Of a DNA stretch of 64,000 bases, positions 1 through 64,000 are shown one piece after another. The stretch lies in assembly GCA_944325865.1 (NCBI GenBank), contig CALVBS010000001.1, forward strand, positions 186,001-250,000, in the 5' to 3' direction. A program made the position numbers and the translations under genes. The DNA comes from Candidatus Gastranaerophilales bacterium. GTDB taxonomy: Bacteria > Cyanobacteriota > Vampirovibrionia > Gastranaerophilales > Gastranaerophilaceae. The notes below the pieces were generated by a model. That model saw nothing but the letters and a program-made list of their open reading frames with translations, searched no databases and had not been told where the DNA came from. Each line of letters begins with the position of its first letter. The stretch's first letter is position 1.

Positions 1-654
1 ACAAAAATTATCTTATTATTAGCAACAGGATATCTTGCAATCAAACATTTGAAGCTTTTACCGTTTTTTGTTATTACCGGAACAATCTTCGCTTATGAAG
101 ATTTCTTTAAATTAACAGAAAACTTAAAGCTTCCTAAAGTCAAAGAATGCATTATTTACACTGTATTAATCGTGATATCTTTAATTCCGTTAACGCTTAA
201 AGAATTTTCTATTCCGCTTAATACAAACAATTATCCGGTAAAAGAAGTTGAATTTGTCAAAATAAATAATATAAAAGGTAATGTGCTTACAAATTTCGGA
301 TTGGGAAGCTTTGTATCATACAAACTCCACCCTAATAACCTTATATTTATGGATGGCAGATATGAAGAAGTCTATTTTGATTATATGATACCTCTTTTAA
401 AGAAATTCTTTCTTGTACTGCCGGGCTGGTACGAAATTTACGAAAAATATCCGCCTGATGTTATGATTATTGAAAAATACTATCCTGTATTTGATGCACT
501 GGATAAATCCTCCGAGTGGGTAAAGGTATATCAGGGTGAGTCTTTTGGAGTATTTTTACCTAAACACAAGGTAAAAAAAGAGTATAAACAACCGAGCAAT
601 GATAGAAAGTATTATAAAAATACTCTTTTTGATACAGATATAAAATTTAATTAA
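1..654 (+). CDS. 3' part of a polytopic membrane protein, cut by window start
   Basis: The frame is open through base 1, so the gene starts outside the window; the TTG at 49 is only the first start-like codon inside it. The visible part begins with a hydrophobic stretch, has a second membrane segment (TVLIVISLIPLTL) and then a soluble tail of about 130 residues containing NLIFMDGRYEEVY. Membrane helices followed by a small tail with a conserved DGR resemble the ends of GT-C-type membrane glycosyltransferases. That assignment is inference, because the catalytic N-terminal part is not visible. It ends 16 bases before the patatin-like gene on the same strand. Confidence 0.6.
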   Translation, partial: TKIILLLATGYLAIKHLKLLPFFVITGTIFAYEDFFKLTENLKLPKVKECIIYTVLIVISLIPLTLKEFSIPLNTNNYPVKEVEFVKINNIKGNVLTNFGLGSFVSYKLHPNNLIFMDGRYEEVYFDYMIPLLKKFFLVLPGWYEIYEKYPPDVMIIEKYYPVFDALDKSSEWVKVYQGESFGVFLPKHKVKKEYKQPSNDRKYYKNTLFDTDIKFN

Positions 655-670
655 GTGTATAATAATTATT

Positions 671-1864
671 ATGAATGAAAAATCTTTTAAATATGCATGC
701 CTTTTCGGAGGCGGAGCAATAAGAGGGGTTGCCTATTGCGGTACAATAAAAGCACTTGAAGAGCTTGGCGTTGATGCTGATATAATTGCAGGTTCTTCTG
801 TAGGTTCAATTATAGCCGGACTTCTTGCCGTAGGATATACTGCACAAGAATTGAAGGAAATCTTTTTACAGGTAAATTTTGAACTGTTTAGAGATTTACA
901 GTTCGCTCTCGGGCCACAGTTTGCACTCAGTAAAGGTGAAGTTTTTCTTGATTGGGTAAGGGAGTTAATAGAGCAAAAGTTCTACGGTGAAAAATATAAA
1001 AAAGGTACCCATAAAGCAGTTACGTTCTCTGATTTAGACAAAAATCTTGTAATTATAACAACAGATTTATCAAGTTTTGAGTGCAAAGAATTTTCAAAAC
1101 AAGAAACTCCTGATTTTGAAATAGCAACAGCAATAAGAATTTCCTGCAGCATGCCGGGCTTAATGAAACCTATTGAATATAATAACAGGGTTCTTGTTGA
1201 CGGAGATTTACAAAAAGGCTCTCCAATGTGGCGTTTATCAAAGAATCTTCAACCGAAAAATGAAAGAATACTTGAGTTCAGATTAGAAGGTGACTTTGAA
1301 GGTAATGATAAAAACACCATTGAATATATAAATTCTTTATATACATATGCTACAGCCATAGCTACGGAATTTATAATGGAAGTGTATAACAAAAACGACA
1401 AGTATGATTATATCGTTATCAATACTGGAGACGTAAATATTGTTGATTTTAACCTGCCGACCGATAAAAGGGAAAATCTTATGCAAATCGGCTATAGTCA
1501 GACAATGAACTATTTTAAAGATGTATTACCTTTGAAAAAAGAAAACTTGCTAAAGATTTATACAGAAATAGAAACTCATTTGAAAAAGGTTAAATCAAAC
1601 ATTGAATCCAATAATATTAAAAAGGCAAAAGAAACTCTTACAGAGTTATTTATGTATCTTTGCGACTATGTAAACGTTATTGATATAAAAGATTTTAATG
1701 AATTAAAAGAGTTTAAAGACATACTTTTCAGCAATATAGTTTATCCTGCATTGTTCGGAAAAACTGGTATTAAAAATGAAAAGTTGGTTTTATGCAAACT
1801 TGAACAGGTAACAAATAACATCGCTGATAAAACATCCGAATATAAACAATTTTTAAAATTATGA
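671..1864 (+). CDS. patatin-like phospholipase
   Basis: The protein has 397 residues and the patatin fold signature. A glycine-rich oxyanion loop (GGGAIRG, about residues 13-19) is followed by the nucleophile motif GSSVG with the catalytic serine near residue 43. The catalytic aspartate lies in VLVDGD near residue 177. Patatin-like enzymes hydrolyse acyl esters of membrane lipids. No signal peptide is visible, so the protein is probably cytoplasmic or delivered by another route. The last 170 residues are charged, helical and not assigned. There is no clear ribosome binding site before the ATG. The gene converges with the following minus-strand gene, with a 6-base tail overlap. Confidence 0.85.
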   Translation: MNEKSFKYACLFGGGAIRGVAYCGTIKALEELGVDADIIAGSSVGSIIAGLLAVGYTAQELKEIFLQVNFELFRDLQFALGPQFALSKGEVFLDWVRELIEQKFYGEKYKKGTHKAVTFSDLDKNLVIITTDLSSFECKEFSKQETPDFEIATAIRISCSMPGLMKPIEYNNRVLVDGDLQKGSPMWRLSKNLQPKNERILEFRLEGDFEGNDKNTIEYINSLYTYATAIATEFIMEVYNKNDKYDYIVINTGDVNIVDFNLPTDKRENLMQIGYSQTMNYFKDVLPLKKENLLKIYTEIETHLKKVKSNIESNNIKKAKETLTELFMYLCDYVNVIDIKDFNELKEFKDILFSNIVYPALFGKTGIKNEKLVLCKLEQVTNNIADKTSEYKQFLKL

Positions 1865-3487
1865 GAATGTTTTAAATGTACGTTCAACGTTTTTATTTAT
1901 AACATTCTGAATTGACTCATATTCGGTTTGCAAAGCATTGTGTTCCGTATCAAGAAGTTTTAAATCATTGTCATACTGCTTGTCCTTAGCTTCAATTTCC
2001 TGTTGAACTCTCTGATATTTAACTTCAGCCTTAGTTTGCTCAATATCATTACTTTCTTCACTTACTTCGACCACAGACGAATAAACAATCGAAGTCCATG
2101 ATACATCTTTCAAACCACTGCCGCTTTCGCTAATTTCAGTATATTGAGCCTGTTCCATAGTTATAACACCATTTTTCAGAGCAAATTCCAGCCATTCCGA
2201 ATCATTCATTAAACCATCTTCAAGAATAGCATAAGATTGTCCGGTTTTTGAATCAGTAATCCAGCCGTCTTCTGATTCTACATAATCTTCATCCTGCATA
2301 TATCCGGCTTTGTAATCACTTTCACCGTTCATTCTGTGCCATAAGTTTATGTACCATTGGCCTTTATCCGCATCAAGCAATGTACGAACTTTCTTTTCTA
2401 TAAACATTGGAACATCAAATTCCGGCGGTTCTTCTTCTTCCCACTGTTGGTGAGCTTTTTCAAAAGCATCATAATCAACGGTTGTAACTTCTTCTTTAAC
2501 TGCCTGCTTTAAATCATGTTCAACAAAGTAGAAGAATTTTTCAAGACTGTCCGGCTCTGCTTTGCCGCCGGTTGAAGAACCAATCATATACTCGTCATGA
2601 ACTTCCCACAACAAGTCAACACATCTCTGCCACAAAGTCATATTAGGATCAGATGCAGGACCTCCGACAGTAACAGTACCATAGTCAGTTGTAACGGTCT
2701 GAGAACCGCCTTCAATCACATCACCTGAACAATACCCATTTTTTAGCATTTCCGTAATAGGTGCAAATTTTATTGTACCATGTTTTGCAGTATTCCAACA
2801 CCAGCTGGTATTATGCTCTTCACAGCTTCCGTCATAAATTACATAAGTATGTCCGTCACTTGTAGTGACTTCCCCAGGTCCGATTAAATCAGACAAAACA
2901 TGCATATAACAACCGCTGCCATTAATAGCTCCGCCTAAACACCCTCCGGATGAAGTAACAGCTTCATAAATTTCATTATTTGTAGAAGGAACAAGTTCTG
3001 TCGTTGTGTAATCTTCAATTTTAGGTTCCTTAGCTTCCCACTCTTTATACCCTTTTATGTAATCCGCATAAGCATCATCATATTCAGGATTTTTTACCTC
3101 TACAATCTCAGCTTGATCCATTGGAGCAAGTAAGCCATACTTGTCCAGAAATTCTTCAAGAGTGTCGCTTTCTTCAAAATTTTGTCCGTCAGTTTCTGAA
3201 ACAAGAAGCTGACCGGCAGCATTAACCAGTCCGTATTGATTTTTAATAGGGCTGTATGTATATAAAGCAGCTCCGGTCAATTTTGTAGTAATAGCATTAC
3301 CGTATTCATCATAGGAAGTATATGAAAAATTAGTATCGTTTAATGCTTTTATATATTCATCACTTGCATACTGAATACTGTCTGCAAGTCTAATTTTTGC
3401 ATTGGAAATTTTCTGCGCCCTTAACTCGTTATTGTTAAGGCGTGCAGTTAAGGTTAATAATCTCGCCTGTGAAGCTGATAATCCCAT
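1859..3487 (-). CDS. lineage-specific protein with coiled-coil ends, filament-like
   Basis: I do not recognise a named family in this 542-residue protein. The N-terminus (MGLSASQARLLTLTARLNNN) is amphipathic without a Sec signal, and the last 60 residues are heptad-like and end RTFKTFS. The middle is acidic and rich in Tyr and Gly, with several cysteines around residues 180-260. Helical termini around a variable middle recall flagellin, hook-associated or needle proteins, but no flagellar gene is nearby and this is only an architectural analogy. It is divergent from nadD across 131 bases. Confidence 0.65.
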   Translation of the reverse strand: MGLSASQARLLTLTARLNNNELRAQKISNAKIRLADSIQYASDEYIKALNDTNFSYTSYDEYGNAITTKLTGAALYTYSPIKNQYGLVNAAGQLLVSETDGQNFEESDTLEEFLDKYGLLAPMDQAEIVEVKNPEYDDAYADYIKGYKEWEAKEPKIEDYTTTELVPSTNNEIYEAVTSSGGCLGGAINGSGCYMHVLSDLIGPGEVTTSDGHTYVIYDGSCEEHNTSWCWNTAKHGTIKFAPITEMLKNGYCSGDVIEGGSQTVTTDYGTVTVGGPASDPNMTLWQRCVDLLWEVHDEYMIGSSTGGKAEPDSLEKFFYFVEHDLKQAVKEEVTTVDYDAFEKAHQQWEEEEPPEFDVPMFIEKKVRTLLDADKGQWYINLWHRMNGESDYKAGYMQDEDYVESEDGWITDSKTGQSYAILEDGLMNDSEWLEFALKNGVITMEQAQYTEISESGSGLKDVSWTSIVYSSVVEVSEESNDIEQTKAEVKYQRVQQEIEAKDKQYDNDLKLLDTEHNALQTEYESIQNVINKNVERTFKTFS

Positions 3488-3618
3488 ATCTGCAATTTTC
3501 CTTTTGTAATATTAGCTAAGATACTTATATCTACGGATTTTTCGGTTAATTTCTTTATAGATATACGTAATTTGTTACATTAGTTTACAATATTTAACTT
3601 ATCTGTTAAAATTTACTT

Positions 3619-4209
3619 ATGAAGTTATGTGTTTTTCAAGGAACATTCAATCCCATACACAACGCACACATAAGAGTTGCGAAATTTGCTTATAATCATA
3701 AGGACTTTGATAAAATACTTTTCATACCTGCGGCAAAGCCGCCGCATAAAGCATACAATCCAAATCTATCCTTACACAGATATAATATGGTAAAACTTGC
3801 TATTGAAAAGTATAACGAATTTGACATATCAGATATCGAATTTAAACTTCAAGGCAAATCATATACTTACAATACAATCTGTGAACTCTATAAGCTATAT
3901 CCTATAGAAGAGAAAATTAATTTTCTGATAGGAACTGATGCTTTTAGAGAAATAGAATTCTGGTACAGGACAGATGATTTAAAAAAACTTGTTAAATTTA
4001 TAATTTTTATAAGAGATAGTGAATTTTCAGAAAAAGAATTTAGTGAATTAAAAGAAAAAGGTTATAATTTCGAATTTATGCCGCTGGAATTTGCGGACAT
4101 ATCTTCAACGGACATAAGGAACAGAATTAAAGAAAACAAACCTGTAACAGGTCTGATAGATAGCAAAGTAGAGGAATATATAAAAGAAAATGGTTTATAC
4201 AAAGATTAA
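3619..4209 (+). CDS. nadD: nicotinate-nucleotide adenylyltransferase
   Basis: This enzyme adenylates nicotinate mononucleotide to deamido-NAD in NAD synthesis. The N-terminal nucleotidyltransferase motif is GTFNPIHNAH (residues 8-17, HxxH type). The C-terminal ISSTDIRNR matches the ISSTxIR motif of the family. The length of 196 residues is normal. The 3' end overlaps yqeK by 20 bases, a pairing that is common in bacteria and suggests translational coupling. Confidence 0.95.
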   Translation: MKLCVFQGTFNPIHNAHIRVAKFAYNHKDFDKILFIPAAKPPHKAYNPNLSLHRYNMVKLAIEKYNEFDISDIEFKLQGKSYTYNTICELYKLYPIEEKINFLIGTDAFREIEFWYRTDDLKKLVKFIIFIRDSEFSEKEFSELKEKGYNFEFMPLEFADISSTDIRNRIKENKPVTGLIDSKVEEYIKENGLYKD

Positions 4210-4789
4210 TGAAAAAGAAATTACAAAATGGCTAAAAGAAAATCTTAATGAAGAACGCTATATGCATTCTCTTGGCACAGCACAATGTGCAAAAGAACTT
4301 GCTGAAAAGTTCAAATTAAATACTGAAAAAGCTTATATAGCAGGACTTTTACATGATTGTGCAAAATGTTTTCCTAAAGAAAAACTTCTTGATATAATAC
4401 ATCAACATATTGATGTTGAAGAAAGCGAAATGCTTAATTATAAAACCTTACATGCACCTGTAAGTGCTTATTATGCTGAACATCAATTCGGAGTAACCGA
4501 TATGGAAATTCTTTCAGCAATAAGATGGCATACTCTGGGAAAACTTGAAATGTCTGATTTTGAAAAAATAATATTTCTTGCAGACAAAATAGAACCAAAT
4601 ACAAGAGATAGGGAATATTCCGCAATTATAAGGAGTTATCTTGATGAAGAAAACGGATTGAACAAAGCTCTTTTAAAGTGTTACAAAGAAACCATAAAGA
4701 GCCTTGTTAAGCGAGATTTAAAGATTTGTCTTCTTACAATAGAGATTTATAACAAGCTGGAAGATTCTGTAAATGTTTCAGATATTTAA
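4190..4789 (+). CDS. yqeK: HD-domain Ap4A hydrolase of the YqeK family
   Basis: This is an HD-superfamily metal hydrolase. The first His lies in MHSLGTA, the HD pair in AGLLHDCAK, a further His in the TLHAPVSAYYA segment, another in AIRWHTLG, and an Asp in FLADKIEP. This order matches YqeK, which hydrolyses diadenosine tetraphosphate symmetrically to ADP. The length (199 residues) and the position overlapping the end of nadD support the call. The frame is intact and there is nothing unusual in it. Confidence 0.9.
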   Translation: MVYTKINEKEITKWLKENLNEERYMHSLGTAQCAKELAEKFKLNTEKAYIAGLLHDCAKCFPKEKLLDIIHQHIDVEESEMLNYKTLHAPVSAYYAEHQFGVTDMEILSAIRWHTLGKLEMSDFEKIIFLADKIEPNTRDREYSAIIRSYLDEENGLNKALLKCYKETIKSLVKRDLKICLLTIEIYNKLEDSVNVSDI

Positions 4790-4793
4790 TGAT

Positions 4794-4823
4794 TTGACAT
4801 GATTTTGGCATGTTCATGATAAA
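4794..4823 (+). promoter_or_regulatory. sigma-70-type promoter of the 4852 gene
   Basis: TTGACA at 4794-4799 is followed after 18 bases by GATAAA at 4818-4823. Transcription would begin near 4830. This places the ATG at 4810 inside the promoter and supports the later start at 4852, which has AGAGGAAG six bases upstream. Confidence 0.6.
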
Positions 4824-4851
4824 ATTATGTCAGTATAAGAGGAAGTATTTG

Positions 4852-7179
4852 ATGAAAGTTCTTGAAGTAAAAAATAATCTTGTAAAAATAGAATATAATC
4901 AGGAGGATAACCTTTTACTGGCAGGATTTGTGGTTATAGAAGACTCTCAATCACCATATGTGGCCCAGATTTTGAGTTTAAAAGCTGATAACGGAAACAA
5001 TTATGCTATTGTAAAACTTCTGTTTACATTTAATGATGAAGGAATACTTAAAAATTATAACGGTTCAATACCTTCTCTGGATGCAGATGTTACGAGATTG
5101 GATGCAAGAGACCTTCTGGATATACTTCCGGTTAATACACCTGTAGAAATCGGGAATATTGCACATCAGGGAATAGCTTTAAACGTTGATATGTCAATGT
5201 TTGAAAAGAATCTTCTTATATGTTCCGACAGTTATGAAAATTCCAATATTCTTCTTGAAAATTTTATTTATCAGTTGACAGAACAGAATAAAAAAACAAT
5301 AGTTATTGATAACGACGGCACCATTGGCGGTCAAAAACTTATTTTCGGAACAGATTTTAAACTACCTCTTAATTATGAAACAATAAATTATATTTATGAA
5401 CATGAGCTGGGTAATATTGATCCCGCAAGTAAAGCCGTAATTCAAGATATATTTCTTGAAGTTCAGGAATATTCAAAAACAGTTCTTGATAAATTTATTC
5501 CGTTTGATAACTTTCTGGCTGTTGTTGATGAACAATACAGAGCAACAGGAATTCCGGAACTTGTCCTCTTGAAAAATAAGCTTTTAAGATACAAAGAAAT
5601 GAATGTATTTGCACAATCACCAAAAGAAATTCATGGTTTGCAAAGTGCTATTCGTGCAAATATTAGTAATACTATTGATATTTCATCGGCAGAAGATTCG
5701 CTGCAAAATGAAATTATCAAGTATATTTATAACACCATTGATGAAATGGATTTGTTTGTATATGCATTTGTTCAGCTTAACAATGAGAATGCTGATAAGA
5801 AAATTATCAGACATTTTCTCACCAAAAATAAAATATACACATCTGTTGTATGCAGTCATAATTTTAAATATATTTATGAACTAAAAGAACGAGCAAACAA
5901 TCTCATTTTCTTTGCTCCATTAACTATGCAGCATGATTTTGCAGGATATAATACGTTCTTAAACAAACTGAATTCAGATGAATTTATTATTTACGGAAAA
6001 GCTACCCAGCATATTCCTCTAATAGTTGAATTGGTTTCTATGGTTGAAGAAGAAATTCCAGAAGATGATAGTAATAGTCATCAGACAGCAGATGAAGAAC
6101 TTACCGAATCTGTACAAGAAGAAACTCAACAGGATGATTTTTCGGAAGAATCCGACTCATATTCATACGAAACTCTAATTGAAGATACTGCAGTACAACC
6201 TGAACCTGAGACTGAAAAAGCTGAAAACGCAGAGGAAGAAACTGCCGACAAGCAGCAGGAAAACATTTCTGAGACTCAACAAACTGAACAGACAGTAACT
6301 GAGCCGCATGCAGAATCAGAAGAGGATACAGAGGAAACTGAATCGGAAGAAGAAAATGAAGAAGTAGAAGAAGATGACTCTGAAGACTATGACTATGAAG
6401 AAGAGGTTGAAGACGATGAAATAGATGACTCTGAAGAGCCAGAAGAACAACAAAACCTCTCTGACGAATTTGAAGAAGATGATGAAGATGATACCGAAGC
6501 AACCGAATCAGAAGAAGAAACTGAAGATATTGTTGATACGGAAACTATTACCAGTATTATAGATGAAGAAATTCAGGCTGAAGCATTAACTCCGCAAGAG
6601 GATGATATTATAGAAGGTGAATTTACCGAATTGGATGATACTTCAAATCTTGAAAGTTCAATCGAAGAGCCGTCAATGGAACTTGAAGAAAACGATTCAA
6701 ATATGGAACTGCCTTCTTTGGAAGATGTTTCTGATAATATTACTGAGACAGAAGAAACAGAAATGCCTTCAGATGAAATTCCGGAAAACGAACAAAATAT
6801 CGATGATAAGGTATCAAAAGATGTTGACGAATTAATTTATTCTGCTGAAAAGCAAGAAATACCATCGATTGACGATATTGTCGAAAACGAAAACTCCGAA
6901 GACAGTTTAACAGAAGATGATTTAAATTTTATACAGGATGTTAACTCGCCGACAACTGAAGACAGCCTGCCGGTTTATCCTGCAGAAAGTCCAAATGCTG
7001 CAACCCAAGAAGGTCCGGCTTTTGCAGCTGGTGATCATGTATCCCATCCGAAATACGGGGAAGGGGTTGTTGAAAAAATAATCCGTTACGGAAATAAAGC
7101 ACTTTGTTCAATAAGCTTTATTAATGTCGGAAGAAGACTTCTTGATCCTGCAATATCTGAAATAACCAAGCTTGATTAG
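4852..7179 (+). CDS. HerA-like ATPase relic, acidic linker, PcrA-type Tudor tail
   Basis: The protein has 775 residues in three parts. Residues 1-390 look like an N-terminal beta-barrel (MKVLEVKNNLVKIEYN) followed by a HerA/FtsK-like P-loop fold, but where a Walker A loop is expected the sequence reads CSDSYENSNILLEN, without GxxxxGK. Residues 400-700 are almost entirely Glu, Asp, Ser and Thr. The last 55 residues (GDHVSHPKYGEGVVEKI, then ISFINVGRRLLDP) match the Tudor-like tail of UvrD/PcrA helicases, which in PcrA binds RNA polymerase. A role linking transcription and DNA is inference. The start was chosen from its ribosome binding site and the promoter overlapping the earlier ATG. Confidence 0.55.
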   Translation: MKVLEVKNNLVKIEYNQEDNLLLAGFVVIEDSQSPYVAQILSLKADNGNNYAIVKLLFTFNDEGILKNYNGSIPSLDADVTRLDARDLLDILPVNTPVEIGNIAHQGIALNVDMSMFEKNLLICSDSYENSNILLENFIYQLTEQNKKTIVIDNDGTIGGQKLIFGTDFKLPLNYETINYIYEHELGNIDPASKAVIQDIFLEVQEYSKTVLDKFIPFDNFLAVVDEQYRATGIPELVLLKNKLLRYKEMNVFAQSPKEIHGLQSAIRANISNTIDISSAEDSLQNEIIKYIYNTIDEMDLFVYAFVQLNNENADKKIIRHFLTKNKIYTSVVCSHNFKYIYELKERANNLIFFAPLTMQHDFAGYNTFLNKLNSDEFIIYGKATQHIPLIVELVSMVEEEIPEDDSNSHQTADEELTESVQEETQQDDFSEESDSYSYETLIEDTAVQPEPETEKAENAEEETADKQQENISETQQTEQTVTEPHAESEEDTEETESEEENEEVEEDDSEDYDYEEEVEDDEIDDSEEPEEQQNLSDEFEEDDEDDTEATESEEETEDIVDTETITSIIDEEIQAEALTPQEDDIIEGEFTELDDTSNLESSIEEPSMELEENDSNMELPSLEDVSDNITETEETEMPSDEIPENEQNIDDKVSKDVDELIYSAEKQEIPSIDDIVENENSEDSLTEDDLNFIQDVNSPTTEDSLPVYPAESPNAATQEGPAFAAGDHVSHPKYGEGVVEKIIRYGNKALCSISFINVGRRLLDPAISEITKLD

Positions 7180-7186
7180 TATAAAA

Positions 7187-7537
7187 TTATTGTCTTAAGT
7201 TTTCAGCACCTTTTAAATAAACAAATTTAGGTGTAAAATTTTCTTCACAATTCAGGACTATTAAAACTCTGAGACATCTTTTTAAAGAATCTGGAACATC
7301 AAGCTCATGAAAACACATCATTGCTGTATTATTCCAACCGAAATCTAATCTTGCAAATTTAGCAGGAAATGCTGCATTTAAGTCATCGGTAAGCGTAAAA
7401 ATAACATGAGAAATATATTCTTCTTCAATCTTATTTGCTGAAATCAGTTCCGATAGAAGCTCGTGCAGAGCCTTTCTAATGGATTCTTCAGTATTAGATT
7501 CGACAGTAATTGCTCCTCTTATACCCTTTGTAATCAT
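7187..7537 (-). CDS. aroH: chorismate mutase, AroH type
   Basis: AroH converts chorismate to prephenate for Phe and Tyr synthesis. The N-terminus ITKGIRGAITVESNTEE matches Bacillus AroH (RGIRGATTVE). DLNAAFPAKFAR and the C-terminal VYLKGAENLR are also family landmarks. The ATG at 7537 overlaps the fmt stop as ATGA, suggesting coupling. A GTG two codons upstream is possible but less likely. At 116 residues it is of ordinary size for this trimeric enzyme. Confidence 0.9.
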   Translation of the reverse strand: MITKGIRGAITVESNTEESIRKALHELLSELISANKIEEEYISHVIFTLTDDLNAAFPAKFARLDFGWNNTAMMCFHELDVPDSLKRCLRVLIVLNCEENFTPKFVYLKGAENLRQ

Positions 7538-8460
7538 AAGCACCCGCTTTTAATTTTTAAACCGTTATACCAGTCTCTGGCATTCATTTCACCCTTTCCT
7601 TCAGGCTTAACTGTGATAATCATAAGAGAATTTTTCCCGCAGGCTACCTTTACACCATCCTTGCAAACTTCTAAAATACTTCCCGGAGTTCCTGAAGCTT
7701 GCTCAACTCTTGTTTTCATAACTTTTATTATTTTATCATTATATACAAAATGGGCAGAAGGGAATTTGTAAATACCTCTGACCAGATTATGAATATCATT
7801 TGCCGGCTTATTCCAATCAATAATTGTTTCGTCTTTTGTAAGTTTATTTGCCATACAAACGCCTTCTTCACACTGCGGTTGCGGAATAATTGTTTTATCA
7901 ACCAATCCGATAAGCGTCTTCTCAATTAATTGAGGAGAATCTTCGCTAATGATATTAAATAACTCTTCACAGTTGGTTGAATCAGATAAAGGAATCACCT
8001 TTTTAAGACATACATCACCGCAATCAAGCCCAAGTTCAGTAATCATTGTACAAATACCGGTTTCGGAATCTCCGTTGATAATTGCACGCTGTATAGGATT
8101 TGCACCTCTGTATTTAGGCAATAATGACGCATGAAGATTTATTGTCTCATATTTAGGAATATCAAGAACCTCCTGTGATAAAATCTGTCCGAAAGCAAAT
8201 GTTACAAAGAAATCCGGCTCTAAATTTTTTAATTCTGCTTGAATTTCAGGTTCTTTTCGTATTGATTTTGGCTGAAATACAGGTAAATTGTGAACAATCG
8301 CAAATTCTTTAATAGGAGATGCCGTCATTTTGTGTCCGCGTCCGGAAGGTTTATCCGGCTGAGTAACAACAGCAACAACTTCAATATTATCCGACTTATA
8401 AAGATATTCAAGTGATTTTAATGCAATTTTCGGAGTTCCGAAAAAGACTACTTTAATCAT
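7534..8460 (-). CDS. fmt: methionyl-tRNA formyltransferase
   Basis: Fmt formylates initiator Met-tRNA using 10-formyl-tetrahydrofolate. The start is MIKVVFFGTP at 8460, overlapping the def stop by 8 bases; an ATG ten codons upstream lies inside def and adds an atypical extension. Landmarks are VVTQPDKPSGRG, the formyltransferase core INLHASLLPKYRGANPIQ (Asn, His) and ITELGLDCGDV. The length of 308 residues is normal. It lies between def and aroH in one minus-strand operon, so formylation and deformylation are co-expressed. Confidence 0.95.
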   Translation of the reverse strand: MIKVVFFGTPKIALKSLEYLYKSDNIEVVAVVTQPDKPSGRGHKMTASPIKEFAIVHNLPVFQPKSIRKEPEIQAELKNLEPDFFVTFAFGQILSQEVLDIPKYETINLHASLLPKYRGANPIQRAIINGDSETGICTMITELGLDCGDVCLKKVIPLSDSTNCEELFNIISEDSPQLIEKTLIGLVDKTIIPQPQCEEGVCMANKLTKDETIIDWNKPANDIHNLVRGIYKFPSAHFVYNDKIIKVMKTRVEQASGTPGSILEVCKDGVKVACGKNSLMIITVKPEGKGEMNARDWYNGLKIKSGCL

Positions 8461-9016
8461 TCTCCAGCTCTTCCTCCAAATCAGGTTCAATAAGAAGTTT
8501 ATCTTCTTCTATCGGCGGCAGGTGATGTTTTTGAAGAATACTATCCGTTTCAAAACGGTTCACACAATGGTCAATAAACAAAATACCATCAAGATGATCA
8601 TATTCATGCTGAATAGCACGTGCTAAAAGACATCCGTCAGTTGCCTCAAGAATAAAAGGACGTCCGTTAATATCAAGAGCTTTTACTGTAACATTCTTAT
8701 ATCTTCTGACAGCTGTATATGCCTCAGGAAAGCTTAAACAGCCTTCATCTTCTATAATGGCACCCGATTTTTTAATAATTTTCGGATTAATAAAAACTAA
8801 CGGTTTCATAGGATTATCTTTAGTAGAAGCATCAATTACATATACTCTCAAATTAACACCAATCTGAGGAGCGGCAAGCCCTACACCATTATTTGTGTAC
8901 ATAGTGTCAAACAAATCCTGAACCAGATCCGTTATTTTTCTTGAAACTTTATGAACTTCCTTGGAAGGTTCTCTCAAAGAAGGTTCTCCATACTTAACAA
9001 CTTTTCTTATTGACAT
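8453..9016 (-). CDS. def: peptide deformylase
   Basis: Def removes the formyl group from nascent proteins. All three motifs are present: GVGLAAPQIG (motif I), EGCLSFPE (motif II, metal-binding Cys) and QHEYDHLDG (motif III, HExxH). The start at 9016 (MSIRKVVKYGEP) has GAGG eleven bases upstream. A start at 9055 would add 13 residues the family lacks. The C-terminal 20 residues are acidic. It overlaps fmt by 8 bases. Confidence 0.95.
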   Translation of the reverse strand: MSIRKVVKYGEPSLREPSKEVHKVSRKITDLVQDLFDTMYTNNGVGLAAPQIGVNLRVYVIDASTKDNPMKPLVFINPKIIKKSGAIIEDEGCLSFPEAYTAVRRYKNVTVKALDINGRPFILEATDGCLLARAIQHEYDHLDGILFIDHCVNRFETDSILQKHHLPPIEEDKLLIEPDLEEELEND

Positions 9017-9125
9017 ATTCTTTAAAACCTCACTAATAGCAAAAGTATATAACAAATTGTTACAAAAAACAAGGAAATCAAAATTTTAGTAATCTAGAAA
9101 CGTTTATATTTATAAGAGAGAAAAT

Positions 9126-9827
9126 ATGGATATTAGTAAATTACAAGATATAAAGACATCATTACTGCACAACAGCCAAACAAAGGCTTTAACTACTAGT
9201 AGCAATACTTTAAATGAATCAATATTTACTAAAGAAAAGGGCATCAAAAGTAATATAAATTCACTGGACAATTCCATCACTTCAAATAATACTCAAAAGA
9301 GTAAAAAAGAAGACCTAACACAAGCAATGCAAGAAGTTCAGAGATTAGTAAATACATATATGAAAAACGCAAAAGAACCTGAAATTGCTGAAAATATTGT
9401 AAAAACACTACAAACAGCATCTATAAAGAAATTAGGCGGAGCCGCTGCAGGTGCAACGAATCGAAACTGGTTTAAAAGTGCAGGGATAATATCAAGCCTT
9501 CCAAAAGAAATTTATAACAGCAGTACCTTAGAAGAAGCAATGAGTAAAATTAACGCAGCAGAAACTGAATGTCAAAATTTACAAAGTAAAAATAAAGAAA
9601 TAGTAAATTCTGCAGAAAAGCTAACAAGAATCGACAATCAAGCCAACACAGAAAATACTACAAACTTTAATCAAGAAAATAATATGCCTAATACTCAGGA
9701 TGGAGACGGGATTATAAGTGAGATAGAAACATCTGTTCAAAACTCCGATTTCCGCAATCAGACTGAAACAGAAAATAATATAAACATATCAAAAGACAAT
9801 AAGCACAAAAATCCAGAAACTATCTAA
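9126..9827 (+). CDS. unrecognised hydrophilic protein
   Basis: I do not recognise this 233-residue protein. It is rich in Asn, Ser, Thr and Lys and has no signal peptide or membrane helix. A helical core at about residues 60-170 (LTQAMQEVQRLVNTYMKNA, then GGAAAGATNRNWFKSAG) is flanked by low-complexity tails. AGAGAG lies just before the ATG. It converges with queE with an 8-base overlap. Composition resembles other lineage-specific proteins here, but the N-terminal F-G/Q motif is missing. Confidence 0.6.
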   Translation: MDISKLQDIKTSLLHNSQTKALTTSSNTLNESIFTKEKGIKSNINSLDNSITSNNTQKSKKEDLTQAMQEVQRLVNTYMKNAKEPEIAENIVKTLQTASIKKLGGAAAGATNRNWFKSAGIISSLPKEIYNSSTLEEAMSKINAAETECQNLQSKNKEIVNSAEKLTRIDNQANTENTTNFNQENNMPNTQDGDGIISEIETSVQNSDFRNQTETENNINISKDNKHKNPETI

Positions 9828-10506
9828 CATTCAAAAATTTATGGACTTGCGGTATAAGACGTACCTGCTTATACTTTGAATAAAACTTATAAAGCAAACT
9901 TTGAGCGAAATCAACTGATACACTCATGTTATCTCCAATCATCATAGGCTGCAGAATTATCTCAAAGTCATATGATTTTGCAAGTTCAACAGCAAAATCA
10001 ATTTCATCACTAGTAATATTTTCATCAAATACAATTTTTGCAAACAATTCTTTATCTGAAGAAAGAGCAAAAAATCGTTTTAAATTTTCTTTATCAAGCT
10101 GCATTCCAGTAGCAGAAGGAAGTTTGATATCAGCAGAAACTATATCAATCCAGTCTAATACATCCAGAAGATTATCAGGAAGTGTAGCGTTCGTTTCAAG
10201 ATAAATCTTAAAGCCTTTGCGTTTTGCAAGCCGAAGAAATTCTTTTAAAAATTTTGTTGATAAAAGCGGCTCGCCTCCTGTAAGAGATATAATTGACGGT
10301 ATAGGTTTACCTAGGGATTCAATAACATTTAAAAGTTCATTTGAAGTGTATTCTTTTGATTTTGAAATTTCAAAATCAGTATCACAATATTGGCAGCTTA
10401 AATTACAGCCGCAAAACCTGACAAAAACTTGTAATTCACCCACATGAGGACCTTCGCCCTGTATTGATTTAAAAACTTCTCTTATTTTTGCTTTATTTTC
10501 AATCAT
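9820..10506 (-). CDS. queE: 7-carboxy-7-deazaguanine synthase, radical SAM
   Basis: QueE makes 7-carboxy-7-deazaguanine for queuosine-type tRNA modification. The substrate-binding start FKSIQGEGPHVG is followed by the radical SAM cluster motif CNLSCQYCD (CxxxCxxC) and SLTGGEPL. The length of 228 residues is normal. Its start overlaps the stop of the dnaJ-like gene by 8 bases. No other queuosine gene is in the window. Confidence 0.92.
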   Translation of the reverse strand: MIENKAKIREVFKSIQGEGPHVGELQVFVRFCGCNLSCQYCDTDFEISKSKEYTSNELLNVIESLGKPIPSIISLTGGEPLLSTKFLKEFLRLAKRKGFKIYLETNATLPDNLLDVLDWIDIVSADIKLPSATGMQLDKENLKRFFALSSDKELFAKIVFDENITSDEIDFAVELAKSYDFEIILQPMMIGDNMSVSVDFAQSLLYKFYSKYKQVRLIPQVHKFLNVR

Positions 10507-11623
10507 GAATAAAATAGTCTCTGATATTACCCTGCGACAACTTTTTCAGCTTTTCATACAATTTAACTTCGTCATCAGATAAAGTTTTAGGCAGCTGAAT
10601 TTCTACAGTAATAATCATATCACCAAAACCGTCATTTGTCTTCAAGCCCTCTCCCTTTAAACGGAATTTCTGCCCCGTACGGGTCATGGGCGGAACGGTT
10701 AATATAACCTTTCCTTCAAAAACAGGAACCGTAATTTTACCGCCCAGAACCGCTTCAAACGGGGTTAACGGCATACGATAGAGAATATTATTTCCGTCTA
10801 TGCAAATATTAGAATTTGCTTCCACTTTGACGGTTAAATATAAATTCCCCGCGACTCCTCCGTTAAAACCCGGATTTCCCTCATGCAATATTCTCAGTTT
10901 CGTGCCGTTTTTTGTATTCGGCTGAATTTTTACGGTTATTTTTTTATACTGCTCAAATTCGCCGCTCCCCTTGCATACACTACACCTGGCACCGTTAATA
11001 AAACGTCTGCCCTCACAATTCGGACAAAGCTCTTTATGTAAAACATTTATTACTCTTTCACATCCTCTAATTGAATCAACAAGAGAAATTGATATTTCAG
11101 TATTTATATCATCCCCATTTTTAGGCTGCTTTTTGTTAGGTTTTTCTTTTTTAGTTTTAGATATTCCGTCAAGAATATTGCTTATTACATCTTTAAACGG
11201 TTTATTATCAGAAAAATTTGAATATTCCTTAAATTGCCCTTGTTTATTCTCATGTGCTGATTTTTGCTTGTATTTGAAACGGATATCCGGATCAATTTTA
11301 TCAAAAGCATTTTTTCTGAACTCTGAATCAGAGCTGGCAGAATATCGATATGATGAACTTTCTGTTGCAGAAGATGTATTCGTTGAATCTTTAGCAAAAT
11401 TTTTACGGTAAATTTCGTCGTATTTTTGTTTTTGAAATTTATCTGAAAGAATTTCGTATGCCTCTGTGATATCCTTAAATTTCTGCACACTTTCTGAAGC
11501 CTTATTTACATCAGGATGGTATTTGCGTGCAAGTTTACGATAAGCACTTTTAATCTCTGCAAAAGTACTGTCAGGCGAAACTCCAAGTATCTCATAGTAA
11601 TTTTTACGTGCATTAACTGACAT
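10499..11623 (-). CDS. DnaJ-family co-chaperone with half-size zinc domain
   Basis: The J domain (residues 7-72) has the HPD motif in KYHPDVNK. A linker of about 100 residues leads to only two zinc motifs, CPNCEG and CSVCKGSG, instead of the four of canonical DnaJ. The two C-terminal beta-sandwich domains follow, with GNLYLTVKVE and FRLKGEGL. It should stimulate DnaK ATPase and bind unfolded clients, with one zinc centre at most. GGAG lies unusually close to the ATG. It is the first gene of a run with queE. The annotation could be dnaJ or cbpA-like. Confidence 0.88.
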   Translation of the reverse strand: MSVNARKNYYEILGVSPDSTFAEIKSAYRKLARKYHPDVNKASESVQKFKDITEAYEILSDKFQKQKYDEIYRKNFAKDSTNTSSATESSSYRYSASSDSEFRKNAFDKIDPDIRFKYKQKSAHENKQGQFKEYSNFSDNKPFKDVISNILDGISKTKKEKPNKKQPKNGDDINTEISISLVDSIRGCERVINVLHKELCPNCEGRRFINGARCSVCKGSGEFEQYKKITVKIQPNTKNGTKLRILHEGNPGFNGGVAGNLYLTVKVEANSNICIDGNNILYRMPLTPFEAVLGGKITVPVFEGKVILTVPPMTRTGQKFRLKGEGLKTNDGFGDMIITVEIQLPKTLSDDEVKLYEKLKKLSQGNIRDYFIHD

Positions 11624-11669
11624 ACTCCGTTATTAATGATAAATAATAAAAAATCAATACATAAAAAGA

Positions 11670-12914
11670 TTAATTACATATGTCAGAACGGAATTTCTTA
11701 CCTTTAAAATTAATTATGTCGATATTTTCATATAAAAGTCTTCTTGCAGAAGAAAGAGTTGCTCCTTCCTGAGTTACCACAAGCGTTCTTCCTTTATTTG
11801 TAAGATATTCAAATAATTCATTTTTAGATGTAGAGAAATGTGAAACTACAGTCGTATCATCAGTTAAATCAAGCCCCGTAATTATATTTCCATCATCTCG
11901 TGAATACAAAACAGCTGAAACAGAGGCAGTACCTTTTGTTGCAATTTGTTCATAATCATCAGCAAATGAACCTATTGCACAAGCCTTAAATAGTATATAA
12001 AGGTTGTCATCAAGAGTATTTAAAACGGCTTGAGCAGAATCATCCTTTAAGAATGTCGAAAAACCTGTTGTAACAAAATTATCATTATCTAAAAGCACAC
12101 ATTCAACTCCAAGTATCCCCAGATACGGAGTACCTTTATTTTCTAGAGAGGCTAATATACTTCTGACATTTTCCATAACCATATCAATGACCTGACGTGA
12201 TACTTTGTAATCAGGCACAAAAGCACCCATTCCGCATGTTAAAAGACCGCCGTCACCGTCTTCCAAAAATTTATACTCTGCACATACGGCAAGCGGAAGT
12301 ACATGATAACCGTCTGTTATCACATAAACCGTAAAATTATGCCCTTGAAGATATTCTTCAATAATAATTTTATCCTCATTATTCAAAACCATATCTTCAA
12401 TACATCTTCTTGCAGAATCAATAGTTGAACATGCACATAAAACAGAAGCATCAGTTACTTCATTTGATGTAATAACTACTGGCATTTGAGCTTTTGAAAC
12501 ATAATCAAGAGCAAGCGATGATTTTTCAAATATTCCGAACCTTGGAGTCGGAATATGCTGCTTATAGAGAAACCGTTTTGAGTTTGAACGACTTAATGCG
12601 AATTCCGCACTTATGGCAGCAGGAGCAAAAATATCCTGCGAATTTGCCTGAAAAAGCCCCGCAATGTCAGCTTTAACAGCCTTTGCTGAAACGGCGACCG
12701 TTAAATCTATATTATTTTTTAATACAAATACAAGAAGTTCATCAACATTATCTTCCCTAATATCTATGATACTTGCAAATTCACTCATTGCAGCATTACC
12801 AGGGGCCACATAAACTTCCTCTATATTCACATCCTGAGAAAATTTATAAGCCGTTGCATATGCGGAAGCACCGGAACCTACTATTAAAACCTTTTTCTTT
12901 TCAACCTTATCCAT
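11670..12914 (-). CDS. PurD-like ATP-grasp paralogue lacking key residues
   Basis: Length (414 residues) and fold order follow phosphoribosylamine-glycine ligase: N-terminal VLIVGSG, YVAPGNAAMSEFA, the hinge KRFLYKQHIPTPRF, IIIEEYLQGHNF, HVLPLAVCAEYKFLEDGD and GGLLTCGMGAFVPD. Catalytic positions differ. GNGGREHA is GSGASAYA, the ATP-binding KADGLAAGKGV region reads TSNEVTDASVL, and the metal-binding EFNCRFGDPE region reads TGFSTFLKDDSAQ. The intact frame argues against a pseudogene. Loss of purine-pathway activity, perhaps with a new role, is inference. The promoter side is divergent from a small plus-strand gene. Confidence 0.8.
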   Translation of the reverse strand: MDKVEKKKVLIVGSGASAYATAYKFSQDVNIEEVYVAPGNAAMSEFASIIDIREDNVDELLVFVLKNNIDLTVAVSAKAVKADIAGLFQANSQDIFAPAAISAEFALSRSNSKRFLYKQHIPTPRFGIFEKSSLALDYVSKAQMPVVITSNEVTDASVLCACSTIDSARRCIEDMVLNNEDKIIIEEYLQGHNFTVYVITDGYHVLPLAVCAEYKFLEDGDGGLLTCGMGAFVPDYKVSRQVIDMVMENVRSILASLENKGTPYLGILGVECVLLDNDNFVTTGFSTFLKDDSAQAVLNTLDDNLYILFKACAIGSFADDYEQIATKGTASVSAVLYSRDDGNIITGLDLTDDTTVVSHFSTSKNELFEYLTNKGRTLVVTQEGATLSSARRLLYENIDIINFKGKKFRSDICN

Positions 12915-13061
12915 AAATTAATAATACCACAATATTTTACACAAGAAACATACTGAAAAAAGAGGATGAATATTAAGAAAATTTAATATTTAATATAATA
13001 AAATATGACAAAAAATAAATAATCATTATCAAAATAAAATGTAGTTAGTGAGGTTATAATA

Positions 13062-13304
13062 ATGGCAGGTAGTTTAATGAGTATATTACAGAAGGTTTTG
13101 GTTCCACAGCCGATGCAGACAACTGTACCGGTAAAAAGCACCTCAACAAATCCATTCAGCAACAATCCTTTTGTAAATTACAACGGTCATACATATAACA
13201 GTGCTACTTATGCTAAAAATAATCCTGTCAGAGGTGGTTATTTTGCTGGTTATTATAATGGAAAACAGAACATTGTCGGACGCAGATTGTTCGTAGAAGT
13301 GTAA
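13062..13304 (+). CDS. small unrecognised protein, Asn/Tyr/Gly-rich
   Basis: This 80-residue protein is preceded by a clear GAGGT ribosome binding site eight bases before the ATG. It is rich in Asn, Pro, Tyr and Gly (NNPFVNYNGHTYN, then GGYFAGYYNG) and ends in a basic strand (NIVGRRLFVEV). There is no signal peptide or membrane segment. I do not recognise a family. It stands alone between the PurD-like gene and gmd. Confidence 0.65.
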   Translation: MAGSLMSILQKVLVPQPMQTTVPVKSTSTNPFSNNPFVNYNGHTYNSATYAKNNPVRGGYFAGYYNGKQNIVGRRLFVEV

Positions 13305-13420
13305 TTTTATAAAAAATTCTTAATATATAATTATTCCATTTAAAAGTTTATACTATAATTTTAGCAGTTGGAATGGCAATATAAACTTTTAATTTATTTT
13401 TGAAGAGGAATGAGAGGAAG

Positions 13421-14509
13421 ATGAAAAAAGCCTTAATTACGGGAGTAACAGGTCAAGATGGGTCATATCTTGCAGAACTTTTACTTGAGAAAGGATATGA
13501 AGTTCACGGGTTACAAAGAAGAACATCAACATTTAATACTGAAAGAATTGAACACATAATAAACCCAAAAGCTGGAGAAACGGAATATATCAGATTACAT
13601 TACGGTGATTTGACGGACAGTTCAAACATTATAAGGATAATCAGTGAAATCCGTCCCGATGAAATTTACAATCTGGGTGCTCAATCACATGTCAAAGTTT
13701 CATTTGATTGTCCCGAATACACAGCAGATGCTGATGGACTGGGTACATTAAGAATTCTTGAGGCAATAAGAATACTTGGTTTGACAGAAAAAACGAAATA
13801 TTATCAAGCATCAACTTCTGAACTATTCGGTAAAGTTCAGTCTGTACCTCAAAAAGAAACAACTGAATTTTATCCGCGTTCACCATATGCTTGTGCAAAA
13901 TTATATGCATACTGGATTAGTAAAAATTATAGAGAAGCATACAACATATTTGCTTCAAACGGAATCTTGTTTAATCACGAATCTCCACGTCGCGGTGAAA
14001 CTTTTGTAACTCGAAAAATTACAAAAGCAGCCGCAAGGATTAAATTTGGACTTCAGGATAAATTATATCTTGGTAATCTTTCCGCACAAAGAGATTGGGG
14101 ACATGCAAAAGACTATGTGGATGGAATGTGGAGAATACTCCAGCAGGATAAACCTGATGATTTTGTACTTGCCACAGGAATTACCACAACAATAAGAGAT
14201 TTTTGTAAAGTAGCATTCAGAGAAGCAGGCATTAATCTTGATTTTATTGGTACAGGAACAGATGAAGTAGGAGCGGATAGGGAAACAGGGAGAATACTTG
14301 TACAGGTAGATCCTGCATTTTTCAGACCCACTGAAGTTGACCTTCTTATAGGTGACTCAACCAAAGCAAGAGAAAAACTAAACTGGAAACCAAAATATGA
14401 TATTTATTCTCTGGCAAAGGAAATGGTCGAAGAAGATCTGAAAAAAGCTGAAAAAGAAGCACATATCAAAAGTAAAGGATTTGAAATTTCTATGCTGCAA
14501 GAGGTATAA
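13421..14509 (+). CDS. gmd: GDP-mannose 4,6-dehydratase
   Basis: Gmd converts GDP-mannose to GDP-4-keto-6-deoxymannose, the precursor of GDP-fucose and GDP-rhamnose-type sugars. The NAD(P) loop is [13 protein letters not shown]; the active site shows [10 protein letters not shown] and [10 protein letters not shown] (YxxxK), and [15 protein letters not shown] is a strong family signature. The start is the ATG at 13421 with GAGG just upstream; a TTG seven codons earlier is less likely. It is first in a plus-strand run with two glycosyltransferases, which implies a deoxysugar-containing surface glycan. No fcl/GMER gene is in the window. Confidence 0.96.
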
Positions 14510-14517
14510 TAACTCTT

Positions 14518-15636
14518 ATGAAAAAGTTGTTATACATAAAGCATGCTTTTCACAATAAAACAAAATCAAATGATTTTCTTATTAATCTTTTATCCGAGAC
14601 CTATGAAACAGAAATATTTGATTTTAATCCGGAAACAGACAGCTTTGAAAAATTTAGGGTACTGAACGGCAGAAAATTTGATACTGTTGTTTTATTCCAA
14701 ATTATGCCGTCTATTAATGCTTTAAAAAAAATTATTCATTTCAAACATATAGCATTTTTCCCCATGTTTGATGCCGTAAATTCTGTCAAAAAGCCTCTCT
14801 GGAATGAGTATAGAGAATGTAATATTATAAATTTTTCCAGAACATTGCACAATAAATGTCAAGAAAAGGGATTATCCTCATACTACATCCAATATTTTCC
14901 GGAACCAGGGCAAATAATTGATTATGGAGATGAAAATTCTGTATTTTTCTGGCAAAGGCGGGAAAATATCACAACCGGAATTCTTGAAAAACTTCTTGAC
15001 ATCAACAGAATAAAGAGACTATACCTGCATAATGTACCTGACCCTGGCAATAAATTCATTCAACCTTCTGAAAAATGGAAAAATAAAATTGAATACTCAA
15101 ACTGGTTTGACAGTAAAGAAAAAATGCTTGAATACATGCAGCAGGCTGCCATATATTTTGCACCACGCAGCAGCGAGGGTATAGGTATGAGTTTTCTTGA
15201 TGCTATGGCTTCCGGAAGATGTGTTATAGCACCTGACTATCCGACAATGAATGAATATATTAAACATAATTTTAACGGATATTTATATAATCTTAAAGCC
15301 CCGCACGAAATAAATATAAAAAATATACGTACCATTCAGCAAAATACAATAAATTTTATTGAAAACGGCTATAACAAATGGAATAAGGAAAAATACAATA
15401 TCCTGACATGGCTTGAAGCTCCGGTTAATACTGATAACAAACTTGCTGATGACAGTTTATTAACAAAAATTCGAAAATATTATCTTTTCGGTTTTATACC
15501 TTTGCTAAGATGCAATGAAACAACGAATTATGTATCTTATAAACTATTTCATGTAATTCCGATTTCTAAAACCAAAAATAAACATCAGCAAATTCATCTT
15601 CCTAAACTTCCGATAAAAGTAAAAACTATACAATAG
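14518..15636 (+). CDS. glycosyltransferase, GT4-like (GT-B fold)
   Basis: The protein has 372 residues. The C-terminal nucleotide-sugar half has the GT4-type signature PRSSEGIGMSFLDAMASG (E-x7-E-like), then CVIAPDYPTMNEYI and NGYLYN. The N-terminal half is divergent. The tail carries KYYLFGFIPLL and YKLFHVIPIS, a short hydrophobic motif also hinted at in the two neighbouring transferases. It starts 8 bases after gmd with AAGAGGT upstream, so it probably uses or extends the gmd-derived glycan. The donor and acceptor are unknown. Confidence 0.8.
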   Translation: MKKLLYIKHAFHNKTKSNDFLINLLSETYETEIFDFNPETDSFEKFRVLNGRKFDTVVLFQIMPSINALKKIIHFKHIAFFPMFDAVNSVKKPLWNEYRECNIINFSRTLHNKCQEKGLSSYYIQYFPEPGQIIDYGDENSVFFWQRRENITTGILEKLLDINRIKRLYLHNVPDPGNKFIQPSEKWKNKIEYSNWFDSKEKMLEYMQQAAIYFAPRSSEGIGMSFLDAMASGRCVIAPDYPTMNEYIKHNFNGYLYNLKAPHEINIKNIRTIQQNTINFIENGYNKWNKEKYNILTWLEAPVNTDNKLADDSLLTKIRKYYLFGFIPLLRCNETTNYVSYKLFHVIPISKTKNKHQQIHLPKLPIKVKTIQ

Positions 15637-15647
15637 GAGTCTAAATT

Positions 15648-16580
15648 ATGCAAAAAAACAATTCAATTAATATTTGCCTTTCAAGTGACAATAATTACAT
15701 ACAGCACCTTGCAGTTACGATAGCATCAATCTTAAAAAATAAAGCTGAAGACGATTCTTTTTCATTTATAATACTTGACGGCGGAATTACAGATGAAAAT
15801 AAAGAGAAAATTATTGCCTTAAAATCAATTTGTGATTTTGATATTGAATTTGTAACAGTTGACAATTCCCTATTTGTTAAATGTCCTATTCAAGACTGGA
15901 CACATCTCTCTATTGTGGGTTATTACAGACTGGTTCTGCCGGATATAAAACCGGAATGGGATAAAATAATCTATCTGGATTGTGACATTGTAGTCAGAGA
16001 TTCTCTGAAAGAGTTATTTAATCTCGACATCGGGGATTGCTACATAGCTTCAGTAACAGATATATCCAGTAAAAAGCATGCCAAACGTCTGGGGTTAAAA
16101 TCTTATTCAAATTCCGGCGTTCTATTAATTAATTCAAAAAAATGGCGTGAAGATAACGTTACTGATAAGTTATTCAAATGGATTGATGAAAACAATGAAA
16201 AAATAGTGCTACATGATCAGGATATACTTAACGCAGCAATAAATGATAAAATTAAACCTCTTGATTCAAAGTGGAATACACTATATCTTACCCGCTCACT
16301 TGCAGAAGATAGAGAAAAACTTGAAAATGCCAAAATTATCCATTTTATAGATAAAAAGAAACCATGGCTTTTTTACAGCGGAGATAAATTTGCCGGAGAA
16401 TATCTGTATTATCTAGGTTTTACTCCGTTCAAAGATTTTCTAAAAACTTACAAAAAGAAAGTAGTACCGGTATCTCTTATAAAAAGATTTTTGAAATTAA
16501 TATTTGAAATCAGAAACATTGATGAAAACACAAAATTAATTACAATATTAGGTCTTAAATTTAAAAAGAAAAGAGGCTAA
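15648..16580 (+). CDS. glycosyltransferase family 8
   Basis: The N-terminus INICLSSDNNYIQHLAVTIAS is the GT8 start. The metal-binding DxD is in IIYLDCDIVV, followed by NSGVLLINSKKWR and the HDQD motif in VLHDQDILNAA. GT8 enzymes transfer glucose or galactose to lipopolysaccharide cores and similar acceptors. The tail ends KLITILGLKFKKK. AGGAG lies eight bases before the ATG. It is the last gene of the gmd run and overlaps the converging GT2 gene by 4 bases. Confidence 0.92.
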   Translation: MQKNNSINICLSSDNNYIQHLAVTIASILKNKAEDDSFSFIILDGGITDENKEKIIALKSICDFDIEFVTVDNSLFVKCPIQDWTHLSIVGYYRLVLPDIKPEWDKIIYLDCDIVVRDSLKELFNLDIGDCYIASVTDISSKKHAKRLGLKSYSNSGVLLINSKKWREDNVTDKLFKWIDENNEKIVLHDQDILNAAINDKIKPLDSKWNTLYLTRSLAEDREKLENAKIIHFIDKKKPWLFYSGDKFAGEYLYYLGFTPFKDFLKTYKKKVVPVSLIKRFLKLIFEIRNIDENTKLITILGLKFKKKRG

Positions 16581-17482
16581 ACTTTCCTCTTAACAAATTC
16601 TTTTCCAAAAAGGACAAAAGACTCTTTGCCTTTTGATGTTCGAATCTGAATAATATTACTTCTGAGGTAATGGATAAAATACTTCATAACAGCAACATAA
16701 TAGCAAAAATATTCATTACCTGTAAAAAACTTAGCATACTCTTTAACCTTCCGCAATGGTAATGTTTTGTATTTTAAAAGTTTCAAGGCCTCTTTATCGT
16801 TTAAAGATAACCTATTTTTAAAAACAGACAACCTTTCCAAATCAAACAGCTCAGTATTAGAAGAAGCTCCGCCGGTTCTAAATACGGAAATAATCTCATT
16901 CACTCTAACAATATTTGCCCTGAGCATTAAAAGTTTCAAACATAAGTCATAATCTGCTGAAATTCTATAATCAGTATTAAACGGAAACTTTTGCAAAACA
17001 TCCCTTCTCATAAATACCGATTGATGACAAAATGACATCTTAAAAAATAATTCGTGAAGATTTCCTTTTGCAACACGTGACTTTTCCGGTCTTGTTTCAT
17101 TTAATAAATAAACATCACCATAAGAAAAATCTGCCTCAGTCTCTTCCAATTTTAGAACGACTTTTGAAACAACCGCAGAATCATAAAAATAATCATCCGT
17201 TCCCATAAAGATAACATATTTCCCGCTTGCAAGATTGACGCCCTTATTAAAAGCGTCATAAATACCTGAATCAGTAGCCGACAAATATTTTCCACGGCAA
17301 TTTTTCATGTGATTTTTAATGAGCTCAAGCGTTCCGTCATCTGAATTTCCGTCTATAATTATATGTTCAATATTTTTGTAAGACTGATTTAATATGGAAT
17401 CACATAATTGCTCAAAATATTTTTGCCGATTATACTTTATTATATTGAATGTAGGTGTTACAACAGATATTAAAGGTTCCAT
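16577..17482 (-). CDS. glycosyltransferase family 2
   Basis: This is a GT-A enzyme. The start LISVVTPTFN, HIIIDGNSDDGTLE, the ATDSGIYDAFNKG segment and VIFMGTDDYF (DD metal site) are typical of family 2 transferases close to the WcaA/WcaE group. CHQSVFMRR and ISADYDLCLKL also fit. The length is 301 residues. The tail reads SFVLFGKEFVKRK. It faces the gmd cluster tail to tail, so it is part of the locus but separately transcribed. Confidence 0.92.
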   Translation of the reverse strand: MEPLISVVTPTFNIIKYNRQKYFEQLCDSILNQSYKNIEHIIIDGNSDDGTLELIKNHMKNCRGKYLSATDSGIYDAFNKGVNLASGKYVIFMGTDDYFYDSAVVSKVVLKLEETEADFSYGDVYLLNETRPEKSRVAKGNLHELFFKMSFCHQSVFMRRDVLQKFPFNTDYRISADYDLCLKLLMLRANIVRVNEIISVFRTGGASSNTELFDLERLSVFKNRLSLNDKEALKLLKYKTLPLRKVKEYAKFFTGNEYFCYYVAVMKYFIHYLRSNIIQIRTSKGKESFVLFGKEFVKRKV

Positions 17483-17551
17483 TTAAAATAATAATAGCAA
17501 AAAATTTTTTTTAGAGGTATTATTAATAATACACAAAAAAAGGATTATAGA

Positions 17552-17872
17552 ATGATTACAGTAAATAATAGACATCAGCAAACAAGCTTTCAAGCCTATA
17601 TAAAAGTAAAAGACAGCCAGACCGGGTTTAACCATATGAAACACTTTCTTGATAAAAAACTGGGATTTGACTATTGTTTACTTAATCAAAAAAAGACTAA
17701 AAATAAAGTATCGGCATCATTGCTGACGAAAAAAGATTACGATAAATTTCTTGATTTGTTAAAATTAAATCACCCTATACTTGAACTAAAAGAAAATTTA
17801 ACCAAATATCTTGGCAAAAAGCCTAAAAAAATGACCTGTGCAGAAGTTATAAACCACTTTGACAAAAAATAA
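17552..17872 (+). CDS. small protein with N-terminal SFQA motif
   Basis: This 106-residue protein has AAAGGA seven bases before the ATG. It begins with an Asn-rich stretch and the motif QTSFQAYIKV (Phe at residue 13), as in many proteins of the 20.8-27.0 kb array. The rest is basic and helical (CAEVINHFDKK at the end). It has no membrane segment and no recognised domain. It converges with the YkuD gene one base later. Confidence 0.6.
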   Translation: MITVNNRHQQTSFQAYIKVKDSQTGFNHMKHFLDKKLGFDYCLLNQKKTKNKVSASLLTKKDYDKFLDLLKLNHPILELKENLTKYLGKKPKKMTCAEVINHFDKK

Positions 17873-17873
17873 T

Positions 17874-18503
17874 TTATTTTTTTACAATAACAATATCACC
17901 GCGTTTAACTTCCTTGGCAAGCTGTTTAATAACTTCATTATCCATTCTTATACAACCAAGAGATGCGTATTTTCCAAGACTGTCCGGATTGTTATTGCCA
18001 TGAATAAATTCTCCGGTTTGACTTCTTCGACCAGTTTCAGGATCAAGTTTTTCAAGAATTATAGCCCTTGGACCATAATTCCATGGCTGCCTGTGCCTCT
18101 TTGTTGACGCGGGTGCATTTTTATAGGGATAGGATTCTACATGAGAAACAACTCTTACACCAATATCAGTAGGTGCCGTTTTCTTGCCGCTTGCAACAAG
18201 ATATGCAGCCTCAGCCTCGCCATCATCATTGTACTTATAAAGAACATTCTTTGATATATCAACAATAATTTTGGCATTACGTTTCTCACCCTCTATATAA
18301 ATTTCAGAATCAGGAGCTGTAAGCAATACATATTTATTTACAGATCCCTGAGGAGGTATTTCTACAGACGTTTTTTCAAAAACATCCTGAGGTCCTCCAC
18401 TTTCCTGAGCAGACATACCCGCCGGAACCGCAACAAAAATAGCTGCCGCCGCGGCCAATGGAGCAAATGTATTTTTAATTCCATAACATGGAGAAATTCT
18501 CAT
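17874..18503 (-). CDS. exported L,D-transpeptidase, YkuD domain
   Basis: An N-terminal signal (hydrophobic APLAAAAAIFVAV, then cleavage likely after GMSA) sends it to the periplasm. The YkuD catalytic motif is FIHGNNNPDSLG followed by ASLGCIRM, with the catalytic Cys and His in place. Such enzymes make 3-3 crosslinks in peptidoglycan or attach proteins to it. The 209 residues include no LysM domain. AGGAGG lies 12 bases upstream of the ATG. SulP is upstream on the same strand. Confidence 0.93.
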   Translation of the reverse strand: MRISPCYGIKNTFAPLAAAAAIFVAVPAGMSAQESGGPQDVFEKTSVEIPPQGSVNKYVLLTAPDSEIYIEGEKRNAKIIVDISKNVLYKYNDDGEAEAAYLVASGKKTAPTDIGVRVVSHVESYPYKNAPASTKRHRQPWNYGPRAIILEKLDPETGRRSQTGEFIHGNNNPDSLGKYASLGCIRMDNEVIKQLAKEVKRGDIVIVKK

Positions 18504-18544
18504 ATTTTGTATAAACCTCCTGCAAGAAAAAATTTGCTAGTATA

Positions 18545-20077
18545 TTACGAATTTTTATGAAAATTCTTCCATTTAAAACTTGGATAAGTATGCATCATTT
18601 TTTCCCAATCAACATCTACAGGATATTTTGAAGATAAACGGGAAGTCTGCCAGTCCTTAATATAATCAGCACAGGCATGATCAATAAAATGAAGTCTGTC
18701 GGCACAAACATAAACAGCTTTATCGTCAGGAAGCTTTTCAAATATGTCTATCAACTGCGGGAGCTGCAGAAAAATAATATTTCCTGAAAGCCTTACAATA
18801 ACCTTATCCTCAGTTTCATCGTTTTCAATTCTGATATTAACTTTAAGCATTTTAAATACACTTTTTGCAAGAGCAGCTCCAAACCCAACAAGGATACCTT
18901 CAAAAAGATTTGTAAACAGAATCGCAACAAGAGTAATCATATAAATTGCGAATTCACCCTTACTTAGACGGTAAAGTTCCTTTGCCGCATTAATATCAAC
19001 AAGCTTAAATCCGGTATAAACAAGGATTGCAGCGAGAGCTGCCTGTGGAATACAGTTTAAAACCTGAGGAAATAGTGAAACAAAAAGCAAAATCCACACA
19101 CCGTGAAGTACAGTAGATAATCGAGTTTGAGCATCCGCATTAATATTTGCAGCACTTCTTACGATAACCCCTGTAAGCGGAAGCCCGCCTACCAATCCCG
19201 AAAGAGAATTTCCAAGCCCTTGAGCAATAATTTCTTTATTATAATCTGTCTTGGATCTTTCACACATCTTGTCGATTGCATTGGAAGTAAGCAGGGTTTC
19301 TGCACTGGCAATAAAAGTTATTATTAAAGCACTAAAAAGAATTTTTAAATCAAGAACATGCTTAAATGTTCCGATAGAAATAAAATTCACATCTGACCAG
19401 AAATTTTTACCGAGACTTATATAATTAATATCAAAGTGCCATATTCCGGCAACCAGTGATGCACAAAGTACTGCAACAAGAGCAGCTGGAATAAGCTTAA
19501 ACTTTTTCTTCGGAATATTATTCCAAAGAATAATAGTTCCAATAGTAAGAATTCCGATAAATGCAGCATGGTGGTGCTGTGAACCGTCAAACGGCAGCAC
19601 TGAATCATATATAACCTTCAACAAATCAGCAATATTTGCAAAAAATGTATTTTGCGGCTTACTGTCAAGCATTATATGAAATTGTGAAAGAAAAATAGAA
19701 ATACCGATACCTGCAAGCATTCCCTGAATAATTGCGGGTGAAATTGCTCTGAACCATTTTCCAAGCGAAAACAATCCAAAAGTTATTTGCATCAATCCAA
19801 CAACAAAAATAACTAAAAATAACTTATCAATACCTTGATTTGCAATAATATCTACTATTATCAATATCAAACCTGCTGCAGGTCCAGATACTTGTAAAGA
19901 GTTTCCTGAAAAGATTCCTACAACTATTCCACCGATAATAGCAGCAATCAGACCGCTATAAACCGGAAGTCCGCAAGCGATTGAAATACCTATTGCAAGC
20001 GGCATTGCAATTAAAAAAACTATTATTGAGGCTAAAAAATCTTTCTTAAGTGAGGTAATATTACAAAAATTCATCAT
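18545..20077 (-). CDS. SulP-family anion transporter with STAS domain
   Basis: About ten to twelve membrane helices fill residues 10-420, with the SulP core SLQVSGPAAGLILII and the later SGLVGGLPLTGVIVRS. A C-terminal STAS domain (VIVRLSGNIIFLQLP, about residues 430-495) completes the family architecture. Members carry sulfate, bicarbonate or dicarboxylates. The cyanobacterial bicarbonate carrier BicA is one member, but the substrate here cannot be read from sequence. The length of 510 residues is usual. Two ATG codons in tandem (20077 and 20074) are both possible starts. Confidence 0.92.
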   Translation of the reverse strand: MMNFCNITSLKKDFLASIIVFLIAMPLAIGISIACGLPVYSGLIAAIIGGIVVGIFSGNSLQVSGPAAGLILIIVDIIANQGIDKLFLVIFVVGLMQITFGLFSLGKWFRAISPAIIQGMLAGIGISIFLSQFHIMLDSKPQNTFFANIADLLKVIYDSVLPFDGSQHHHAAFIGILTIGTIILWNNIPKKKFKLIPAALVAVLCASLVAGIWHFDINYISLGKNFWSDVNFISIGTFKHVLDLKILFSALIITFIASAETLLTSNAIDKMCERSKTDYNKEIIAQGLGNSLSGLVGGLPLTGVIVRSAANINADAQTRLSTVLHGVWILLFVSLFPQVLNCIPQAALAAILVYTGFKLVDINAAKELYRLSKGEFAIYMITLVAILFTNLFEGILVGFGAALAKSVFKMLKVNIRIENDETEDKVIVRLSGNIIFLQLPQLIDIFEKLPDDKAVYVCADRLHFIDHACADYIKDWQTSRLSSKYPVDVDWEKMMHTYPSFKWKNFHKNS

Positions 20078-20172
20078 AGTATCAATGATAACAGGTTCAA
20101 AAATTTATGACAAGTAGCCACACATAAAAGGCTTTGCAAAGCAGATAAGCTGTTGGACAATAACCGTTAAAA

Positions 20173-20679
20173 TTAGGATTTACCCTGACTCTCAAGGTTA
20201 AGAAGGTATATTTTTTTGTCAATTCCGCCGGCATATCCTGTTAAATTTCCGTTAGCACCAACTACCCTGTGGCATGGAATTACAATAGAAATCGGATTAT
20301 GGCCGACAGCCCCTCCTACAGCTTGAGCTGACATTGATTTTTGTCCATGACGCTTTGCGATAATTTTAGCAATCTCACCATATGAAGTTACTTCTCCATA
20401 AGGAACAGCCATTAGAATATTCCAAACCTCATGTCTGAAATCACTGCCTTCAGGTGCAAGTTTGAGTTCTGAAGGTGAAGGATTTTGTTTAGAAAAGTAT
20501 CTGCAAAGCCAATTCTTTGTATTTATAAATATATCTAAATCATCTTTATCAACAGCTCCAGTTAATATATCATAAGGAAAATATTTTTGCTCAGCAAACC
20601 ACAATCCCTTCAAAAAAACACCATCAGAGAGCAAAAATATTGTTCCAAGAGGTGACTCACATTTCGACTTATAATACAT
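20173..20679 (-). CDS. ogt: methylated-DNA-protein cysteine methyltransferase
   Basis: This repair protein takes the alkyl group from O6-alkylguanine onto its own cysteine. The active-site motif is VIPCHRVVGANG. The DNA-binding helix YGEVTSYGEIAK and GGAVGHNP precede it. At 168 residues it has the Ogt architecture without an Ada N-terminal domain. It is a single gene upstream of SulP, next to the left edge of the accessory array. Confidence 0.94.
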   Translation of the reverse strand: MYYKSKCESPLGTIFLLSDGVFLKGLWFAEQKYFPYDILTGAVDKDDLDIFINTKNWLCRYFSKQNPSPSELKLAPEGSDFRHEVWNILMAVPYGEVTSYGEIAKIIAKRHGQKSMSAQAVGGAVGHNPISIVIPCHRVVGANGNLTGYAGGIDKKIYLLNLESQGKS

Positions 20680-20813
20680 AATTAATCTGCCTGTTTTAAA
20701 ATACTAACTAAACTATAAGTTTTATTATAATATAAATCAAATATAGTTACATGCCCAAAAACTTTAAATACCGGCATTTGAAAAATCCAGATATTTGTTT
20801 TTACATTATAAAT

Positions 20814-21377
20814 ATGAAGACTACTCCTATCAATCATAGAATACTAAATAATATTTCATTTCAAGCAACTCCAGGGAAAAATCTTATCAAAAAGGTAACA
20901 AAAGAATTTAACGGGTCTGTTGACAAAACTGATAAGTTTATAACACTGTTTGAAAAAGCATTTAAAACTAACTTAGATTCAAATACAATAGTTGATATTA
21001 ATAAACATTATGATTACATTCTTTCAAATACAAATTTTCCAAATATTAAATACTGCATACCTTCTTACCCATCTTCCAATCAACTAACAGCTCAAAGAGT
21101 ATTAAATGAATGCTCAAAAACATTTACACATGGTGAACTTTCACTGTTTAGAAATATAATTTCAAAATCTTACCAAAAAACAAAATCTTTGAATGTAATA
21201 AGAACTCAGGCACAAAATACAAAAATCAATGACCGATTTTTTAGTCAGCTTGCACTGGCGGAGAAAATTATCAGCAAAAATTCGGATTCAAAATTGTCAA
21301 ATATTGAATTTGATAGTATGGAAATGGAAGAATCCGCACAAACAATAAAAGAAATTGCTAATAAAATATTTAGTTAA
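20814..21377 (+). CDS. array protein X, N-terminal ISFQAT motif
   Basis: From the ATG at 20814 the protein has 187 residues and begins MKTTPINHRILNNISFQAT, with the motif Phe at residue 16. An earlier ATG at 20751 would push the motif to residue 37 and is less consistent with the paralogous starts. The body is Lys/Asn-rich and helical, with no known domain. Its last 11 codons and stop recur as isolated fragments at 23581 and 26841, each inside a type B repeat. It is the left-most gene of the array. Confidence 0.6.
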   Translation: MKTTPINHRILNNISFQATPGKNLIKKVTKEFNGSVDKTDKFITLFEKAFKTNLDSNTIVDINKHYDYILSNTNFPNIKYCIPSYPSSNQLTAQRVLNECSKTFTHGELSLFRNIISKSYQKTKSLNVIRTQAQNTKINDRFFSQLALAEKIISKNSDSKLSNIEFDSMEMEESAQTIKEIANKIFS

Positions 21378-21383
21378 ATCCAC

Positions 21384-21438
21384 TGTAAAAGAACAAGCAG
21401 TTCAGGAATATTTGACAGACAGTTCAGGAATTTTGGGA
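21384..21438 (+). repeat. type A intergenic repeat, copy 1
   Basis: This copy begins TGTAAAAGAACAAGCAG and contains two tandem CAGTTCAGGAAT cores, ending TTTTGGGA. It directly follows gene X and lies upstream of gene Y1. It lacks the GACAGATAAATTTA end seen in copies 2 to 4. Confidence 0.85.
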
Positions 21439-21580
21439 AAAATAATTTTAAAAAGTTAAATTAATGTTATATTTTATATAAATTTATATGTAAACTATTA
21501 TTAATAGTATAACAAATTAATTTTTTACAGATTTTATATATACTGAAAAGATTAAAAATCATGATTTATGGAGTACTTTA

Positions 21581-21946
21581 ATGAAAACTAATAATATTCA
21601 AACGAGCAATTCATTAAGCTTTGGCGCTAAATTACAAATATCAAGAAGAACTTGTGTGAGAGGTAAAAAGTTTATAGACAAAGAACTAACAAACCAATAT
21701 AGCAAAAAAACAGCGGAAATAGGAACTTCTAAAGACATAATCAAATTTGATATTGAACCTTTATACAAAAATGATGACAAACATATTGGAATTCGAGCTC
21801 AATTTATTCATCAAGGTGGAAAAATAAAAAAACAAGCTAATTATGAAAATGGACCAGCATTTAATGCTAAAGAATTAAAAGAATATGTAAACATGATTAT
21901 AAATGGGACATTGGATGAATTTCAAAACCTATTTACAAAAAAATAA
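21581..21946 (+). CDS. array protein Y1, FGAKL motif, paralogue of Y2
   Basis: This 121-residue basic protein starts MKTNNIQTSNSLSFGAKLQI (motif Phe at residue 14), followed by a conserved SRRTCVRGKKFIDKEL and a C-terminal helix NGTLDEFQNLFTKK. It differs from Y2 (23850) at about 14 positions, which is near 88 percent identity by eye. Upstream DNA is also shared with Y2, including GATTAAAAATCATGATTTA before the start. The function is unknown. The high identity indicates a recent duplication. Confidence 0.7.
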   Translation: MKTNNIQTSNSLSFGAKLQISRRTCVRGKKFIDKELTNQYSKKTAEIGTSKDIIKFDIEPLYKNDDKHIGIRAQFIHQGGKIKKQANYENGPAFNAKELKEYVNMIINGTLDEFQNLFTKK

Positions 21947-21948
21947 AA

Positions 21949-22014
21949 TGTAAAAGAACAACCAGTTCAGTAATATTTGACAGACAGTTCAGGAATTTTG
22001 GGACAGATAAATTT
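21949..22014 (+). repeat. type A intergenic repeat, copy 2
   Basis: This is a full copy running from TGTAAAAGAACAACCAG to GGACAGATAAATTTA. Bases 21984-22005 are the perfect 22-base reverse complement of 23371-23392 in the type B repeat, so genes Z and W1 lie between inverted copies. Confidence 0.9.
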
Positions 22015-22166
22015 AGCATTTAAAAGGAGCAAATTTATTTTTTAGAGTGTATTGTAAATTTTTTTTTAATGAAAATAGCAAAAAAAATATTCAGGAGTTT
22101 TGTAGTAATATAGCAGTAGAGTATAATTTAATTTATTATACAATGTTTATAGAAAGGAGTATAAAT

Positions 22167-22613
22167 ATGAATATTCAATCAATTAATGCCTATAATAATA
22201 GTCCATCATTTTCGTCAAAATTAGTTCCAAATAATACTTTGAGAGATGCATTTGATCATGCTAGAAAAACTGGTGATGTAAAATTTTTAAATTCAATAAA
22301 AAACATTTTAAATGATGGAAAAGATAATACTGTAAAAATTGTTTCATATCGTTGTCCACAGAATACAGATGAGTATTTAAAGACTAGCTTATTTGTTAAT
22401 GATATGGAAAAAGACTTTTTAGATAATCAACCATTATTCACTGCTAAGAAAAATATTAGTACAGGTAACCGAATTACTGATTCAATAAAATTAATTGTAA
22501 GAAATTTTACTGATAAAAAACAAGTACGTGCAGAATTAGACGAGATATACAAAAAGCATAATTTAGGGAAAGGCGATACAAGATATCTAAGTGATGAACC
22601 TGAATTCTTCTAA
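22167..22613 (+). CDS. array protein Z, PSFSSKL motif
   Basis: The start at 22167 has AAAGGAG seven bases upstream; the longer frame back to 22047 has no such site. The resulting 148-residue protein begins MNIQSINAYNNSPSFSSKL with the motif Phe at residue 15. The rest is mixed alpha/beta-like and charged, with no known domain (NDMEKDFLDNQPLFTAKK, then DELYKKHNLG-like helices at the end). It is followed 100 bases later by W1 on the same strand. Confidence 0.65.
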   Translation: MNIQSINAYNNSPSFSSKLVPNNTLRDAFDHARKTGDVKFLNSIKNILNDGKDNTVKIVSYRCPQNTDEYLKTSLFVNDMEKDFLDNQPLFTAKKNISTGNRITDSIKLIVRNFTDKKQVRAELDEIYKKHNLGKGDTRYLSDEPEFF

Positions 22614-22713
22614 AAAGAAGAAACAAAACTTCTCGCAGGTATGATTGATAATTTACCAACTTATAGTAAATAAAATATATTAATTAAAAAAGGAAGCAAG
22701 GAAGGGTCTGATA

Positions 22714-23256
22714 GTGAGAATAGAAAATAACTCAGCTTATAACCACCAAAATTTTGGAGCTCTCAAATCGATACAATGTAAAGGAGCATTTAATGTGAAG
22801 AATTACCCTAACGAAGTTCTTTGGGTAATGAAAGCATTTAGAGATTCAGAAGGAATCTCTAAATTTTGTAAAAAATATGATGTAGAAGCAATTTTTAAAG
22901 CAAAAGAGAAGTCTTGTTCTGTTCATTGGGATGAATTTGATAGAGCTAATGCTTCAGTAACTTTACGAACAAGAATACAAAAGACTCCAGATAGTGAAAT
23001 AATTCCAGAAATTTCTTTGTGTAGGTATTCCGATTCAGATTCTAAGCATAATAACTTTGCGGATACTGCTCTTTATAAATTATCAAAGGCAATCAAAAGT
23101 TTAACTTTTGAAAATCTTGAAACCGAATTACATAAAGCTATCGAAAACATTCCAAAACCTATCACCCCTAAAAACAAAGTTGAAAAAGATTTTAATGACA
23201 TTGTTAAAAGTTTGCTTTCTAATAAATTTAATAATAATGAAAAACCAATTAAATAA
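22714..23256 (+). CDS. array protein W1, NFGALKSI motif, paralogue of W2
   Basis: The start is GTG with GGAAGGG nearby. The 180-residue protein begins with an Asn-rich stretch and NFGALKSI (Phe at residue 14), then FNVKNYPNEV and a FCKKYDVEA segment. W2 (25923) shares the same skeleton (NFGKLKSI, YPKEI, FFKKYDVDL) but is much more diverged than the Y pair. The function is unknown. A strong terminator hairpin follows the stop. Confidence 0.65.
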   Translation: MRIENNSAYNHQNFGALKSIQCKGAFNVKNYPNEVLWVMKAFRDSEGISKFCKKYDVEAIFKAKEKSCSVHWDEFDRANASVTLRTRIQKTPDSEIIPEISLCRYSDSDSKHNNFADTALYKLSKAIKSLTFENLETELHKAIENIPKPITPKNKVEKDFNDIVKSLLSNKFNNNEKPIK

Positions 23257-23284
23257 AAGTCGAGAAAAATATCTCGACTTTTAT
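23255..23284 (+). terminator. terminator after W1
   Basis: An 11-base perfect stem, AAAAGTCGAGA (23255-23265) with TCTCGACTTTT (23272-23282), overlaps the last codons and stop of W1 and runs into a T-rich tail. Confidence 0.85.
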
Positions 23285-23304
23285 TAATTTTCATATATTT
23301 ATAC

Positions 23305-23670
23305 TTCCGAGTAAATTAGAATAAATTTCCACCTAAATTTAAAATTTTGAAAAAATTTTTAACACTGTCCTGTCCCAAAATTCCTGAACTGTGCCTAAAT
23401 TCCCGCCATTTAAGGTTTTGAGACACTGTCCTGTTTTAGACATTGACGGACAGTAATCGGACTTTTTTGACAGTTCAGGAATCTTATTTTTAGCAAATTC
23501 CGACTAAAAAAATCAAGATATATTTGAAACACACCCCTATTGGTTCAAAAAAATCAAATTCCTGCAATGTCTGTTCAATGATAAAAGAAATTGCTAATAA
23601 AATATTTAGTTAAATCCACAAACATTTTGAATTAAATACTATCTATATGTAAAAGCATCTAATTTACCCA
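23305..23670 (+). repeat. type B intergenic repeat, copy 1 (long)
   Basis: This 366-base module begins TTCCGAGTAAATT. It holds 13-base perfect inverted repeats (23380-23392 and 23470-23482) around an inner pair ACTGTCC (23425) and GGACAGT (23448), so it could fold as nested hairpins. It then carries a 39-base exact copy of the end of gene X (23581-23619 equals 21345-21383). It ends TTTACCCA directly at type A copy 3. No coding frame is credible in it. Confidence 0.85.
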
Positions 23671-23671
23671 C

Positions 23672-23738
23672 TGTAAAAGAACAACCAGTTTAGGAATATT
23701 TGACAGGTAGTTCGGGAATTTTGGGACAGATAAATTTA
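23672..23738 (+). repeat. type A intergenic repeat, copy 3
   Basis: This full copy abuts the end of type B copy 1 and lies upstream of gene Y2. It shares TGTAAAAGAACAACCAG and TTGGGACAGATAAATTTA with copy 2, with TTCGGGAATT in the second core. The following AACTTAAATTAATGTTATA also occurs before Y1 and W2. Confidence 0.85.
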
Positions 23739-23849
23739 GAAACTTAAATTAATGTTATAAAAATTTAAATTACTGTTATAGCAAATTTATTTTTTACGAA
23801 TTTTATATATACAGAAACGATTAAAAATCATGATTTATGGAGGATTTTA

Positions 23850-24215
23850 ATGAAAACCAATAATATTAAAGCGAGCAATTCATTAAGATTTGGTGCTAAA
23901 TTACAAATATCAAGAAGAACTTGTGTTAGAGGTAAAAAGTTTATAGACAAAGAACTAACAAAACAATATTTCAAAAAAGCTGAGGAAATAGGAACTTCTA
24001 AAGACTTAATAAAATTTGATATTGGACCTTTATACAAAAATGATGACAAACATATTGGAATTCGAGCTCAATTTATTCGTCAAGGTGGAAAAATAAAAAA
24101 ACAAGCTAATTATGAAAATGGACCAGCATTTAATACTAAAGAATTAAAAGAATATATAAACATAATTATAAATGGGACATTGGACGAATTTCAAAAACTA
24201 TTTACAAAAAAATAA
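23850..24215 (+). CDS. array protein Y2, FGAKL motif, paralogue of Y1
   Basis: This 121-residue protein is nearly identical to Y1, with about 14 substitutions spread along its length and none disrupting the frame. GGAGG lies eight bases before the ATG. The motif is LRFGAKLQI (Phe at residue 14). Retention of an intact frame in both copies suggests both are functional. It lies between type A copy 3 and type B copy 2, which present inverted core sequences. Confidence 0.7.
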   Translation: MKTNNIKASNSLRFGAKLQISRRTCVRGKKFIDKELTKQYFKKAEEIGTSKDLIKFDIGPLYKNDDKHIGIRAQFIRQGGKIKKQANYENGPAFNTKELKEYINIIINGTLDEFQKLFTKK

Positions 24216-24233
24216 AAATTTAACAACTTTTCA

Positions 24234-24410
24234 TCTGTCCTGTCAAAAAATCCTGAACTACCCCAAATTTCTTAAACTGTGTCTATATTTCCGCCATTTA
24301 AGGTTTTAAGGCACTGTCTTGTTTTAGACATTGACGGACAGCAATAGGACTTTTTTGCCAGTTCAGGAATTTCATTTTTAACGATTTCCGACTAAAAAAA
24401 TCAAGATATA
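24234..24410 (+). repeat. type B intergenic repeat, copy 2 (short)
   Basis: It starts CTGTCCTGTC, has TCCTGAACT (24251) and AGTTCAGGA (24360) as inverted ends, and stops after TCAAGATATA, directly at type A copy 4. It lacks the gene X fragment found in copies 1 and 3. Confidence 0.8.
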
Positions 24411-24478
24411 TGTAAAAGAACAACCAGTTTAGGAATATTTGACAACCAGTTTGGGAATTTTTGAGACAGATAAATTTA
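24411..24478 (+). repeat. type A intergenic repeat, copy 4
   Basis: This full copy ends GACAGATAAATTTA and abuts type B copy 2. The following 250 bases up to gene V (24479-24730) are extremely AT-rich and show only a ribosome binding site; I see no RNA or gene there. Confidence 0.85.
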
Positions 24479-24730
24479 AAAACTTAAAATAGGAAAATAC
24501 TCTTTCTACATATGTGTCAAATTATATTATTAGAATAACAATTTCTTTCGATTGAAATAAGAATATTAAGAATTGTAACGAGACTTTATAAAGGCTTAAG
24601 CGTAATAATAATAACACTTTCAATAAATAATATATATTTTCTATATTATTAATAGGCAATTTTATTTGTAATTTTTTTTTTATTAAAAAGGAAAGGGTAT
24701 ATAAGAGAAACTCATACGAAAGGAGATTAA

Positions 24731-25702
24731 ATGCCAGGATTTAATATTAATAGTGGAGATTTTTATTCTATTAATTCAAATGATACTTCAAAAGCTTTAA
24801 ATAATAAGCTTGAAAATGATGGTAAAATTAATTTATCAATTTTTAGTAAACAAGAACTGTCTAAAAGTGAGCCTTTTAAACTTGAATTTGTAGATGAAAC
24901 TAAAGAAAGTGAGAAAACTGAAAGTAAAAAGACTGATGACTCAAAATCAAATACTAAAGAAACTCAAAAAGAGTCTTTTGCCGAAGATATCCAACTTAAA
25001 TGGCGTAGTAAAGATTTAGCTTTAATACTTTTAAAAATGCAAAATCTGGATAAAATGCCTAAAAATGTACCTTTTAGTGAAAGATTAAAAGAGGCTAGAA
25101 ATAAAGAAGAACATGAGACTATAGATTTATCTAATTATTCTAGAGCAGAGATTGAAACTATAAAATGGGCTTATGGAGTTGATTCGGTAGAAGAACTTCA
25201 AAAAATTTTAAATAAAGAAAAAGTTGAAAATGATAAGAAAAATAAGTTGTTACAAAATACAAAAGCTAGTAACGGAATGACTTATCCTGAAGCTAAAAGA
25301 GTATATATGGAATTATACGATAAGTATATAAAAATGTGTAAAGTCAATGTTCCATGGGTCTTAAGCGTAGATAGTAGCGACTATAGGGGCGATTTTATAG
25401 GCGGTCGAGTTGATGATATTGACCCAAGCCTTTTGGAATCTAAAATGACAGTCGAACATCGTAAATTATTTAATGAAGCTAAAGCAGCTATTGCTGAATT
25501 ATCGCAAAATAAAGAATTAATGGCAGCTTATAAAGGTTCAACAACTCAACACTTAGAAAGTACATTTGATTCAGGTAGAATCTTTGAAGGACTTCACGTT
25601 CGCAAATGGAACGATGCAGCTAGAGAAATGGGAGTTGACCCTAGAAAAGAAGTCATTGAAAATCCTCCTTTCTGGGGAGTAAGCGACAAGTTCAAGGAAT
25701 GA
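24731..25702 (+). CDS. array protein V, unrecognised
   Basis: The 323-residue protein has AAAGGAG five bases before the ATG. It begins MPGFNINSGDFYSINSNDTS, Asn-rich but without the F-G/Q motif of its neighbours. A Lys/Glu/Ser-rich linker (residues 55-85) leads to a helical body. The C-terminal third has the more conserved look of a folded domain: WVLSVDSSDYRGDFIGGRVD, then STFDSGRIFEGLHVRKWND. I do not recognise a family. A strong terminator follows. Confidence 0.65.
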   Translation: MPGFNINSGDFYSINSNDTSKALNNKLENDGKINLSIFSKQELSKSEPFKLEFVDETKESEKTESKKTDDSKSNTKETQKESFAEDIQLKWRSKDLALILLKMQNLDKMPKNVPFSERLKEARNKEEHETIDLSNYSRAEIETIKWAYGVDSVEELQKILNKEKVENDKKNKLLQNTKASNGMTYPEAKRVYMELYDKYIKMCKVNVPWVLSVDSSDYRGDFIGGRVDDIDPSLLESKMTVEHRKLFNEAKAAIAELSQNKELMAAYKGSTTQHLESTFDSGRIFEGLHVRKWNDAAREMGVDPRKEVIENPPFWGVSDKFKE

Positions 25703-25716
25703 TTAACTTTTGTCAT

Positions 25717-25759
25717 AAAAAAACAATCTCGCTTTAAATAAAGCGAGGTTGTTTTTTTA
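25717..25759 (+). terminator. terminator after V
   Basis: A 14-base stem (AACAATCTCGCTTT with AAAGCGAGGTTGTT, one G-U pair), centred near 25738, is flanked by A and T runs, typical of a strong intrinsic terminator that may work in both directions. Confidence 0.9.
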
Positions 25760-25774
25760 TTTGAGAAAACTTAT

Positions 25775-25818
25775 TGTAAAAGAACAACCAGTTTGGGAAT
25801 TTTGGAACTGATAAATTT
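25775..25818 (+). repeat. type A intergenic repeat, copy 5 (shortened)
   Basis: It begins TGTAAAAGAACAACCAG but has only one core (GTTTGGGAATTTTGG) before ATAAATTT. It is upstream of W2, like the other copies relative to their genes. Confidence 0.75.
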
Positions 25819-25922
25819 GAAAAGTTAAATTAATGTTATAAAATATTATGTTAATTAAAATAGCAAAAAAAAATTTACAGTTTTTATATTTTCATACACC
25901 ACAAAATAGGAGATATTAATAA

Positions 25923-26489
25923 ATGAGAATAGATAATAATTACACACAAAGACAACCGAATTTCGGCAAACTGAAATCTATAAATTATTGTAGTATGATA
26001 AATCTAGATACTTACCCTAAGGAAATTACAAAACTTGTGCAAACTCTTAAAGAATCGACAGCATTCAATGATTTTTTTAAAAAATATGATGTAGATTTGT
26101 ATCTTAAGGCTGACTGGTTAGACCCAATTAGAAATGATACCGTTAGCTTGGTATTAAAAACAGAAATTCCACGAACTGAAAGTGTTATTTTATATCCGGA
26201 ACTACTATTTACAGCTACAAAAGGAATATTTGACTCAAATTTCACTTTGGCACTTAAAAATTTAACAAAGCAAGTTAAGGAAACAAAAACTTCAGATTTA
26301 CAAAATAAACTTTTTAAATTATTAAAAAAATTAGAAAAAAAAGAGAAACAAAATAAATTAAAGGAAGACTACGAAGTTGGAATTGTTAACCTTATAAATG
26401 ATATAAACTCTAAAAAATCGATAAATGAGTCACAATCGACTAAAACAAAGAAAACTTTTTTTGAAAAACTATTCGGCTGGTTAAAATAA
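25923..26489 (+). CDS. array protein W2, NFGKLKSI motif, paralogue of W1
   Basis: The 188-residue protein begins MRIDNNYTQRQPNFGKLKSI (Phe at residue 14). It shares with W1 the YPKEI and FFKKYDVDLYLKA segments. It ends in a Lys-rich helix (KKTFFEKLFGWLK) absent from W1. The ribosome binding site is TAGGAG. The function is unknown. It is the right-most gene of the array and is followed by a terminator, a type B repeat and tRNA-Phe. Confidence 0.65.
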   Translation: MRIDNNYTQRQPNFGKLKSINYCSMINLDTYPKEITKLVQTLKESTAFNDFFKKYDVDLYLKADWLDPIRNDTVSLVLKTEIPRTESVILYPELLFTATKGIFDSNFTLALKNLTKQVKETKTSDLQNKLFKLLKKLEKKEKQNKLKEDYEVGIVNLINDINSKKSINESQSTKTKKTFFEKLFGWLK

Positions 26490-26506
26490 TTAACACTTCT
26501 AGTATA

Positions 26507-26540
26507 ATTTAGGGCGGTTTAGTAAAACCGCCCTAAATTA
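26507..26540 (+). terminator. terminator after W2
   Basis: A perfect 14-base stem, ATTTAGGGCGGTTT (26507) with AAACCGCCCTAAAT (26525), has a four-base loop and AT-rich flanks. It is unusually GC-rich for this region. Confidence 0.85.
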
Positions 26541-26543
26541 TAT

Positions 26544-26928
26544 TTCCGAGTAAATTGAAATAGATTTCCACCTAAATTTAAAAATTTGAAAAATTTTTCA
26601 ACACTGTCCTGTCCCAAAAATCCTGAACTGTCCCAAAATTCTTAAACTGTGTCTAAATTCCCGCCATTTAAGGTTTTGAGGCACTGTCTTGTTCTATACA
26701 TTAACAGACAGTAATCGGACTTTTGGGCCAGTTCAGGAATTTCATTTTTAGCGATTTCCGGCTAAAAAAATCAAGATATATTTGAAACACACCCCTATTA
26801 GTTCAAAAAAATCAAATTCCTGCAATGTCTGTCAAACCATAATAAAATTGCTAATAAAATATTTAGTTAAATCCACAAACATTTTGAATTAAATACTATC
26901 TATATGTAAAAGCATCTAATTTACCCAC
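26544..26928 (+). repeat. type B intergenic repeat, copy 3 (long)
   Basis: It matches copy 1 along nearly its whole length from TTCCGAGTAAATT to TTTACCCA. Differences are an extra tandem of about 20 bases near 26630 and a four-base deletion in the gene X fragment (26841-26876). Inverted cores are ATCCTGAACTG (26620) and CAGTTCAGGAAT (26729). The remaining 80 bases to tRNA-Phe show nothing I can name. Confidence 0.85.
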
Positions 26929-27011
26929 AGATTACCCACAGGGGAAAAAATCTAATAAATATAAAATAATACATAAACAGAGAAAAACCCGCCATAGCAA
27001 GCAAACAGAAA

Positions 27012-27084
27012 TGCCGCGTCTCGGAATCGAACCAAGGACACAGGGATTTTCAGTCCCTTGCTCTACCAACTGAGCTAACGCGGC
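27012..27084 (-). tRNA. tRNA-Phe (GAA)
   Basis: The minus strand folds as a 73-base tRNA. The acceptor GCCGCGT pairs with ACGCGGC, the D-arm is GCTCAGTTGGTAGAGC, the anticodon loop CTGAAAA gives GAA, and the T-arm contains GGTTCGATTCC. No CCA is encoded. Its 3' end points toward the accessory array. Confidence 0.97.
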
Positions 27085-27250
27085 ATAAATGTATTAAACT
27101 ATATTTTCAATGTATGACTGGATTAGCCACATTTATTATTATATTTGCTGAACTTTTCAAGTCAAGTTTTTTATTTTTAAAAGGAAATGCTTGCATTTCA
27201 AGGAAATTTTAAAAGCACTATGGCATGTCTTTTCTAAATTAACCCAAATA

Positions 27251-27784
27251 CTACTGTGGTCCTAAATACAGTGTAACATTACGACCTTCAAGCATTGGTT
27301 TTTTCTCTACAACAAGAGGTTCATTCTTCAAATCTTCAATAAATCTGTTAGCTAAATCAAATGCCAGATTTGAATGCTGCATTTCCCTTCCTCTCATCAT
27401 GATAACAACTTTAACTTTGTTGCCCTGAGAAATAAATTTTTGAATACTTTTAATTCTTACAAGATAGTCATGAGTATCAATTTTATAACGAATTTTAACT
27501 TCTTTTACATCTACTGTATGCTGTTTTTTCTTAGCCTCTTTAGCTTTTTTCTCCAATTCGTATTTATATTTTCCGTAATTTAATATTTTTGCAACCGGAG
27601 GTTCTTGATTAGGGCTTATTAATACCAAGTCCAAATCGGCATCATATGCCATTTTTAATGCTTTTACAGTTTCAATAATACCGTGGTTTGTACCATTTTC
27701 ATCAATTAATCGAACTTCTTTTGAACGAATTCTTTCGTTCATAATAACTTTATCTCTGTCCTTTTGTCTGTTATCGTTAGCTAT
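27251..27784 (-). CDS. infC: translation initiation factor IF-3, probable AUA start
   Basis: IF-3 keeps the 30S subunit free and checks the initiation codon. Core signatures are MNERIRSKEVRLIDENG, PPVAKILNYGKYKYE and RGREMQHSNLAFDL. The ATG at 27742 has no nearby ribosome binding site and would cut the usual N-terminal tail. In frame upstream, after a TAA at 27797-27799, the only start-like codon with a good site is ATA at 27784, eight bases after AAGGAG. This gives 177 residues beginning with ANDNRQKDRDK. Non-AUG starts on infC are known (AUU in Escherichia coli) and support autoregulation. No rpmI or rplT follows. Confidence 0.9.
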   Translation of the reverse strand: MANDNRQKDRDKVIMNERIRSKEVRLIDENGTNHGIIETVKALKMAYDADLDLVLISPNQEPPVAKILNYGKYKYELEKKAKEAKKKQHTVDVKEVKIRYKIDTHDYLVRIKSIQKFISQGNKVKVVIMMRGREMQHSNLAFDLANRFIEDLKNEPLVVEKKPMLEGRNVTLYLGPQ

Positions 27785-28017
27785 TGTTGTATCTCCTTAT
27801 ATCTTGTAACAACTATATGCTAGCACAAACATAGAATTTATATAACTTTTAGGATATTATTTTTTTGTAACAAAATGTTAAAAATTTGTTAAAATTGCCT
27901 TTAATCCACAACTCGTCAACCTTTTAGGTGTATATATCCAAAAGATATATTAAAGTTTCCAATGAGATATTCCGATATATAATTTGTTGAATGGAAGAAT
28001 AAACAGGAGTATTATTT

Positions 28018-28170
28018 ATGATGACAAAAGCCCCAAAAAACGAGATTATTGACGTGCTAACAAATGAAGAATTGAGCTTGGACAAAATGCCGGAAATTTC
28101 AATGGAAATTCCTCTGCAAAAAATGTTTGATGAGATGCTTGTATTTATCTCAAAAACAGACTTTGAATAA
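28018..28170 (+). CDS. small acidic protein, 50 residues
   Basis: A short frame begins with two ATG codons and has AGGAG nine bases upstream. It encodes an acidic 50-residue peptide containing KMPEISMEIPLQKMFDEM and ends KTDFE. A terminator hairpin lies 25 bases after the stop, so the unit has its own start and end signals. There is no membrane segment and no recognised family. Confidence 0.6.
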   Translation: MMTKAPKNEIIDVLTNEELSLDKMPEISMEIPLQKMFDEMLVFISKTDFE

Positions 28171-28195
28171 CTCGTTAAAGGCAGATTTTCAACAG

Positions 28196-28221
28196 GGACC
28201 TGACAAATCAGGTCCTTTTTT
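28196..28221 (+). terminator. terminator of the 50-residue gene
   Basis: An eight-base perfect stem GGACCTGA / TCAGGTCC with a CAAA loop is followed by six T. Confidence 0.9.
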
Positions 28222-28332
28222 AATGCCCGGGTAACAAAATATTAAATTGTAAAAGTGATTAATACAAATGGAATATACAATCGGTTATTATTGTATTAGA
28301 ATTAATATAGTGTTAAGATGAGGGCATTTTAC

Positions 28333-30444
28333 ATGAAAAAATCCGCAGTTACATTGATTTGTTTACTCACGATAACAGCACCTGCATTTGCTGATTTTAA
28401 AGAACATTTTGACTTAGGCCAGCAATATCTGGCCAACTATCAATATTCAGGTGCAGTTACTGAATTCAAAAATGCACTCAGAATAAATTATCTTGATAAT
28501 TCTGCAAGAATAGGTTTAATAAATTCATACCTTGCAAGAGGAACCTATTACGCTAACAATGAAAAGAATTGGGAGAAAGCCGCGGATGACTACAGAAGTG
28601 CCTTATTTTACATGCAATATTACCCTAATGAAAATCAGGTAAAGAATTCTGCACAGGGCATTACTCCGGTAACAAATAACTTAAATAAATGTCTTTCAGT
28701 TCTAAAATTTGATTTGAGTCCTGAATCACGCTATGAAAAAGCCAGACAGCTTAGAGCCGAGGGCAACTTTGCAGCTGCAGCATACGAATTTAATCAGTCA
28801 CTGGGCAGCAAAGAATTAATTAAAGAGAGTTACAAACAAACCGGCGATATAATGAAACTCCTTGGTAATGAACCCAAAGCCGCTGAATACTATCGAAAAG
28901 CAATTTCAGTGTCACCTACAGATATTCCGCTCCGGCTTTCATATGCAAAATTACTTGATAAACTGGGTTCAGAAGAAGCTGCAGTTGAAGAATTTAATTA
29001 TATTTTGACAAAAAGTATAGACAACAAAGAAGTATTATATTCATTAGAACGAATTTATAAGAAAAAACTCGAAGAAACTCCGTCGGATGCTGATGTAACC
29101 TCAAACCTCGGTGCCATTTTACAAAAACAGGGCAAACTGGATGAAGCTCTTGCATATTACAAGAAAGCCGAGCAGTTAGACCCGTCCAACATAAATACAA
29201 GAATCAATACAGGTACTCTTTACCAACAAAAGGGCGACTATAAAACCGCATTAATTGCTTACGACTCTGTTCTTATTCTATATCCGGATAATGTAAATGC
29301 AAATCTATATAAAGCCCAGTGTCTTGCTGCACTTGGTGATACAAAAGCAGCACAGTCCGCTTATAAAAAGGTTCTTGCCCTTGATCCGGCCAATGAAACA
29401 GCTCAAAATGAAATGTTTGCAAGTGCAAGAAATGATATGACAGTTCCGCAGTTTATTGAGTATTTAAAGAAAAATGCCAAAGATGCAAACATTACAAACA
29501 TGTTATACACTTACGCATTAGATTTGCATAAACAAAAGAAATATGATGATGCAATTATACTATATAAAGAAGTTTTATCTAAAGATACCACAGGTGAAAT
29601 TTATACAAATCTTGCTATTGCACAAAATGAATCCGGTCAGTATGATGCAGCCTTGAATACATTGAGTCTTGCAAGAACAAAATTTCCCGACAATAATCAG
29701 GTCTATACAACACTCAATTCTATAAAAGAACAAAACATTAATTCTACATTTACGCAGGCTGCAGAATATTATAATGCAAAAGATTACGAAAATGCCATTG
29801 CGGAATACTCAAAGATTAATCCGCCGACTTATGACTCAATGATAGGAATTGCCTCCTCTTACCAGAATATGAATAATATAAACGCGGCAATTACATATTA
29901 TAAAAAGGCACTTGAATTAAAACCAACCGATTCTGATACAGCCTTCTACATCGGAGCATTATATGCGGACAGTGAGGATTATGTACAGGCTGAGGCTTAT
30001 TTAAACAAGGCTCTTACGCTAAACCAAAATAATGAACAGGCCTCAAATCTGCTTGCACAGATAAAAGAACAAAATAAAGCAACTATGCTTAATGAGGCTA
30101 TACAATTATACGAAAGTGAAAAATATGAAGAAAGCCTTGGTTTATTGAATAAAGTAATAGCAACTGATGACAAAAATGCTTATGCACTTTATTACAGAGG
30201 CATGATTTACGACAGTAAAAAACAGCCTGCAGAAGCAATCAAAGATTTTGAGAAAGCCCTCGCACAAAATAACCCTGATTTAATTATAATAAATTATATG
30301 CTTGCTGCAGATTATGATACCCTTGAAAAATATAAGGAAGCATATAACTATTATACGGCCTATGCAAATTCAGCAGCCCCGGATGATGAATACAAACAGT
30401 ACGCAAAAACCAGAGCGGAAGAACTGAAAGATTATGCAAAATAG
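28333..30444 (+). CDS. exported TPR-repeat protein
   Basis: The ATG at 28333 has GAGGG eight bases upstream and gives a clear Sec signal (MKKSAVTLICLLTITAPAFA, cleavage before DFKEHF). The ATG five codons earlier would lengthen the signal. The mature protein of about 680 residues is almost wholly tetratricopeptide repeats, for example EALAYYKKAEQLDPSN and AAITYYKKALELKPTD, with at least ten units. Such proteins scaffold periplasmic or envelope complexes; the partner is unknown. It overlaps dus by 11 bases. Confidence 0.9.
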   Translation: MKKSAVTLICLLTITAPAFADFKEHFDLGQQYLANYQYSGAVTEFKNALRINYLDNSARIGLINSYLARGTYYANNEKNWEKAADDYRSALFYMQYYPNENQVKNSAQGITPVTNNLNKCLSVLKFDLSPESRYEKARQLRAEGNFAAAAYEFNQSLGSKELIKESYKQTGDIMKLLGNEPKAAEYYRKAISVSPTDIPLRLSYAKLLDKLGSEEAAVEEFNYILTKSIDNKEVLYSLERIYKKKLEETPSDADVTSNLGAILQKQGKLDEALAYYKKAEQLDPSNINTRINTGTLYQQKGDYKTALIAYDSVLILYPDNVNANLYKAQCLAALGDTKAAQSAYKKVLALDPANETAQNEMFASARNDMTVPQFIEYLKKNAKDANITNMLYTYALDLHKQKKYDDAIILYKEVLSKDTTGEIYTNLAIAQNESGQYDAALNTLSLARTKFPDNNQVYTTLNSIKEQNINSTFTQAAEYYNAKDYENAIAEYSKINPPTYDSMIGIASSYQNMNNINAAITYYKKALELKPTDSDTAFYIGALYADSEDYVQAEAYLNKALTLNQNNEQASNLLAQIKEQNKATMLNEAIQLYESEKYEESLGLLNKVIATDDKNAYALYYRGMIYDSKKQPAEAIKDFEKALAQNNPDLIIINYMLAADYDTLEKYKEAYNYYTAYANSAAPDDEYKQYAKTRAEELKDYAK

Positions 30445-31393
30445 AGTAAACACACTTATACAAAGCCGAGTATCACTTGCTCCCATGGCGGGGATTACAG
30501 ATTATGTACTAAGAAGCCTTGTGAGAAAATACTCACAAAATGCCCTCCTCACAACGGAAATGATAAGTTCTGAATTTCTTGCACAGGTAAAAGGCGGAGA
30601 TATAATTAAGCGGGATGATAATCACTCTCCGATATCTTATCAGATAAGCGGTCACAAACCTCATCTGATGCGAGCCGCAGCGGAGTATTTGACACCAATG
30701 GCTGATATGATTGATATAAACATGGGCTGCCCTGTAAATAAGGTCGTAAAAGGACAGGATGGATGTTCATTAATGAGAAATCCGGCCCTTGCGGCAGATC
30801 TTGTAAAAGCAGTAAAAGACGGTACAAATAAGCCGGTGAGCGTAAAATTTCGACTCGGTTATACCTTTGATGAACTGAATTTTGTAGAATTCGGACAACA
30901 GATGCAAGAGGCCGGAGCAGAATTTATCACAATTCACGGAAGAACACGTTCTCAAATGTATTCGGGTAATGCTGACTGGAAAATGATTAGGAAATTAAAG
31001 GACAATATAGATATACCTGTATTTGCAAACGGAGATATTACATCAATAGACACTGCTGTTCAATGTTTGGAAGAATCAGGAGCTGACGGGGTTGCTGTGG
31101 GAAGAGCTTCTATGGGAGACCCTACCCTCATAGGAAGAATTGAACATTACATTGCAACAGGTGAAAAACTTCCGGCACCTTCTATAGAAAAAAAAATAGA
31201 GATGCTTAAAACTCATCTTGACGGAGAAATAGAACTTCGCGGAGAAAAGGTCGGTATAAAATTCTTTAGAAAATTTTATCCTTATTACATTGCAGGAATA
31301 AAAAATGCAGCAAAAATTCGCTCTGTACTTGTTACAGAAGAAGATTACGGAAAAATAATATCTACATTAGCAGCTCTTCTTCAAGTCTGCTAA
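30434..31393 (+). CDS. dus: tRNA-dihydrouridine synthase (DusB-like)
   Basis: This FMN enzyme reduces uridines in tRNA. Family motifs are LAPMAGITDY, DINMGCPVNKVV (catalytic Cys), TIHGRTRSQMYSG, ANGDI and VGRASMGDP for phosphate binding. The C-terminal helical domain contains RKFYPYYIAG. The 319 residues are usual. Its start overlaps the end of the TPR gene and its end overlaps the converging minus-strand gene by 27 bases. Confidence 0.94.
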   Translation: MQNRVNTLIQSRVSLAPMAGITDYVLRSLVRKYSQNALLTTEMISSEFLAQVKGGDIIKRDDNHSPISYQISGHKPHLMRAAAEYLTPMADMIDINMGCPVNKVVKGQDGCSLMRNPALAADLVKAVKDGTNKPVSVKFRLGYTFDELNFVEFGQQMQEAGAEFITIHGRTRSQMYSGNADWKMIRKLKDNIDIPVFANGDITSIDTAVQCLEESGADGVAVGRASMGDPTLIGRIEHYIATGEKLPAPSIEKKIEMLKTHLDGEIELRGEKVGIKFFRKFYPYYIAGIKNAAKIRSVLVTEEDYGKIISTLAALLQVC

Positions 31394-31990
31394 TTTGCTG
31401 CTGACGAACTTAAAGAACTCTTGTGCGTTTTCTTCATTACCAAAGGCTCTTTTCGGAATAACAACAGCTTTGTAATCAGCAATAAAAATAAGAAAAATTT
31501 TTCCTGTATCATAAATATCAATTATGCCATTCCAGTTTATAGTTGAAGAAAGACCTTTGCCGTATGCACACAAACATTCATCTTTTATCTCTAAATCGAC
31601 GCTTAAATCTCCGCCCTCCAACAGTTTATAAATTCTTTTAGACAGAAAATGAAACAGGTCAAAATAGTACAAAGAGAAAAAGAAAGCATAAGAAAGAACC
31701 AGAGCAAGAATAAACGGCCAGCATAAACTTAAGATTAAAACAGTATAATGAAATATTATACTAAGAAAATTGGATAATGTCAGACTCTGTGTCGTGTACA
31801 CAGTATGCAAATATTTACAAAGTGCCAGTATTTCGGGAAACGAAAACAGAATAGCCACAATAATCCATATTATTAATATTGGCAAAAAAGCTTTCATTAT
31901 AAATTTCCGTACTCTTGGAATTTTTAGCTGGTATTTTACATAATCTCTGCAATCGTCAAGAGTAACAGTATAATTAATTTTATCCATCAA
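31367..31990 (-). CDS. membrane protein with YcxB-like C-terminal domain
   Basis: The 207 residues include membrane helices at about 30-52 and 78-112. The cytoplasmic tail with FLIFIADYKAVVIPKRAF is the hallmark of the YcxB-like C-terminal domain, whose biochemical role is not known. It starts 12 bases after the CHASE2-GGDEF stop, so the two are probably co-transcribed, which could imply a link to that signalling protein (inference). Confidence 0.75.
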   Translation of the reverse strand: MMDKINYTVTLDDCRDYVKYQLKIPRVRKFIMKAFLPILIIWIIVAILFSFPEILALCKYLHTVYTTQSLTLSNFLSIIFHYTVLILSLCWPFILALVLSYAFFFSLYYFDLFHFLSKRIYKLLEGGDLSVDLEIKDECLCAYGKGLSSTINWNGIIDIYDTGKIFLIFIADYKAVVIPKRAFGNEENAQEFFKFVSSKLADLKKSC

Positions 31991-32002
31991 AATTTTCTCC
32001 TT

Positions 32003-33784
32003 TTATTCACCCACCTTATTTCTACCGCTATTTTTAGCATTGTACAGGCGTTTATCAGCAGCATCAATCATTTCGGAAGGAGTTTTTCCGTCATACGGAA
32101 ACGTTGAAACTCCCAAACTGATAGTCACAGAAACTTCTCTATCTCCTTGAAGCTTAATTTTATTAGCAGAAACCCTCTGACAAATTTTCTCGGCAGTTGA
32201 ATGGGCAACATTTTTACCGGTATTAGGCAAAATAATACTCATTTCCTCTCCGCCGTACCTGCAAACTATATCAGTAGCACGCACATTTTTCTTTAAAGTT
32301 TGTGCAACCTGCCATAAAACGGCATCCCCAGCCTGATGTCCGAATGTATCATTAAACTTTTTGAAAAAGTCAATATCCAGAATTATCATAGAAAATTCCG
32401 TATTGTAACGTTTGCAGTTTTCAACCTGCATAGCCATCTGTTCCTGAAAATATCTGTGATTATATAATTCTGTCAACCCGTCAGTTGTAGCAAGTTTGTA
32501 TTGATGTTCAAAGTCCCTTGATTTAATAAGATATTTTACGATAAAAGCCGAAATAAATGCCGTAATTGCAAGCAAAAGCGGATAAACAATATCAAGCCAG
32601 CAATTAAAATATCTCATCGCAAAATAAGCAGCCAGCACATAAACAACATAAATTGAGAACGAAGCCAGCGAAGCTACAAAAGCCGAACTTACGCACATAA
32701 TAATAATGCCAGTCAAAATAGCCATAAACACACCCATCACAATAGTGACAGGCTTACCGGCCTTATGAATAAAATTATTATCAATAAGATTATTCAAATA
32801 AGTTGCCTGAACTTCAACACCCGGAAACACTCTGCTGACAGGCGTTGTCTTAATATCAAATAAACTGGAAGCAGTAGTTCCGAAATAAATAATCTTATTA
32901 TTGAAATCATACGAATTAGCAAGTTCACCTTTAGCGATTTTTATAAGTTTATATAACGGGATATACTCATAGGTTCCGGCACCGCCATACCAGTTTAAAA
33001 TAACATTACCACCGCTATCGAGCCGAATTTTTCTATTTCCAAGGATAACTTCATCATTTTTATCAATAACAAACTTATCTACTGATAAATTTTCATTTTT
33101 TTTCAAATAGTCAGTTCCGATTTTAAATCCCAGTTGAGGATAAAACTTACCCTGATATTTAAGAAATACCGGCATTTTTCTTAAAATACCGTCATCTGCA
33201 CGTGAAACATTTATAATACCAATATTTGGTGTAGCATTAAGAATACCATCAAGAACGACTCTGCAATTATGGTAAGTTTGAGCCTCAAAAGTGACTCTCT
33301 TTGATTTATTATCAACATTGACAGAAAGTCTATCCGGTAAAGACGGAGGTATCCTTAAATCGTCAGGCTGGTTATCAAAATTCATTGCAGTATAAAGATT
33401 ATCGTATTTTTTGAAAGCTTCAACTAGAGAGTTATCAGCTTCCATAGCACTTTTCATGGATTTAACAAACATCAAATCAAAGGCAACTATATCAGGTTTT
33501 TGAATCTGTAAAAAATCAACCAGCTTTGCATAAACATCTCTTGGTAACGGCCATTCGCCGTAATTATCAAGAATATATTCATAACTGGCATCGTCAATAG
33601 CGACAATGACTATTTTATCATTATGATGTTTAGCTTTATTTTTAATCAAAACATTTTGCCGCAAATCAAAGGTACGATTTTCTATAACATCAATAAATGC
33701 AGTTATATTAGCACTTTTTGAAGTTATAAACACAATGGCACAGAATAATACCAACCATAATGTATATAAAAGTTTTTTAAGCAT
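32003..33784 (-). CDS. CHASE2-GGDEF diguanylate cyclase
   Basis: The 593-residue protein has an N-terminal helix (residues 5-24), an extracytoplasmic CHASE2 sensor (VIVAIDDASYEYI, WPLPRDVYAKLVDFL, DIVAFDLMF; to about 330), three membrane helices (345-415) and a GGDEF domain (430-590). The catalytic loop reads RYGGEEMSIILP, an acceptable GGEEx variant. RATD five residues before it is an RxxD inhibitory site, so product feedback is likely. FFKKFNDTFGHQAGD is the substrate site. It makes c-di-GMP in response to an unknown periplasmic signal. A 57-residue gene sits 8 bases upstream. Confidence 0.94.
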   Translation of the reverse strand: MLKKLLYTLWLVLFCAIVFITSKSANITAFIDVIENRTFDLRQNVLIKNKAKHHNDKIVIVAIDDASYEYILDNYGEWPLPRDVYAKLVDFLQIQKPDIVAFDLMFVKSMKSAMEADNSLVEAFKKYDNLYTAMNFDNQPDDLRIPPSLPDRLSVNVDNKSKRVTFEAQTYHNCRVVLDGILNATPNIGIINVSRADDGILRKMPVFLKYQGKFYPQLGFKIGTDYLKKNENLSVDKFVIDKNDEVILGNRKIRLDSGGNVILNWYGGAGTYEYIPLYKLIKIAKGELANSYDFNNKIIYFGTTASSLFDIKTTPVSRVFPGVEVQATYLNNLIDNNFIHKAGKPVTIVMGVFMAILTGIIIMCVSSAFVASLASFSIYVVYVLAAYFAMRYFNCWLDIVYPLLLAITAFISAFIVKYLIKSRDFEHQYKLATTDGLTELYNHRYFQEQMAMQVENCKRYNTEFSMIILDIDFFKKFNDTFGHQAGDAVLWQVAQTLKKNVRATDIVCRYGGEEMSIILPNTGKNVAHSTAEKICQRVSANKIKLQGDREVSVTISLGVSTFPYDGKTPSEMIDAADKRLYNAKNSGRNKVGE

Positions 33785-33792
33785 AACAAATT

Positions 33793-33966
33793 TTATCCCA
33801 AATCTTTATTATCAGTATAATTGAATTGGGAAGATTTGGCAACAAAATTTTTTACTATAAACCGCTTTTCCAAAATAAAATTATTTAACTTTAATATTTC
33901 GGTAGAATAAGAAAGCTCATCAGGATTTTTAAGATAACGGAGCAAACATTGTTCGTGTAAATTCAT
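33793..33966 (-). CDS. small protein, 57 residues, upstream of CHASE2-GGDEF
   Basis: A frame of 57 codons starts at ATG 33966 with AGGTGG ten bases upstream and ends 8 bases before the diguanylate cyclase start. The peptide begins MNLHEQCLLRYLKNPDELSY and has no membrane segment or known motif. The ribosome binding site and tight spacing argue that it is translated and co-transcribed with the cyclase. It would be missed by a 60-residue cut-off. A regulatory role for the cyclase is only inference. Confidence 0.6.
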   Translation of the reverse strand: MNLHEQCLLRYLKNPDELSYSTEILKLNNFILEKRFIVKNFVAKSSQFNYTDNKDLG

Positions 33967-34105
33967 ATTATTTAACCACCTATAAAATATACGCTCAACG
34001 GCAACATTTTTATTATGCCAAAACCTTTAAAATTACACATCAACTTTTTATATAATATTGAACGAAATATCTCATGCAAACAGAGGAAAATTAAAAATAT
34101 GCAAA

Positions 34106-34129
34106 GAGGGGAATAGTGTACTTCCCCTC
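34106..34129 (-). terminator. probable terminator of the 34157 pilin-like gene
   Basis: An eight-base stem GAGGGGAA (34106) / TTCCCCTC (34122) lies 28 bases past the stop. On the minus strand it runs into TTTGCATATTTTT. Confidence 0.55.
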
Positions 34130-34156
34130 CATATTTACATATATCTGTCGAAGTAA

Positions 34157-34963
34157 TTAATAACTTACCTTAAAAGGGTAATCATCAGGGATTTTCCAAC
34201 CATTGTACTGGATTAAAGCCGTGCAGTAAGCAGTTTTAGAATCATTACACCCTGTCCCGGGATAACTTCCACCGTTAATTAATCCATCTTTTGTGCCATC
34301 CCAATAGTATTTATAAGGTTCAAATCCTTTATTTCTATGGTGCCGCCATGCTTCACTAGTATTAGCATATTTGCTTGCACCGTCACCTCCTGGCATAAAT
34401 ATGAATGCAAAAGAACACTTTCCTATACTATTATCCGCAGTACCGTATTTCTCTATACACTTTTCAGGGTCACCCGTATAAAATATCCAATCTCTCATAG
34501 AGTCAAACTGAGTAGCTTTAAGAGCGGAACCGTCAGCAAACATAAAAATAGGTCGTCCATGCTCATCATATTTAATATCTACAGTTTTTATATAAGGAGC
34601 CATATATTTATTCCACCATTTTTCAACAGTGGAGCTTCCTTTTACCGGGTTGCCGTCTTTATCCGTATCAATATGATTTGTATCCTGATACCAGTATTTT
34701 TTATCTCCATAATCGACTTCAGCTCTTTGAATGGCCTGATTGATGGTGGAATAGAATTTCTGCAATCTTGTTTCTACAACACGGTTGTTATTTTTTTGAA
34801 TGAGGGCAGGCAAAGTCATTGCAGCAACGACTCCGATTATTCCGAGTGTAATTAGTACTTCTGCTAAAGTAAATGCGTTTTTTTTCTTAGTAAGAGGTGA
34901 AGCATTATGCGTGAAGACAGTCTGAGATCGTGAAACTAGTTCAAGATGACAGGCAAGTCCCAT
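34157..34963 (-). CDS. type IV pilin-like protein, possibly phase-variable
   Basis: A prepilin-type helix AFTLAEVLITLGIIGVVAA with the conserved Glu at position 5 of the mature form follows KKKN. The ectodomain of about 210 residues is Tyr/Trp/Gly-rich with paired cysteines. The ATG at 34963 has only a weak ribosome binding site and gives a leader of about 29 residues. The frame stays open upstream to a TAA beyond a G10 tract. A better start (ATG 35069 with AAGGAG) lies in the frame reached if one G is lost, which would give 303 residues. In the state shown that frame stops at once. The part encoding HLELVSRSQ is an imperfect palindrome resembling a dispersed repeat. Confidence 0.75.
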   Translation of the reverse strand: MGLACHLELVSRSQTVFTHNASPLTKKKNAFTLAEVLITLGIIGVVAAMTLPALIQKNNNRVVETRLQKFYSTINQAIQRAEVDYGDKKYWYQDTNHIDTDKDGNPVKGSSTVEKWWNKYMAPYIKTVDIKYDEHGRPIFMFADGSALKATQFDSMRDWIFYTGDPEKCIEKYGTADNSIGKCSFAFIFMPGGDGASKYANTSEAWRHHRNKGFEPYKYYWDGTKDGLINGGSYPGTGCNDSKTAYCTALIQYNGWKIPDDYPFKVSY

Positions 34964-35021
34964 GTCATTTGCCCGCCCTTTACCCTCTAAATAATTCCAA
35001 AGCCGAAGCGGAGAGCTTAAA

Positions 35022-35069
35022 TCACCTTGCCCCCCCCCCGAAAAACCTTACTATACCTGAATTTCGCAT
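35022..35069 (-). other. 15-codon OFF-state frame entering the G tract
   Basis: ATG 35069-35067 has AAGGAG seven bases upstream. It reads MRNSGIVRFFGGGAR and stops at TGA 35024-35022, immediately after the G tract. With nine or twelve G it would continue into the pilin-like gene. Confidence 0.6.
35030..35039 (-). repeat. G10 homopolymer tract (coding strand)
   Basis: Ten consecutive G on the minus strand stand out in this very AT-rich sequence. Their position between a good start and the pilin-like frame fits a slipped-strand contingency tract. Assembly error in the tract length is possible. Confidence 0.9.
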
Positions 35070-35142
35070 ATTAACTCTCCTTTTTCATAATTAAATTACA
35101 TATATTATTATATAACATTACTTTGCTTTTCGCAATAATCTA

Positions 35143-35170
35143 TTGCACTTTATTTTTTCTGTTGTATGAT
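35143..35170 (+). promoter_or_regulatory. promoter of rpmE
   Basis: TTGCAC (35143) and TATGAT (35165) are spaced by 16 bases, about 65 bases before the rpmE ATG. The start codon has AAAGAGG upstream. Confidence 0.5.
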
Positions 35171-35237
35171 ATATATAGTCGAAATGGAAAGATAATATCA
35201 AGTTTGGAATCTTGAGAAAAGGAAAGAGGTAAAAACA

Positions 35238-35438
35238 ATGAAACAAGGAATTCATCCTGATTATAAGAAAACCGTTATCAAATGTGTTTGCGGTAATGAA
35301 ATTGAAACAGGTTCAGTAGCTGATAACATTACTGTTGAAATTTGCAACAAATGCCATCCGTTCTACACAGGACAGCAAAAAATTCTTGACTCTGAAGGTA
35401 GAGTTGAAAGATTCAACAAACGTTACGGCAACAAATAG
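35238..35438 (+). CDS. rpmE: 50S ribosomal protein L31, zinc-binding type
   Basis: L31 bridges the ribosomal subunits. The 66-residue protein starts [16 protein letters not shown] and keeps the zinc ligands in CVCG and CNKC, so it is the C+ form rather than the zinc-free YkgM form. HPFYTGQQK and the basic C-terminus RFNKRYG are typical. It is a single gene with its own promoter and strong terminator. Confidence 0.96.
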
Positions 35439-35454
35439 GAAAATGCTTAATAAT

Positions 35455-35486
35455 AAAAAACACCTGAATAAATCAGGTGTTTTTTA
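35455..35486 (+). terminator. terminator of rpmE
   Basis: The perfect 13-base stem AAAAAACACCTGA / TCAGGTGTTTTTT with an ATAAA loop can also terminate the converging kinase-like gene. Confidence 0.92.
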
Positions 35487-35506
35487 TATGAAAACTATCT
35501 GTTATT

Positions 35507-38137
35507 TTATACATCGCTATCATATTTTAGCGTTTCAAATGTGTTTGTCATATCCTGCTTAAATTTATAAGTAAGATAGTCCTCACTATTGGTTGCAGGC
35601 ATATTTGGATTTTTAGCATTTGTAATTATCTGCTTAAATGGATACTGTGACATGTTATGAAGTTCCTGAAGTTTTTTTGCTTTCAACAGCCTTGCCCCCC
35701 AGCTGGCAACATCTTTTGAAATCATAAAGGTTAATTTTGCCTTATCTTTTTTACTTTCTGTATTTAAAGATGAATATTTTGTGTTTACAAGAGACTGCAC
35801 TATATCATGGAAGGATTGATCCGATGCATGCTTTGCTTTTTCTAAATTTAGTTGAGTACTGCCCGGTATAATATTATGTTTTCTCATAATATTTGAGGTT
35901 AATGCAAGAAGAGAATCATTATTCATATATTGCAGAGCTGATTCATTATCAAAAAATATTTTTCTTAAATCAGTTTCTACAATTTCAAGTGCAGCCTTCT
36001 CAGTCATACCATCAGGAAGAATAGCCCCTTCTGTAACATAAGAAGCAATATCTTTAACATTACCGCGTTTTATATACTGATTGAGCAGTAATGCACTTTT
36101 AGATTGCTCCATTGAAAGTTGAATGGTATTTCCTGTATCAACCAGAGTCAAAGCTTTTCCTCTTCCGGATTTTAAAGCATTCAGATCAACAAATATATTT
36201 CCGGGATGAATATCACCGTGAAGAGTTTTACCGCCTTTATAAATACTGTCAAACTGCTCGGTTTTAACCTTAATATACTGAGACAACAGTCTGTCTATTT
36301 CTCTCGGAGTAATATCTATTGTAGCAAAATCTGGAGAATTTTCTTTTATCTGTGCAATTCTTTTTTCAATATTCTCCAACTCCTCTTTATAATAATTAAT
36401 TCCAAAATTATTTTTCTCTTTTACAAATTTTGCAAGCATTTTACTATAATAATTTTTTGAAGCCTCAAGTGAAGAGACATCCTGAAGTGTTTTCAAACTT
36501 ATTCCAGGAGCCTTTTCCATAACATAAATATTATTTTTAATTTCAAACGGTTTAACTACATTGGCATATTTGGAAAATTTTGCCAGTTCAACCGCCGAGT
36601 TAAGTTCGTTATTTAAATCAACTTCTTTTGCTATGGCCTCTGCCAGATCTTCTATATTTTTAATATAATATTGAAGCTGCTTTTCATCAAAAATTTTAGA
36701 TTTGACAATTTGAATCATTTTTTCTTTGTCGTTATTTATTTTCTCTGTATTTATACCGTTTTTAAGAAGTTTAATACAAACTTCCTTACCGGTTTCTGCA
36801 TTTTTTGCAAGATATGTCTCCGCTACAGTACCAACACCAAGAAGTTTAGATACAGAATACTTATTGCCAAAAGTTTGAGCAATTAACTCTTCAGCTTCCT
36901 CAACAGTCCTTGAAGGAGGACAGCTTTCTTTCAATGCTCTGGCCAATTCATTTGAATTACCTGAATTTTGGATAAATTTAGCCGCAAATATATTTTCACT
37001 AATAAGTTTTTCAATCTTTTTACCAACAGAAATATGTGAATCATCAATAATTTGAGACAGTTTTGGAGATGAGAGCAACATTTCTTTCAACTCTGAATAT
37101 GCCGTAGTTGGAGCATCAAATGGGAATTTAAGTTCAACGCCCTTGAGTTTAGAAGCCACAGCATCTAAATTTTTGCTTAAAATCCTGTTATAATGAGCTT
37201 TTTTAAATAAAGGAATCGCAATAAGCAAAGAGGCAGCCCCATTCATAATTGCATTATCTTTAAATTTATCCTTAAAATCATTTATAGAAGGTTTATTTCC
37301 GCTATCTTTTTGTGATTGAACATATCTTAGCCCTAGATTGGACAGAATAACAAGAGGAACTCCCATTATACCTCCGGCAATACCGGCAAAACCGGAAATA
37401 ATACCATTTAAGCCGCCAGTATATAAATTTTTAAAGTTTTCTCTGTTTTTTTCTCTTGTGAGAGCTTTCCGGTCTTTATCCCTTTCACTCTTATGCTCTT
37501 TGTCTTTAGGAATATTTGTTTTATAACCCTTAGAACCTATACGGTCAACAGACACTATAATACTTTTAGCAAAGGCACCTGCCACAGCTGAAAACAGACC
37601 GGCAATAGCAAGTCGTTTTACAACTGGCATATTTTTTATAGATGACAGAAGTTTATTTAACGGGTGTTTTTCAGGTATCACATCAGTAATCATAGCGAAA
37701 GGATTTATATTAAGTTTATTCTTTGTTGCTAAAATTTTTAATCGATTATTAACAGCTGAAAAAACACCCATACCAACTGTAAAGGAAGCTGCATCCCCGA
37801 GAATCTGCTGGGCGTTATACTGCGAACTTCTGTATTTAGCAAGCTTATCTCTCACATCTTTTTCTGATTCTGTCCCATTCTCATAAGCAGAGATTTCAGA
37901 CTCTAGTTTTTTGGAGCCAAAACCTAAACCTGTCTTGTTCTTTAACCAATCATATGCACGCTCAAATAACCCGTTTCGGCTTTTTATTTTTACAAATTCG
38001 TCTCTAATCGAAACAGCATTTCGACCATTTAGATATTCTTTCGGTATTGGCGGCTTTAAGTCTGAATTCGGATTTGCAGCTGCAGAAGGAGAATTTGAAA
38101 ATCCGAAGTCATTAAAAGCATTTATTTTATCCGACAT
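35507..38137 (-). CDS. large membrane-associated UbiB/ABC1-like kinase
   Basis: The start at 38137 (MSDKINAFNDFGF) has AAGGGG six to seven bases upstream, giving 876 residues. Hydrophobic stretches near residues 115-130, 180-195 and 250-280 suggest membrane insertion. The kinase-like half has a nucleotide loop GVGTVAETYLAKN (about 432), the lysine in VCIKLLK, the catalytic HGDIHPGNIF (about 640) and the metal site LVDTGN. These are UbiB/ABC1 landmarks, here with an Ala-poor loop. Classic UbiB (about 550 residues) lacks the long N-terminal part. No quinone genes are nearby, so the substrate is unknown. Confidence 0.8.
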   Translation of the reverse strand: MSDKINAFNDFGFSNSPSAAANPNSDLKPPIPKEYLNGRNAVSIRDEFVKIKSRNGLFERAYDWLKNKTGLGFGSKKLESEISAYENGTESEKDVRDKLAKYRSSQYNAQQILGDAASFTVGMGVFSAVNNRLKILATKNKLNINPFAMITDVIPEKHPLNKLLSSIKNMPVVKRLAIAGLFSAVAGAFAKSIIVSVDRIGSKGYKTNIPKDKEHKSERDKDRKALTREKNRENFKNLYTGGLNGIISGFAGIAGGIMGVPLVILSNLGLRYVQSQKDSGNKPSINDFKDKFKDNAIMNGAASLLIAIPLFKKAHYNRILSKNLDAVASKLKGVELKFPFDAPTTAYSELKEMLLSSPKLSQIIDDSHISVGKKIEKLISENIFAAKFIQNSGNSNELARALKESCPPSRTVEEAEELIAQTFGNKYSVSKLLGVGTVAETYLAKNAETGKEVCIKLLKNGINTEKINNDKEKMIQIVKSKIFDEKQLQYYIKNIEDLAEAIAKEVDLNNELNSAVELAKFSKYANVVKPFEIKNNIYVMEKAPGISLKTLQDVSSLEASKNYYSKMLAKFVKEKNNFGINYYKEELENIEKRIAQIKENSPDFATIDITPREIDRLLSQYIKVKTEQFDSIYKGGKTLHGDIHPGNIFVDLNALKSGRGKALTLVDTGNTIQLSMEQSKSALLLNQYIKRGNVKDIASYVTEGAILPDGMTEKAALEIVETDLRKIFFDNESALQYMNNDSLLALTSNIMRKHNIIPGSTQLNLEKAKHASDQSFHDIVQSLVNTKYSSLNTESKKDKAKLTFMISKDVASWGARLLKAKKLQELHNMSQYPFKQIITNAKNPNMPATNSEDYLTYKFKQDMTNTFETLKYDSDV

Positions 38138-38208
38138 AGATTTCCCCTTATTAATATTATAAAAAACAAAACACAAAAAAAATTGCCATTGTAAAAAAAT
38201 TTACATAT

Positions 38209-38238
38209 TTTACACCTCCATTCGCACGATGATATAAT
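38209..38238 (+). promoter_or_regulatory. promoter of thyX
   Basis: TTTACA (38209) and TATAAT (38233) are spaced by 18 bases, ending 31 bases before the thyX ATG. Confidence 0.55.
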
Positions 38239-38269
38239 AAATAGGCTTAAATAATAAGGGAGTCTGATT

Positions 38270-38965
38270 ATGGAAGGAAATAATAAACCTGTTGTAAATT
38301 TAATTTCAAAACCTGATAATATGTTAAAAACTGTCTATACTGCCTGCAGAACCTGCTACAGTGCAGACTATCCAATTAATATATATAACAGTACTGATGA
38401 CAAAGAGAAAATGCTGAAATTAATTGAAAAAGTTATATCATCAGGTCATTACTCAACCATTGAACATATTCAGGTAAGCTTTGCAATTTCAAATGTTTCA
38501 AGAGCCTGCACACACCAGCTTGTTCGCCATCGTCACATGTCTTTTTCACAAAAATCACAGCGATATGTTAAAGAAAAAGGACAATTTGATTACATTATTC
38601 CACCAACAATCGAAAAAAATGAAGAATTAAAGACAAAATACATTGAATTTATGGAAAAAATTTCAGAACAGTATCAGGAATTTGTAGATGCAGGAATTCC
38701 CGCAGAAGATGCTCGTTTTGTACTTCCGAATGCAGCGGCAAGTTCTCTTGTTGCAAGTCTTAACCTTAGAGAAATGATTCATCTTGCAAACTTAAGACTG
38801 TGCACCAGAGCTCAATATGAAATAAGAACTCTTGTTAAAATGATGTGCGATGAACTGATTAAAGAAGAACCATGGCTCAAACCATATCTTGTTCCTAAAT
38901 GCGAAAGACTCGGTTTTTGTGATGAAGATAAATCTTGCGGCAGAATGAAAAAATACGGGGAATAG
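38270..38965 (+). CDS. thyX: flavin-dependent thymidylate synthase
   Basis: ThyX methylates dUMP with FADH2 and methylene-tetrahydrofolate. The ThyX signature RHRHMSFSQKSQRY (RHRxxSxxxxSxRY type) is intact. The preceding HYSTIEHIQVSFAI and the later NLREMIHLANLRLC with AQYEIR also match. Length is 231 residues. A canonical promoter lies upstream. No thyA is in the window. Confidence 0.96.
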   Translation: MEGNNKPVVNLISKPDNMLKTVYTACRTCYSADYPINIYNSTDDKEKMLKLIEKVISSGHYSTIEHIQVSFAISNVSRACTHQLVRHRHMSFSQKSQRYVKEKGQFDYIIPPTIEKNEELKTKYIEFMEKISEQYQEFVDAGIPAEDARFVLPNAAASSLVASLNLREMIHLANLRLCTRAQYEIRTLVKMMCDELIKEEPWLKPYLVPKCERLGFCDEDKSCGRMKKYGE

Positions 38966-39067
38966 TTTTATGTAAATTTTTGTAAAATTAAGGAGGATGT
39001 AGGGCATAATTTGATTTTTACATATTTTTAAGCAGACAAAGTCTAATTAGATAAGGAATCCTCAAAC

Positions 39068-39511
39068 ATGTCAACTCCAATAACAAATACATCAAACTCA
39101 GAAGCCCAAAATAGAAATTCTAATTTCAATGTATTTAATAAAAATCCGATGACAGATGCTGTCATATGGGGAGCCGTTGGAGCAGCAGGCGGTGCTGGCG
39201 GGGATTACATAATACAGTCCAGAGTGCTGACAAATACTGAAAAATTAAATTCAAAAATTAAAAATCTTGAAAAGGATATTGCGGAAATTTCAAAACAAGA
39301 AAATGATAAACATATCGAAAAACATATAAAAAATCTACAACACGAATTAGACTGTCTTAAAAATAATAAAATTAATCTGAAAGGAATACGAAATACGGCA
39401 ATATTACTGGGACTTATCACCTTTGTGCCGCAACTGATAATAAACTATACAATACTCGGCGGAAAAAAAGTATATGACAAAGTAAAACACCCCCAAATAA
39501 CTCAAAACTAA
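39068..39511 (+). CDS. small membrane protein with central coiled coil
   Basis: The 147-residue protein has an Asn/Ser-rich start, a Gly/Ala-rich hydrophobic segment (VIWGAVGAAGGAGGDYII, residues 31-48), a charged heptad-like middle (55-100) and a second helix near 108-128. It looks like a hairpin membrane protein. I recognise no family. The next gene begins one base after its stop, so the two are almost certainly one operon. Confidence 0.65.
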   Translation: MSTPITNTSNSEAQNRNSNFNVFNKNPMTDAVIWGAVGAAGGAGGDYIIQSRVLTNTEKLNSKIKNLEKDIAEISKQENDKHIEKHIKNLQHELDCLKNNKINLKGIRNTAILLGLITFVPQLIINYTILGGKKVYDKVKHPQITQN

Positions 39512-39512
39512 T

Positions 39513-41852
39513 ATGTATATTAATAATATCTCTTTAAAATTAAATACAAATAAATATAATTATAATAATTATAATGAAAATAGAAAGCAAATTGAATCAA
39601 GTAAAAATTTTGCTTTAACTAAACCTTCATACCCGTACTATTCTTATATTAATTTTCAAAGTAAGAAAGAATATTCATCCCAAAAGATTGATCCACAACT
39701 GGAAACAAATAAACTTATAAAACAATTTGATGAAATTATTGATTCTGACCTAACTACAGAAGATTTGCTGACAATGTATGAAAGGCATGTTATCTCGCAA
39801 ATGATGAGAAAACAAAAGGAACTTGATACAATAATTCAAGAAACTGAAGTTCTTGGTAAATTGAAAAATATTTCTGACATTCAAAAAGTAGAACAGCTGT
39901 TTGCATTAAAAAAAAGATTCAGGAATATTCAAAATAATCTTACAAAAATAAAACCTTTTGAACCTCCAAAGCCCATAGATAAGAGCATTGACACAAACCT
40001 TATTCGTAAATTCAAAACTGCGATTCAAGATGACAATTATAACCTTGATAAGGTATATATAGACTATTATTCTGATTTAAACGGGATTAAAAAAGTCGAA
40101 CAACTACCAAACAAATATCCGAAACTAAAAGTTCCTCAAAAAGCAGAAGACGTTATTGCAGAAAAAGTTATTGCAACATTTACCAGAGACTTTTATGAAA
40201 AACTGGACAAATTGATGATTCCTCATAATGAGGAAAAAGTTTTTAATTTCTGCAATAAGAAAATAATGGATACTCTTGCTATAAGCACTAAAGAACCTGA
40301 AAAAGTGTACGATAAAGCGTTTGAAGCGATTATTACTCATATTTTGCAGAAATATCAATCTCTTATTAAAACTGATTCTTTTTCAACAATTCCGGAATTC
40401 AGAAAAAATAAAACAGCACAAATTACTGATACTGATTTAAAACTATTATCTGTCGATTATGATGATTTTGTACTTACCGTACTAAGAAAACAGCATCTTG
40501 AAAATAAAAAACTGAACGAAATCACCTATACAGACGGTAATATTACAATTCCTATCGCTTCACTGAAAGAAAATTACTACAAATTTGAAAAGACGCCTGA
40601 AAAAATTAAAGCAATGATTAAATCCGCAAAGCAAATTCAAGCTGCAAAACGCGATTATGAACACTTTAATAACGAAAAATTAAAAGAACGCCTTAATTAT
40701 TACACTAATCAAGAAATCGGGAACAATGAGGATATCTTTAATCTTATTGTGGCATTTGACTCATGCAATTTCGGAGAAGAGGATAAAAAAGCTCTTATAA
40801 AATTTCTGCAGACACTGGATGATGTAAAAGACGGCAAAATATCAGAAGTTAGTGCTGTAGAATATTTGAAAAAGCTTGATATCAGACCAAAAGAGACAGA
40901 AAAATTAAACGAAATAGAAAAACAAAAAGTAATTCAAACACTAAGGCTACAGCAGAAAAAATCCGCCGAACTTGATTTTTTGAAATCAAAGTTTGACGAA
41001 GCTATGAATAAGCTTTATTTACATAATATGAGCGATACTGCCGCAAAATGTTCAAAATACAGACCGGATAATCTTGAGACCGAAACTATAGAAAATGCTG
41101 AATTTATTATAAATCTCACTAATCCAGAACACATACAGGATAAGGACTATATTAAAAATAAAATAAAAACCTGGGACACTTATAACTATTACAAAACTAA
41201 TGATTCTGCTTCACCCATTTTTACAAAGGCCAGAATATTCGCAAACAATGATGATGGCAGTATAGATGTTGACAAAGCAGGAAGATATTTAATAAATTCT
41301 GAAATTGTCATGAACTTTCCTCAAAGCCTTGAATATATGGAAAATAAAAATTTTATTGAGGAAATTATTAATCGTGCGGAAACTCAGGAAGATGCAGTAA
41401 TATACCTTTGTAAATACGATGAATACAATGAATCCGATAAATATACTAAGTCTCATTTACTGAATTTTATTGACATATTTAATCTTAAAGACAATGTTGA
41501 AAAATTTATCATGAAAAGTATAATAGAAAATAATTACACAAAAATTGATACCACATCTCTGGTAGAGTTAAAAGATAACAATACTGTAGAAGCAACAATC
41601 AGTGCAAAAGCAAAACAGGAAATTCTGGCAAAATATAAATTTCCTGTTTGCATAGAACTTATGGAAGATTTTGAAAAAGCACTTACGGTTATAGCATCAG
41701 ACAAAGGCACTGCCGGCATAAAAAAGATAAACAGAAACAATAAGTCAATGGAATATAAAATGGAACTGAAAATCAAAAATCATGATGACAGACTCCTTGC
41801 CTCAGAAAGGGATTATTACTTTGATGTATATTCAGATAAAGGATTACACTAA
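39513..41852 (+). CDS. large lineage-specific helical protein with INFQSKK motif
   Basis: The 779-residue protein is Lys/Glu/Asn-rich, mostly alpha-helical and without membrane segments. Its N-terminus is Asn/Tyr-rich, with the motif YINFQSKKEY near residue 48, later than in the small proteins. No catalytic motif is evident. It follows the 39068 gene by one base with no own ribosome binding site, which suggests coupled translation. It could be an effector or structural protein; this is not decidable from sequence. Confidence 0.65.
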   Translation: MYINNISLKLNTNKYNYNNYNENRKQIESSKNFALTKPSYPYYSYINFQSKKEYSSQKIDPQLETNKLIKQFDEIIDSDLTTEDLLTMYERHVISQMMRKQKELDTIIQETEVLGKLKNISDIQKVEQLFALKKRFRNIQNNLTKIKPFEPPKPIDKSIDTNLIRKFKTAIQDDNYNLDKVYIDYYSDLNGIKKVEQLPNKYPKLKVPQKAEDVIAEKVIATFTRDFYEKLDKLMIPHNEEKVFNFCNKKIMDTLAISTKEPEKVYDKAFEAIITHILQKYQSLIKTDSFSTIPEFRKNKTAQITDTDLKLLSVDYDDFVLTVLRKQHLENKKLNEITYTDGNITIPIASLKENYYKFEKTPEKIKAMIKSAKQIQAAKRDYEHFNNEKLKERLNYYTNQEIGNNEDIFNLIVAFDSCNFGEEDKKALIKFLQTLDDVKDGKISEVSAVEYLKKLDIRPKETEKLNEIEKQKVIQTLRLQQKKSAELDFLKSKFDEAMNKLYLHNMSDTAAKCSKYRPDNLETETIENAEFIINLTNPEHIQDKDYIKNKIKTWDTYNYYKTNDSASPIFTKARIFANNDDGSIDVDKAGRYLINSEIVMNFPQSLEYMENKNFIEEIINRAETQEDAVIYLCKYDEYNESDKYTKSHLLNFIDIFNLKDNVEKFIMKSIIENNYTKIDTTSLVELKDNNTVEATISAKAKQEILAKYKFPVCIELMEDFEKALTVIASDKGTAGIKKINRNNKSMEYKMELKIKNHDDRLLASERDYYFDVYSDKGLH

Positions 41853-41866
41853 ATATTAATTAGAAA

Positions 41867-42418
41867 TTAAAACTCTATCTTTAACTCCTGTCCGTTATTT
41901 TCAAAAATAAATGTAAGAGTCTGAATTTTTTTCAACTCAAGTCCCATTGCCAAAATTCTTAAAGAGTCACCCGGCTTAATAGTATAATTTTTTGGAAAGT
42001 CATACAAATACGGTTTTTGTTCAATAGTGCTGCGGGCTCCAAAATAATCATCCGCAAACGGGACATAAGTATGCCAATATTTATAGTACCTTACATTAAC
42101 TCTTGTCCAGTGACTTTTACGGGTAATATTTTTGTTAGCATGATACTCTGAATCAACACCTTTCAAAAATAGGTCACTATCAGTGTTATTTGTTATCAAA
42201 TATTCGTAAGGTCTTCCCTCTTTATATGAATATTTAAACTCAAATAAATTTTTTTTGATATTAATTCCATCCTTGTCATAAATATCAGAATAAATTTTTT
42301 TCAGATTAATTTCTTCTTTATGCTGCTTAAAAGGATTTGTGTTAAACCAAGTATCAATAGCAGCAAATGATGGGGTAACAATAAAGGTCACTAAAAATAA
42401 TAATAGTATCTTTTTCAT
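41867..42418 (-). CDS. exported protein of unknown function
   Basis: A classic signal peptide (MKKILLLFLVTFIVTPSFAA, cleavage near residue 19) leads a mature domain of about 160 residues. It has an apparent beta-rich fold and many Tyr and Trp (HWTRVNVRYYKYWHTYVPFA). GGAGG lies close before the ATG. No lipobox is present. I do not recognise the family. It converges with the large 39513 gene. Confidence 0.65.
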   Translation of the reverse strand: MKKILLLFLVTFIVTPSFAAIDTWFNTNPFKQHKEEINLKKIYSDIYDKDGINIKKNLFEFKYSYKEGRPYEYLITNNTDSDLFLKGVDSEYHANKNITRKSHWTRVNVRYYKYWHTYVPFADDYFGARSTIEQKPYLYDFPKNYTIKPGDSLRILAMGLELKKIQTLTFIFENNGQELKIEF

Positions 42419-42671
42419 ATGGCCTCCTTTTTTTTATGCATTGTTTAGTTTACTACAAACTAAACATAATTTGAATAAAATGCAGACATAATCTTAATAT
42501 ATGGTTACAATAAAATAGTATTTATGTATAATTTATCATATTATAATTTAACAATTTACTTTCTATAACTGCTATATTTTGTTGGAAAGCTTAATAATTA
42601 AGAACATTTTAAGCAAAAAAATAAATATTTATGTTTTGTTATATGTATGTAATAAAAAGATAGGTAGAAGT

Positions 42672-43667
42672 GTGTATTATAATAGATTAAATGTTTCAAG
42701 CAATATAGTTTCAACTCCACTCGATACGAATATCAAACATTCGCAATCTTTTCAAGGTGCATCAAGTATCCCGCAGCAAGGGGAGGATAAATTTGTAAAA
42801 AAATCAATGTCAACAGGGGCTAAAATCGGGCTTGCCGCAGGTGGCAGTATTGTATTGCTTGTTCTTGGCGATTTGATTTTTGCAAAAGGCAAACATTTAC
42901 ACTCTATACTTAAAGGTACACCCAAAAAGCAGCCAAAAGGTGATGATACGGCATCACTTGCTGATGAAGTGCAGTCCTCTCTTGCTAAGCTTAAAGATGA
43001 ACTACAAGAAAAATTCGTGCAAAAAGAAAAATTAAGGATGCTATTTATTGATCAAAATAATATTGCCACTGACATTATTAAAGTTTTTCATCATGGGTTA
43101 GGACGCGGAAAAAACATTGATACCTATTCTGACTTGGATATCAGAAACGCTATAGATAAATTTTTCTATCCTGTTCAGAACAGTATTATCCAATTTGATT
43201 GTGCAAAAATGAAGAAAGTTGATACTGCAGCACCATTTGCGTTTGTAAAAGATGAAGCCGAAGCTCTAGTGCAAAGAAGATATTTAGAAAAAGAAATAGC
43301 CGATGCTACAGATAAATTGCAAAATATGTCGGCACCACGGTTTTTAAAAGCTTTTGATGCGGTCGTTAAGTCTGATGATTGGAAAACTGTATGCGATTGG
43401 GCAAAATCTTCTTACAATGCAAAAAATGAACTACCTAAAAATGTACGTGAAAGCTTTACAAGAGTGATGACAAATCTTCAGGAAAAGTTAAAGAATAACG
43501 ATTTTCTTGTTGAGTGGTATGACGATGCGGCACAGAAATACGCAGATGATATTGAGGAATATTTTATTGAAACTCCAGAAAATATTACATCCCCATTGAT
43601 TTATGATACTAAAATTAATTATGTTTTTAAAAAGGGGATATTTAATACAAAGGACAAAATTGTTTGA
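42672..43667 (+). CDS. membrane-anchored protein with SQSFQGASS motif
   Basis: The frame is open from TTG 42579. A GTG at 42672 gives a product of about 331 residues with the motif Phe near residue 27, in line with related proteins; neither start has a strong ribosome binding site. After the motif comes a glycine-rich membrane segment (GLAAGGSIVLLVLGDLIFA) and a helical soluble domain of about 240 residues. The function is unknown. The start is the main uncertainty. Confidence 0.55.
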   Translation: MYYNRLNVSSNIVSTPLDTNIKHSQSFQGASSIPQQGEDKFVKKSMSTGAKIGLAAGGSIVLLVLGDLIFAKGKHLHSILKGTPKKQPKGDDTASLADEVQSSLAKLKDELQEKFVQKEKLRMLFIDQNNIATDIIKVFHHGLGRGKNIDTYSDLDIRNAIDKFFYPVQNSIIQFDCAKMKKVDTAAPFAFVKDEAEALVQRRYLEKEIADATDKLQNMSAPRFLKAFDAVVKSDDWKTVCDWAKSSYNAKNELPKNVRESFTRVMTNLQEKLKNNDFLVEWYDDAAQKYADDIEEYFIETPENITSPLIYDTKINYVFKKGIFNTKDKIV

Positions 43668-44071
43668 TTTTTATATAATCAAACGGCTTCCAACCTGCAC
43701 AATATGAATGTTTTAAAGGAGAATTATTTTAGCTTATAGGTTGAGCTTTCATCCTAACAAGTATTGATAGGACACGTAGTGCATACCTGTCCAACGGTAA
43801 ATTTGGAAATTAATCGGACTCGGAAAATTTTTTTTGGGGGAGTTTTTAGCCCGATTCAAAAATATTTTTTAAATTTAAGTCCTAATGAAGTCCGATTTAA
43901 GCCAATTTAAGAACACAATAACAAACAGCTTCCGACGGCTAACATTTAGTATTGTTTGGCAAGTATGCCCAAGCAACAGTTTATTATTAGAAAAACAAAC
44001 TGGACATTAAATGTAAATTTAAATTCATAGACAACAAAAAAAGACGTTTTAAAAACGTCTTTTGTAAATGG
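43668..44071. other. 404-base stretch without a gene
   Basis: I see no frame with a ribosome binding site and no tRNA. There are short echoes of each other (AACGGCTTCCA near 43682 and ACAGCTTCCGACGG near 43924) and a T8-G5 run near 43830. It may be decayed sequence. The last 35 bases hold the tRNA-His terminator. Confidence 0.4.
44036..44063 (-). terminator. terminator of tRNA-His
   Basis: AAAGACGTTTT / AAAACGTCTTT forms a near-perfect palindrome followed by a T run on the minus strand. Confidence 0.8.
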
Positions 44072-44145
44072 GGCGGATAGTGGGATTCGAACCCACGTAT
44101 ATCGGAACCACAATCCGAGGTCTTAACCACTTGACGATATCCGCC
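44072..44145 (-). tRNA. tRNA-His (GTG)
   Basis: The minus strand gives a 74-base tRNA including the extra 5' G (G-1) opposite discriminator C, as expected for His. The acceptor GCGGATA pairs with TATCCGC, and the anticodon loop TTGTGGT gives GTG. CCA is not encoded. Confidence 0.96.
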
Positions 44146-44199
44146 ATATAATTAGTTCTCTATTATCATAACATAAAAAGATTTTTTGTCCAGAAAATT

Positions 44200-44607
44200 T
44201 TATCGGCTTATTTTTATTATGTTACTGCCACTTCTGAAAGCCGCTCTGATTTCATCTGCTTTAGCTTCTGCTTCTTGCTGTGAAGAAAAGCCTCTGTGAA
44301 AAATTACACTGTATCTGTCATCAGATTTTACGAATTTAAGTTCGTAATAACTGAATGTGTGCCGCCGCATTCTTATCCCTGTTTTCTTTTGGTATGACTG
44401 TCTTGCTACTTTTAAATCTTTAACTTCATACGGATCCACAAGAAATTGTCGCTCTACTCTATTTGCTCTTGTTACTCGCTCAACTTCACAGCGTTTTTCT
44501 TGAATATTACATATCAATGTCTCAGACTTATATTGTCCAAAATATGCCAATACATTCGGACCAAAATAAACTAGTAATATTAAAATTATTATAATAAATC
44601 TAACCAT
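44200..44607 (-). CDS. membrane-anchored small protein
   Basis: One N-terminal helix (FIIIILILLVYFGPNVLAYF, residues 4-23) anchors a basic extracytoplasmic or cytoplasmic domain of about 110 residues. Two cysteines in ICNIQEKRCE may pair. Strand-rich segments such as YYELKFVKSDDRYSVIFHRG follow. No family is recognised. It sits alone between tRNA-His and rpaB. Confidence 0.6.
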   Translation of the reverse strand: MVRFIIIILILLVYFGPNVLAYFGQYKSETLICNIQEKRCEVERVTRANRVERQFLVDPYEVKDLKVARQSYQKKTGIRMRRHTFSYYELKFVKSDDRYSVIFHRGFSSQQEAEAKADEIRAAFRSGSNIIKISR

Positions 44608-44708
44608 GAATTTTATATGAAAATTTTATCTCTTAACGACAAAAAATTTATAAATACATTGAAATAACATTTCAGGTAATTCAAAATTATTAGAACGTTA
44701 TAAATTTA

Positions 44709-44726
44709 AAGCCCCATAAGGGGCTT
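44709..44726 (-). terminator. probable terminator of rpaB
   Basis: The hairpin AAGCCCC (44709) / GGGGCTT (44720) lies a few bases past the stop, with a TTTAAATTT tail on the minus strand. Confidence 0.6.
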
Positions 44727-44730
44727 ATGT

Positions 44731-45480
44731 TTAACTAATTCTCTGGAACATATATCCGATGCCGCGTGCAGTAAGGATTAACTCAGGATTTGCCGGATCG
44801 GTTTCCAATTTTGAACGGAGTCTTGAAATATGAACATCAACGACTCTTGTATCAATGCGGTGATCCGGCGGATAAGCCCATACATGCTGCAATATTTCGT
44901 TTCTTGAAAAAGCCTGACCGGAATTATTAACAAGTAATTCTAACAAACTAAATTCCATACCGGTAAGTCTGATTCTTTCGTTCTTCCTAAATACCTGACG
45001 GCGTGCAGTATCAATCTTAATATTACCTGTTGTAATAACATTTTTTGTCACCTTGCCGGTTGTAGCAACAGTTTCTCTGTTATTAGTTCTTCTGAGAACA
45101 GCTTTTACACGTGCTTCCAATTCTTTTGGTGAAAATGGCTTGATAACATAATCATCTGCACCGAGTTCCAGACCTGTAATTCTTTCAGAAACATCACCGA
45201 GAGCTGTTAAAATAATAATCGGGACATCAGAAGTTCTTCTTATTTCTCTTGTTACGCCATATCCATCCATTTTAGGCATCATAACATCAAGAACTACTAA
45301 ATCAGGATTATACTTATTAAATGCATTAACAGTTTCCTCGCCATCAGCGGCAGTAACAACATCATAACCTGCCATTTTCAAACGAGTTTCCAAAATTCTT
45401 CTTATACTTGCTTCATCATCAGCCAACAAAATTCTTTGACGGTCTTCTGCATCATTAGGTATTTCCATGTTTTCTGTCAT
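44731..45480 (-). CDS. rpaB: OmpR-family response regulator, RpaB-like
   Basis: The receiver domain (residues 18-130) has the acidic pair in LLADDEAS, the phospho-acceptor in DLVVLDVMMPKMDGYG, the Thr in IIILTALGD and the Lys in DYVIKPFSPKELEARV. A winged-helix DNA-binding domain follows (RLTGMEFSLLELLVNN, DTRVVDVHISRLRSKLE). Sequence and length (249) closely resemble cyanobacterial RpaB/Ycf27, an essential global regulator. No histidine kinase is adjacent. This gene is one of the better lineage pointers in the window. RpaB identity should be confirmed by a tree. Confidence 0.88.
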   Translation of the reverse strand: MTENMEIPNDAEDRQRILLADDEASIRRILETRLKMAGYDVVTAADGEETVNAFNKYNPDLVVLDVMMPKMDGYGVTREIRRTSDVPIIILTALGDVSERITGLELGADDYVIKPFSPKELEARVKAVLRRTNNRETVATTGKVTKNVITTGNIKIDTARRQVFRKNERIRLTGMEFSLLELLVNNSGQAFSRNEILQHVWAYPPDHRIDTRVVDVHISRLRSKLETDPANPELILTARGIGYMFQRIS

Positions 45481-45701
45481 TGTTTTTTCCTTACATTAAA
45501 TAATAATCTAACACCTTTGCACCAAAATATTACAAAATATTGACTTCTGTTAATATTTATAACGTTATCTTAACCTAATTTAACAAAAATTGCAAGCACT
45601 TTTTTAAGATTTTGGAAATTTAAATGGGCTAACCCAGAAGATAGAGCCAGCAACAGCTATAACCGTTGTATTCTGTGCACAGAAACCATTTTTATTAAAA
45701 A

Positions 45702-46436
45702 TTAAAGTTTTTGACTAATTATTTCTTTGAATTTTTCCAAATCTTCAAGAGTATCTATACCAACAGGAACAAAATCCACAACGGAAGTTTTAATCTTCAT
45801 TCCATTTTCCAAAGCTCTTAATTGCTCAAGACTTTCCGTGCGTTCAAGCGGAGTTTGCTCTAATGATGTCATTTTCATTAATGCCTCACGCTTGTAGCCA
45901 TAAATACCCAAATGACCGTAGAAAGTTGCTATACCGTAATTTCTTTCAAAAGGTATCTTTGATCTGGAGAAATAAAGTGCATAGCCATTATTATCAATAA
46001 CACATTTAACAAGATTAGGGTTATTAATTTCTTCTTCATCTGTTAAAACTCTTATAAGAGTTGAAATATCAGCGTTATCATCTTCCTGAACATTTCTTGC
46101 AACAGAGTCAATGCTTTCAGGCTTAATAAGGGGTTCATCACCCTGAAGATTAACAATATAAGAAATTTCAGGATGACGTTCAGCAACTTCTCTAATTCTG
46201 TCAGAACCGCACTTATGATTAACTGAAGTCATTTCAACACCACCGCCGAAAGCTTTCACTGCATTGAAAATTCTTTCATCATCAGTAGCAACGATAATCA
46301 TATCTGCAAGTTTTGCCTGCTGAGCTTTTTCATAAACCCATTGAATAATAGGTTTACCGTTAACTTCAATAAGCGGTTTTCCTTCCAATCTGCTTGACCC
46401 GTAGCGGGCAGGAATTATAATCGCGGTTTTAGACAT
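45702..46436 (-). CDS. kdsB: CMP-KDO synthetase
   Basis: KdsB activates KDO as CMP-KDO for lipopolysaccharide, so an outer membrane with KDO is implied. Motifs are IIPARYGSSRLEGKPL, HKCGSDRIREVAE, VNLQGDEPLI and YGHLGIYGYKREAL. The start at 46436 has AAGGAG seven bases upstream; the earlier ATG-like start adds 11 atypical residues. Length is 244 residues. It follows prmA and a membrane protein in one minus-strand run. Confidence 0.95.
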   Translation of the reverse strand: MSKTAIIIPARYGSSRLEGKPLIEVNGKPIIQWVYEKAQQAKLADMIIVATDDERIFNAVKAFGGGVEMTSVNHKCGSDRIREVAERHPEISYIVNLQGDEPLIKPESIDSVARNVQEDDNADISTLIRVLTDEEEINNPNLVKCVIDNNGYALYFSRSKIPFERNYGIATFYGHLGIYGYKREALMKMTSLEQTPLERTESLEQLRALENGMKIKTSVVDFVPVGIDTLEDLEKFKEIISQKL

Positions 46437-46479
46437 GATGTTTCTCCTTATTTTTGTTATTAAACCCAATCATTTCAAA

Positions 46480-46998
46480 CTAATCTCCGTTCATATTTAC
46501 ATTAACGAAATTAATTAAATATTGATATTGCTTTTTTGACAAAAGAACAGTAATTTTAGATGACTCTTTAAAGAACTCAACTCTGTAACGGAACCAAACA
46601 CTTTGAGAAAAGTGTATATCAGAAACATTTTTAACTACAACTGCTTTGTTAAAGGCAACTATTAGCAAAAAATTCCTGTAAAAATTAATCTGTACTGAAA
46701 AATTATGAAACTGAAGCCAGTTTAAAGCGACAAGACGCACTTTAAATGAGAGTTCAGGCTCCCCTATTTGTAGTTTTAATTCGTTAAAATTATAGGGAAG
46801 ACAACAACTGATAATTGGTATAAATATATATTTTATCAAAATGAATGCAACAAGCAAACACAAAATCAAAAAAATAACGATTAAAAACTTTTCGTCAAAA
46901 ATAATATTATTTTCAAAAGCAAACAACATACCGCAAGAAAATACGAAAATAAATAACCCAAATAAAAATAAAAGCAACTTTTGTTTGGTGTCAAGCAT
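46480..46998 (-). CDS. membrane protein of unknown function
   Basis: Two N-terminal helices (about residues 8-27 and 37-62, LIVIFLILCLLVAFILI) are followed by a soluble domain of about 100 residues with alternating strands. The layout recalls the YcxB-like protein at 31367, but the IPKRAF-type hallmark is absent. It sits between prmA (12 bases upstream) and kdsB, so it is probably co-transcribed with them. Confidence 0.6.
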   Translation of the reverse strand: MLDTKQKLLLFLFGLFIFVFSCGMLFAFENNIIFDEKFLIVIFLILCLLVAFILIKYIFIPIISCCLPYNFNELKLQIGEPELSFKVRLVALNWLQFHNFSVQINFYRNFLLIVAFNKAVVVKNVSDIHFSQSVWFRYRVEFFKESSKITVLLSKKQYQYLINFVNVNMNGD

Positions 46999-47010
46999 TA
47001 GATAACTTCC

Positions 47011-47907
47011 TCATTTTCTTCTTACAACCAATGCAACCCATTGATTTTGATGCATTTCTTCAACAAGTTCCATATTATAACTCTTTACGGCATCCAGCAC
47101 AAAAGACTTTTTTTCATCAAGGATTCCTGACAGTACCATAAAAGCTTCGTTCTTCATAATAGCCTTTAAATCGCCCATGATTTCAGCAAGAACATTATGA
47201 AGAATATTCGCCAGAACAAAATCAAACTTTCTGCTTATTTTATCTGCAGTATTGAGTTCAAATTCGCATTCAACACCGTTTTTTATTGCATTTTCTTTTG
47301 CTACATCAATTACGGTTTCATCATTGTCGCACCCGTAAACATAATTAGCACCAAACTTTTTCGCACAAATTGCTAAAATTCCGGAACCCATACCTATATC
47401 CGCAACATCGGCATTTTGCGGCATATATTTTTCAATAGCTTTCATACAAAGCTGCGTTGTTGAATGAGTACCGGTACCAAAGGCACAGCCCGGCTCAAGC
47501 TTAATAATAACCTCATCATTTCTCTTAGGGTTATAATCAATCCAGTCAGGAACAACTGTAATCCTATCCGATACATGGGTTACATCCCATTTTTCTTTCC
47601 ATTTTTTAGACCAGTCTTCGTTTTCTTTTTCGGAATAAACGAAATCCCAGCTTCCGAGTTCTTCATCAGAAAATCCGCGGGACTTAAGAAGTTCTCTCTG
47701 TTCTTTTAAAACCGTTTCAACCTCAGCACTTTCAGTCAAAAAGACTCTCAAAGTACCTTCCGTAGTGGAAATCATTTCAAGGTCTTTGTAAGTTTCTTCA
47801 GCGAGAACTACCCCTTCGCACGGCAAATTTTCAAAACAAATATCAGATACAATATCTTCCATTTGAGGGTTAATTTTTATTTGAAGTTCAAAATACGAAT
47901 TTTTCAT
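47011..47907 (-). CDS. prmA: ribosomal protein L11 methyltransferase
   Basis: PrmA trimethylates ribosomal protein L11. The N-terminal substrate domain (residues 1-100) contains SEKENEDWSKKWKE. The methyltransferase core shows EPGCAFGTGTHSTTQLC, the SAM loop ADIGMGSGILAI and LANILHNVLAEI (NxLxxV-like). Length of 298 is standard. It is first in the run prmA, membrane protein, kdsB, and is separated from accA by a terminator. Confidence 0.94.
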   Translation of the reverse strand: MKNSYFELQIKINPQMEDIVSDICFENLPCEGVVLAEETYKDLEMISTTEGTLRVFLTESAEVETVLKEQRELLKSRGFSDEELGSWDFVYSEKENEDWSKKWKEKWDVTHVSDRITVVPDWIDYNPKRNDEVIIKLEPGCAFGTGTHSTTQLCMKAIEKYMPQNADVADIGMGSGILAICAKKFGANYVYGCDNDETVIDVAKENAIKNGVECEFELNTADKISRKFDFVLANILHNVLAEIMGDLKAIMKNEAFMVLSGILDEKKSFVLDAVKSYNMELVEEMHQNQWVALVVRRK

Positions 47908-47927
47908 TAATACTCCATAATTAAACT

Positions 47928-47955
47928 AAATAAGCCCTCATTGAGAGGGCTTATT
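47928..47955 (-). terminator. terminator of accA
   Basis: The perfect 12-base stem AAATAAGCCCTC (47928) / GAGGGCTTATTT (47944) with a four-base loop ends two bases before the accA stop. It isolates accD-accA from prmA. Confidence 0.85.
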
Positions 47956-47956
47956 T

Positions 47957-48916
47957 CTAATTCTCAATAAAGGCTCCCATTTTTCTGAACTTTTCATATC
48001 TTCTGTTTTTCAAATCTGCAACAGAAAGATTTGCCAGTTCATCAAGGCTTTCTAAAATTGCCTTCTTCATATTAGCACTGATAAGTTCATAATCTTTATG
48101 TGCACCACCAACTGGCTCTTTAATTTCACCATCAATAATATTGAACTTCATCAAATCCGGAGCCGTAATCTTCAAAGCTTCCGCTGCATCTCCGGCACGG
48201 GAAGCATCACGCCAGAGGATAGATGCACAGCCTTCCGGAGAAATAACTGTATAATAAGCATGTTCAAGTAAAAATACTTTATCAGCAACAGCAAGTCCTA
48301 AAGCACCTCCGGAACAACCTTCCCCGGTTACAATGGCAATAACCGGAACTTCTAATTTTGCCATATCTCTGAGGTTTACGGCAATAGCACCGCCCTGTCC
48401 TGTTTCTTCTGCACTGATGCCGGGATAAGCCCCCGGAGTATCAATCAATGTAATAATCGGGATATTAAACTTACTTGCATGTTTAAAGAGTCTTAAAGCC
48501 TTTCTGTAACCTTGCGGCTGGGGCATACCAAAATTATACTCAAGGTTCTCTTTAGTAGATTTACCCTTCATTGTCCCTATAATCATGACAGGTTTTCCGT
48601 CAATTTTAGCCAGACCGCCGATAATCGCTCTGTCATCCATACCGGTTCTGTCGCCGTGAAGTTCAACAAAATCCGTACACATATGATTTACATAATCAAG
48701 AAAGTTAGGTCTTTCAGGATGACGTGCAATCTGCAATTTTTGAGATGGTTTCAGATTAGAATACAATTCTTTCTTATAATCATCCGCCTGCTGCTCAAAA
48801 GTTTCAATTTCTTTATTTAAATCCATGCCGGACTCCACACTTATTTTTTTCAATTCTTCAATTTTTTCCTGTATTTCCATAATCGGTTTTTCAAAATCCA
48901 ATATTGTATTACTCAT
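47957..48916 (-). CDS. accA: acetyl-CoA carboxylase carboxyltransferase, alpha subunit
   Basis: AccA forms the carboxyltransferase with AccD in the first step of fatty acid synthesis. Landmarks are HPERPNFLDYV, ELHGDRTGMDDRAIIGG, FGMPQPQGYRKALRLF, IITLIDTPGAYPG and EGCSGGALGLAVADKV. The 319 residues match bacterial AccA. AAAGGA lies before the ATG. It follows accD by 30 bases. Confidence 0.97.
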   Translation of the reverse strand: MSNTILDFEKPIMEIQEKIEELKKISVESGMDLNKEIETFEQQADDYKKELYSNLKPSQKLQIARHPERPNFLDYVNHMCTDFVELHGDRTGMDDRAIIGGLAKIDGKPVMIIGTMKGKSTKENLEYNFGMPQPQGYRKALRLFKHASKFNIPIITLIDTPGAYPGISAEETGQGGAIAVNLRDMAKLEVPVIAIVTGEGCSGGALGLAVADKVFLLEHAYYTVISPEGCASILWRDASRAGDAAEALKITAPDLMKFNIIDGEIKEPVGGAHKDYELISANMKKAILESLDELANLSVADLKNRRYEKFRKMGAFIEN

Positions 48917-48946
48917 ATTGTATCCTTTTATAATGTAATATCTCTT

Positions 48947-49813
48947 TTACACTCCGTGCATTGAAAAAATATTCGCAAGAGTTTTTCTCAAATCTTTTCT
49001 TTTGGAAACGACATCAACCTGTCCGTATTTAAGAAGGTACTCTGCAGTTTGGAAATCTGCAGGAAGTTTTTGTATTATAGTCTGTTCAATAACTCTTCTG
49101 CCTGCGAAACCAACTCTTGCACCCTGCTCTGCGACGATAATATCTCCGAGCATTCCAAAACTGGCCGTAACTCCGCCGAATGTAGGTTCGGTAATCAGGT
49201 TAACATACAAGAGTTTTTCATCATCCAGTCTTGAGCAGGCACATGATGTTTTAGCCATTTGCATAAGGCTCAATGCACTTTCCTGCATTCTGGCTCCGCC
49301 TGATGAAGTAACAGCAAGAACCGGCAGACGCTGTTCTATAGCTTTTTCAATAATTCTTGTTACTTTTTCTCCGACAACACTGCCCATTGAACCGCCCATA
49401 AAGTCAAAATCCATAACGGCAGCGGCAACTTTATGTCCTTCTATGCATCCGATTCCTGTAATAACTGCGTCATTAAGATTTGTTTTCTGCTGTGCTTTTT
49501 CCAGCCTTGCTTTATATGATTCGGTATCAACAAATTCCAAAGGATCCGTAGGTTTTATATTTGTAAATAATTCTTCAAATGAACCTTCATCAAAAAGCTG
49601 CTGTACACGTCTTCTCGCATTTATTCTAAAGTGGTAATCACAGACAGGACACACCATATCATTTTTAGCCAAATCTTCTTTTAAAAGCTGTGCATCACAG
49701 TGAACACATTTTGTCCATAAATCAGGATTTTGTTCAACCTCTGCACGGGCTTCCAATTCGCGTCTTTTAATCTGTGCCTCTTTACGTTTTTCAAACCAAT
49801 CTTGAATAGTCAT
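48947..49813 (-). CDS. accD: acetyl-CoA carboxylase carboxyltransferase, beta subunit
   Basis: The N-terminal zinc ribbon (WTKCVHCDAQL, VCPVCDYHF; four cysteines) is typical of AccD. The crotonase-like core shows MDFDFMGGSMGSVVGEK, VTSSGGARMQESALSLMQM and EPTFGGVTASF, ending with GFAGRRVIEQTI. Length is 288 residues. It is upstream of accA in a two-gene unit closed by a terminator. Confidence 0.97.
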   Translation of the reverse strand: MTIQDWFEKRKEAQIKRRELEARAEVEQNPDLWTKCVHCDAQLLKEDLAKNDMVCPVCDYHFRINARRRVQQLFDEGSFEELFTNIKPTDPLEFVDTESYKARLEKAQQKTNLNDAVITGIGCIEGHKVAAAVMDFDFMGGSMGSVVGEKVTRIIEKAIEQRLPVLAVTSSGGARMQESALSLMQMAKTSCACSRLDDEKLLYVNLITEPTFGGVTASFGMLGDIIVAEQGARVGFAGRRVIEQTIIQKLPADFQTAEYLLKYGQVDVVSKRKDLRKTLANIFSMHGV

Positions 49814-49919
49814 AATTTATAAATCCCTAAACTAATATATCTTATTACCCATTAATTATACACGGAAAAAAGTTCAGTGCAAATAGTTAACAAAGTTAAT
49901 GCAAAAAAGAGAATATTTT

Positions 49920-50369
49920 TTAACCTCTTTTAGCTGCTCTGTCCATTTCGCGTTTTTGATCTTTTTTGGCAATATCTTCACGTTTATCATGAAGTTTTTT
50001 ACCTTTAGCCAGCCCTATTTGAATCTTTGCAAAACCTTTTAATATATAAACTTCTAGCGGAACAATGGTATAACCGTCCTTTTTAACTTTACCCTGCATT
50101 TTGAGAATTTCTTTTTTGGTCAAAAGAAGTTTGCGTACTCTATCAGCTTTATGATTAAATCTGTTTCCCTGCTCATATGGCGAGATATGACAGTTATAAA
50201 GAAAGACCTCATTATCCTCAATTTTACAAAAACTGTCTTTCAGGTTTATTGCATTTTTTCGTATTGATTTAATCTCAGTACCGGTCAAAACAATACCTGC
50301 TTCATATTTATCAAAAATAATGAAGTCGTGAAAAGCTTTTCTGTTTGTAGTTATAACTTTACGTTCCAT
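49920..50369 (-). CDS. smpB: SsrA-binding protein SmpB
   Basis: SmpB brings tmRNA to stalled ribosomes. Motifs are FDKYEAGIVLTGTEIKS, the NCHISPYEQGN segment and the basic tail GLAKGKKLHDKREDIAKKD that reaches the mRNA channel. The 149 residues are usual. It is the last gene of a minus-strand run that starts with the XRE regulator. tmRNA itself is not in the window. Confidence 0.96.
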   Translation of the reverse strand: MERKVITTNRKAFHDFIIFDKYEAGIVLTGTEIKSIRKNAINLKDSFCKIEDNEVFLYNCHISPYEQGNRFNHKADRVRKLLLTKKEILKMQGKVKKDGYTIVPLEVYILKGFAKIQIGLAKGKKLHDKREDIAKKDQKREMDRAAKRG

Positions 50370-50394
50370 AAGCAGATTATAACACAGAAAGAAT

Positions 50395-51183
50395 TTATTT
50401 ACCGCCGAATAATTGTTTATTTTCTTCTCTTAATGCACGGAGTTCCCTTTTCAGAACTTTTTGACAAATAGCAAGTTTTTCCTGAAACTTAAAGTACTCA
50501 ACAGCCCCGAACACATTTTTCTCAGGCATATGCTGCGGATGCATTAATGAAAATACGGAATATATTTCTTCCGCTTTATATGCATTTATTTCACTTTGAA
50601 GTGCATTTCTCACTTCTTGCAGAAAGTCAATTCGCTTGTAATACGGGATTCTTTTTATTTGGTTTTGAATTCGTGTTTCAAGTTTATCTAATTTAACAGC
50701 GTCCTTAGGATAAATTTTTTCATTATAAAAATTTTGGAGTCTTTTAGGCACATAAAAACCTCTGGAAAAAGTTTTTGGATTTGTAATATAGTCATATACA
50801 TGCTGGATTTCATGAAACAGAATATCCAAATTTTTTAACTCAATATTCTTTTTAGACTCATCAAGAGGCAGAAACACATTATATCCTACAACCTTTCTAT
50901 TCTTTCCCCTAACCATGTATCCGGTAAAGCCGTCATACCTGCAGTCACCGTCATAAAACTTTTTTCCTATATCTGAAAACTGGATGCAGACTTTTGACGG
51001 CAGTGTATTTTGAAAACAATCTTTGACAACAGCTGTACTTAATCTATCCTTATTACCGATATTTAATGAAATATTTTTACAAAAGTCAAAAAACAAATTT
51101 TCCGCCATTGCGGCACGCTGTTTTACAGAACCTTTTACAGTACTCAGTGGCAGTTTTGCAGTCTTGGTTATATCATAATACAT
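50395..51183 (-). CDS. putative zinc metallopeptidase-like protein (HExxH)
   Basis: The 262 residues (ATG 51183; a GTG at 51204 is possible) carry one HExxH motif, DILFHEIQHVYDYI, in a helix near residues 133-145. A candidate third ligand is a Glu in EINAYKAEE about 70 residues later. No signal peptide is visible. The rest is basic and helical. It is tightly placed between an OppF-like ATPase gene and smpB. I cannot assign a peptidase family and the activity is inference. Confidence 0.6.
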   Translation of the reverse strand: MYYDITKTAKLPLSTVKGSVKQRAAMAENLFFDFCKNISLNIGNKDRLSTAVVKDCFQNTLPSKVCIQFSDIGKKFYDGDCRYDGFTGYMVRGKNRKVVGYNVFLPLDESKKNIELKNLDILFHEIQHVYDYITNPKTFSRGFYVPKRLQNFYNEKIYPKDAVKLDKLETRIQNQIKRIPYYKRIDFLQEVRNALQSEINAYKAEEIYSVFSLMHPQHMPEKNVFGAVEYFKFQEKLAICQKVLKRELRALREENKQLFGGK

Positions 51184-51219
51184 TATGGAAATATAAAAAA
51201 CCACAAATATATTTTTTTG

Positions 51220-52179
51220 CTACTCACATAAAAAACATTTAACAAAATGTGTCTCAGATATTTTTATGTCCAATGGTTTTTCATGCGGGCATCTTTCAAA
51301 ACACTCAGGACATCGCGTATGGAATTTACACCCGTCAGGAAGGCTGGCAGGAGAAGGCAAATCTCCGCTTAATATTATACGATTAGTATTATCATCCTCA
51401 ATTTTTGGTACAGCACTCAAAAGTGCCTGAGTATAAGGATGACGCGGATTGTTAAAAATTTCATCGGTCGTACCTATTTCAACAATTTCACCGAGATACA
51501 TTATAGCAACCCTGTCAGCAAGATATTTTATTACACTCATATCATGGGTTATAAGAACAATGGTTAAATTATAATTTTCTTTTAAATCCCTAAGTAAGTT
51601 AATAATCTGAGCCTGAATACTAACATCCAAAGCACTAACCGGCTCATCAGCAAGAACAAATTCAGGGCTAAGAACCAATGCTCTTGCTATGGCAATCCTC
51701 TGTCTTTGTCCGCCCGAAAATTCATGAGGATATAAATCCAGACAATCACTACTTAAACCTACCTGCTCAATTTTTTTTGAAATAATATCTATAATTTCCT
51801 TATCAGAAAGACCAGTATTAATCTTCAGAGGTTCTTTCAGAGTTTCAATAATTTTCATTTTAGGATTCAGACTTGCATATGGATTTTGAAAAACCATCTG
51901 GGCATTTTTACGGTAATTCTTTAGCTCTTTTTTATCCATTTTAAGAACATTTGCATGTTCAAAAATAATCTCTCCTGACTTTGCATTTTCTAACCTTATA
52001 ATGGTTTTGGCAAGAGTTGACTTGCCGCAGCCTGATTCACCTGCAATGGCAAGGATTTCACCTTTTTTAACATCAAGTGAAACTCCGTTTACAGCATGAA
52101 TTGTTTGTACCCCGCCCAAGATACCTTTATTAGATTTATATTCAACATATAAATCCCTTACTTCTAATAAATTAACCAT
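51220..52179 (-). CDS. oligopeptide-type ABC transporter ATPase, OppF-like
   Basis: All ATPase motifs are present: Walker A GESGCGKSTLAKT, Q-loop MVFQNPYASLNP, signature HEFSGGQRQRIAIARAL, Walker B FVLADEPVSALD and the switch His in LITHDMS. The C-terminal DGCKFHTRCPECFERCP cysteine motif is specific to the Opp/Dpp group. No permease, binding protein or OppD partner lies beside it, so it must pair with subunits encoded elsewhere or have another role. Confidence 0.92.
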   Translation of the reverse strand: MVNLLEVRDLYVEYKSNKGILGGVQTIHAVNGVSLDVKKGEILAIAGESGCGKSTLAKTIIRLENAKSGEIIFEHANVLKMDKKELKNYRKNAQMVFQNPYASLNPKMKIIETLKEPLKINTGLSDKEIIDIISKKIEQVGLSSDCLDLYPHEFSGGQRQRIAIARALVLSPEFVLADEPVSALDVSIQAQIINLLRDLKENYNLTIVLITHDMSVIKYLADRVAIMYLGEIVEIGTTDEIFNNPRHPYTQALLSAVPKIEDDNTNRIILSGDLPSPASLPDGCKFHTRCPECFERCPHEKPLDIKISETHFVKCFLCE

Positions 52180-52227
52180 ACAAAGATTTTAACGTAACAC
52201 CAGTATAAAAGCAATTATATAAAAAGG

Positions 52228-52452
52228 CTATTCAATATTCAAAAGTTCATGAATTTTAAGCTCAAGAATGTTTGCAATTTTAAAAAGCATATCAAGAGAA
52301 GCCTTTTTTTCACCGCGTTCAATCTCACCCAAATAATAATCATTAATCCCAGCAAGTTCAGCAAACTTTTCCCTTGAAATCTTACGATTCCTACGAAGGG
52401 TATATATTTTTTTCCCGAGCTTCAAATAAAAATCACTTGACATTTTATTCAT
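52228..52452 (-). CDS. small XRE-family HTH regulator
   Basis: The 74 residues form one Cro/C1-type helix-turn-helix domain: LGKKIYTLRRNRKISREKFA, then AGINDYYLGEIERGEKKAS. No effector domain follows. It lies 48 bases upstream of the OppF-like gene and divergent from the pilin-like gene at 52509, with 56 bases between them, so it could regulate either. That is inference. Confidence 0.9.
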   Translation of the reverse strand: MNKMSSDFYLKLGKKIYTLRRNRKISREKFAELAGINDYYLGEIERGEKKASLDMLFKIANILELKIHELLNIE

Positions 52453-52508
52453 GTTATGAAATTATTTTATTAAATAACATTGGCTCACAGCCAATATAAA
52501 GGAGGTAT

Positions 52509-53198
52509 ATGAAAAAGGCATTTACACTTGCAGAAGTACTTATAACACTTGGTATAATAGGTATTGTCGCTGCAATGACACTTCCCGCAATTACAGGACA
52601 TTACAGAAAAAAGATAGTTGAGGTAAAATTAAAAAGATTCTACAGCACTTTCAGTAATATTCTAATGCGTTCTGAAGTTGACAATGAAACAATGCAATTT
52701 TGGGAATGGCCCCTAGATACATATAAAGATGATGAAGGAAATATAATTCAAAATGGTTCAATAAGTGATTATGACTGGTTTTTAAAATATATAAAACCTT
52801 ATCTTAACACTCAGGATGTCAAGACAAGTTTTCACTTATATTGTGTATGGTATGATGGCTTTGCAATAAAATTTACAGACGGAACAGGTGTAACATGCGG
52901 GATTTATGAAGGAGGTGGAAGTACAAAAGGTCATCCGTTTATGTGCATGTTTTTTCCTAATGCAAATCATATTGATGATATGCAGGATAATACTGTCACC
53001 GCACAAAACCTCGTCTCAGGAAAAGATTATTTTATTTTTGAAGTAGCACATTCAAATAAAAAGAAAGGTCTTATTGCTCCTGACAGCAATGAATGTACAG
53101 GACAAAAAGGGACAAGATATCTTCCGTCACAAGGCTGTGTAAAAAAAATTATGAGTAATAACTGGGAGATACCAGAAGATTATCCTGTACAATTCTAA
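52509..53198 (+). CDS. type IV pilin-like protein with short leader
   Basis: AAAGGAGG lies five bases before the ATG. The leader is only MKK before AFTLAEVLITLGIIGIVAA, the prepilin helix with Glu at mature position 5. The ectodomain of about 200 residues is acidic and aromatic with paired cysteines near the end (ECTGQKG, SQGCVKK). It shares YNGWKIPDDYP-like ends (NNWEIPEDYPVQF) with the 34157 protein, so the two are paralogous. It could be a pilin or pseudopilin; no assembly ATPase is nearby. Confidence 0.85.
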   Translation: MKKAFTLAEVLITLGIIGIVAAMTLPAITGHYRKKIVEVKLKRFYSTFSNILMRSEVDNETMQFWEWPLDTYKDDEGNIIQNGSISDYDWFLKYIKPYLNTQDVKTSFHLYCVWYDGFAIKFTDGTGVTCGIYEGGGSTKGHPFMCMFFPNANHIDDMQDNTVTAQNLVSGKDYFIFEVAHSNKKKGLIAPDSNECTGQKGTRYLPSQGCVKKIMSNNWEIPEDYPVQF

Positions 53199-53199
53199 A

Positions 53200-53796
53200 C
53201 TAAATTTCGTGCCTGCCCTCAATGGCACGGGCAATAGTTATCTCATCTGCATACTCTAAATCAGCCCCTACAGGAAGCCCGAATGCTATACGGGAAATTT
53301 TTATCCCGAAAGGTTTTATAAGTTTACTTAAATAAAGGCTTGTAGCTTCACCCTCAACAGAAGGACTCAATGCAAGAATAACCTCTTTAACCTCCTCATT
53401 GGTTAAACGGGTAAGCAGTTCCTTAATTCGTATATCATCAGCTCCAATGCCATCCATAGGGGAAATTAAGCCCTGCAAAACATGATACAAGCCTTTATAT
53501 TCATTGGTTTTTTCTATTGCGATTAAATCCTTTGTCTCTGCAACAACACAAATAGTAGAGCGATCCCGTTTTTGAGACTGACAAATTTCACACGGACTTG
53601 TTGAAGAAAGGTTAAAACAAATCTCGCATGTACGGGTGTTTTCCTTAGCTTCAACAATACTCTGTGCAAATTTTTGGACTTCCGACATCGGCATTCTAAG
53701 AAGATAAAAAGCCATACGCTGTGCAGATTTAGGTCCGACAGACGGGAATTTTTGGAAATGCTCTATTAATGTCGCAATAGATTTAGGATAAATCAT
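53200..53796 (-). CDS. recR: recombination protein RecR
   Basis: RecR acts with RecO and RecF in gap repair. The helix-hairpin-helix LIEHFQKFPSVGPKSAQRMA, the zinc finger CEICFNLSSTSPCEIC and the Toprim domain CVVAETKDLIAIE through LALSPSVEGEATS are intact. Length is 198. Its ATG overlaps the ybaB stop as TAATG, the usual gene order. Confidence 0.96.
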   Translation of the reverse strand: MIYPKSIATLIEHFQKFPSVGPKSAQRMAFYLLRMPMSEVQKFAQSIVEAKENTRTCEICFNLSSTSPCEICQSQKRDRSTICVVAETKDLIAIEKTNEYKGLYHVLQGLISPMDGIGADDIRIKELLTRLTNEEVKEVILALSPSVEGEATSLYLSKLIKPFGIKISRIAFGLPVGADLEYADEITIARAIEGRHEI

Positions 53797-54113
53797 TAGA
53801 AATTAAGTCCCGGAATGTTTAAACCGCCGGTAGCAGCTTTCATTTTTGATTCCATTTCTTTAGAAGCTTTATCTCCGGCTTGTTTCATAGCAACAGAAAT
53901 TAAATCTTCAAGCTCTTCAGCAACATCGGCACTAATATTCAATGCTGAAGCATCAAGCTTAATTGATTTAAACTTACCCTGACCGTCATTTGTAACTTTA
54001 ACGGCACCGCCGCCTGCTTCCCCAACTAATTCCATTTTAGCAAGTTCTTCCTGTGAAGCTTTTAGTTTTGCCTGCACATTTTGAGCCTGTTTCATGATTT
54101 GCATAATATTCAT
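53796..54113 (-). CDS. ybaB: YbaB/EbfC nucleoid-associated protein
   Basis: The 105-residue protein has the family start MKQAQNVQAKLKASQEELAKM and core GAVKVTNDGQGKFKSIKLD, and ends in an amphipathic helix before GLNIPGLNF. The family forms DNA-binding dimers and usually accompanies recR, as here, with a one-base TAATG overlap. AGGAGG lies eight bases before the ATG. Confidence 0.95.
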   Translation of the reverse strand: MNIMQIMKQAQNVQAKLKASQEELAKMELVGEAGGGAVKVTNDGQGKFKSIKLDASALNISADVAEELEDLISVAMKQAGDKASKEMESKMKAATGGLNIPGLNF

Positions 54114-54191
54114 CTACATATCCTCCTTAGTCTGTAAAAATAACATGTTAAGACTTTTGTGTTGTCGTACTTTTTATTATACAATAAAAAT

Positions 54192-54983
54192 ATGCAGAGT
54201 AAAACGTATGTTTCACAATCTTTAAAAAACGGAAAGCTTATGAGATGGACATATATGCCGCTCAAAGTTTTTATTGCTCCTATGAAGTTTTACTCAAAGC
54301 AGGGACAGGATTACAAATACCGTGATATGGTAAAGCGTGCCATGAATGAATGGCAAACTGCAACAAAAGGAAAAGTATCCTTTACGGTGGTTCAGACTCT
54401 TCTGGAATCTAATGTTAACGTTGACTGGAAAAGAGTGGAAAGAAAAGCTCTTGGACACTGCTATTTTTCATATGATAATGCGAACAGACTCTTTGGTGCC
54501 GAAGTTTCAATAGGATTGTCCGACGGTCTTGTACACGGAGATTATGCAGATGAAAATGAAGTTTATCATACTATTCTGCATGAAATAGGTCATGCCATTG
54601 GATTGGGGCACAGTCCGTATAAAACGGATATCATGTACACACCTCACCAGCGAGGAGTTCATAAGGTTTCTGCAGGGGATGTTCTGACTGTGAACTGGCT
54701 TTATAACCTTCCACAAGGTGCCACTACGGAAGAAATAGCTTCAAAGTATCAAATGGGCGGAAGCAACATTGATGATATTATTTATAAGGTAATGCACAGA
54801 GACACACCCGGTGAATTTGAAAAAGTAAAAAATTCAATAAAAATTCCTAAACGGGATTTACTGGAAGAACAGGAGAATATTGCACTTTTAAGAAAATATC
54901 ACATGGCTCTTCAAAATGTCTCAATTAATGAAGATATGAGAAAATTCTTCCTTAATAACAAACCTCCGAAAAGACCGCAATAA
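54192..54983 (+). CDS. matrixin-like zinc metalloprotease
   Basis: The extended zinc motif HEIGHAIGLGH (HExxHxxGxxH) and a Met-turn in DIMYTPHQRG place it in the metzincin clan, matrixin family (M10-like). The N-terminal part has RWTYMPLKVFIA and AMNEWQTATKGKVSF, common to bacterial matrixin domains. The start at ATG 54192 (MQSKTYVSQ) is preferred over 54159. No signal peptide is seen, which is odd for this class, so export by another route or an intracellular role is open. Confidence 0.85.
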   Translation: MQSKTYVSQSLKNGKLMRWTYMPLKVFIAPMKFYSKQGQDYKYRDMVKRAMNEWQTATKGKVSFTVVQTLLESNVNVDWKRVERKALGHCYFSYDNANRLFGAEVSIGLSDGLVHGDYADENEVYHTILHEIGHAIGLGHSPYKTDIMYTPHQRGVHKVSAGDVLTVNWLYNLPQGATTEEIASKYQMGGSNIDDIIYKVMHRDTPGEFEKVKNSIKIPKRDLLEEQENIALLRKYHMALQNVSINEDMRKFFLNNKPPKRPQ

Positions 54984-54985
54984 TT

Positions 54986-55023
54986 GAATAAAAAAAGACT
55001 CCTTTTCAGGAGTTCTTTTTTAT
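54986..55023. terminator. bidirectional terminator
   Basis: An A-rich run, a stem of about eight bases around AGACTCCT and AGGAGTTCT with one bulge, and a T-rich run lie between the protease gene and the 3' end of tRNA-Leu. It can serve both. Confidence 0.75.
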
Positions 55024-55024
55024 T

Positions 55025-55111
55025 TGCCCTGGGCCAGACTTGAACTGGCACTGAGTTATTCGCCCAATCGGATTTTAAGTCCGACGCGTCTACCGATTCC
55101 GCCACCAGGGC
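55025..55111 (-). tRNA. tRNA-Leu (TAA)
   Basis: An 87-base class II tRNA is on the minus strand. The acceptor GCCCTGG pairs with CCAGGGC, the anticodon loop CTTAAAA gives TAA, the long variable arm is TGGGCGAATAACTCA, and the T-arm has CCAGTTCAAGTCTGG. CCA is not encoded. Confidence 0.96.
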
Positions 55112-55269
55112 ATAACTGGTGCTTTTTTATTTTAACCAAAAGAAAAATCATTGTCAAACCTTTCGTAAAAAATTTATATTAAGTTATATTAACTCGGATA
55201 AAAAATAAGGCAATTTTTAGCATTAGATAATTTTTATATATATAAGAGATAAGAGAACAGGGTATAAGT

Positions 55270-56106
55270 ATGACTATAAATCTTGGCGGCTTTGCTGACG
55301 GCTTATCAAAAATCGGCAAAAACTTAATGGAAACAGCTACATTTTACGGAGCTTCAAAAATGGCTCTTCATAATCCTTCAACAGGCATGTACGGACCGAG
55401 CGTATGGACACAGGGCTGTTATGGCGGCGGATATATGGGTGGCGGATATATGGGCGGCATGTATTCACCGTATAATAATGCTGCAATAGGTATGGCTTAT
55501 CAAAACGGTTACGCCTCAACAATGGCTGCAATTCAATCTGCAATAGCAGGTTCTCAACCAGTTGCAGATCTTCCTGATACTGACGCACCAGCAGCAAGTG
55601 CAGTTGATGCTAATCAGGATACAATGGCCGGTGCAGCTTTTGAAGTAAGTGAAAAAACTGGTCAAAATTTTGATTTTGCTAAAACTTCATTAGAAAGTAT
55701 AACAGATGCTGCCCAAAAACAGGCAAAATATAATGAATTAACCCAGCAGCTTGCAAAATCACTATTAATGAATATTGATAAAAATTCAGGCAACTCCGAT
55801 GGTTATTTAGCACTGGATGAATTTTTAAATAATGAACTTAAAAATTCTAATTTAAGCGAAGAACAGAAAACACTGTTACGAACAAAATTACAACAAGCAT
55901 ACAGCCAACTAGATCAAAACGGTGATTCAAAAGTCGATTGGAAAGAATTGACTGCAATGATAACCGGACTCTACGACACTAACAATGACGGTGAAATCAC
56001 TGCAGAAGAATTTCAGGCAGGCGGCAATAATCTTTTGAGCGGCAGCGGTGCGAGTGCATTAAGGACTGCATATCAAAATTTATTCGGAAACAGAGAACAA
56101 TCCTAA
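55270..56106 (+). CDS. EF-hand protein with Gly-Tyr-Met repeats
   Basis: The 278 residues have an N-terminal amphipathic segment, a tandem GGGYMGGGYMGGM run (residues 51-63) and a C-terminal pair or triple of EF-hand loops: DKNSGNSDGYLALDEF (first, slightly long), DQNGDSKVDWKEL and DTNNDGEITAEEF. Calcium binding is likely for the last two. No Sec signal is visible. The glycine-tyrosine run suggests self-association. It converges with csaB with a 4-base overlap. Confidence 0.8.
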   Translation: MTINLGGFADGLSKIGKNLMETATFYGASKMALHNPSTGMYGPSVWTQGCYGGGYMGGGYMGGMYSPYNNAAIGMAYQNGYASTMAAIQSAIAGSQPVADLPDTDAPAASAVDANQDTMAGAAFEVSEKTGQNFDFAKTSLESITDAAQKQAKYNELTQQLAKSLLMNIDKNSGNSDGYLALDEFLNNELKNSNLSEEQKTLLRTKLQQAYSQLDQNGDSKVDWKELTAMITGLYDTNNDGEITAEEFQAGGNNLLSGSGASALRTAYQNLFGNREQS

Positions 56107-57122
56107 GATAAAATAATTTTATCAAATTTAGACCAATCAAATTGCTTGGAGTTTGCGAATTCAAGCAATTTATTTCTATCTAACGCCTTCATTTTGTCAA
56201 ATGCTTCAGAAAAATCTTCTTCCCCCTTCATTGTCACAAGAGGAATCATTGCATCATACGCAAGACCCGTAACTTTTGCATCGTAGTTCACTGCAAGCGG
56301 CTTTACTCCAAGTTTCAAAGCAATCAACAATGCATGATAACGCATAGCTATTAAATATTCGCACCTTGATATTTGATAAATAAAATCATTTTTTGAAAGC
56401 GAATGGAAAACCTGTGTTTTTATTCCCGGAGAGAGTTGTTTTAGCATCTTTTCAAATGTCTTGCATATTCTTAAGTCAATAGATTTTTGAAATGCGTAAA
56501 TTTCAATTTTTCGGTCTGCAAAATCCATAACAATCTGATGTGCGAGCCTCATCAACAATTCATCATTCATTGTTATATAATCTCTAAGCTGAACCCCCAC
56601 AATACCTTCACTTGTTCCTTCTCCAATCTGGAAAGAATAAACAGGGTCACTAACCAAATCAGTATTAATACCCCAGCTTTTCACCAGTTCAAGGCTCTTT
56701 TGATCCCTAACAGTAACATATGAAGCTTTTGAGAGAAGTTCTCTGACCATTTTAATCGATTTTTCACGATTTAAAGGTCCTATCCCCTGAGCAAAAATAA
56801 TAACCTTTTTTTTAAAAAATTGAGCTAATCTTATAACAAAAGAATAATACATAAGACTCTTAAAGCTTGTAACATCCTGAAGCAGACTACCGCCACCCGA
56901 TATAAGAACATCACAATTCAAGATAACTCCAAGAAGAGACAGTAAATTAAAATTTTTAACAGAATAAACCTGATAATACTTTGAAGTTTCCTTTGGATTA
57001 TTAGAAATTACAGCAGCATTGACACCAATCATCTTCAGATGTTCAACTATAACTGATAAAATTGCCTCATCACCGAAATTATTAAAACCGTAATAACCTG
57101 AAACAACAACATTTTTAGGCAT
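56103..57122 (-). CDS. csaB: polysaccharide pyruvyl transferase, CsaB-like
   Basis: The start VVVSGYYGFNNFGDEAIL is the classic CsaB N-terminus, followed by CDVLISGGGSLLQD, IIFAQGIGPL, YVTVRDQKSLELV and the late RYHALLIALKLGV. CsaB adds pyruvate ketals to wall polysaccharides that anchor SLH-domain proteins. Length is 339 residues. Its ATG overlaps the kdgK stop (TAATG), so it is translated with the KDG pathway genes, an unusual pairing. Confidence 0.9.
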   Translation of the reverse strand: MPKNVVVSGYYGFNNFGDEAILSVIVEHLKMIGVNAAVISNNPKETSKYYQVYSVKNFNLLSLLGVILNCDVLISGGGSLLQDVTSFKSLMYYSFVIRLAQFFKKKVIIFAQGIGPLNREKSIKMVRELLSKASYVTVRDQKSLELVKSWGINTDLVSDPVYSFQIGEGTSEGIVGVQLRDYITMNDELLMRLAHQIVMDFADRKIEIYAFQKSIDLRICKTFEKMLKQLSPGIKTQVFHSLSKNDFIYQISRCEYLIAMRYHALLIALKLGVKPLAVNYDAKVTGLAYDAMIPLVTMKGEEDFSEAFDKMKALDRNKLLEFANSKQFDWSKFDKIILS

Positions 57123-58063
57123 TAATTAGCTCCCTTCAAAATAGAATAAACCTCATCTTTATATGGAATCGATTTAATTGCCCCGATACTTTGAGTCTGC
57201 AAACCTGCAACAATAGAGGCAAGCTTTACTGCTTCTACAGGCGTCAAACCATGTGTAATTCCGTGGAGATATCCGCCGTTAAAAGCATCTCCGGCACAGG
57301 TTGTGTCAACTACATCATGTGAATAAAAATCTGAGAAATAAATATTTCCGTTATAGCCGGTATAATAACCATGTTTTTGAACAGATTTAATAATAACTGT
57401 ACTGATTCCCATGTCCCAGAGATTTTTAATAATATTTTCAACGGAATCAAGTTCAAAAATATTATTTGTATCATATTTATCACTCAAAAATAAAATATCA
57501 ACATATTGAGAAATTTTTCCAAATTGTTCTTTGGCAACTTCAGGAGTGGTGAATCTTGAAGAGTAATTAGGATCAAAGGCAGTGATAAGATTTTTTTCTT
57601 TAGCTATCTGAAATGCCTTAATAACCGCTTCTTCCGCAGATATAGATAAAGAAAGAGTTGTTCCGGAAGCATAAACAACCTTTGAAGATGAAATATATTC
57701 CTCTGAAATATCTTCAATAGAAAGCTTTGCGGAAGCTATTTTTTTACGGTAATAAGAAACCTCTTTTTGGCAAGGTTCAGGGGAAGCGATAAAATAAATA
57801 CCATTCGGGTCCGTAGCAATTTTAACCTGAGAAATATCAAGCCCCTCTGCCTGCCAGCTGTCAAGCAGATAATCTTTAAAAACATCATTTCCGACACGGG
57901 TTATAAAACCTACCCTTGATCCTTCCCTTAGGGCAGCAATAGCTGTTGCAAGAGCATCTCCGCCGTAATATTTATGTAAACATTCAGCACTGCTTAAACT
58001 AGTATCGCTGGAAAGCTCTATTAAACTTTCACCAATCGTAATTATATCGAGTTTTTCGTCCAT
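57122..58063 (-). CDS. kdgK: PfkB-family sugar kinase, probable KDG kinase
   Basis: The PfkB fold shows ITIGESLIELSS, the YYGGDALATAIAA sugar-binding segment, GFITRVGNDVFKDY and the ATP/catalytic motif VDTTCAGDAFNGGYLHG with the base Asp. The neighbour eda makes 2-dehydro-3-deoxygluconate the likely substrate (phosphorylation to KDPG). A different ketose substrate is possible. Length is 313. It is the middle gene of the operon, one base from eda. Confidence 0.82.
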   Translation of the reverse strand: MDEKLDIITIGESLIELSSDTSLSSAECLHKYYGGDALATAIAALREGSRVGFITRVGNDVFKDYLLDSWQAEGLDISQVKIATDPNGIYFIASPEPCQKEVSYYRKKIASAKLSIEDISEEYISSSKVVYASGTTLSLSISAEEAVIKAFQIAKEKNLITAFDPNYSSRFTTPEVAKEQFGKISQYVDILFLSDKYDTNNIFELDSVENIIKNLWDMGISTVIIKSVQKHGYYTGYNGNIYFSDFYSHDVVDTTCAGDAFNGGYLHGITHGLTPVEAVKLASIVAGLQTQSIGAIKSIPYKDEVYSILKGAN

Positions 58064-58064
58064 A

Positions 58065-58673
58065 TTAACCTTTCAGCTGTTTTACAAGAGTTTCTGCCCG
58101 TTTTGTAATTTCCGAATAGTTGTATCCCTGATATAAATCTCTGCCGACACCTACAGCAACGGCTCCGGCATTAATATAATCAATAACTTCATGAACTTTT
58201 ACGTTTCCCTGAGGAAGAACTTTCAAAAACGGCATAGGTCTTAATAAATCCTCCACATAAAGAACACCGCCCATTGCAGTAACAGGATGAAGTTTTATGA
58301 GCGGTACTCTTGCTTTCCATGCCTTATACGCCTCATTTGGAGTTGAAGCTCCTGCAATAAAAGGCACCTGTCTGTCTTTTGAAATTTTTACAAGATTCAT
58401 ATGAAAGATAGGAGAAGAAAGAATTTCCGCACCTACACTTATTGCTGATTCTGCCTGTAATGAGGTTATAATGCCGCCGGCACAAACAGTCATTTCTCTG
58501 GCAACTTCGGCTATGGCATAATAGACTTCTGCACTCTCTACATTAATCTCCACTACTTTAATGCCGCCGTCCCGCAAAGCCTTTGCCGTATCAATTACAA
58601 CCTGCGGGTCTTTATTTCTTATAATCGGAAGTATTTTCTCTTCTGCTAGTAATTTAATTAAATTTTCCTTCAT
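58065..58673 (-). CDS. eda: KDPG/KHG aldolase
   Basis: Eda cleaves 2-keto-3-deoxy-6-phosphogluconate to pyruvate and glyceraldehyde-3-phosphate. The catalytic Glu is in GIKVVEINVES, the Schiff-base Lys in VPLIKLHPVTAMGG (usually KFFPA), and phosphate binding in AVAVGVGRDLY. Length is 202. It is first in the operon with kdgK and csaB. Pyruvate made here is also the precursor of the CsaB donor phosphoenolpyruvate, though this link is speculative. Confidence 0.92.
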   Translation of the reverse strand: MKENLIKLLAEEKILPIIRNKDPQVVIDTAKALRDGGIKVVEINVESAEVYYAIAEVAREMTVCAGGIITSLQAESAISVGAEILSSPIFHMNLVKISKDRQVPFIAGASTPNEAYKAWKARVPLIKLHPVTAMGGVLYVEDLLRPMPFLKVLPQGNVKVHEVIDYINAGAVAVGVGRDLYQGYNYSEITKRAETLVKQLKG

Positions 58674-58734
58674 AATCTATCCTTTTTTCACGATTTATTA
58701 TATCATAAAATATAGGATTGGGGATTGGCATAAT

Positions 58735-60681
58735 ATGAAAAAGCTTAAATCAAAATTATTTTTTATACAGACACTGCTGCTTCACTTGTTTCTGGCAATA
58801 ATTGTAGTGGTTATATCATGGAAATTTATTGAACCGAGTACATTTAACTTTATGGTCAGAGCATTTGTTGCTGATAAACTAAGCACGGATGATATTGTTG
58901 TCATTGTAATAGATGATAAATCAATAGCTCACCACAGATGGCCGTGGCCCAGAGAATATTACGGGAAAATAATAAATTTCCTAAACGAATACGGAAAACC
59001 AAAACTCATAGGATACGATGCTATAATCTCAACTCCTGATAAAGAAAACCCTCAATCTGATAAGTATTTTTATGATGCCGTAAAAAACACCCCGAACCTT
59101 ATTGTTGGATTTAGTCCGTTGATGCAGCCTTATGAGACAGAGGATGAAGAAATCTACGACAGTAAATTTTATGAAAAGTTTAAAGTTAATATAGAACCTC
59201 AATACAACATTTTTAATTTTAACCGTTACCAGAGCATCTCGCAATATCCTCCGGAATACTTTAATGCCGTTAAGTATGCAGGCTCAGTTAATATTACTCA
59301 AAATGCAAACGGCTATCTGACATATATGGACCAGATAGTTATTGTAAATAATAAATTTTATCCTTCATTGGGATTGAGAATGTATCTTAAGCTGCATGAC
59401 ACAGACAACATAAAAATATACACGGATAAACTCACCATAGACAAAACCGGCTTAAATATTCCTGCAATTCAGACTCCTTACGGTTTTCAATCTACAATCA
59501 AATATTATAAAGAAAGAGACAACAGTTCTTATACACACAAAAAGTATTCTGCAATAGATTTAATTAATTCATATGATGCACTAAAACAAGGAAAAACACC
59601 TGAAATAAATCCTAAAGAGTTTGAAGGTAAGATTGTATTTTTAGGGGCTAATGCCAAAGCAGCAGCATTAAGTCTCGAGGATGCTCTTCCTACACCGCTT
59701 ATGACAAAACATCCCGGAGTTGATATTCAGGCCACAAATCTTGATAATCTTATGCACAATGAATTTTTGCATGAAATTACATTTGGACAGGAATTACTTA
59801 TACTTGCAGCTATTACAATTCTTACATTCGTTATAATAAGTAAATGTCCGTTTTTTATCTCAATCATACTTCTTCTTGCTATGGCCGGAGGATATATAAC
59901 GGCCTGTATATTCTGTTACCGTAACGGCATAGCTATACATGTAATGACTCCAGTTATGCTTGAAATTTTAACTACCATTTTTGGTTATTCTTACAGATTT
60001 TTACAAGAAGGAAAGAATAAAGAAAAAATTAAACAGGCTATGGGCAAATATCTTTCGCAAGACATTATGAAAAATGTTGTTCAGAATATTGATGACATTA
60101 AACTCGGCGGGAAAAGAGCGAATGTCACAGTACTTTTTGCTGATATCAGAGGCTTTACAAGCATGAGTGAGAAAATGAGTGCAGAAGATGTTTCAAAAAT
60201 TCTGAATGAATATTTTTCAGAAATTGAACCTATAATTACAAAATATAACGGAGTTATAAATAAATTTATAGGCGATGCGGTTATGGCAATATTCGGAGAA
60301 CCTATACAAGACCTGAACCACCCGGTCAACGCTGTAAAATGTGCGTATGAAATGCTCAAAAAAGTTGAGCAGCTTCAGGACAAGTGGCTTTTTGAAGGAA
60401 AACCTAAAATTGAAATCGGTATAGGAATCAATACAGGAGACGCATTTGTAGGCAATATAGGCTCGGAAACCCGCCTTGAATATACCGTAATCGGCGATAC
60501 AGTAAACCTTGCAAGCAGAATTGAAAGCTATAACAAAGTATATAAAACTAATTTTCTAATCAGCAGTTCAACTTATTCCTATGTAAGTTCAATAGCCGAT
60601 GTTATTAAAATAAGCGAAGTCCAAATCCGCGGGAAATCAAAAAAGATGGATATATACGAAATTTTAAGATTAACATACTAA
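58735..60681 (+). CDS. CHASE2 adenylate/guanylate cyclase, class III
   Basis: The ATG at 58735 (MKKLKSKLFFIQTLL) follows GGGGA; the longer frame to 58561 runs into eda. The 648 residues are an N-terminal helix, a CHASE2 sensor (VIVIDDKSIAHHRWPWPREYYG; to about 320), membrane helices (350-430) and a class III cyclase domain (455-645). Metal Asp residues are in VTVLFADIRGFTSM and KFIGDAVMAIFGEP, and the LEYTVIGDTVNLASRIE segment holds the purine and transition-state residues. It probably makes cAMP in response to a periplasmic signal. Confidence 0.93.
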   Translation: MKKLKSKLFFIQTLLLHLFLAIIVVVISWKFIEPSTFNFMVRAFVADKLSTDDIVVIVIDDKSIAHHRWPWPREYYGKIINFLNEYGKPKLIGYDAIISTPDKENPQSDKYFYDAVKNTPNLIVGFSPLMQPYETEDEEIYDSKFYEKFKVNIEPQYNIFNFNRYQSISQYPPEYFNAVKYAGSVNITQNANGYLTYMDQIVIVNNKFYPSLGLRMYLKLHDTDNIKIYTDKLTIDKTGLNIPAIQTPYGFQSTIKYYKERDNSSYTHKKYSAIDLINSYDALKQGKTPEINPKEFEGKIVFLGANAKAAALSLEDALPTPLMTKHPGVDIQATNLDNLMHNEFLHEITFGQELLILAAITILTFVIISKCPFFISIILLLAMAGGYITACIFCYRNGIAIHVMTPVMLEILTTIFGYSYRFLQEGKNKEKIKQAMGKYLSQDIMKNVVQNIDDIKLGGKRANVTVLFADIRGFTSMSEKMSAEDVSKILNEYFSEIEPIITKYNGVINKFIGDAVMAIFGEPIQDLNHPVNAVKCAYEMLKKVEQLQDKWLFEGKPKIEIGIGINTGDAFVGNIGSETRLEYTVIGDTVNLASRIESYNKVYKTNFLISSSTYSYVSSIADVIKISEVQIRGKSKKMDIYEILRLTY

Positions 60682-61472
60682 GCTTTTTTAGAAATTTTAA
60701 AAACAATTAAAAACAAAATTGAAGACACTAATATAAGAAAAACAGAAACAATTTTGGCAATAGGGACACCCAGAATATCAAGAGCACTGTCAATTCTAAA
60801 GCTTTCAACAAACAGTCTTATAATTGAATAAAGGATTAAATACATACAAAATGCAGTACCTGGTTTCGTTTGAGCAAATTTTTTCATATAGAAAAACAAA
60901 AAAATAAACAAGCACACATCAAGAAGACTTTCATACAAAAATGCGGGGTGAAAATATTCAAAATTCATATATTGCAAAGGTCTGTGCGAAGGTGCAATAA
61001 AAAGTTTCCAAGGTAAATCCGTCGGGAACCCGAAAGCTTCAGAATTAAAGAAATTTCCCCATCTGCCGACAGCTTGAGCAAGACTTGTGCCGCACGCAAA
61101 AGCATCCAGCAAATTTAAAAGAGGAAGTTTGTATCTCTTAGCGGCCACAGATAAAGCTAAAACTCCACCGAGAACTGCACCGTGAATAGATAAACCTCCC
61201 TGTCTGATATTCAAAATCTGATGAGGAAAACTCAAGTAATAATCCGGATTCAAAAGACAGTAATATAATCTTGCACCTAAAATTCCTGCAATTAAAAGCC
61301 ATACTGAAAAGTCCCATATCAAATCATAATTTTTATCCGGATTATAACGTTTAAAAACAAAGTAAGCAACGCATACGCCTACAAGGCAGGCAAGTGCCAT
61401 TGTTATACCGTAATAATAAACGGGAAAATTAAAAACGGTAATAAATACATCTCCCGGGGACTTAAATACCAT
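60678..61472 (-). CDS. lgt: prolipoprotein diacylglyceryl transferase
   Basis: Lgt attaches diacylglycerol to lipobox cysteines. The polytopic protein keeps YYYGITMALA, LGARLYYCL, GGLSIHGAVLGGVLA (catalytic His) and the signature VGRWGNFFNSEAFG. Length of 264 is normal. It begins two bases after the stop of a lipoprotein-like gene, its likely client, and overlaps the converging cyclase by 4 bases. Confidence 0.96.
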   Translation of the reverse strand: MVFKSPGDVFITVFNFPVYYYGITMALACLVGVCVAYFVFKRYNPDKNYDLIWDFSVWLLIAGILGARLYYCLLNPDYYLSFPHQILNIRQGGLSIHGAVLGGVLALSVAAKRYKLPLLNLLDAFACGTSLAQAVGRWGNFFNSEAFGFPTDLPWKLFIAPSHRPLQYMNFEYFHPAFLYESLLDVCLFIFLFFYMKKFAQTKPGTAFCMYLILYSIIRLFVESFRIDSALDILGVPIAKIVSVFLILVSSILFLIVFKISKKA

Positions 61473-61474
61473 AA

Positions 61475-62092
61475 TTATTCTGCCGCCTGCTGAGATTGTT
61501 CAATATTTGCTTTAAGTTCTTTTATGCGGGCTTCGACTTCCGAACGATCAGACACAGCATTTCCTTTTTCAAGATATGTTTCGTAATTTTTTATGGCATC
61601 AGCAGTCATCTCATTAACATATGCCTTTGCATTATCATCAATTTTGTACTCATCTTTACTTACAAATTCTTCCTCTGATGAGTTAACTTCAGCGTCCTGA
61701 TTTGAATCTTCTGATTTTGTAATATTTCCGGCCTCATCGACATTCAAATTACCTGAATAAATATCTGTGATAATGTCTTCTTCAGCAACAGCAAGAGAAT
61801 AATAAGCATCAGCAAAATCAGGATTAAGTTCAATAGCTCTGCGATAAGAGTTCACGGCGTTAACATAGTCATTATTTTTTGTATAAGCAATCGCTAGATT
61901 ATAATGCGATTCAAATAAAGAATCATCCAAATCAATACTTGATTTCAATCGTTCAATCGCCTCAGGATAATTTTCTTTTTCCATAAAAGCCGCCGCTTTG
62001 TTATTCAACTCCTGCACCGCAAGATTATTAATACATGCCGTTGTGGCAACAGAGATTGCAAGTATGCAAACCAACAATAACGCTTTCTTCAT
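61475..62092 (-). CDS. TPR-containing lipoprotein
   Basis: The signal peptide MKKALLLVCILAISVATTAC ends in a Cys that fits a weak lipobox (TTAC; Leu is absent at the usual position). At least two TPR units follow (AIERLKSSIDLDDSLFESHY, AVNSYRRAIELNPDFADAYY), then an acidic linker and a last helix pair. It probably sits on the periplasmic membrane face. The 205-residue gene directly precedes lgt. Confidence 0.85.
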   Translation of the reverse strand: MKKALLLVCILAISVATTACINNLAVQELNNKAAAFMEKENYPEAIERLKSSIDLDDSLFESHYNLAIAYTKNNDYVNAVNSYRRAIELNPDFADAYYSLAVAEEDIITDIYSGNLNVDEAGNITKSEDSNQDAEVNSSEEEFVSKDEYKIDDNAKAYVNEMTADAIKNYETYLEKGNAVSDRSEVEARIKELKANIEQSQQAAE

Positions 62093-62241
62093 AAATAAAC
62101 AAACCCTCTTTATTTAAACTTTATTAAGATGTTTTAACGTTATTATAAATTAATAAAAAAAATTTGGCAAATTTTACAAATTTAAGTTACAATAAAGAAA
62201 AATGGCTTTAAGTGTAAAAGCTCAAAATTAAGGAGAAAAAT

Positions 62242-62514
62242 ATGTCCGAAGAAAAGGTTGTTAAATTAGGGGCAAAGAAAAAAACAGGTTCGCATAAAGA
62301 AGAGAGTGACACGGAAAGAGATGACGGATTAGTTTATTGCAGCTTTTGCAAAAGGCCTAATACGCAGGTATTAAAAATGGTGAAAGGTCCGGGAGTTAAT
62401 ATATGCTCCGAATGTGCAATGATTGCGGTTCAATATCTTATTCTTAATGACAGAATGCCTTCGGCGGAAGCTCAACAAATTTTGGATGCATTCTGGGGAA
62501 AGGCCAGAAAGTAA
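62242..62514 (+). CDS. stand-alone ClpX-type zinc-binding domain protein
   Basis: The 90 residues hold a ClpX N-terminal-like C4 zinc finger: YCSFCKRPNTQV, then KMVKGPGVNICSECAMIAV. There is no AAA+ domain. AAGGAG lies seven bases before the ATG. In ClpX this domain dimerises and binds adaptors and substrates, so an adaptor or inhibitor role for Clp is plausible inference. The basic N-terminal 28 residues are extra. The stop is followed six bases later by the next gene, so the two are probably an operon. Confidence 0.85.
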   Translation: MSEEKVVKLGAKKKTGSHKEESDTERDDGLVYCSFCKRPNTQVLKMVKGPGVNICSECAMIAVQYLILNDRMPSAEAQQILDAFWGKARK

Positions 62515-62520
62515 TTACAA

Positions 62521-64000
62521 ATGGAACTTAATCCTTTTGAGATAAAGTCTGAAATTTTAAGAATTATGGACAAATACTCACTTCAATCCGATGTGAGAGA
62601 ATTTTTGGCCGATGATTTTGCAATGCTGGATAAAGGCGACCCCAATATTATCTCAAAACTTTTGTTCAAAGAGCTTATAAATACAAAGTCCGGAAGTGAA
62701 AAAATTATTAAATTTCTTCTTGAACGTTATACTGAAAAAGAGGAACTTATCGCAAAATTATGGGAAATTTTAAAAAGCAATCTTGCATCAAGTGAAGTAA
62801 AAATTATTGTTCTTGGATTTCTTAGAGAACTTGAAACTGACTGGAAATACGAAGACTATAGTTCAGCATTAGGGGATTCCATTGATATAATTGATGAAGA
62901 CACCAGACAAATGCTGGACAGTGCAATTATCAATCCTGAAGTACAGATAGATTTTTTGGATTTTTTGCATGCGGTTGATGCTAAGGATAAAATGCTTTTG
63001 ATTAAATCATTAGCAGAAGATTATGAAAAAGATGCACTTGCAAACATTTTAATTCCGGTATTTCTTTCCCAACCTGATTCAGATATCGGAAAAGAAGCAC
63101 TTAACATTCTTGGTAACTCAAAATCCCAGCTTGCTTATCATGCTCTTAACACAAGTCTGGAGTTTGTTGAGGAGTCCCTAAAGCCTTTGATTAAAAAAAA
63201 CATCTCAATATTGAAGTTAAGCGGTATCAGAGAAGATAATTCAAAAGAATTTTATAAACAAATCCTTTCAGAATCAAAACCTTACAGATGCTGTGTAACA
63301 TATCCGGACGGTCATGGCAATCAGGCAATAATATTTTCAAGAACCAATAATATTAAAAGAGTACAGTTTGCTGCTGTTGTAGTTAATGATTACAACGGGA
63401 TCCGCGACTGCTTTGGCTTTAATGATATATCGCAATTTGAATGCGATAAAATTATAGAAAGATTTTATAAAGGTGAAGATGCCCTTAATATTACAGCAAA
63501 AGATGTCAAAACACTGCTTTTATATTATGAAAAACTTTCTAAAGTTAAGTCAAATAACTGGCTTTTACCATATGAATACGTTTGTTGGAAAAATTTGCTT
63601 GCTGATATTGATTACGAAAATGGAAACTTTGAAATCTTACTTAGTAAATATTTTACCCGGGAGACTTTAACTCAAAAGGAAATGAATGAAGTATTCTCGG
63701 AAAAATTTATGAACCACTGGTTTTTAGATTCCACATACAGCAGTGAATTTGAAGAGTTTTTGGAAAATCTTAACCTTGATGTAAAAAATAATTTAAAAAA
63801 TGTTGATTTTGACAAAATAGTTGAGGAAAACACTGACAAAATATTTGATAAAAAAGAAAAAAATATCTGGGCAAAACGAATTCTGGTTTGTGCATATTTA
63901 AAAATGCTGGACAAAAAAGATAAAATTACGGAGTTTCTTTGTACAATATATAAGTCAGAAGAAAATTTTGCTGATTTATTAAAAAATATTCTGCGTAAAA
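62521..64000 (+). CDS. large helical-repeat protein, cut by window end
   Basis: From ATG 62521 the frame is open to base 64000 (493 codons seen). The protein is alpha-helical and acidic, with HEAT-like pairs (for example SDIGKEALNILGNSKSQLAY near residue 190) in the first 230 residues. A more strand-like middle (CCVTYPDGHGNQAIIFSRT) and another helical part follow. No enzyme motif is seen. It begins six bases after the ClpX-type zinc protein stop, so the two may act together. Confidence 0.75.
   Translation, partial: MELNPFEIKSEILRIMDKYSLQSDVREFLADDFAMLDKGDPNIISKLLFKELINTKSGSEKIIKFLLERYTEKEELIAKLWEILKSNLASSEVKIIVLGFLRELETDWKYEDYSSALGDSIDIIDEDTRQMLDSAIINPEVQIDFLDFLHAVDAKDKMLLIKSLAEDYEKDALANILIPVFLSQPDSDIGKEALNILGNSKSQLAYHALNTSLEFVEESLKPLIKKNISILKLSGIREDNSKEFYKQILSESKPYRCCVTYPDGHGNQAIIFSRTNNIKRVQFAAVVVNDYNGIRDCFGFNDISQFECDKIIERFYKGEDALNITAKDVKTLLLYYEKLSKVKSNNWLLPYEYVCWKNLLADIDYENGNFEILLSKYFTRETLTQKEMNEVFSEKFMNHWFLDSTYSSEFEEFLENLNLDVKNNLKNVDFDKIVEENTDKIFDKKEKNIWAKRILVCAYLKMLDKKDKITEFLCTIYKSEENFADLLKNILRK

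Follow-up and report, generated by a model that had tools for sequence, protein, structure and literature searches.

A HerA-fold protein without Walker A motif and with a PcrA-type Tudor tail in Gastranaerophilales

A three-part gene downstream of nadD and yqeK

The window, by which we mean the whole stretch of 64,000 nucleotides analysed here (Candidatus Gastranaerophilales bacterium, contig CALVBS010000001.1, positions 186,001 to 250,000), belongs to a genome of 2.03 Mb and carries a gene for a protein of 775 residues, referred to below as the HerA-Tudor protein. Its open reading frame opens at 4810, the ATG at 4852 (MKVLEVKNN...) is the start common to relatives, and the stop is at 7179. 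Two genes lie upstream of it, which we take to be nadD and yqeK. The features of the locus are as follows.

3619..4209 (+): nadD-like nucleotidyltransferase, upstream neighbour (Pfam CTP_transf_like)
4190..4789 (+): YqeK-like HD protein, upstream neighbour, overlapping nadD (Pfam HD)
4852..7179 (+): gene of the three-part protein, 775 residues (frame, start common to relatives, family members)
4852..6051 (+): HerA-fold domain, residues 1-400, with N-terminal beta-barrel, RecA-like core and helical insert (AlphaFold, Foldseek, VIA-align, profile)
5212..5256 (+): position of the lost Walker A loop, residues 121-135, LLICSDSYENSNILL (alignment to ATGSGKS of HerA)
6052..7005 (+): acidic linker of low conservation, residues 401-718 (composition, dN/dS)
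7006..7176 (+): Tudor tail of PcrA/UvrD type, residues 719-775 (57 residues), with contact positions H732, Y735, R762 and L764 (profile, model, fold matches)

The three-part architecture is nearly certain. Since the gene is present in 56 of 59 sampled genomes, counting the window's own, and its three parts recur, it is not the product of chance. Relatives were sought in genome contigs, in a search that may omit records very close to the window's own genome; among those with a name, the best match over the N-domain (90%) is Candidatus Scatousia excrementipullorum. Gene order was compared over the 80 best-scoring of the 177 loci found, which are thus not a random sample and many of which are titled Candidatus Gastranaerophilales. 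In 79 of these 80 loci nadD and yqeK precede the HerA-Tudor gene in the same orientation (counting L109, although it is beyond the distance limit; the exception, L073, begins at a contig edge). Downstream genes vary, the first being a chorismate mutase gene on the opposite strand in 48 of the 80 loci. It is nadD and yqeK, and not repair genes, that the HerA-Tudor gene adjoins.

Two other features of the window may be recorded here. A protein of 542 residues without a Pfam hit is encoded at 1862-3487 (-), and its relatives adjoin the HerA-Tudor gene in some of the 80 loci. Further along, the frames at 21521-21943 and 23769-24212 (both +) have a near-identical N-terminal sequence (KTNNI..SNSL.FGAKLQISRRTCVRGKKFID), and appear from this likeness to be a local duplication.

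The N-domain has a HerA fold and has lost the Walker A motif

The first-pass annotation of this gene, made from the sequence, had proposed that its N-terminal part is HerA-like. Structure prediction gives a full HerA fold and not an unrelated one. The AlphaFold model of the N-domain has a pLDDT of 88.7 and a pTM of 0.84, and 44 of its top 50 Foldseek matches among solved structures are titled HerA, the other six being titled "bacterial protein" or "anti-phage defense complex". In VIA-align the best solved match is chain B of HerA 4d2i (Z 26.8, rmsd 3.8, 379 residues aligned); VirB4, TrwB, B204 and FtsK score lower than HerA. A profile of the N-domain built from 30 aligned members, window included, has Sulfolobus HerA (4d2i) as its top PDB hit (E 3.7e-4), with an alignment that runs through the P-loop. 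The second profile hit, a CFA/I fimbrial subunit fusion (4.6e-4), consists of three weak repeated stretches only and was taken as chance. As a single sequence, the N-domain of the window has no Pfam hit, and no DUF87 hit at E up to 1. When the 30 members are run singly against Pfam, four give weak DUF87 hits with E no higher than 1 (best 0.0042) and four hit SepF (best 0.0021).

The absence of a Walker A motif, also claimed at first pass, holds for the whole alignment: GK[ST] is missing at the P-loop position in 30 of 30 aligned members, window included. Residue 131, which is aligned to the catalytic lysine, is T in 15 rows, S in six (S131 in the window), N in four and K in two, with other residues in the rest. 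The glycine that precedes the lysine position has become N, D or E in all 30 rows, and because of this the two rows with K at 131 are still without a Walker A motif. In the Walker B region, placed without a residue-level structural alignment, strand 303-308 has no D-E pair, and acidic residues stand at 310-312 in many rows.

The whole fold, N-terminal barrel included, resembles that of the hexameric translocases of the HerA/DUF87 group (4d2i, SIR2-HerA, DUF4297-HerA and HerA-NurA), from which the window protein differs in having no Walker A motif and in its extra acidic linker and Tudor tail. It also differs from SIR2-HerA, DUF4297-HerA and HerA-NurA in that none of the Pfam hits of its ten neighbours is a SIR2, DUF4297 or nuclease (one neighbour is without any hit). 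In the DndH-type HerA/FtsK capture proteins a HerA fold is likewise joined to other domains; in the excerpts available from that source (PMC10853773), the HerA/FtsK parts belong to counter-invader systems, whereas the 775-residue protein has no match in PADLOC, nor in NCBIfam.

The linker

Between its two ends the protein was first described as having about 300 acidic residues. The linker is indeed acidic, but the figure fits its length and not its acidic content, as it has 318 residues, of which 131 are D/E and 5 are K/R (41% and 2%, respectively). Among 29 members, the stretch from N-domain to tail ranges from 132 to 376 residues, with 20-45% D/E and 1-10% K/R. An exceptionally long case is found in genome G023 (L028, 1501-5256, +), where the open frame has 1385 codons and at least 775 residues follow the N-domain, the tail lying beyond the fetched locus. 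A DVDELIYS-like pattern was considered as a conserved linker motif and dropped, as it is present in 5 of 105 frames.

The tail belongs to the PcrA/UvrD Tudor family

Taken by itself, the sequence from the window reaches 16.6 bits against the Pfam family PcrA_UvrD_tudor, under the cut-off of 23.9, and 13.9 bits against CarD_TRCF_RID (cut-off 23). Among five proteins scored, a member from the order (L030) and a distant protein (L214) pass the PcrA_UvrD_tudor cut-off. A tail profile of 37 rows, when run against PDB sequences, finds solved UvrD C-terminal domains with E-values of 4.6e-8 to 1.6e-7, with weaker matches to 5dma (0.017), CdnL (0.027) and CarD (0.16). The predicted structure of the tail (residues 716-775, pLDDT 88.1) is that of a PcrA/UvrD Tudor, in agreement with the original suggestion that such a tail is here detached from any helicase: the solved UvrD/PcrA tails match it with Z-scores of 9.5 (9dqs), 9.1 (7egs), 9.1 (5dma) and 8.3 (7egt), and next below them are eukaryotic Tudors (up to 7.7), CarD (6.5-7.6) and R67 dihydrofolate reductase (6.8). 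As this margin in fold is modest, it is the sequence profile that carries the assignment to PcrA/UvrD.

The likeness to the C-terminal Tudor domain of PcrA and UvrD thus covers fold, profile and contact surface, and as in PcrA a long flexible linker leads to the domain at the C-terminus. However, it is borne by a HerA fold instead of an SF1 helicase. The Tudor domains of the Mfd RID and of CarD share the fold and also dock on RNA polymerase, but are a weaker match to the window tail.

Contact residues are better kept than in the PcrA of the same order

In PcrA, each of the substitutions H681A, W684A, K712A and L714A severely lowers binding to RNA polymerase, according to the excerpted text of Sanders et al. 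(PMC5397179). The window has H732, Y735, R762 and L764 at these positions, the register of the last two (K712=R762, L714=L764) being set by UvrD alignments and by where the fold alignment to 5dma begins and ends. An aromatic, a basic and an aliphatic residue are kept at 684, 712 and 714 in 92 of 92 distinct family tails, and the position of H681 is H in 67 of them and T in 25. Four loci with no tail inside the fetched stretch (L028, L029, L056 and L160) are excluded from the tail counts.

The PcrA of the host is a separate protein that carries a second Tudor tail of its own; counted from its start, it has 839 residues. For PcrA from the same order we compared 27 distinct tails, taken from the 30 best-scoring loci plus L134, so that distant families of the order are few in this sample. 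The contacts at 684, 712 and 714 are kept in seven of the 27. The aromatic residue is mostly missing at 684 (L in 19, F in five, Y in two and M in one), position 712 is K throughout (27/27), and position 714 is M in 21, V in five and L in one. As H and the basic residue are retained in 27/27, these PcrA tails may bind UvrB too. PcrA from other orders keeps the three contacts in 17 of 18 tails, the remaining one being cut off by the contig; three of these (L185, L189 and L194) were assigned to PcrA by hand, as the helicase motif searched for lies outside the fetched frame, and since L194 shares its genome with the cut-off L201, the two being probably a single gene split over two contigs, the 18 may be 17. 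From these tallies it follows that, of the two PcrA-type surfaces in the genome, the HerA-Tudor protein carries the better kept one.

In a FastTree phylogeny of 119 thinned tails (62 columns), the family tails form one group (support 0.73) and the PcrA tails of the same order form another (0.998); the latter group together with PcrA from other orders and with four PcrA tails of the phylum that come from outside the class (0.939). Because of this separation the family tail looks unlike a recent copy of the PcrA tail of its host, a conclusion that we draw weakly.

Selection and distribution

Rates were estimated by the Nei-Gojobori method among ten members of the genus, which give 45 pairs. The N-domain has dN/dS values of 0.030, 0.059 and 0.030 (three pairs, dS <1.5), and the medians over nine pairs are 0.54 for the linker and 0.10 for the Tudor tail; these values are rough, as dS is near saturation, but the contrast between the parts of the protein is nonetheless large. 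It is well supported that the HerA and Tudor parts are under strong purifying selection in what is now a pseudo-ATPase, and the word "relic", as first applied to the HerA part, is therefore misleading.

The N-domain profile has a match in 190 of 289 genomes of the class, the window's own included. Twenty of the 99 class genomes without a match are listed, three of them from the order (G009, G031 and G143) and 17 from other families of the class, and as the genome list runs by kinship, the remaining 79 are probably from other orders too. Tail matches in the three genomes from the order have best E-values of 1.3e-11 to 1.3e-10, and being far weaker than family tails they are probably PcrA. A search for yqeK, run without a positive control, finds no match in these same three genomes, which would fit an assembly gap. 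One genome that was negative in the sample of 59 (G020) does match the N-domain profile in the search of the class.

The loss of the Walker A motif could be read as a sign of decay, leaving a relic without function, and a few genes in draft genomes are interrupted (in two frames in L057 and L066, as short frames in G276 and G232). Such decay is hardly conceivable in view of an N-domain dN/dS of 0.03-0.06, of the lack of any internal stop in the N-domain matches listed for class genomes, and of the wide distribution just described, with three misses from the order among those listed. Strong selection on both ends of the protein in relatives makes a working adaptor, and not a decaying remnant, probable.

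UvrB as candidate docking partner

The binding site of the PcrA tail has been described for B. subtilis by Urrutia-Irazabal et al. (PMC8318588, in excerpt), where RpoB receives the tail on a TGE hairpin of its SI1 insert. By the same excerpts, the tail binds the same TGE motif in UvrB, the pattern being [VIL]DxxTGE[VIL][VILT], some RpoBs are without a clear docking motif, and for Mfd the site is the beta1 domain and not SI1. A complex of the T. thermophilus UvrD tail with UvrB has been solved (7egt, by its structure title).

In the genome of the host, UvrB has an exact match to the docking motif, IDNVTGEVI, which aligns with the TGE stretch of solved UvrBs. In the RpoB frame of this one genome TGE occurs twice, near residues 597 and 934, but there is no full match to the motif and neither triad is at the insert region; the near miss IDGRTGEQF (about 934) is outside the insert region and fails only at the last two motif positions. 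Against the cyanobacterial structures 8h3v, 8gzg and 8syi, the RpoB of the host gives an alignment of a single block, and against 6wvj, from B. subtilis, one of two blocks (25-289 and 359-536 of the chain), so that the SI1 insert is absent. The motif is also absent from the window's own frames of at least 100 codons. With an RpoB that has neither SI1 nor the motif and a UvrB that has the motif, a link to DNA repair is better supported than one to transcription. The connection between transcription and repair that had been envisaged for this protein therefore stands better on its repair side and is weakened on the other, and the description of the tail as RNA polymerase-binding is unproven and loses weight in this host.

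Docking of the tail on UvrB, as suggested by where the motif is present and absent in a single genome, can thus be put forward tentatively. Our best reading, which we offer with some reserve, is that the protein is a non-catalytic HerA-fold adaptor that docks through its Tudor domain on the TGE beta-hairpin of UvrB. The HerA domain, presumably no longer hydrolysing ATP, would act as a platform for assembly or for the binding of DNA or a partner, and the long acidic tether would hold this platform to the Tudor domain. The latter would dock on UvrB in the way that the PcrA/UvrD tail does in other bacteria, and the platform would thereby be tethered to nucleotide excision repair. The HerA-Tudor protein may then compete with PcrA, whose tail has drifted in the order, or partly stand in for it. 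Against this reading stand the T in place of H681 in 25 of the 92 tails, the PcrA tails of the order that may themselves bind UvrB, the near miss in RpoB, and a gene neighbourhood of nadD and yqeK instead of repair genes.

That the tail instead docks on RNA polymerase as first claimed is possible but less likely here, and docking at another site of the polymerase is possible, with no positive support in this host. In either case the tail would bind as in PcrA, UvrD, CarD or Mfd and bring the HerA platform to transcription complexes. Membership of the tail in the same Tudor family as PcrA/UvrD speaks for this, as does the keeping in kind of the contacts other than H in 92/92 tails; CarD and Mfd Tudors are among the weaker fold matches, and beta1, bound by Mfd (PMC8318588, in excerpt), could still be offered by the host. 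Given the RpoB described above, and the lack of apparent sequence homology between the PcrA and Mfd Tudors stated in excerpts of PMC5397179, we consider it doubtful. DNA is another candidate ligand of the tail, since the tail of E. coli UvrD also binds DNA non-specifically (PMC7585439, in excerpt).

A somewhat less likely idea is that the protein clamps the chromosome or DNA, with a putative HerA ring around it that does not turn over ATP, the linker as DNA mimic or gate of the ring, and the tail as a secondary anchor. The retention of the whole HerA fold with its barrel would suit a ring, as would the fact that no HerA/DUF87 protein in the host genome is over the Pfam cut-off, which leaves no obvious active HerA partner there. 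Linker acidity, kept across the 29 members and thus within the order, could be seen as part of such a clamp, but the linker evolves fast (median dN/dS as above), and its counterpart in four distant proteins with such a tail lacks strong acidity (D/E 12-16%; see below). The neighbourhood suggests yet another role, in which the protein, as a regulator, would sense the nadD-yqeK pathway or serve it, and would use its tail to report to repair or transcription. This pathway touches diadenosine tetraphosphate, besides NAD. However, the constant upstream position of the pair may reflect only fixation or co-transcription, downstream genes vary, and neither nadD nor yqeK is matched in the stretches of 9-12.5 kb examined around the four distant proteins, which makes a metabolic role improbable.

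If the adaptor reading is right, this would be a HerA-fold protein under strong selection without a P-loop, and a case of the docking tail of a repair helicase living on a separate protein beside that helicase. It would offer a direct test of the purpose of the PcrA tail where RNA polymerase has no known docking insert. Among the matches listed from the open PubMed Central set, which are in excerpt and include PMC12839542, no description of a HerA-Tudor protein was found.

Other detached or multiple tails

Second proteins with a C-terminal PcrA-type Tudor domain and no helicase part occur in two families of the class, f9 (G059 and G070) and f14 (G064 and G075), at L213 6274-8352 (-), L214 4804-6636 (+), L215 6063-9677 (-) and L216 243-3422 (-). 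Their linkers have 12-16% D/E and 11-21% Pro, and the PcrA tails of both families keep the aromatic contact residue. The N-parts of these proteins were expected to be HerA domains with an intact P-loop, but have no significant likeness to the HerA-Tudor family (hhalign P 0.028 and 0.12; the best of them, L216, reaches 4.5 bits, where the top score among 800 shuffles is 4.2), and they show none to PDB sequences either.

One could speculate that a dead translocase was turned into a UvrB-docking scaffold early in the non-photosynthetic relatives of cyanobacteria and took over the function of the PcrA tail, although we think this rather unlikely. If true, excision repair in these bacteria would be organised by a pseudo-motor and not by a helicase, and the state of f9 and f14, with a second tail protein beside an intact PcrA tail, would be an intermediate.

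Of the 203 genomes from outside the class in our sample of the phylum, about 185 show just one tail match; two or three are found in nine, and none in nine others. Two of the genomes outside the class (G400 and G392) have a PcrA-type tail on frames without a helicase motif (L257 1498-2385, -, 296 codons, and L261 1-1671, +, 700 codons, respectively), so tails may have become detached on more than one occasion. One family outside the class (G320, G324, G329, G338 and G342) has two or three UvrD-like helicases per genome, each with its own variant Tudor tail (L252-L256, L258-L260, L262, L263 and L267-L269).
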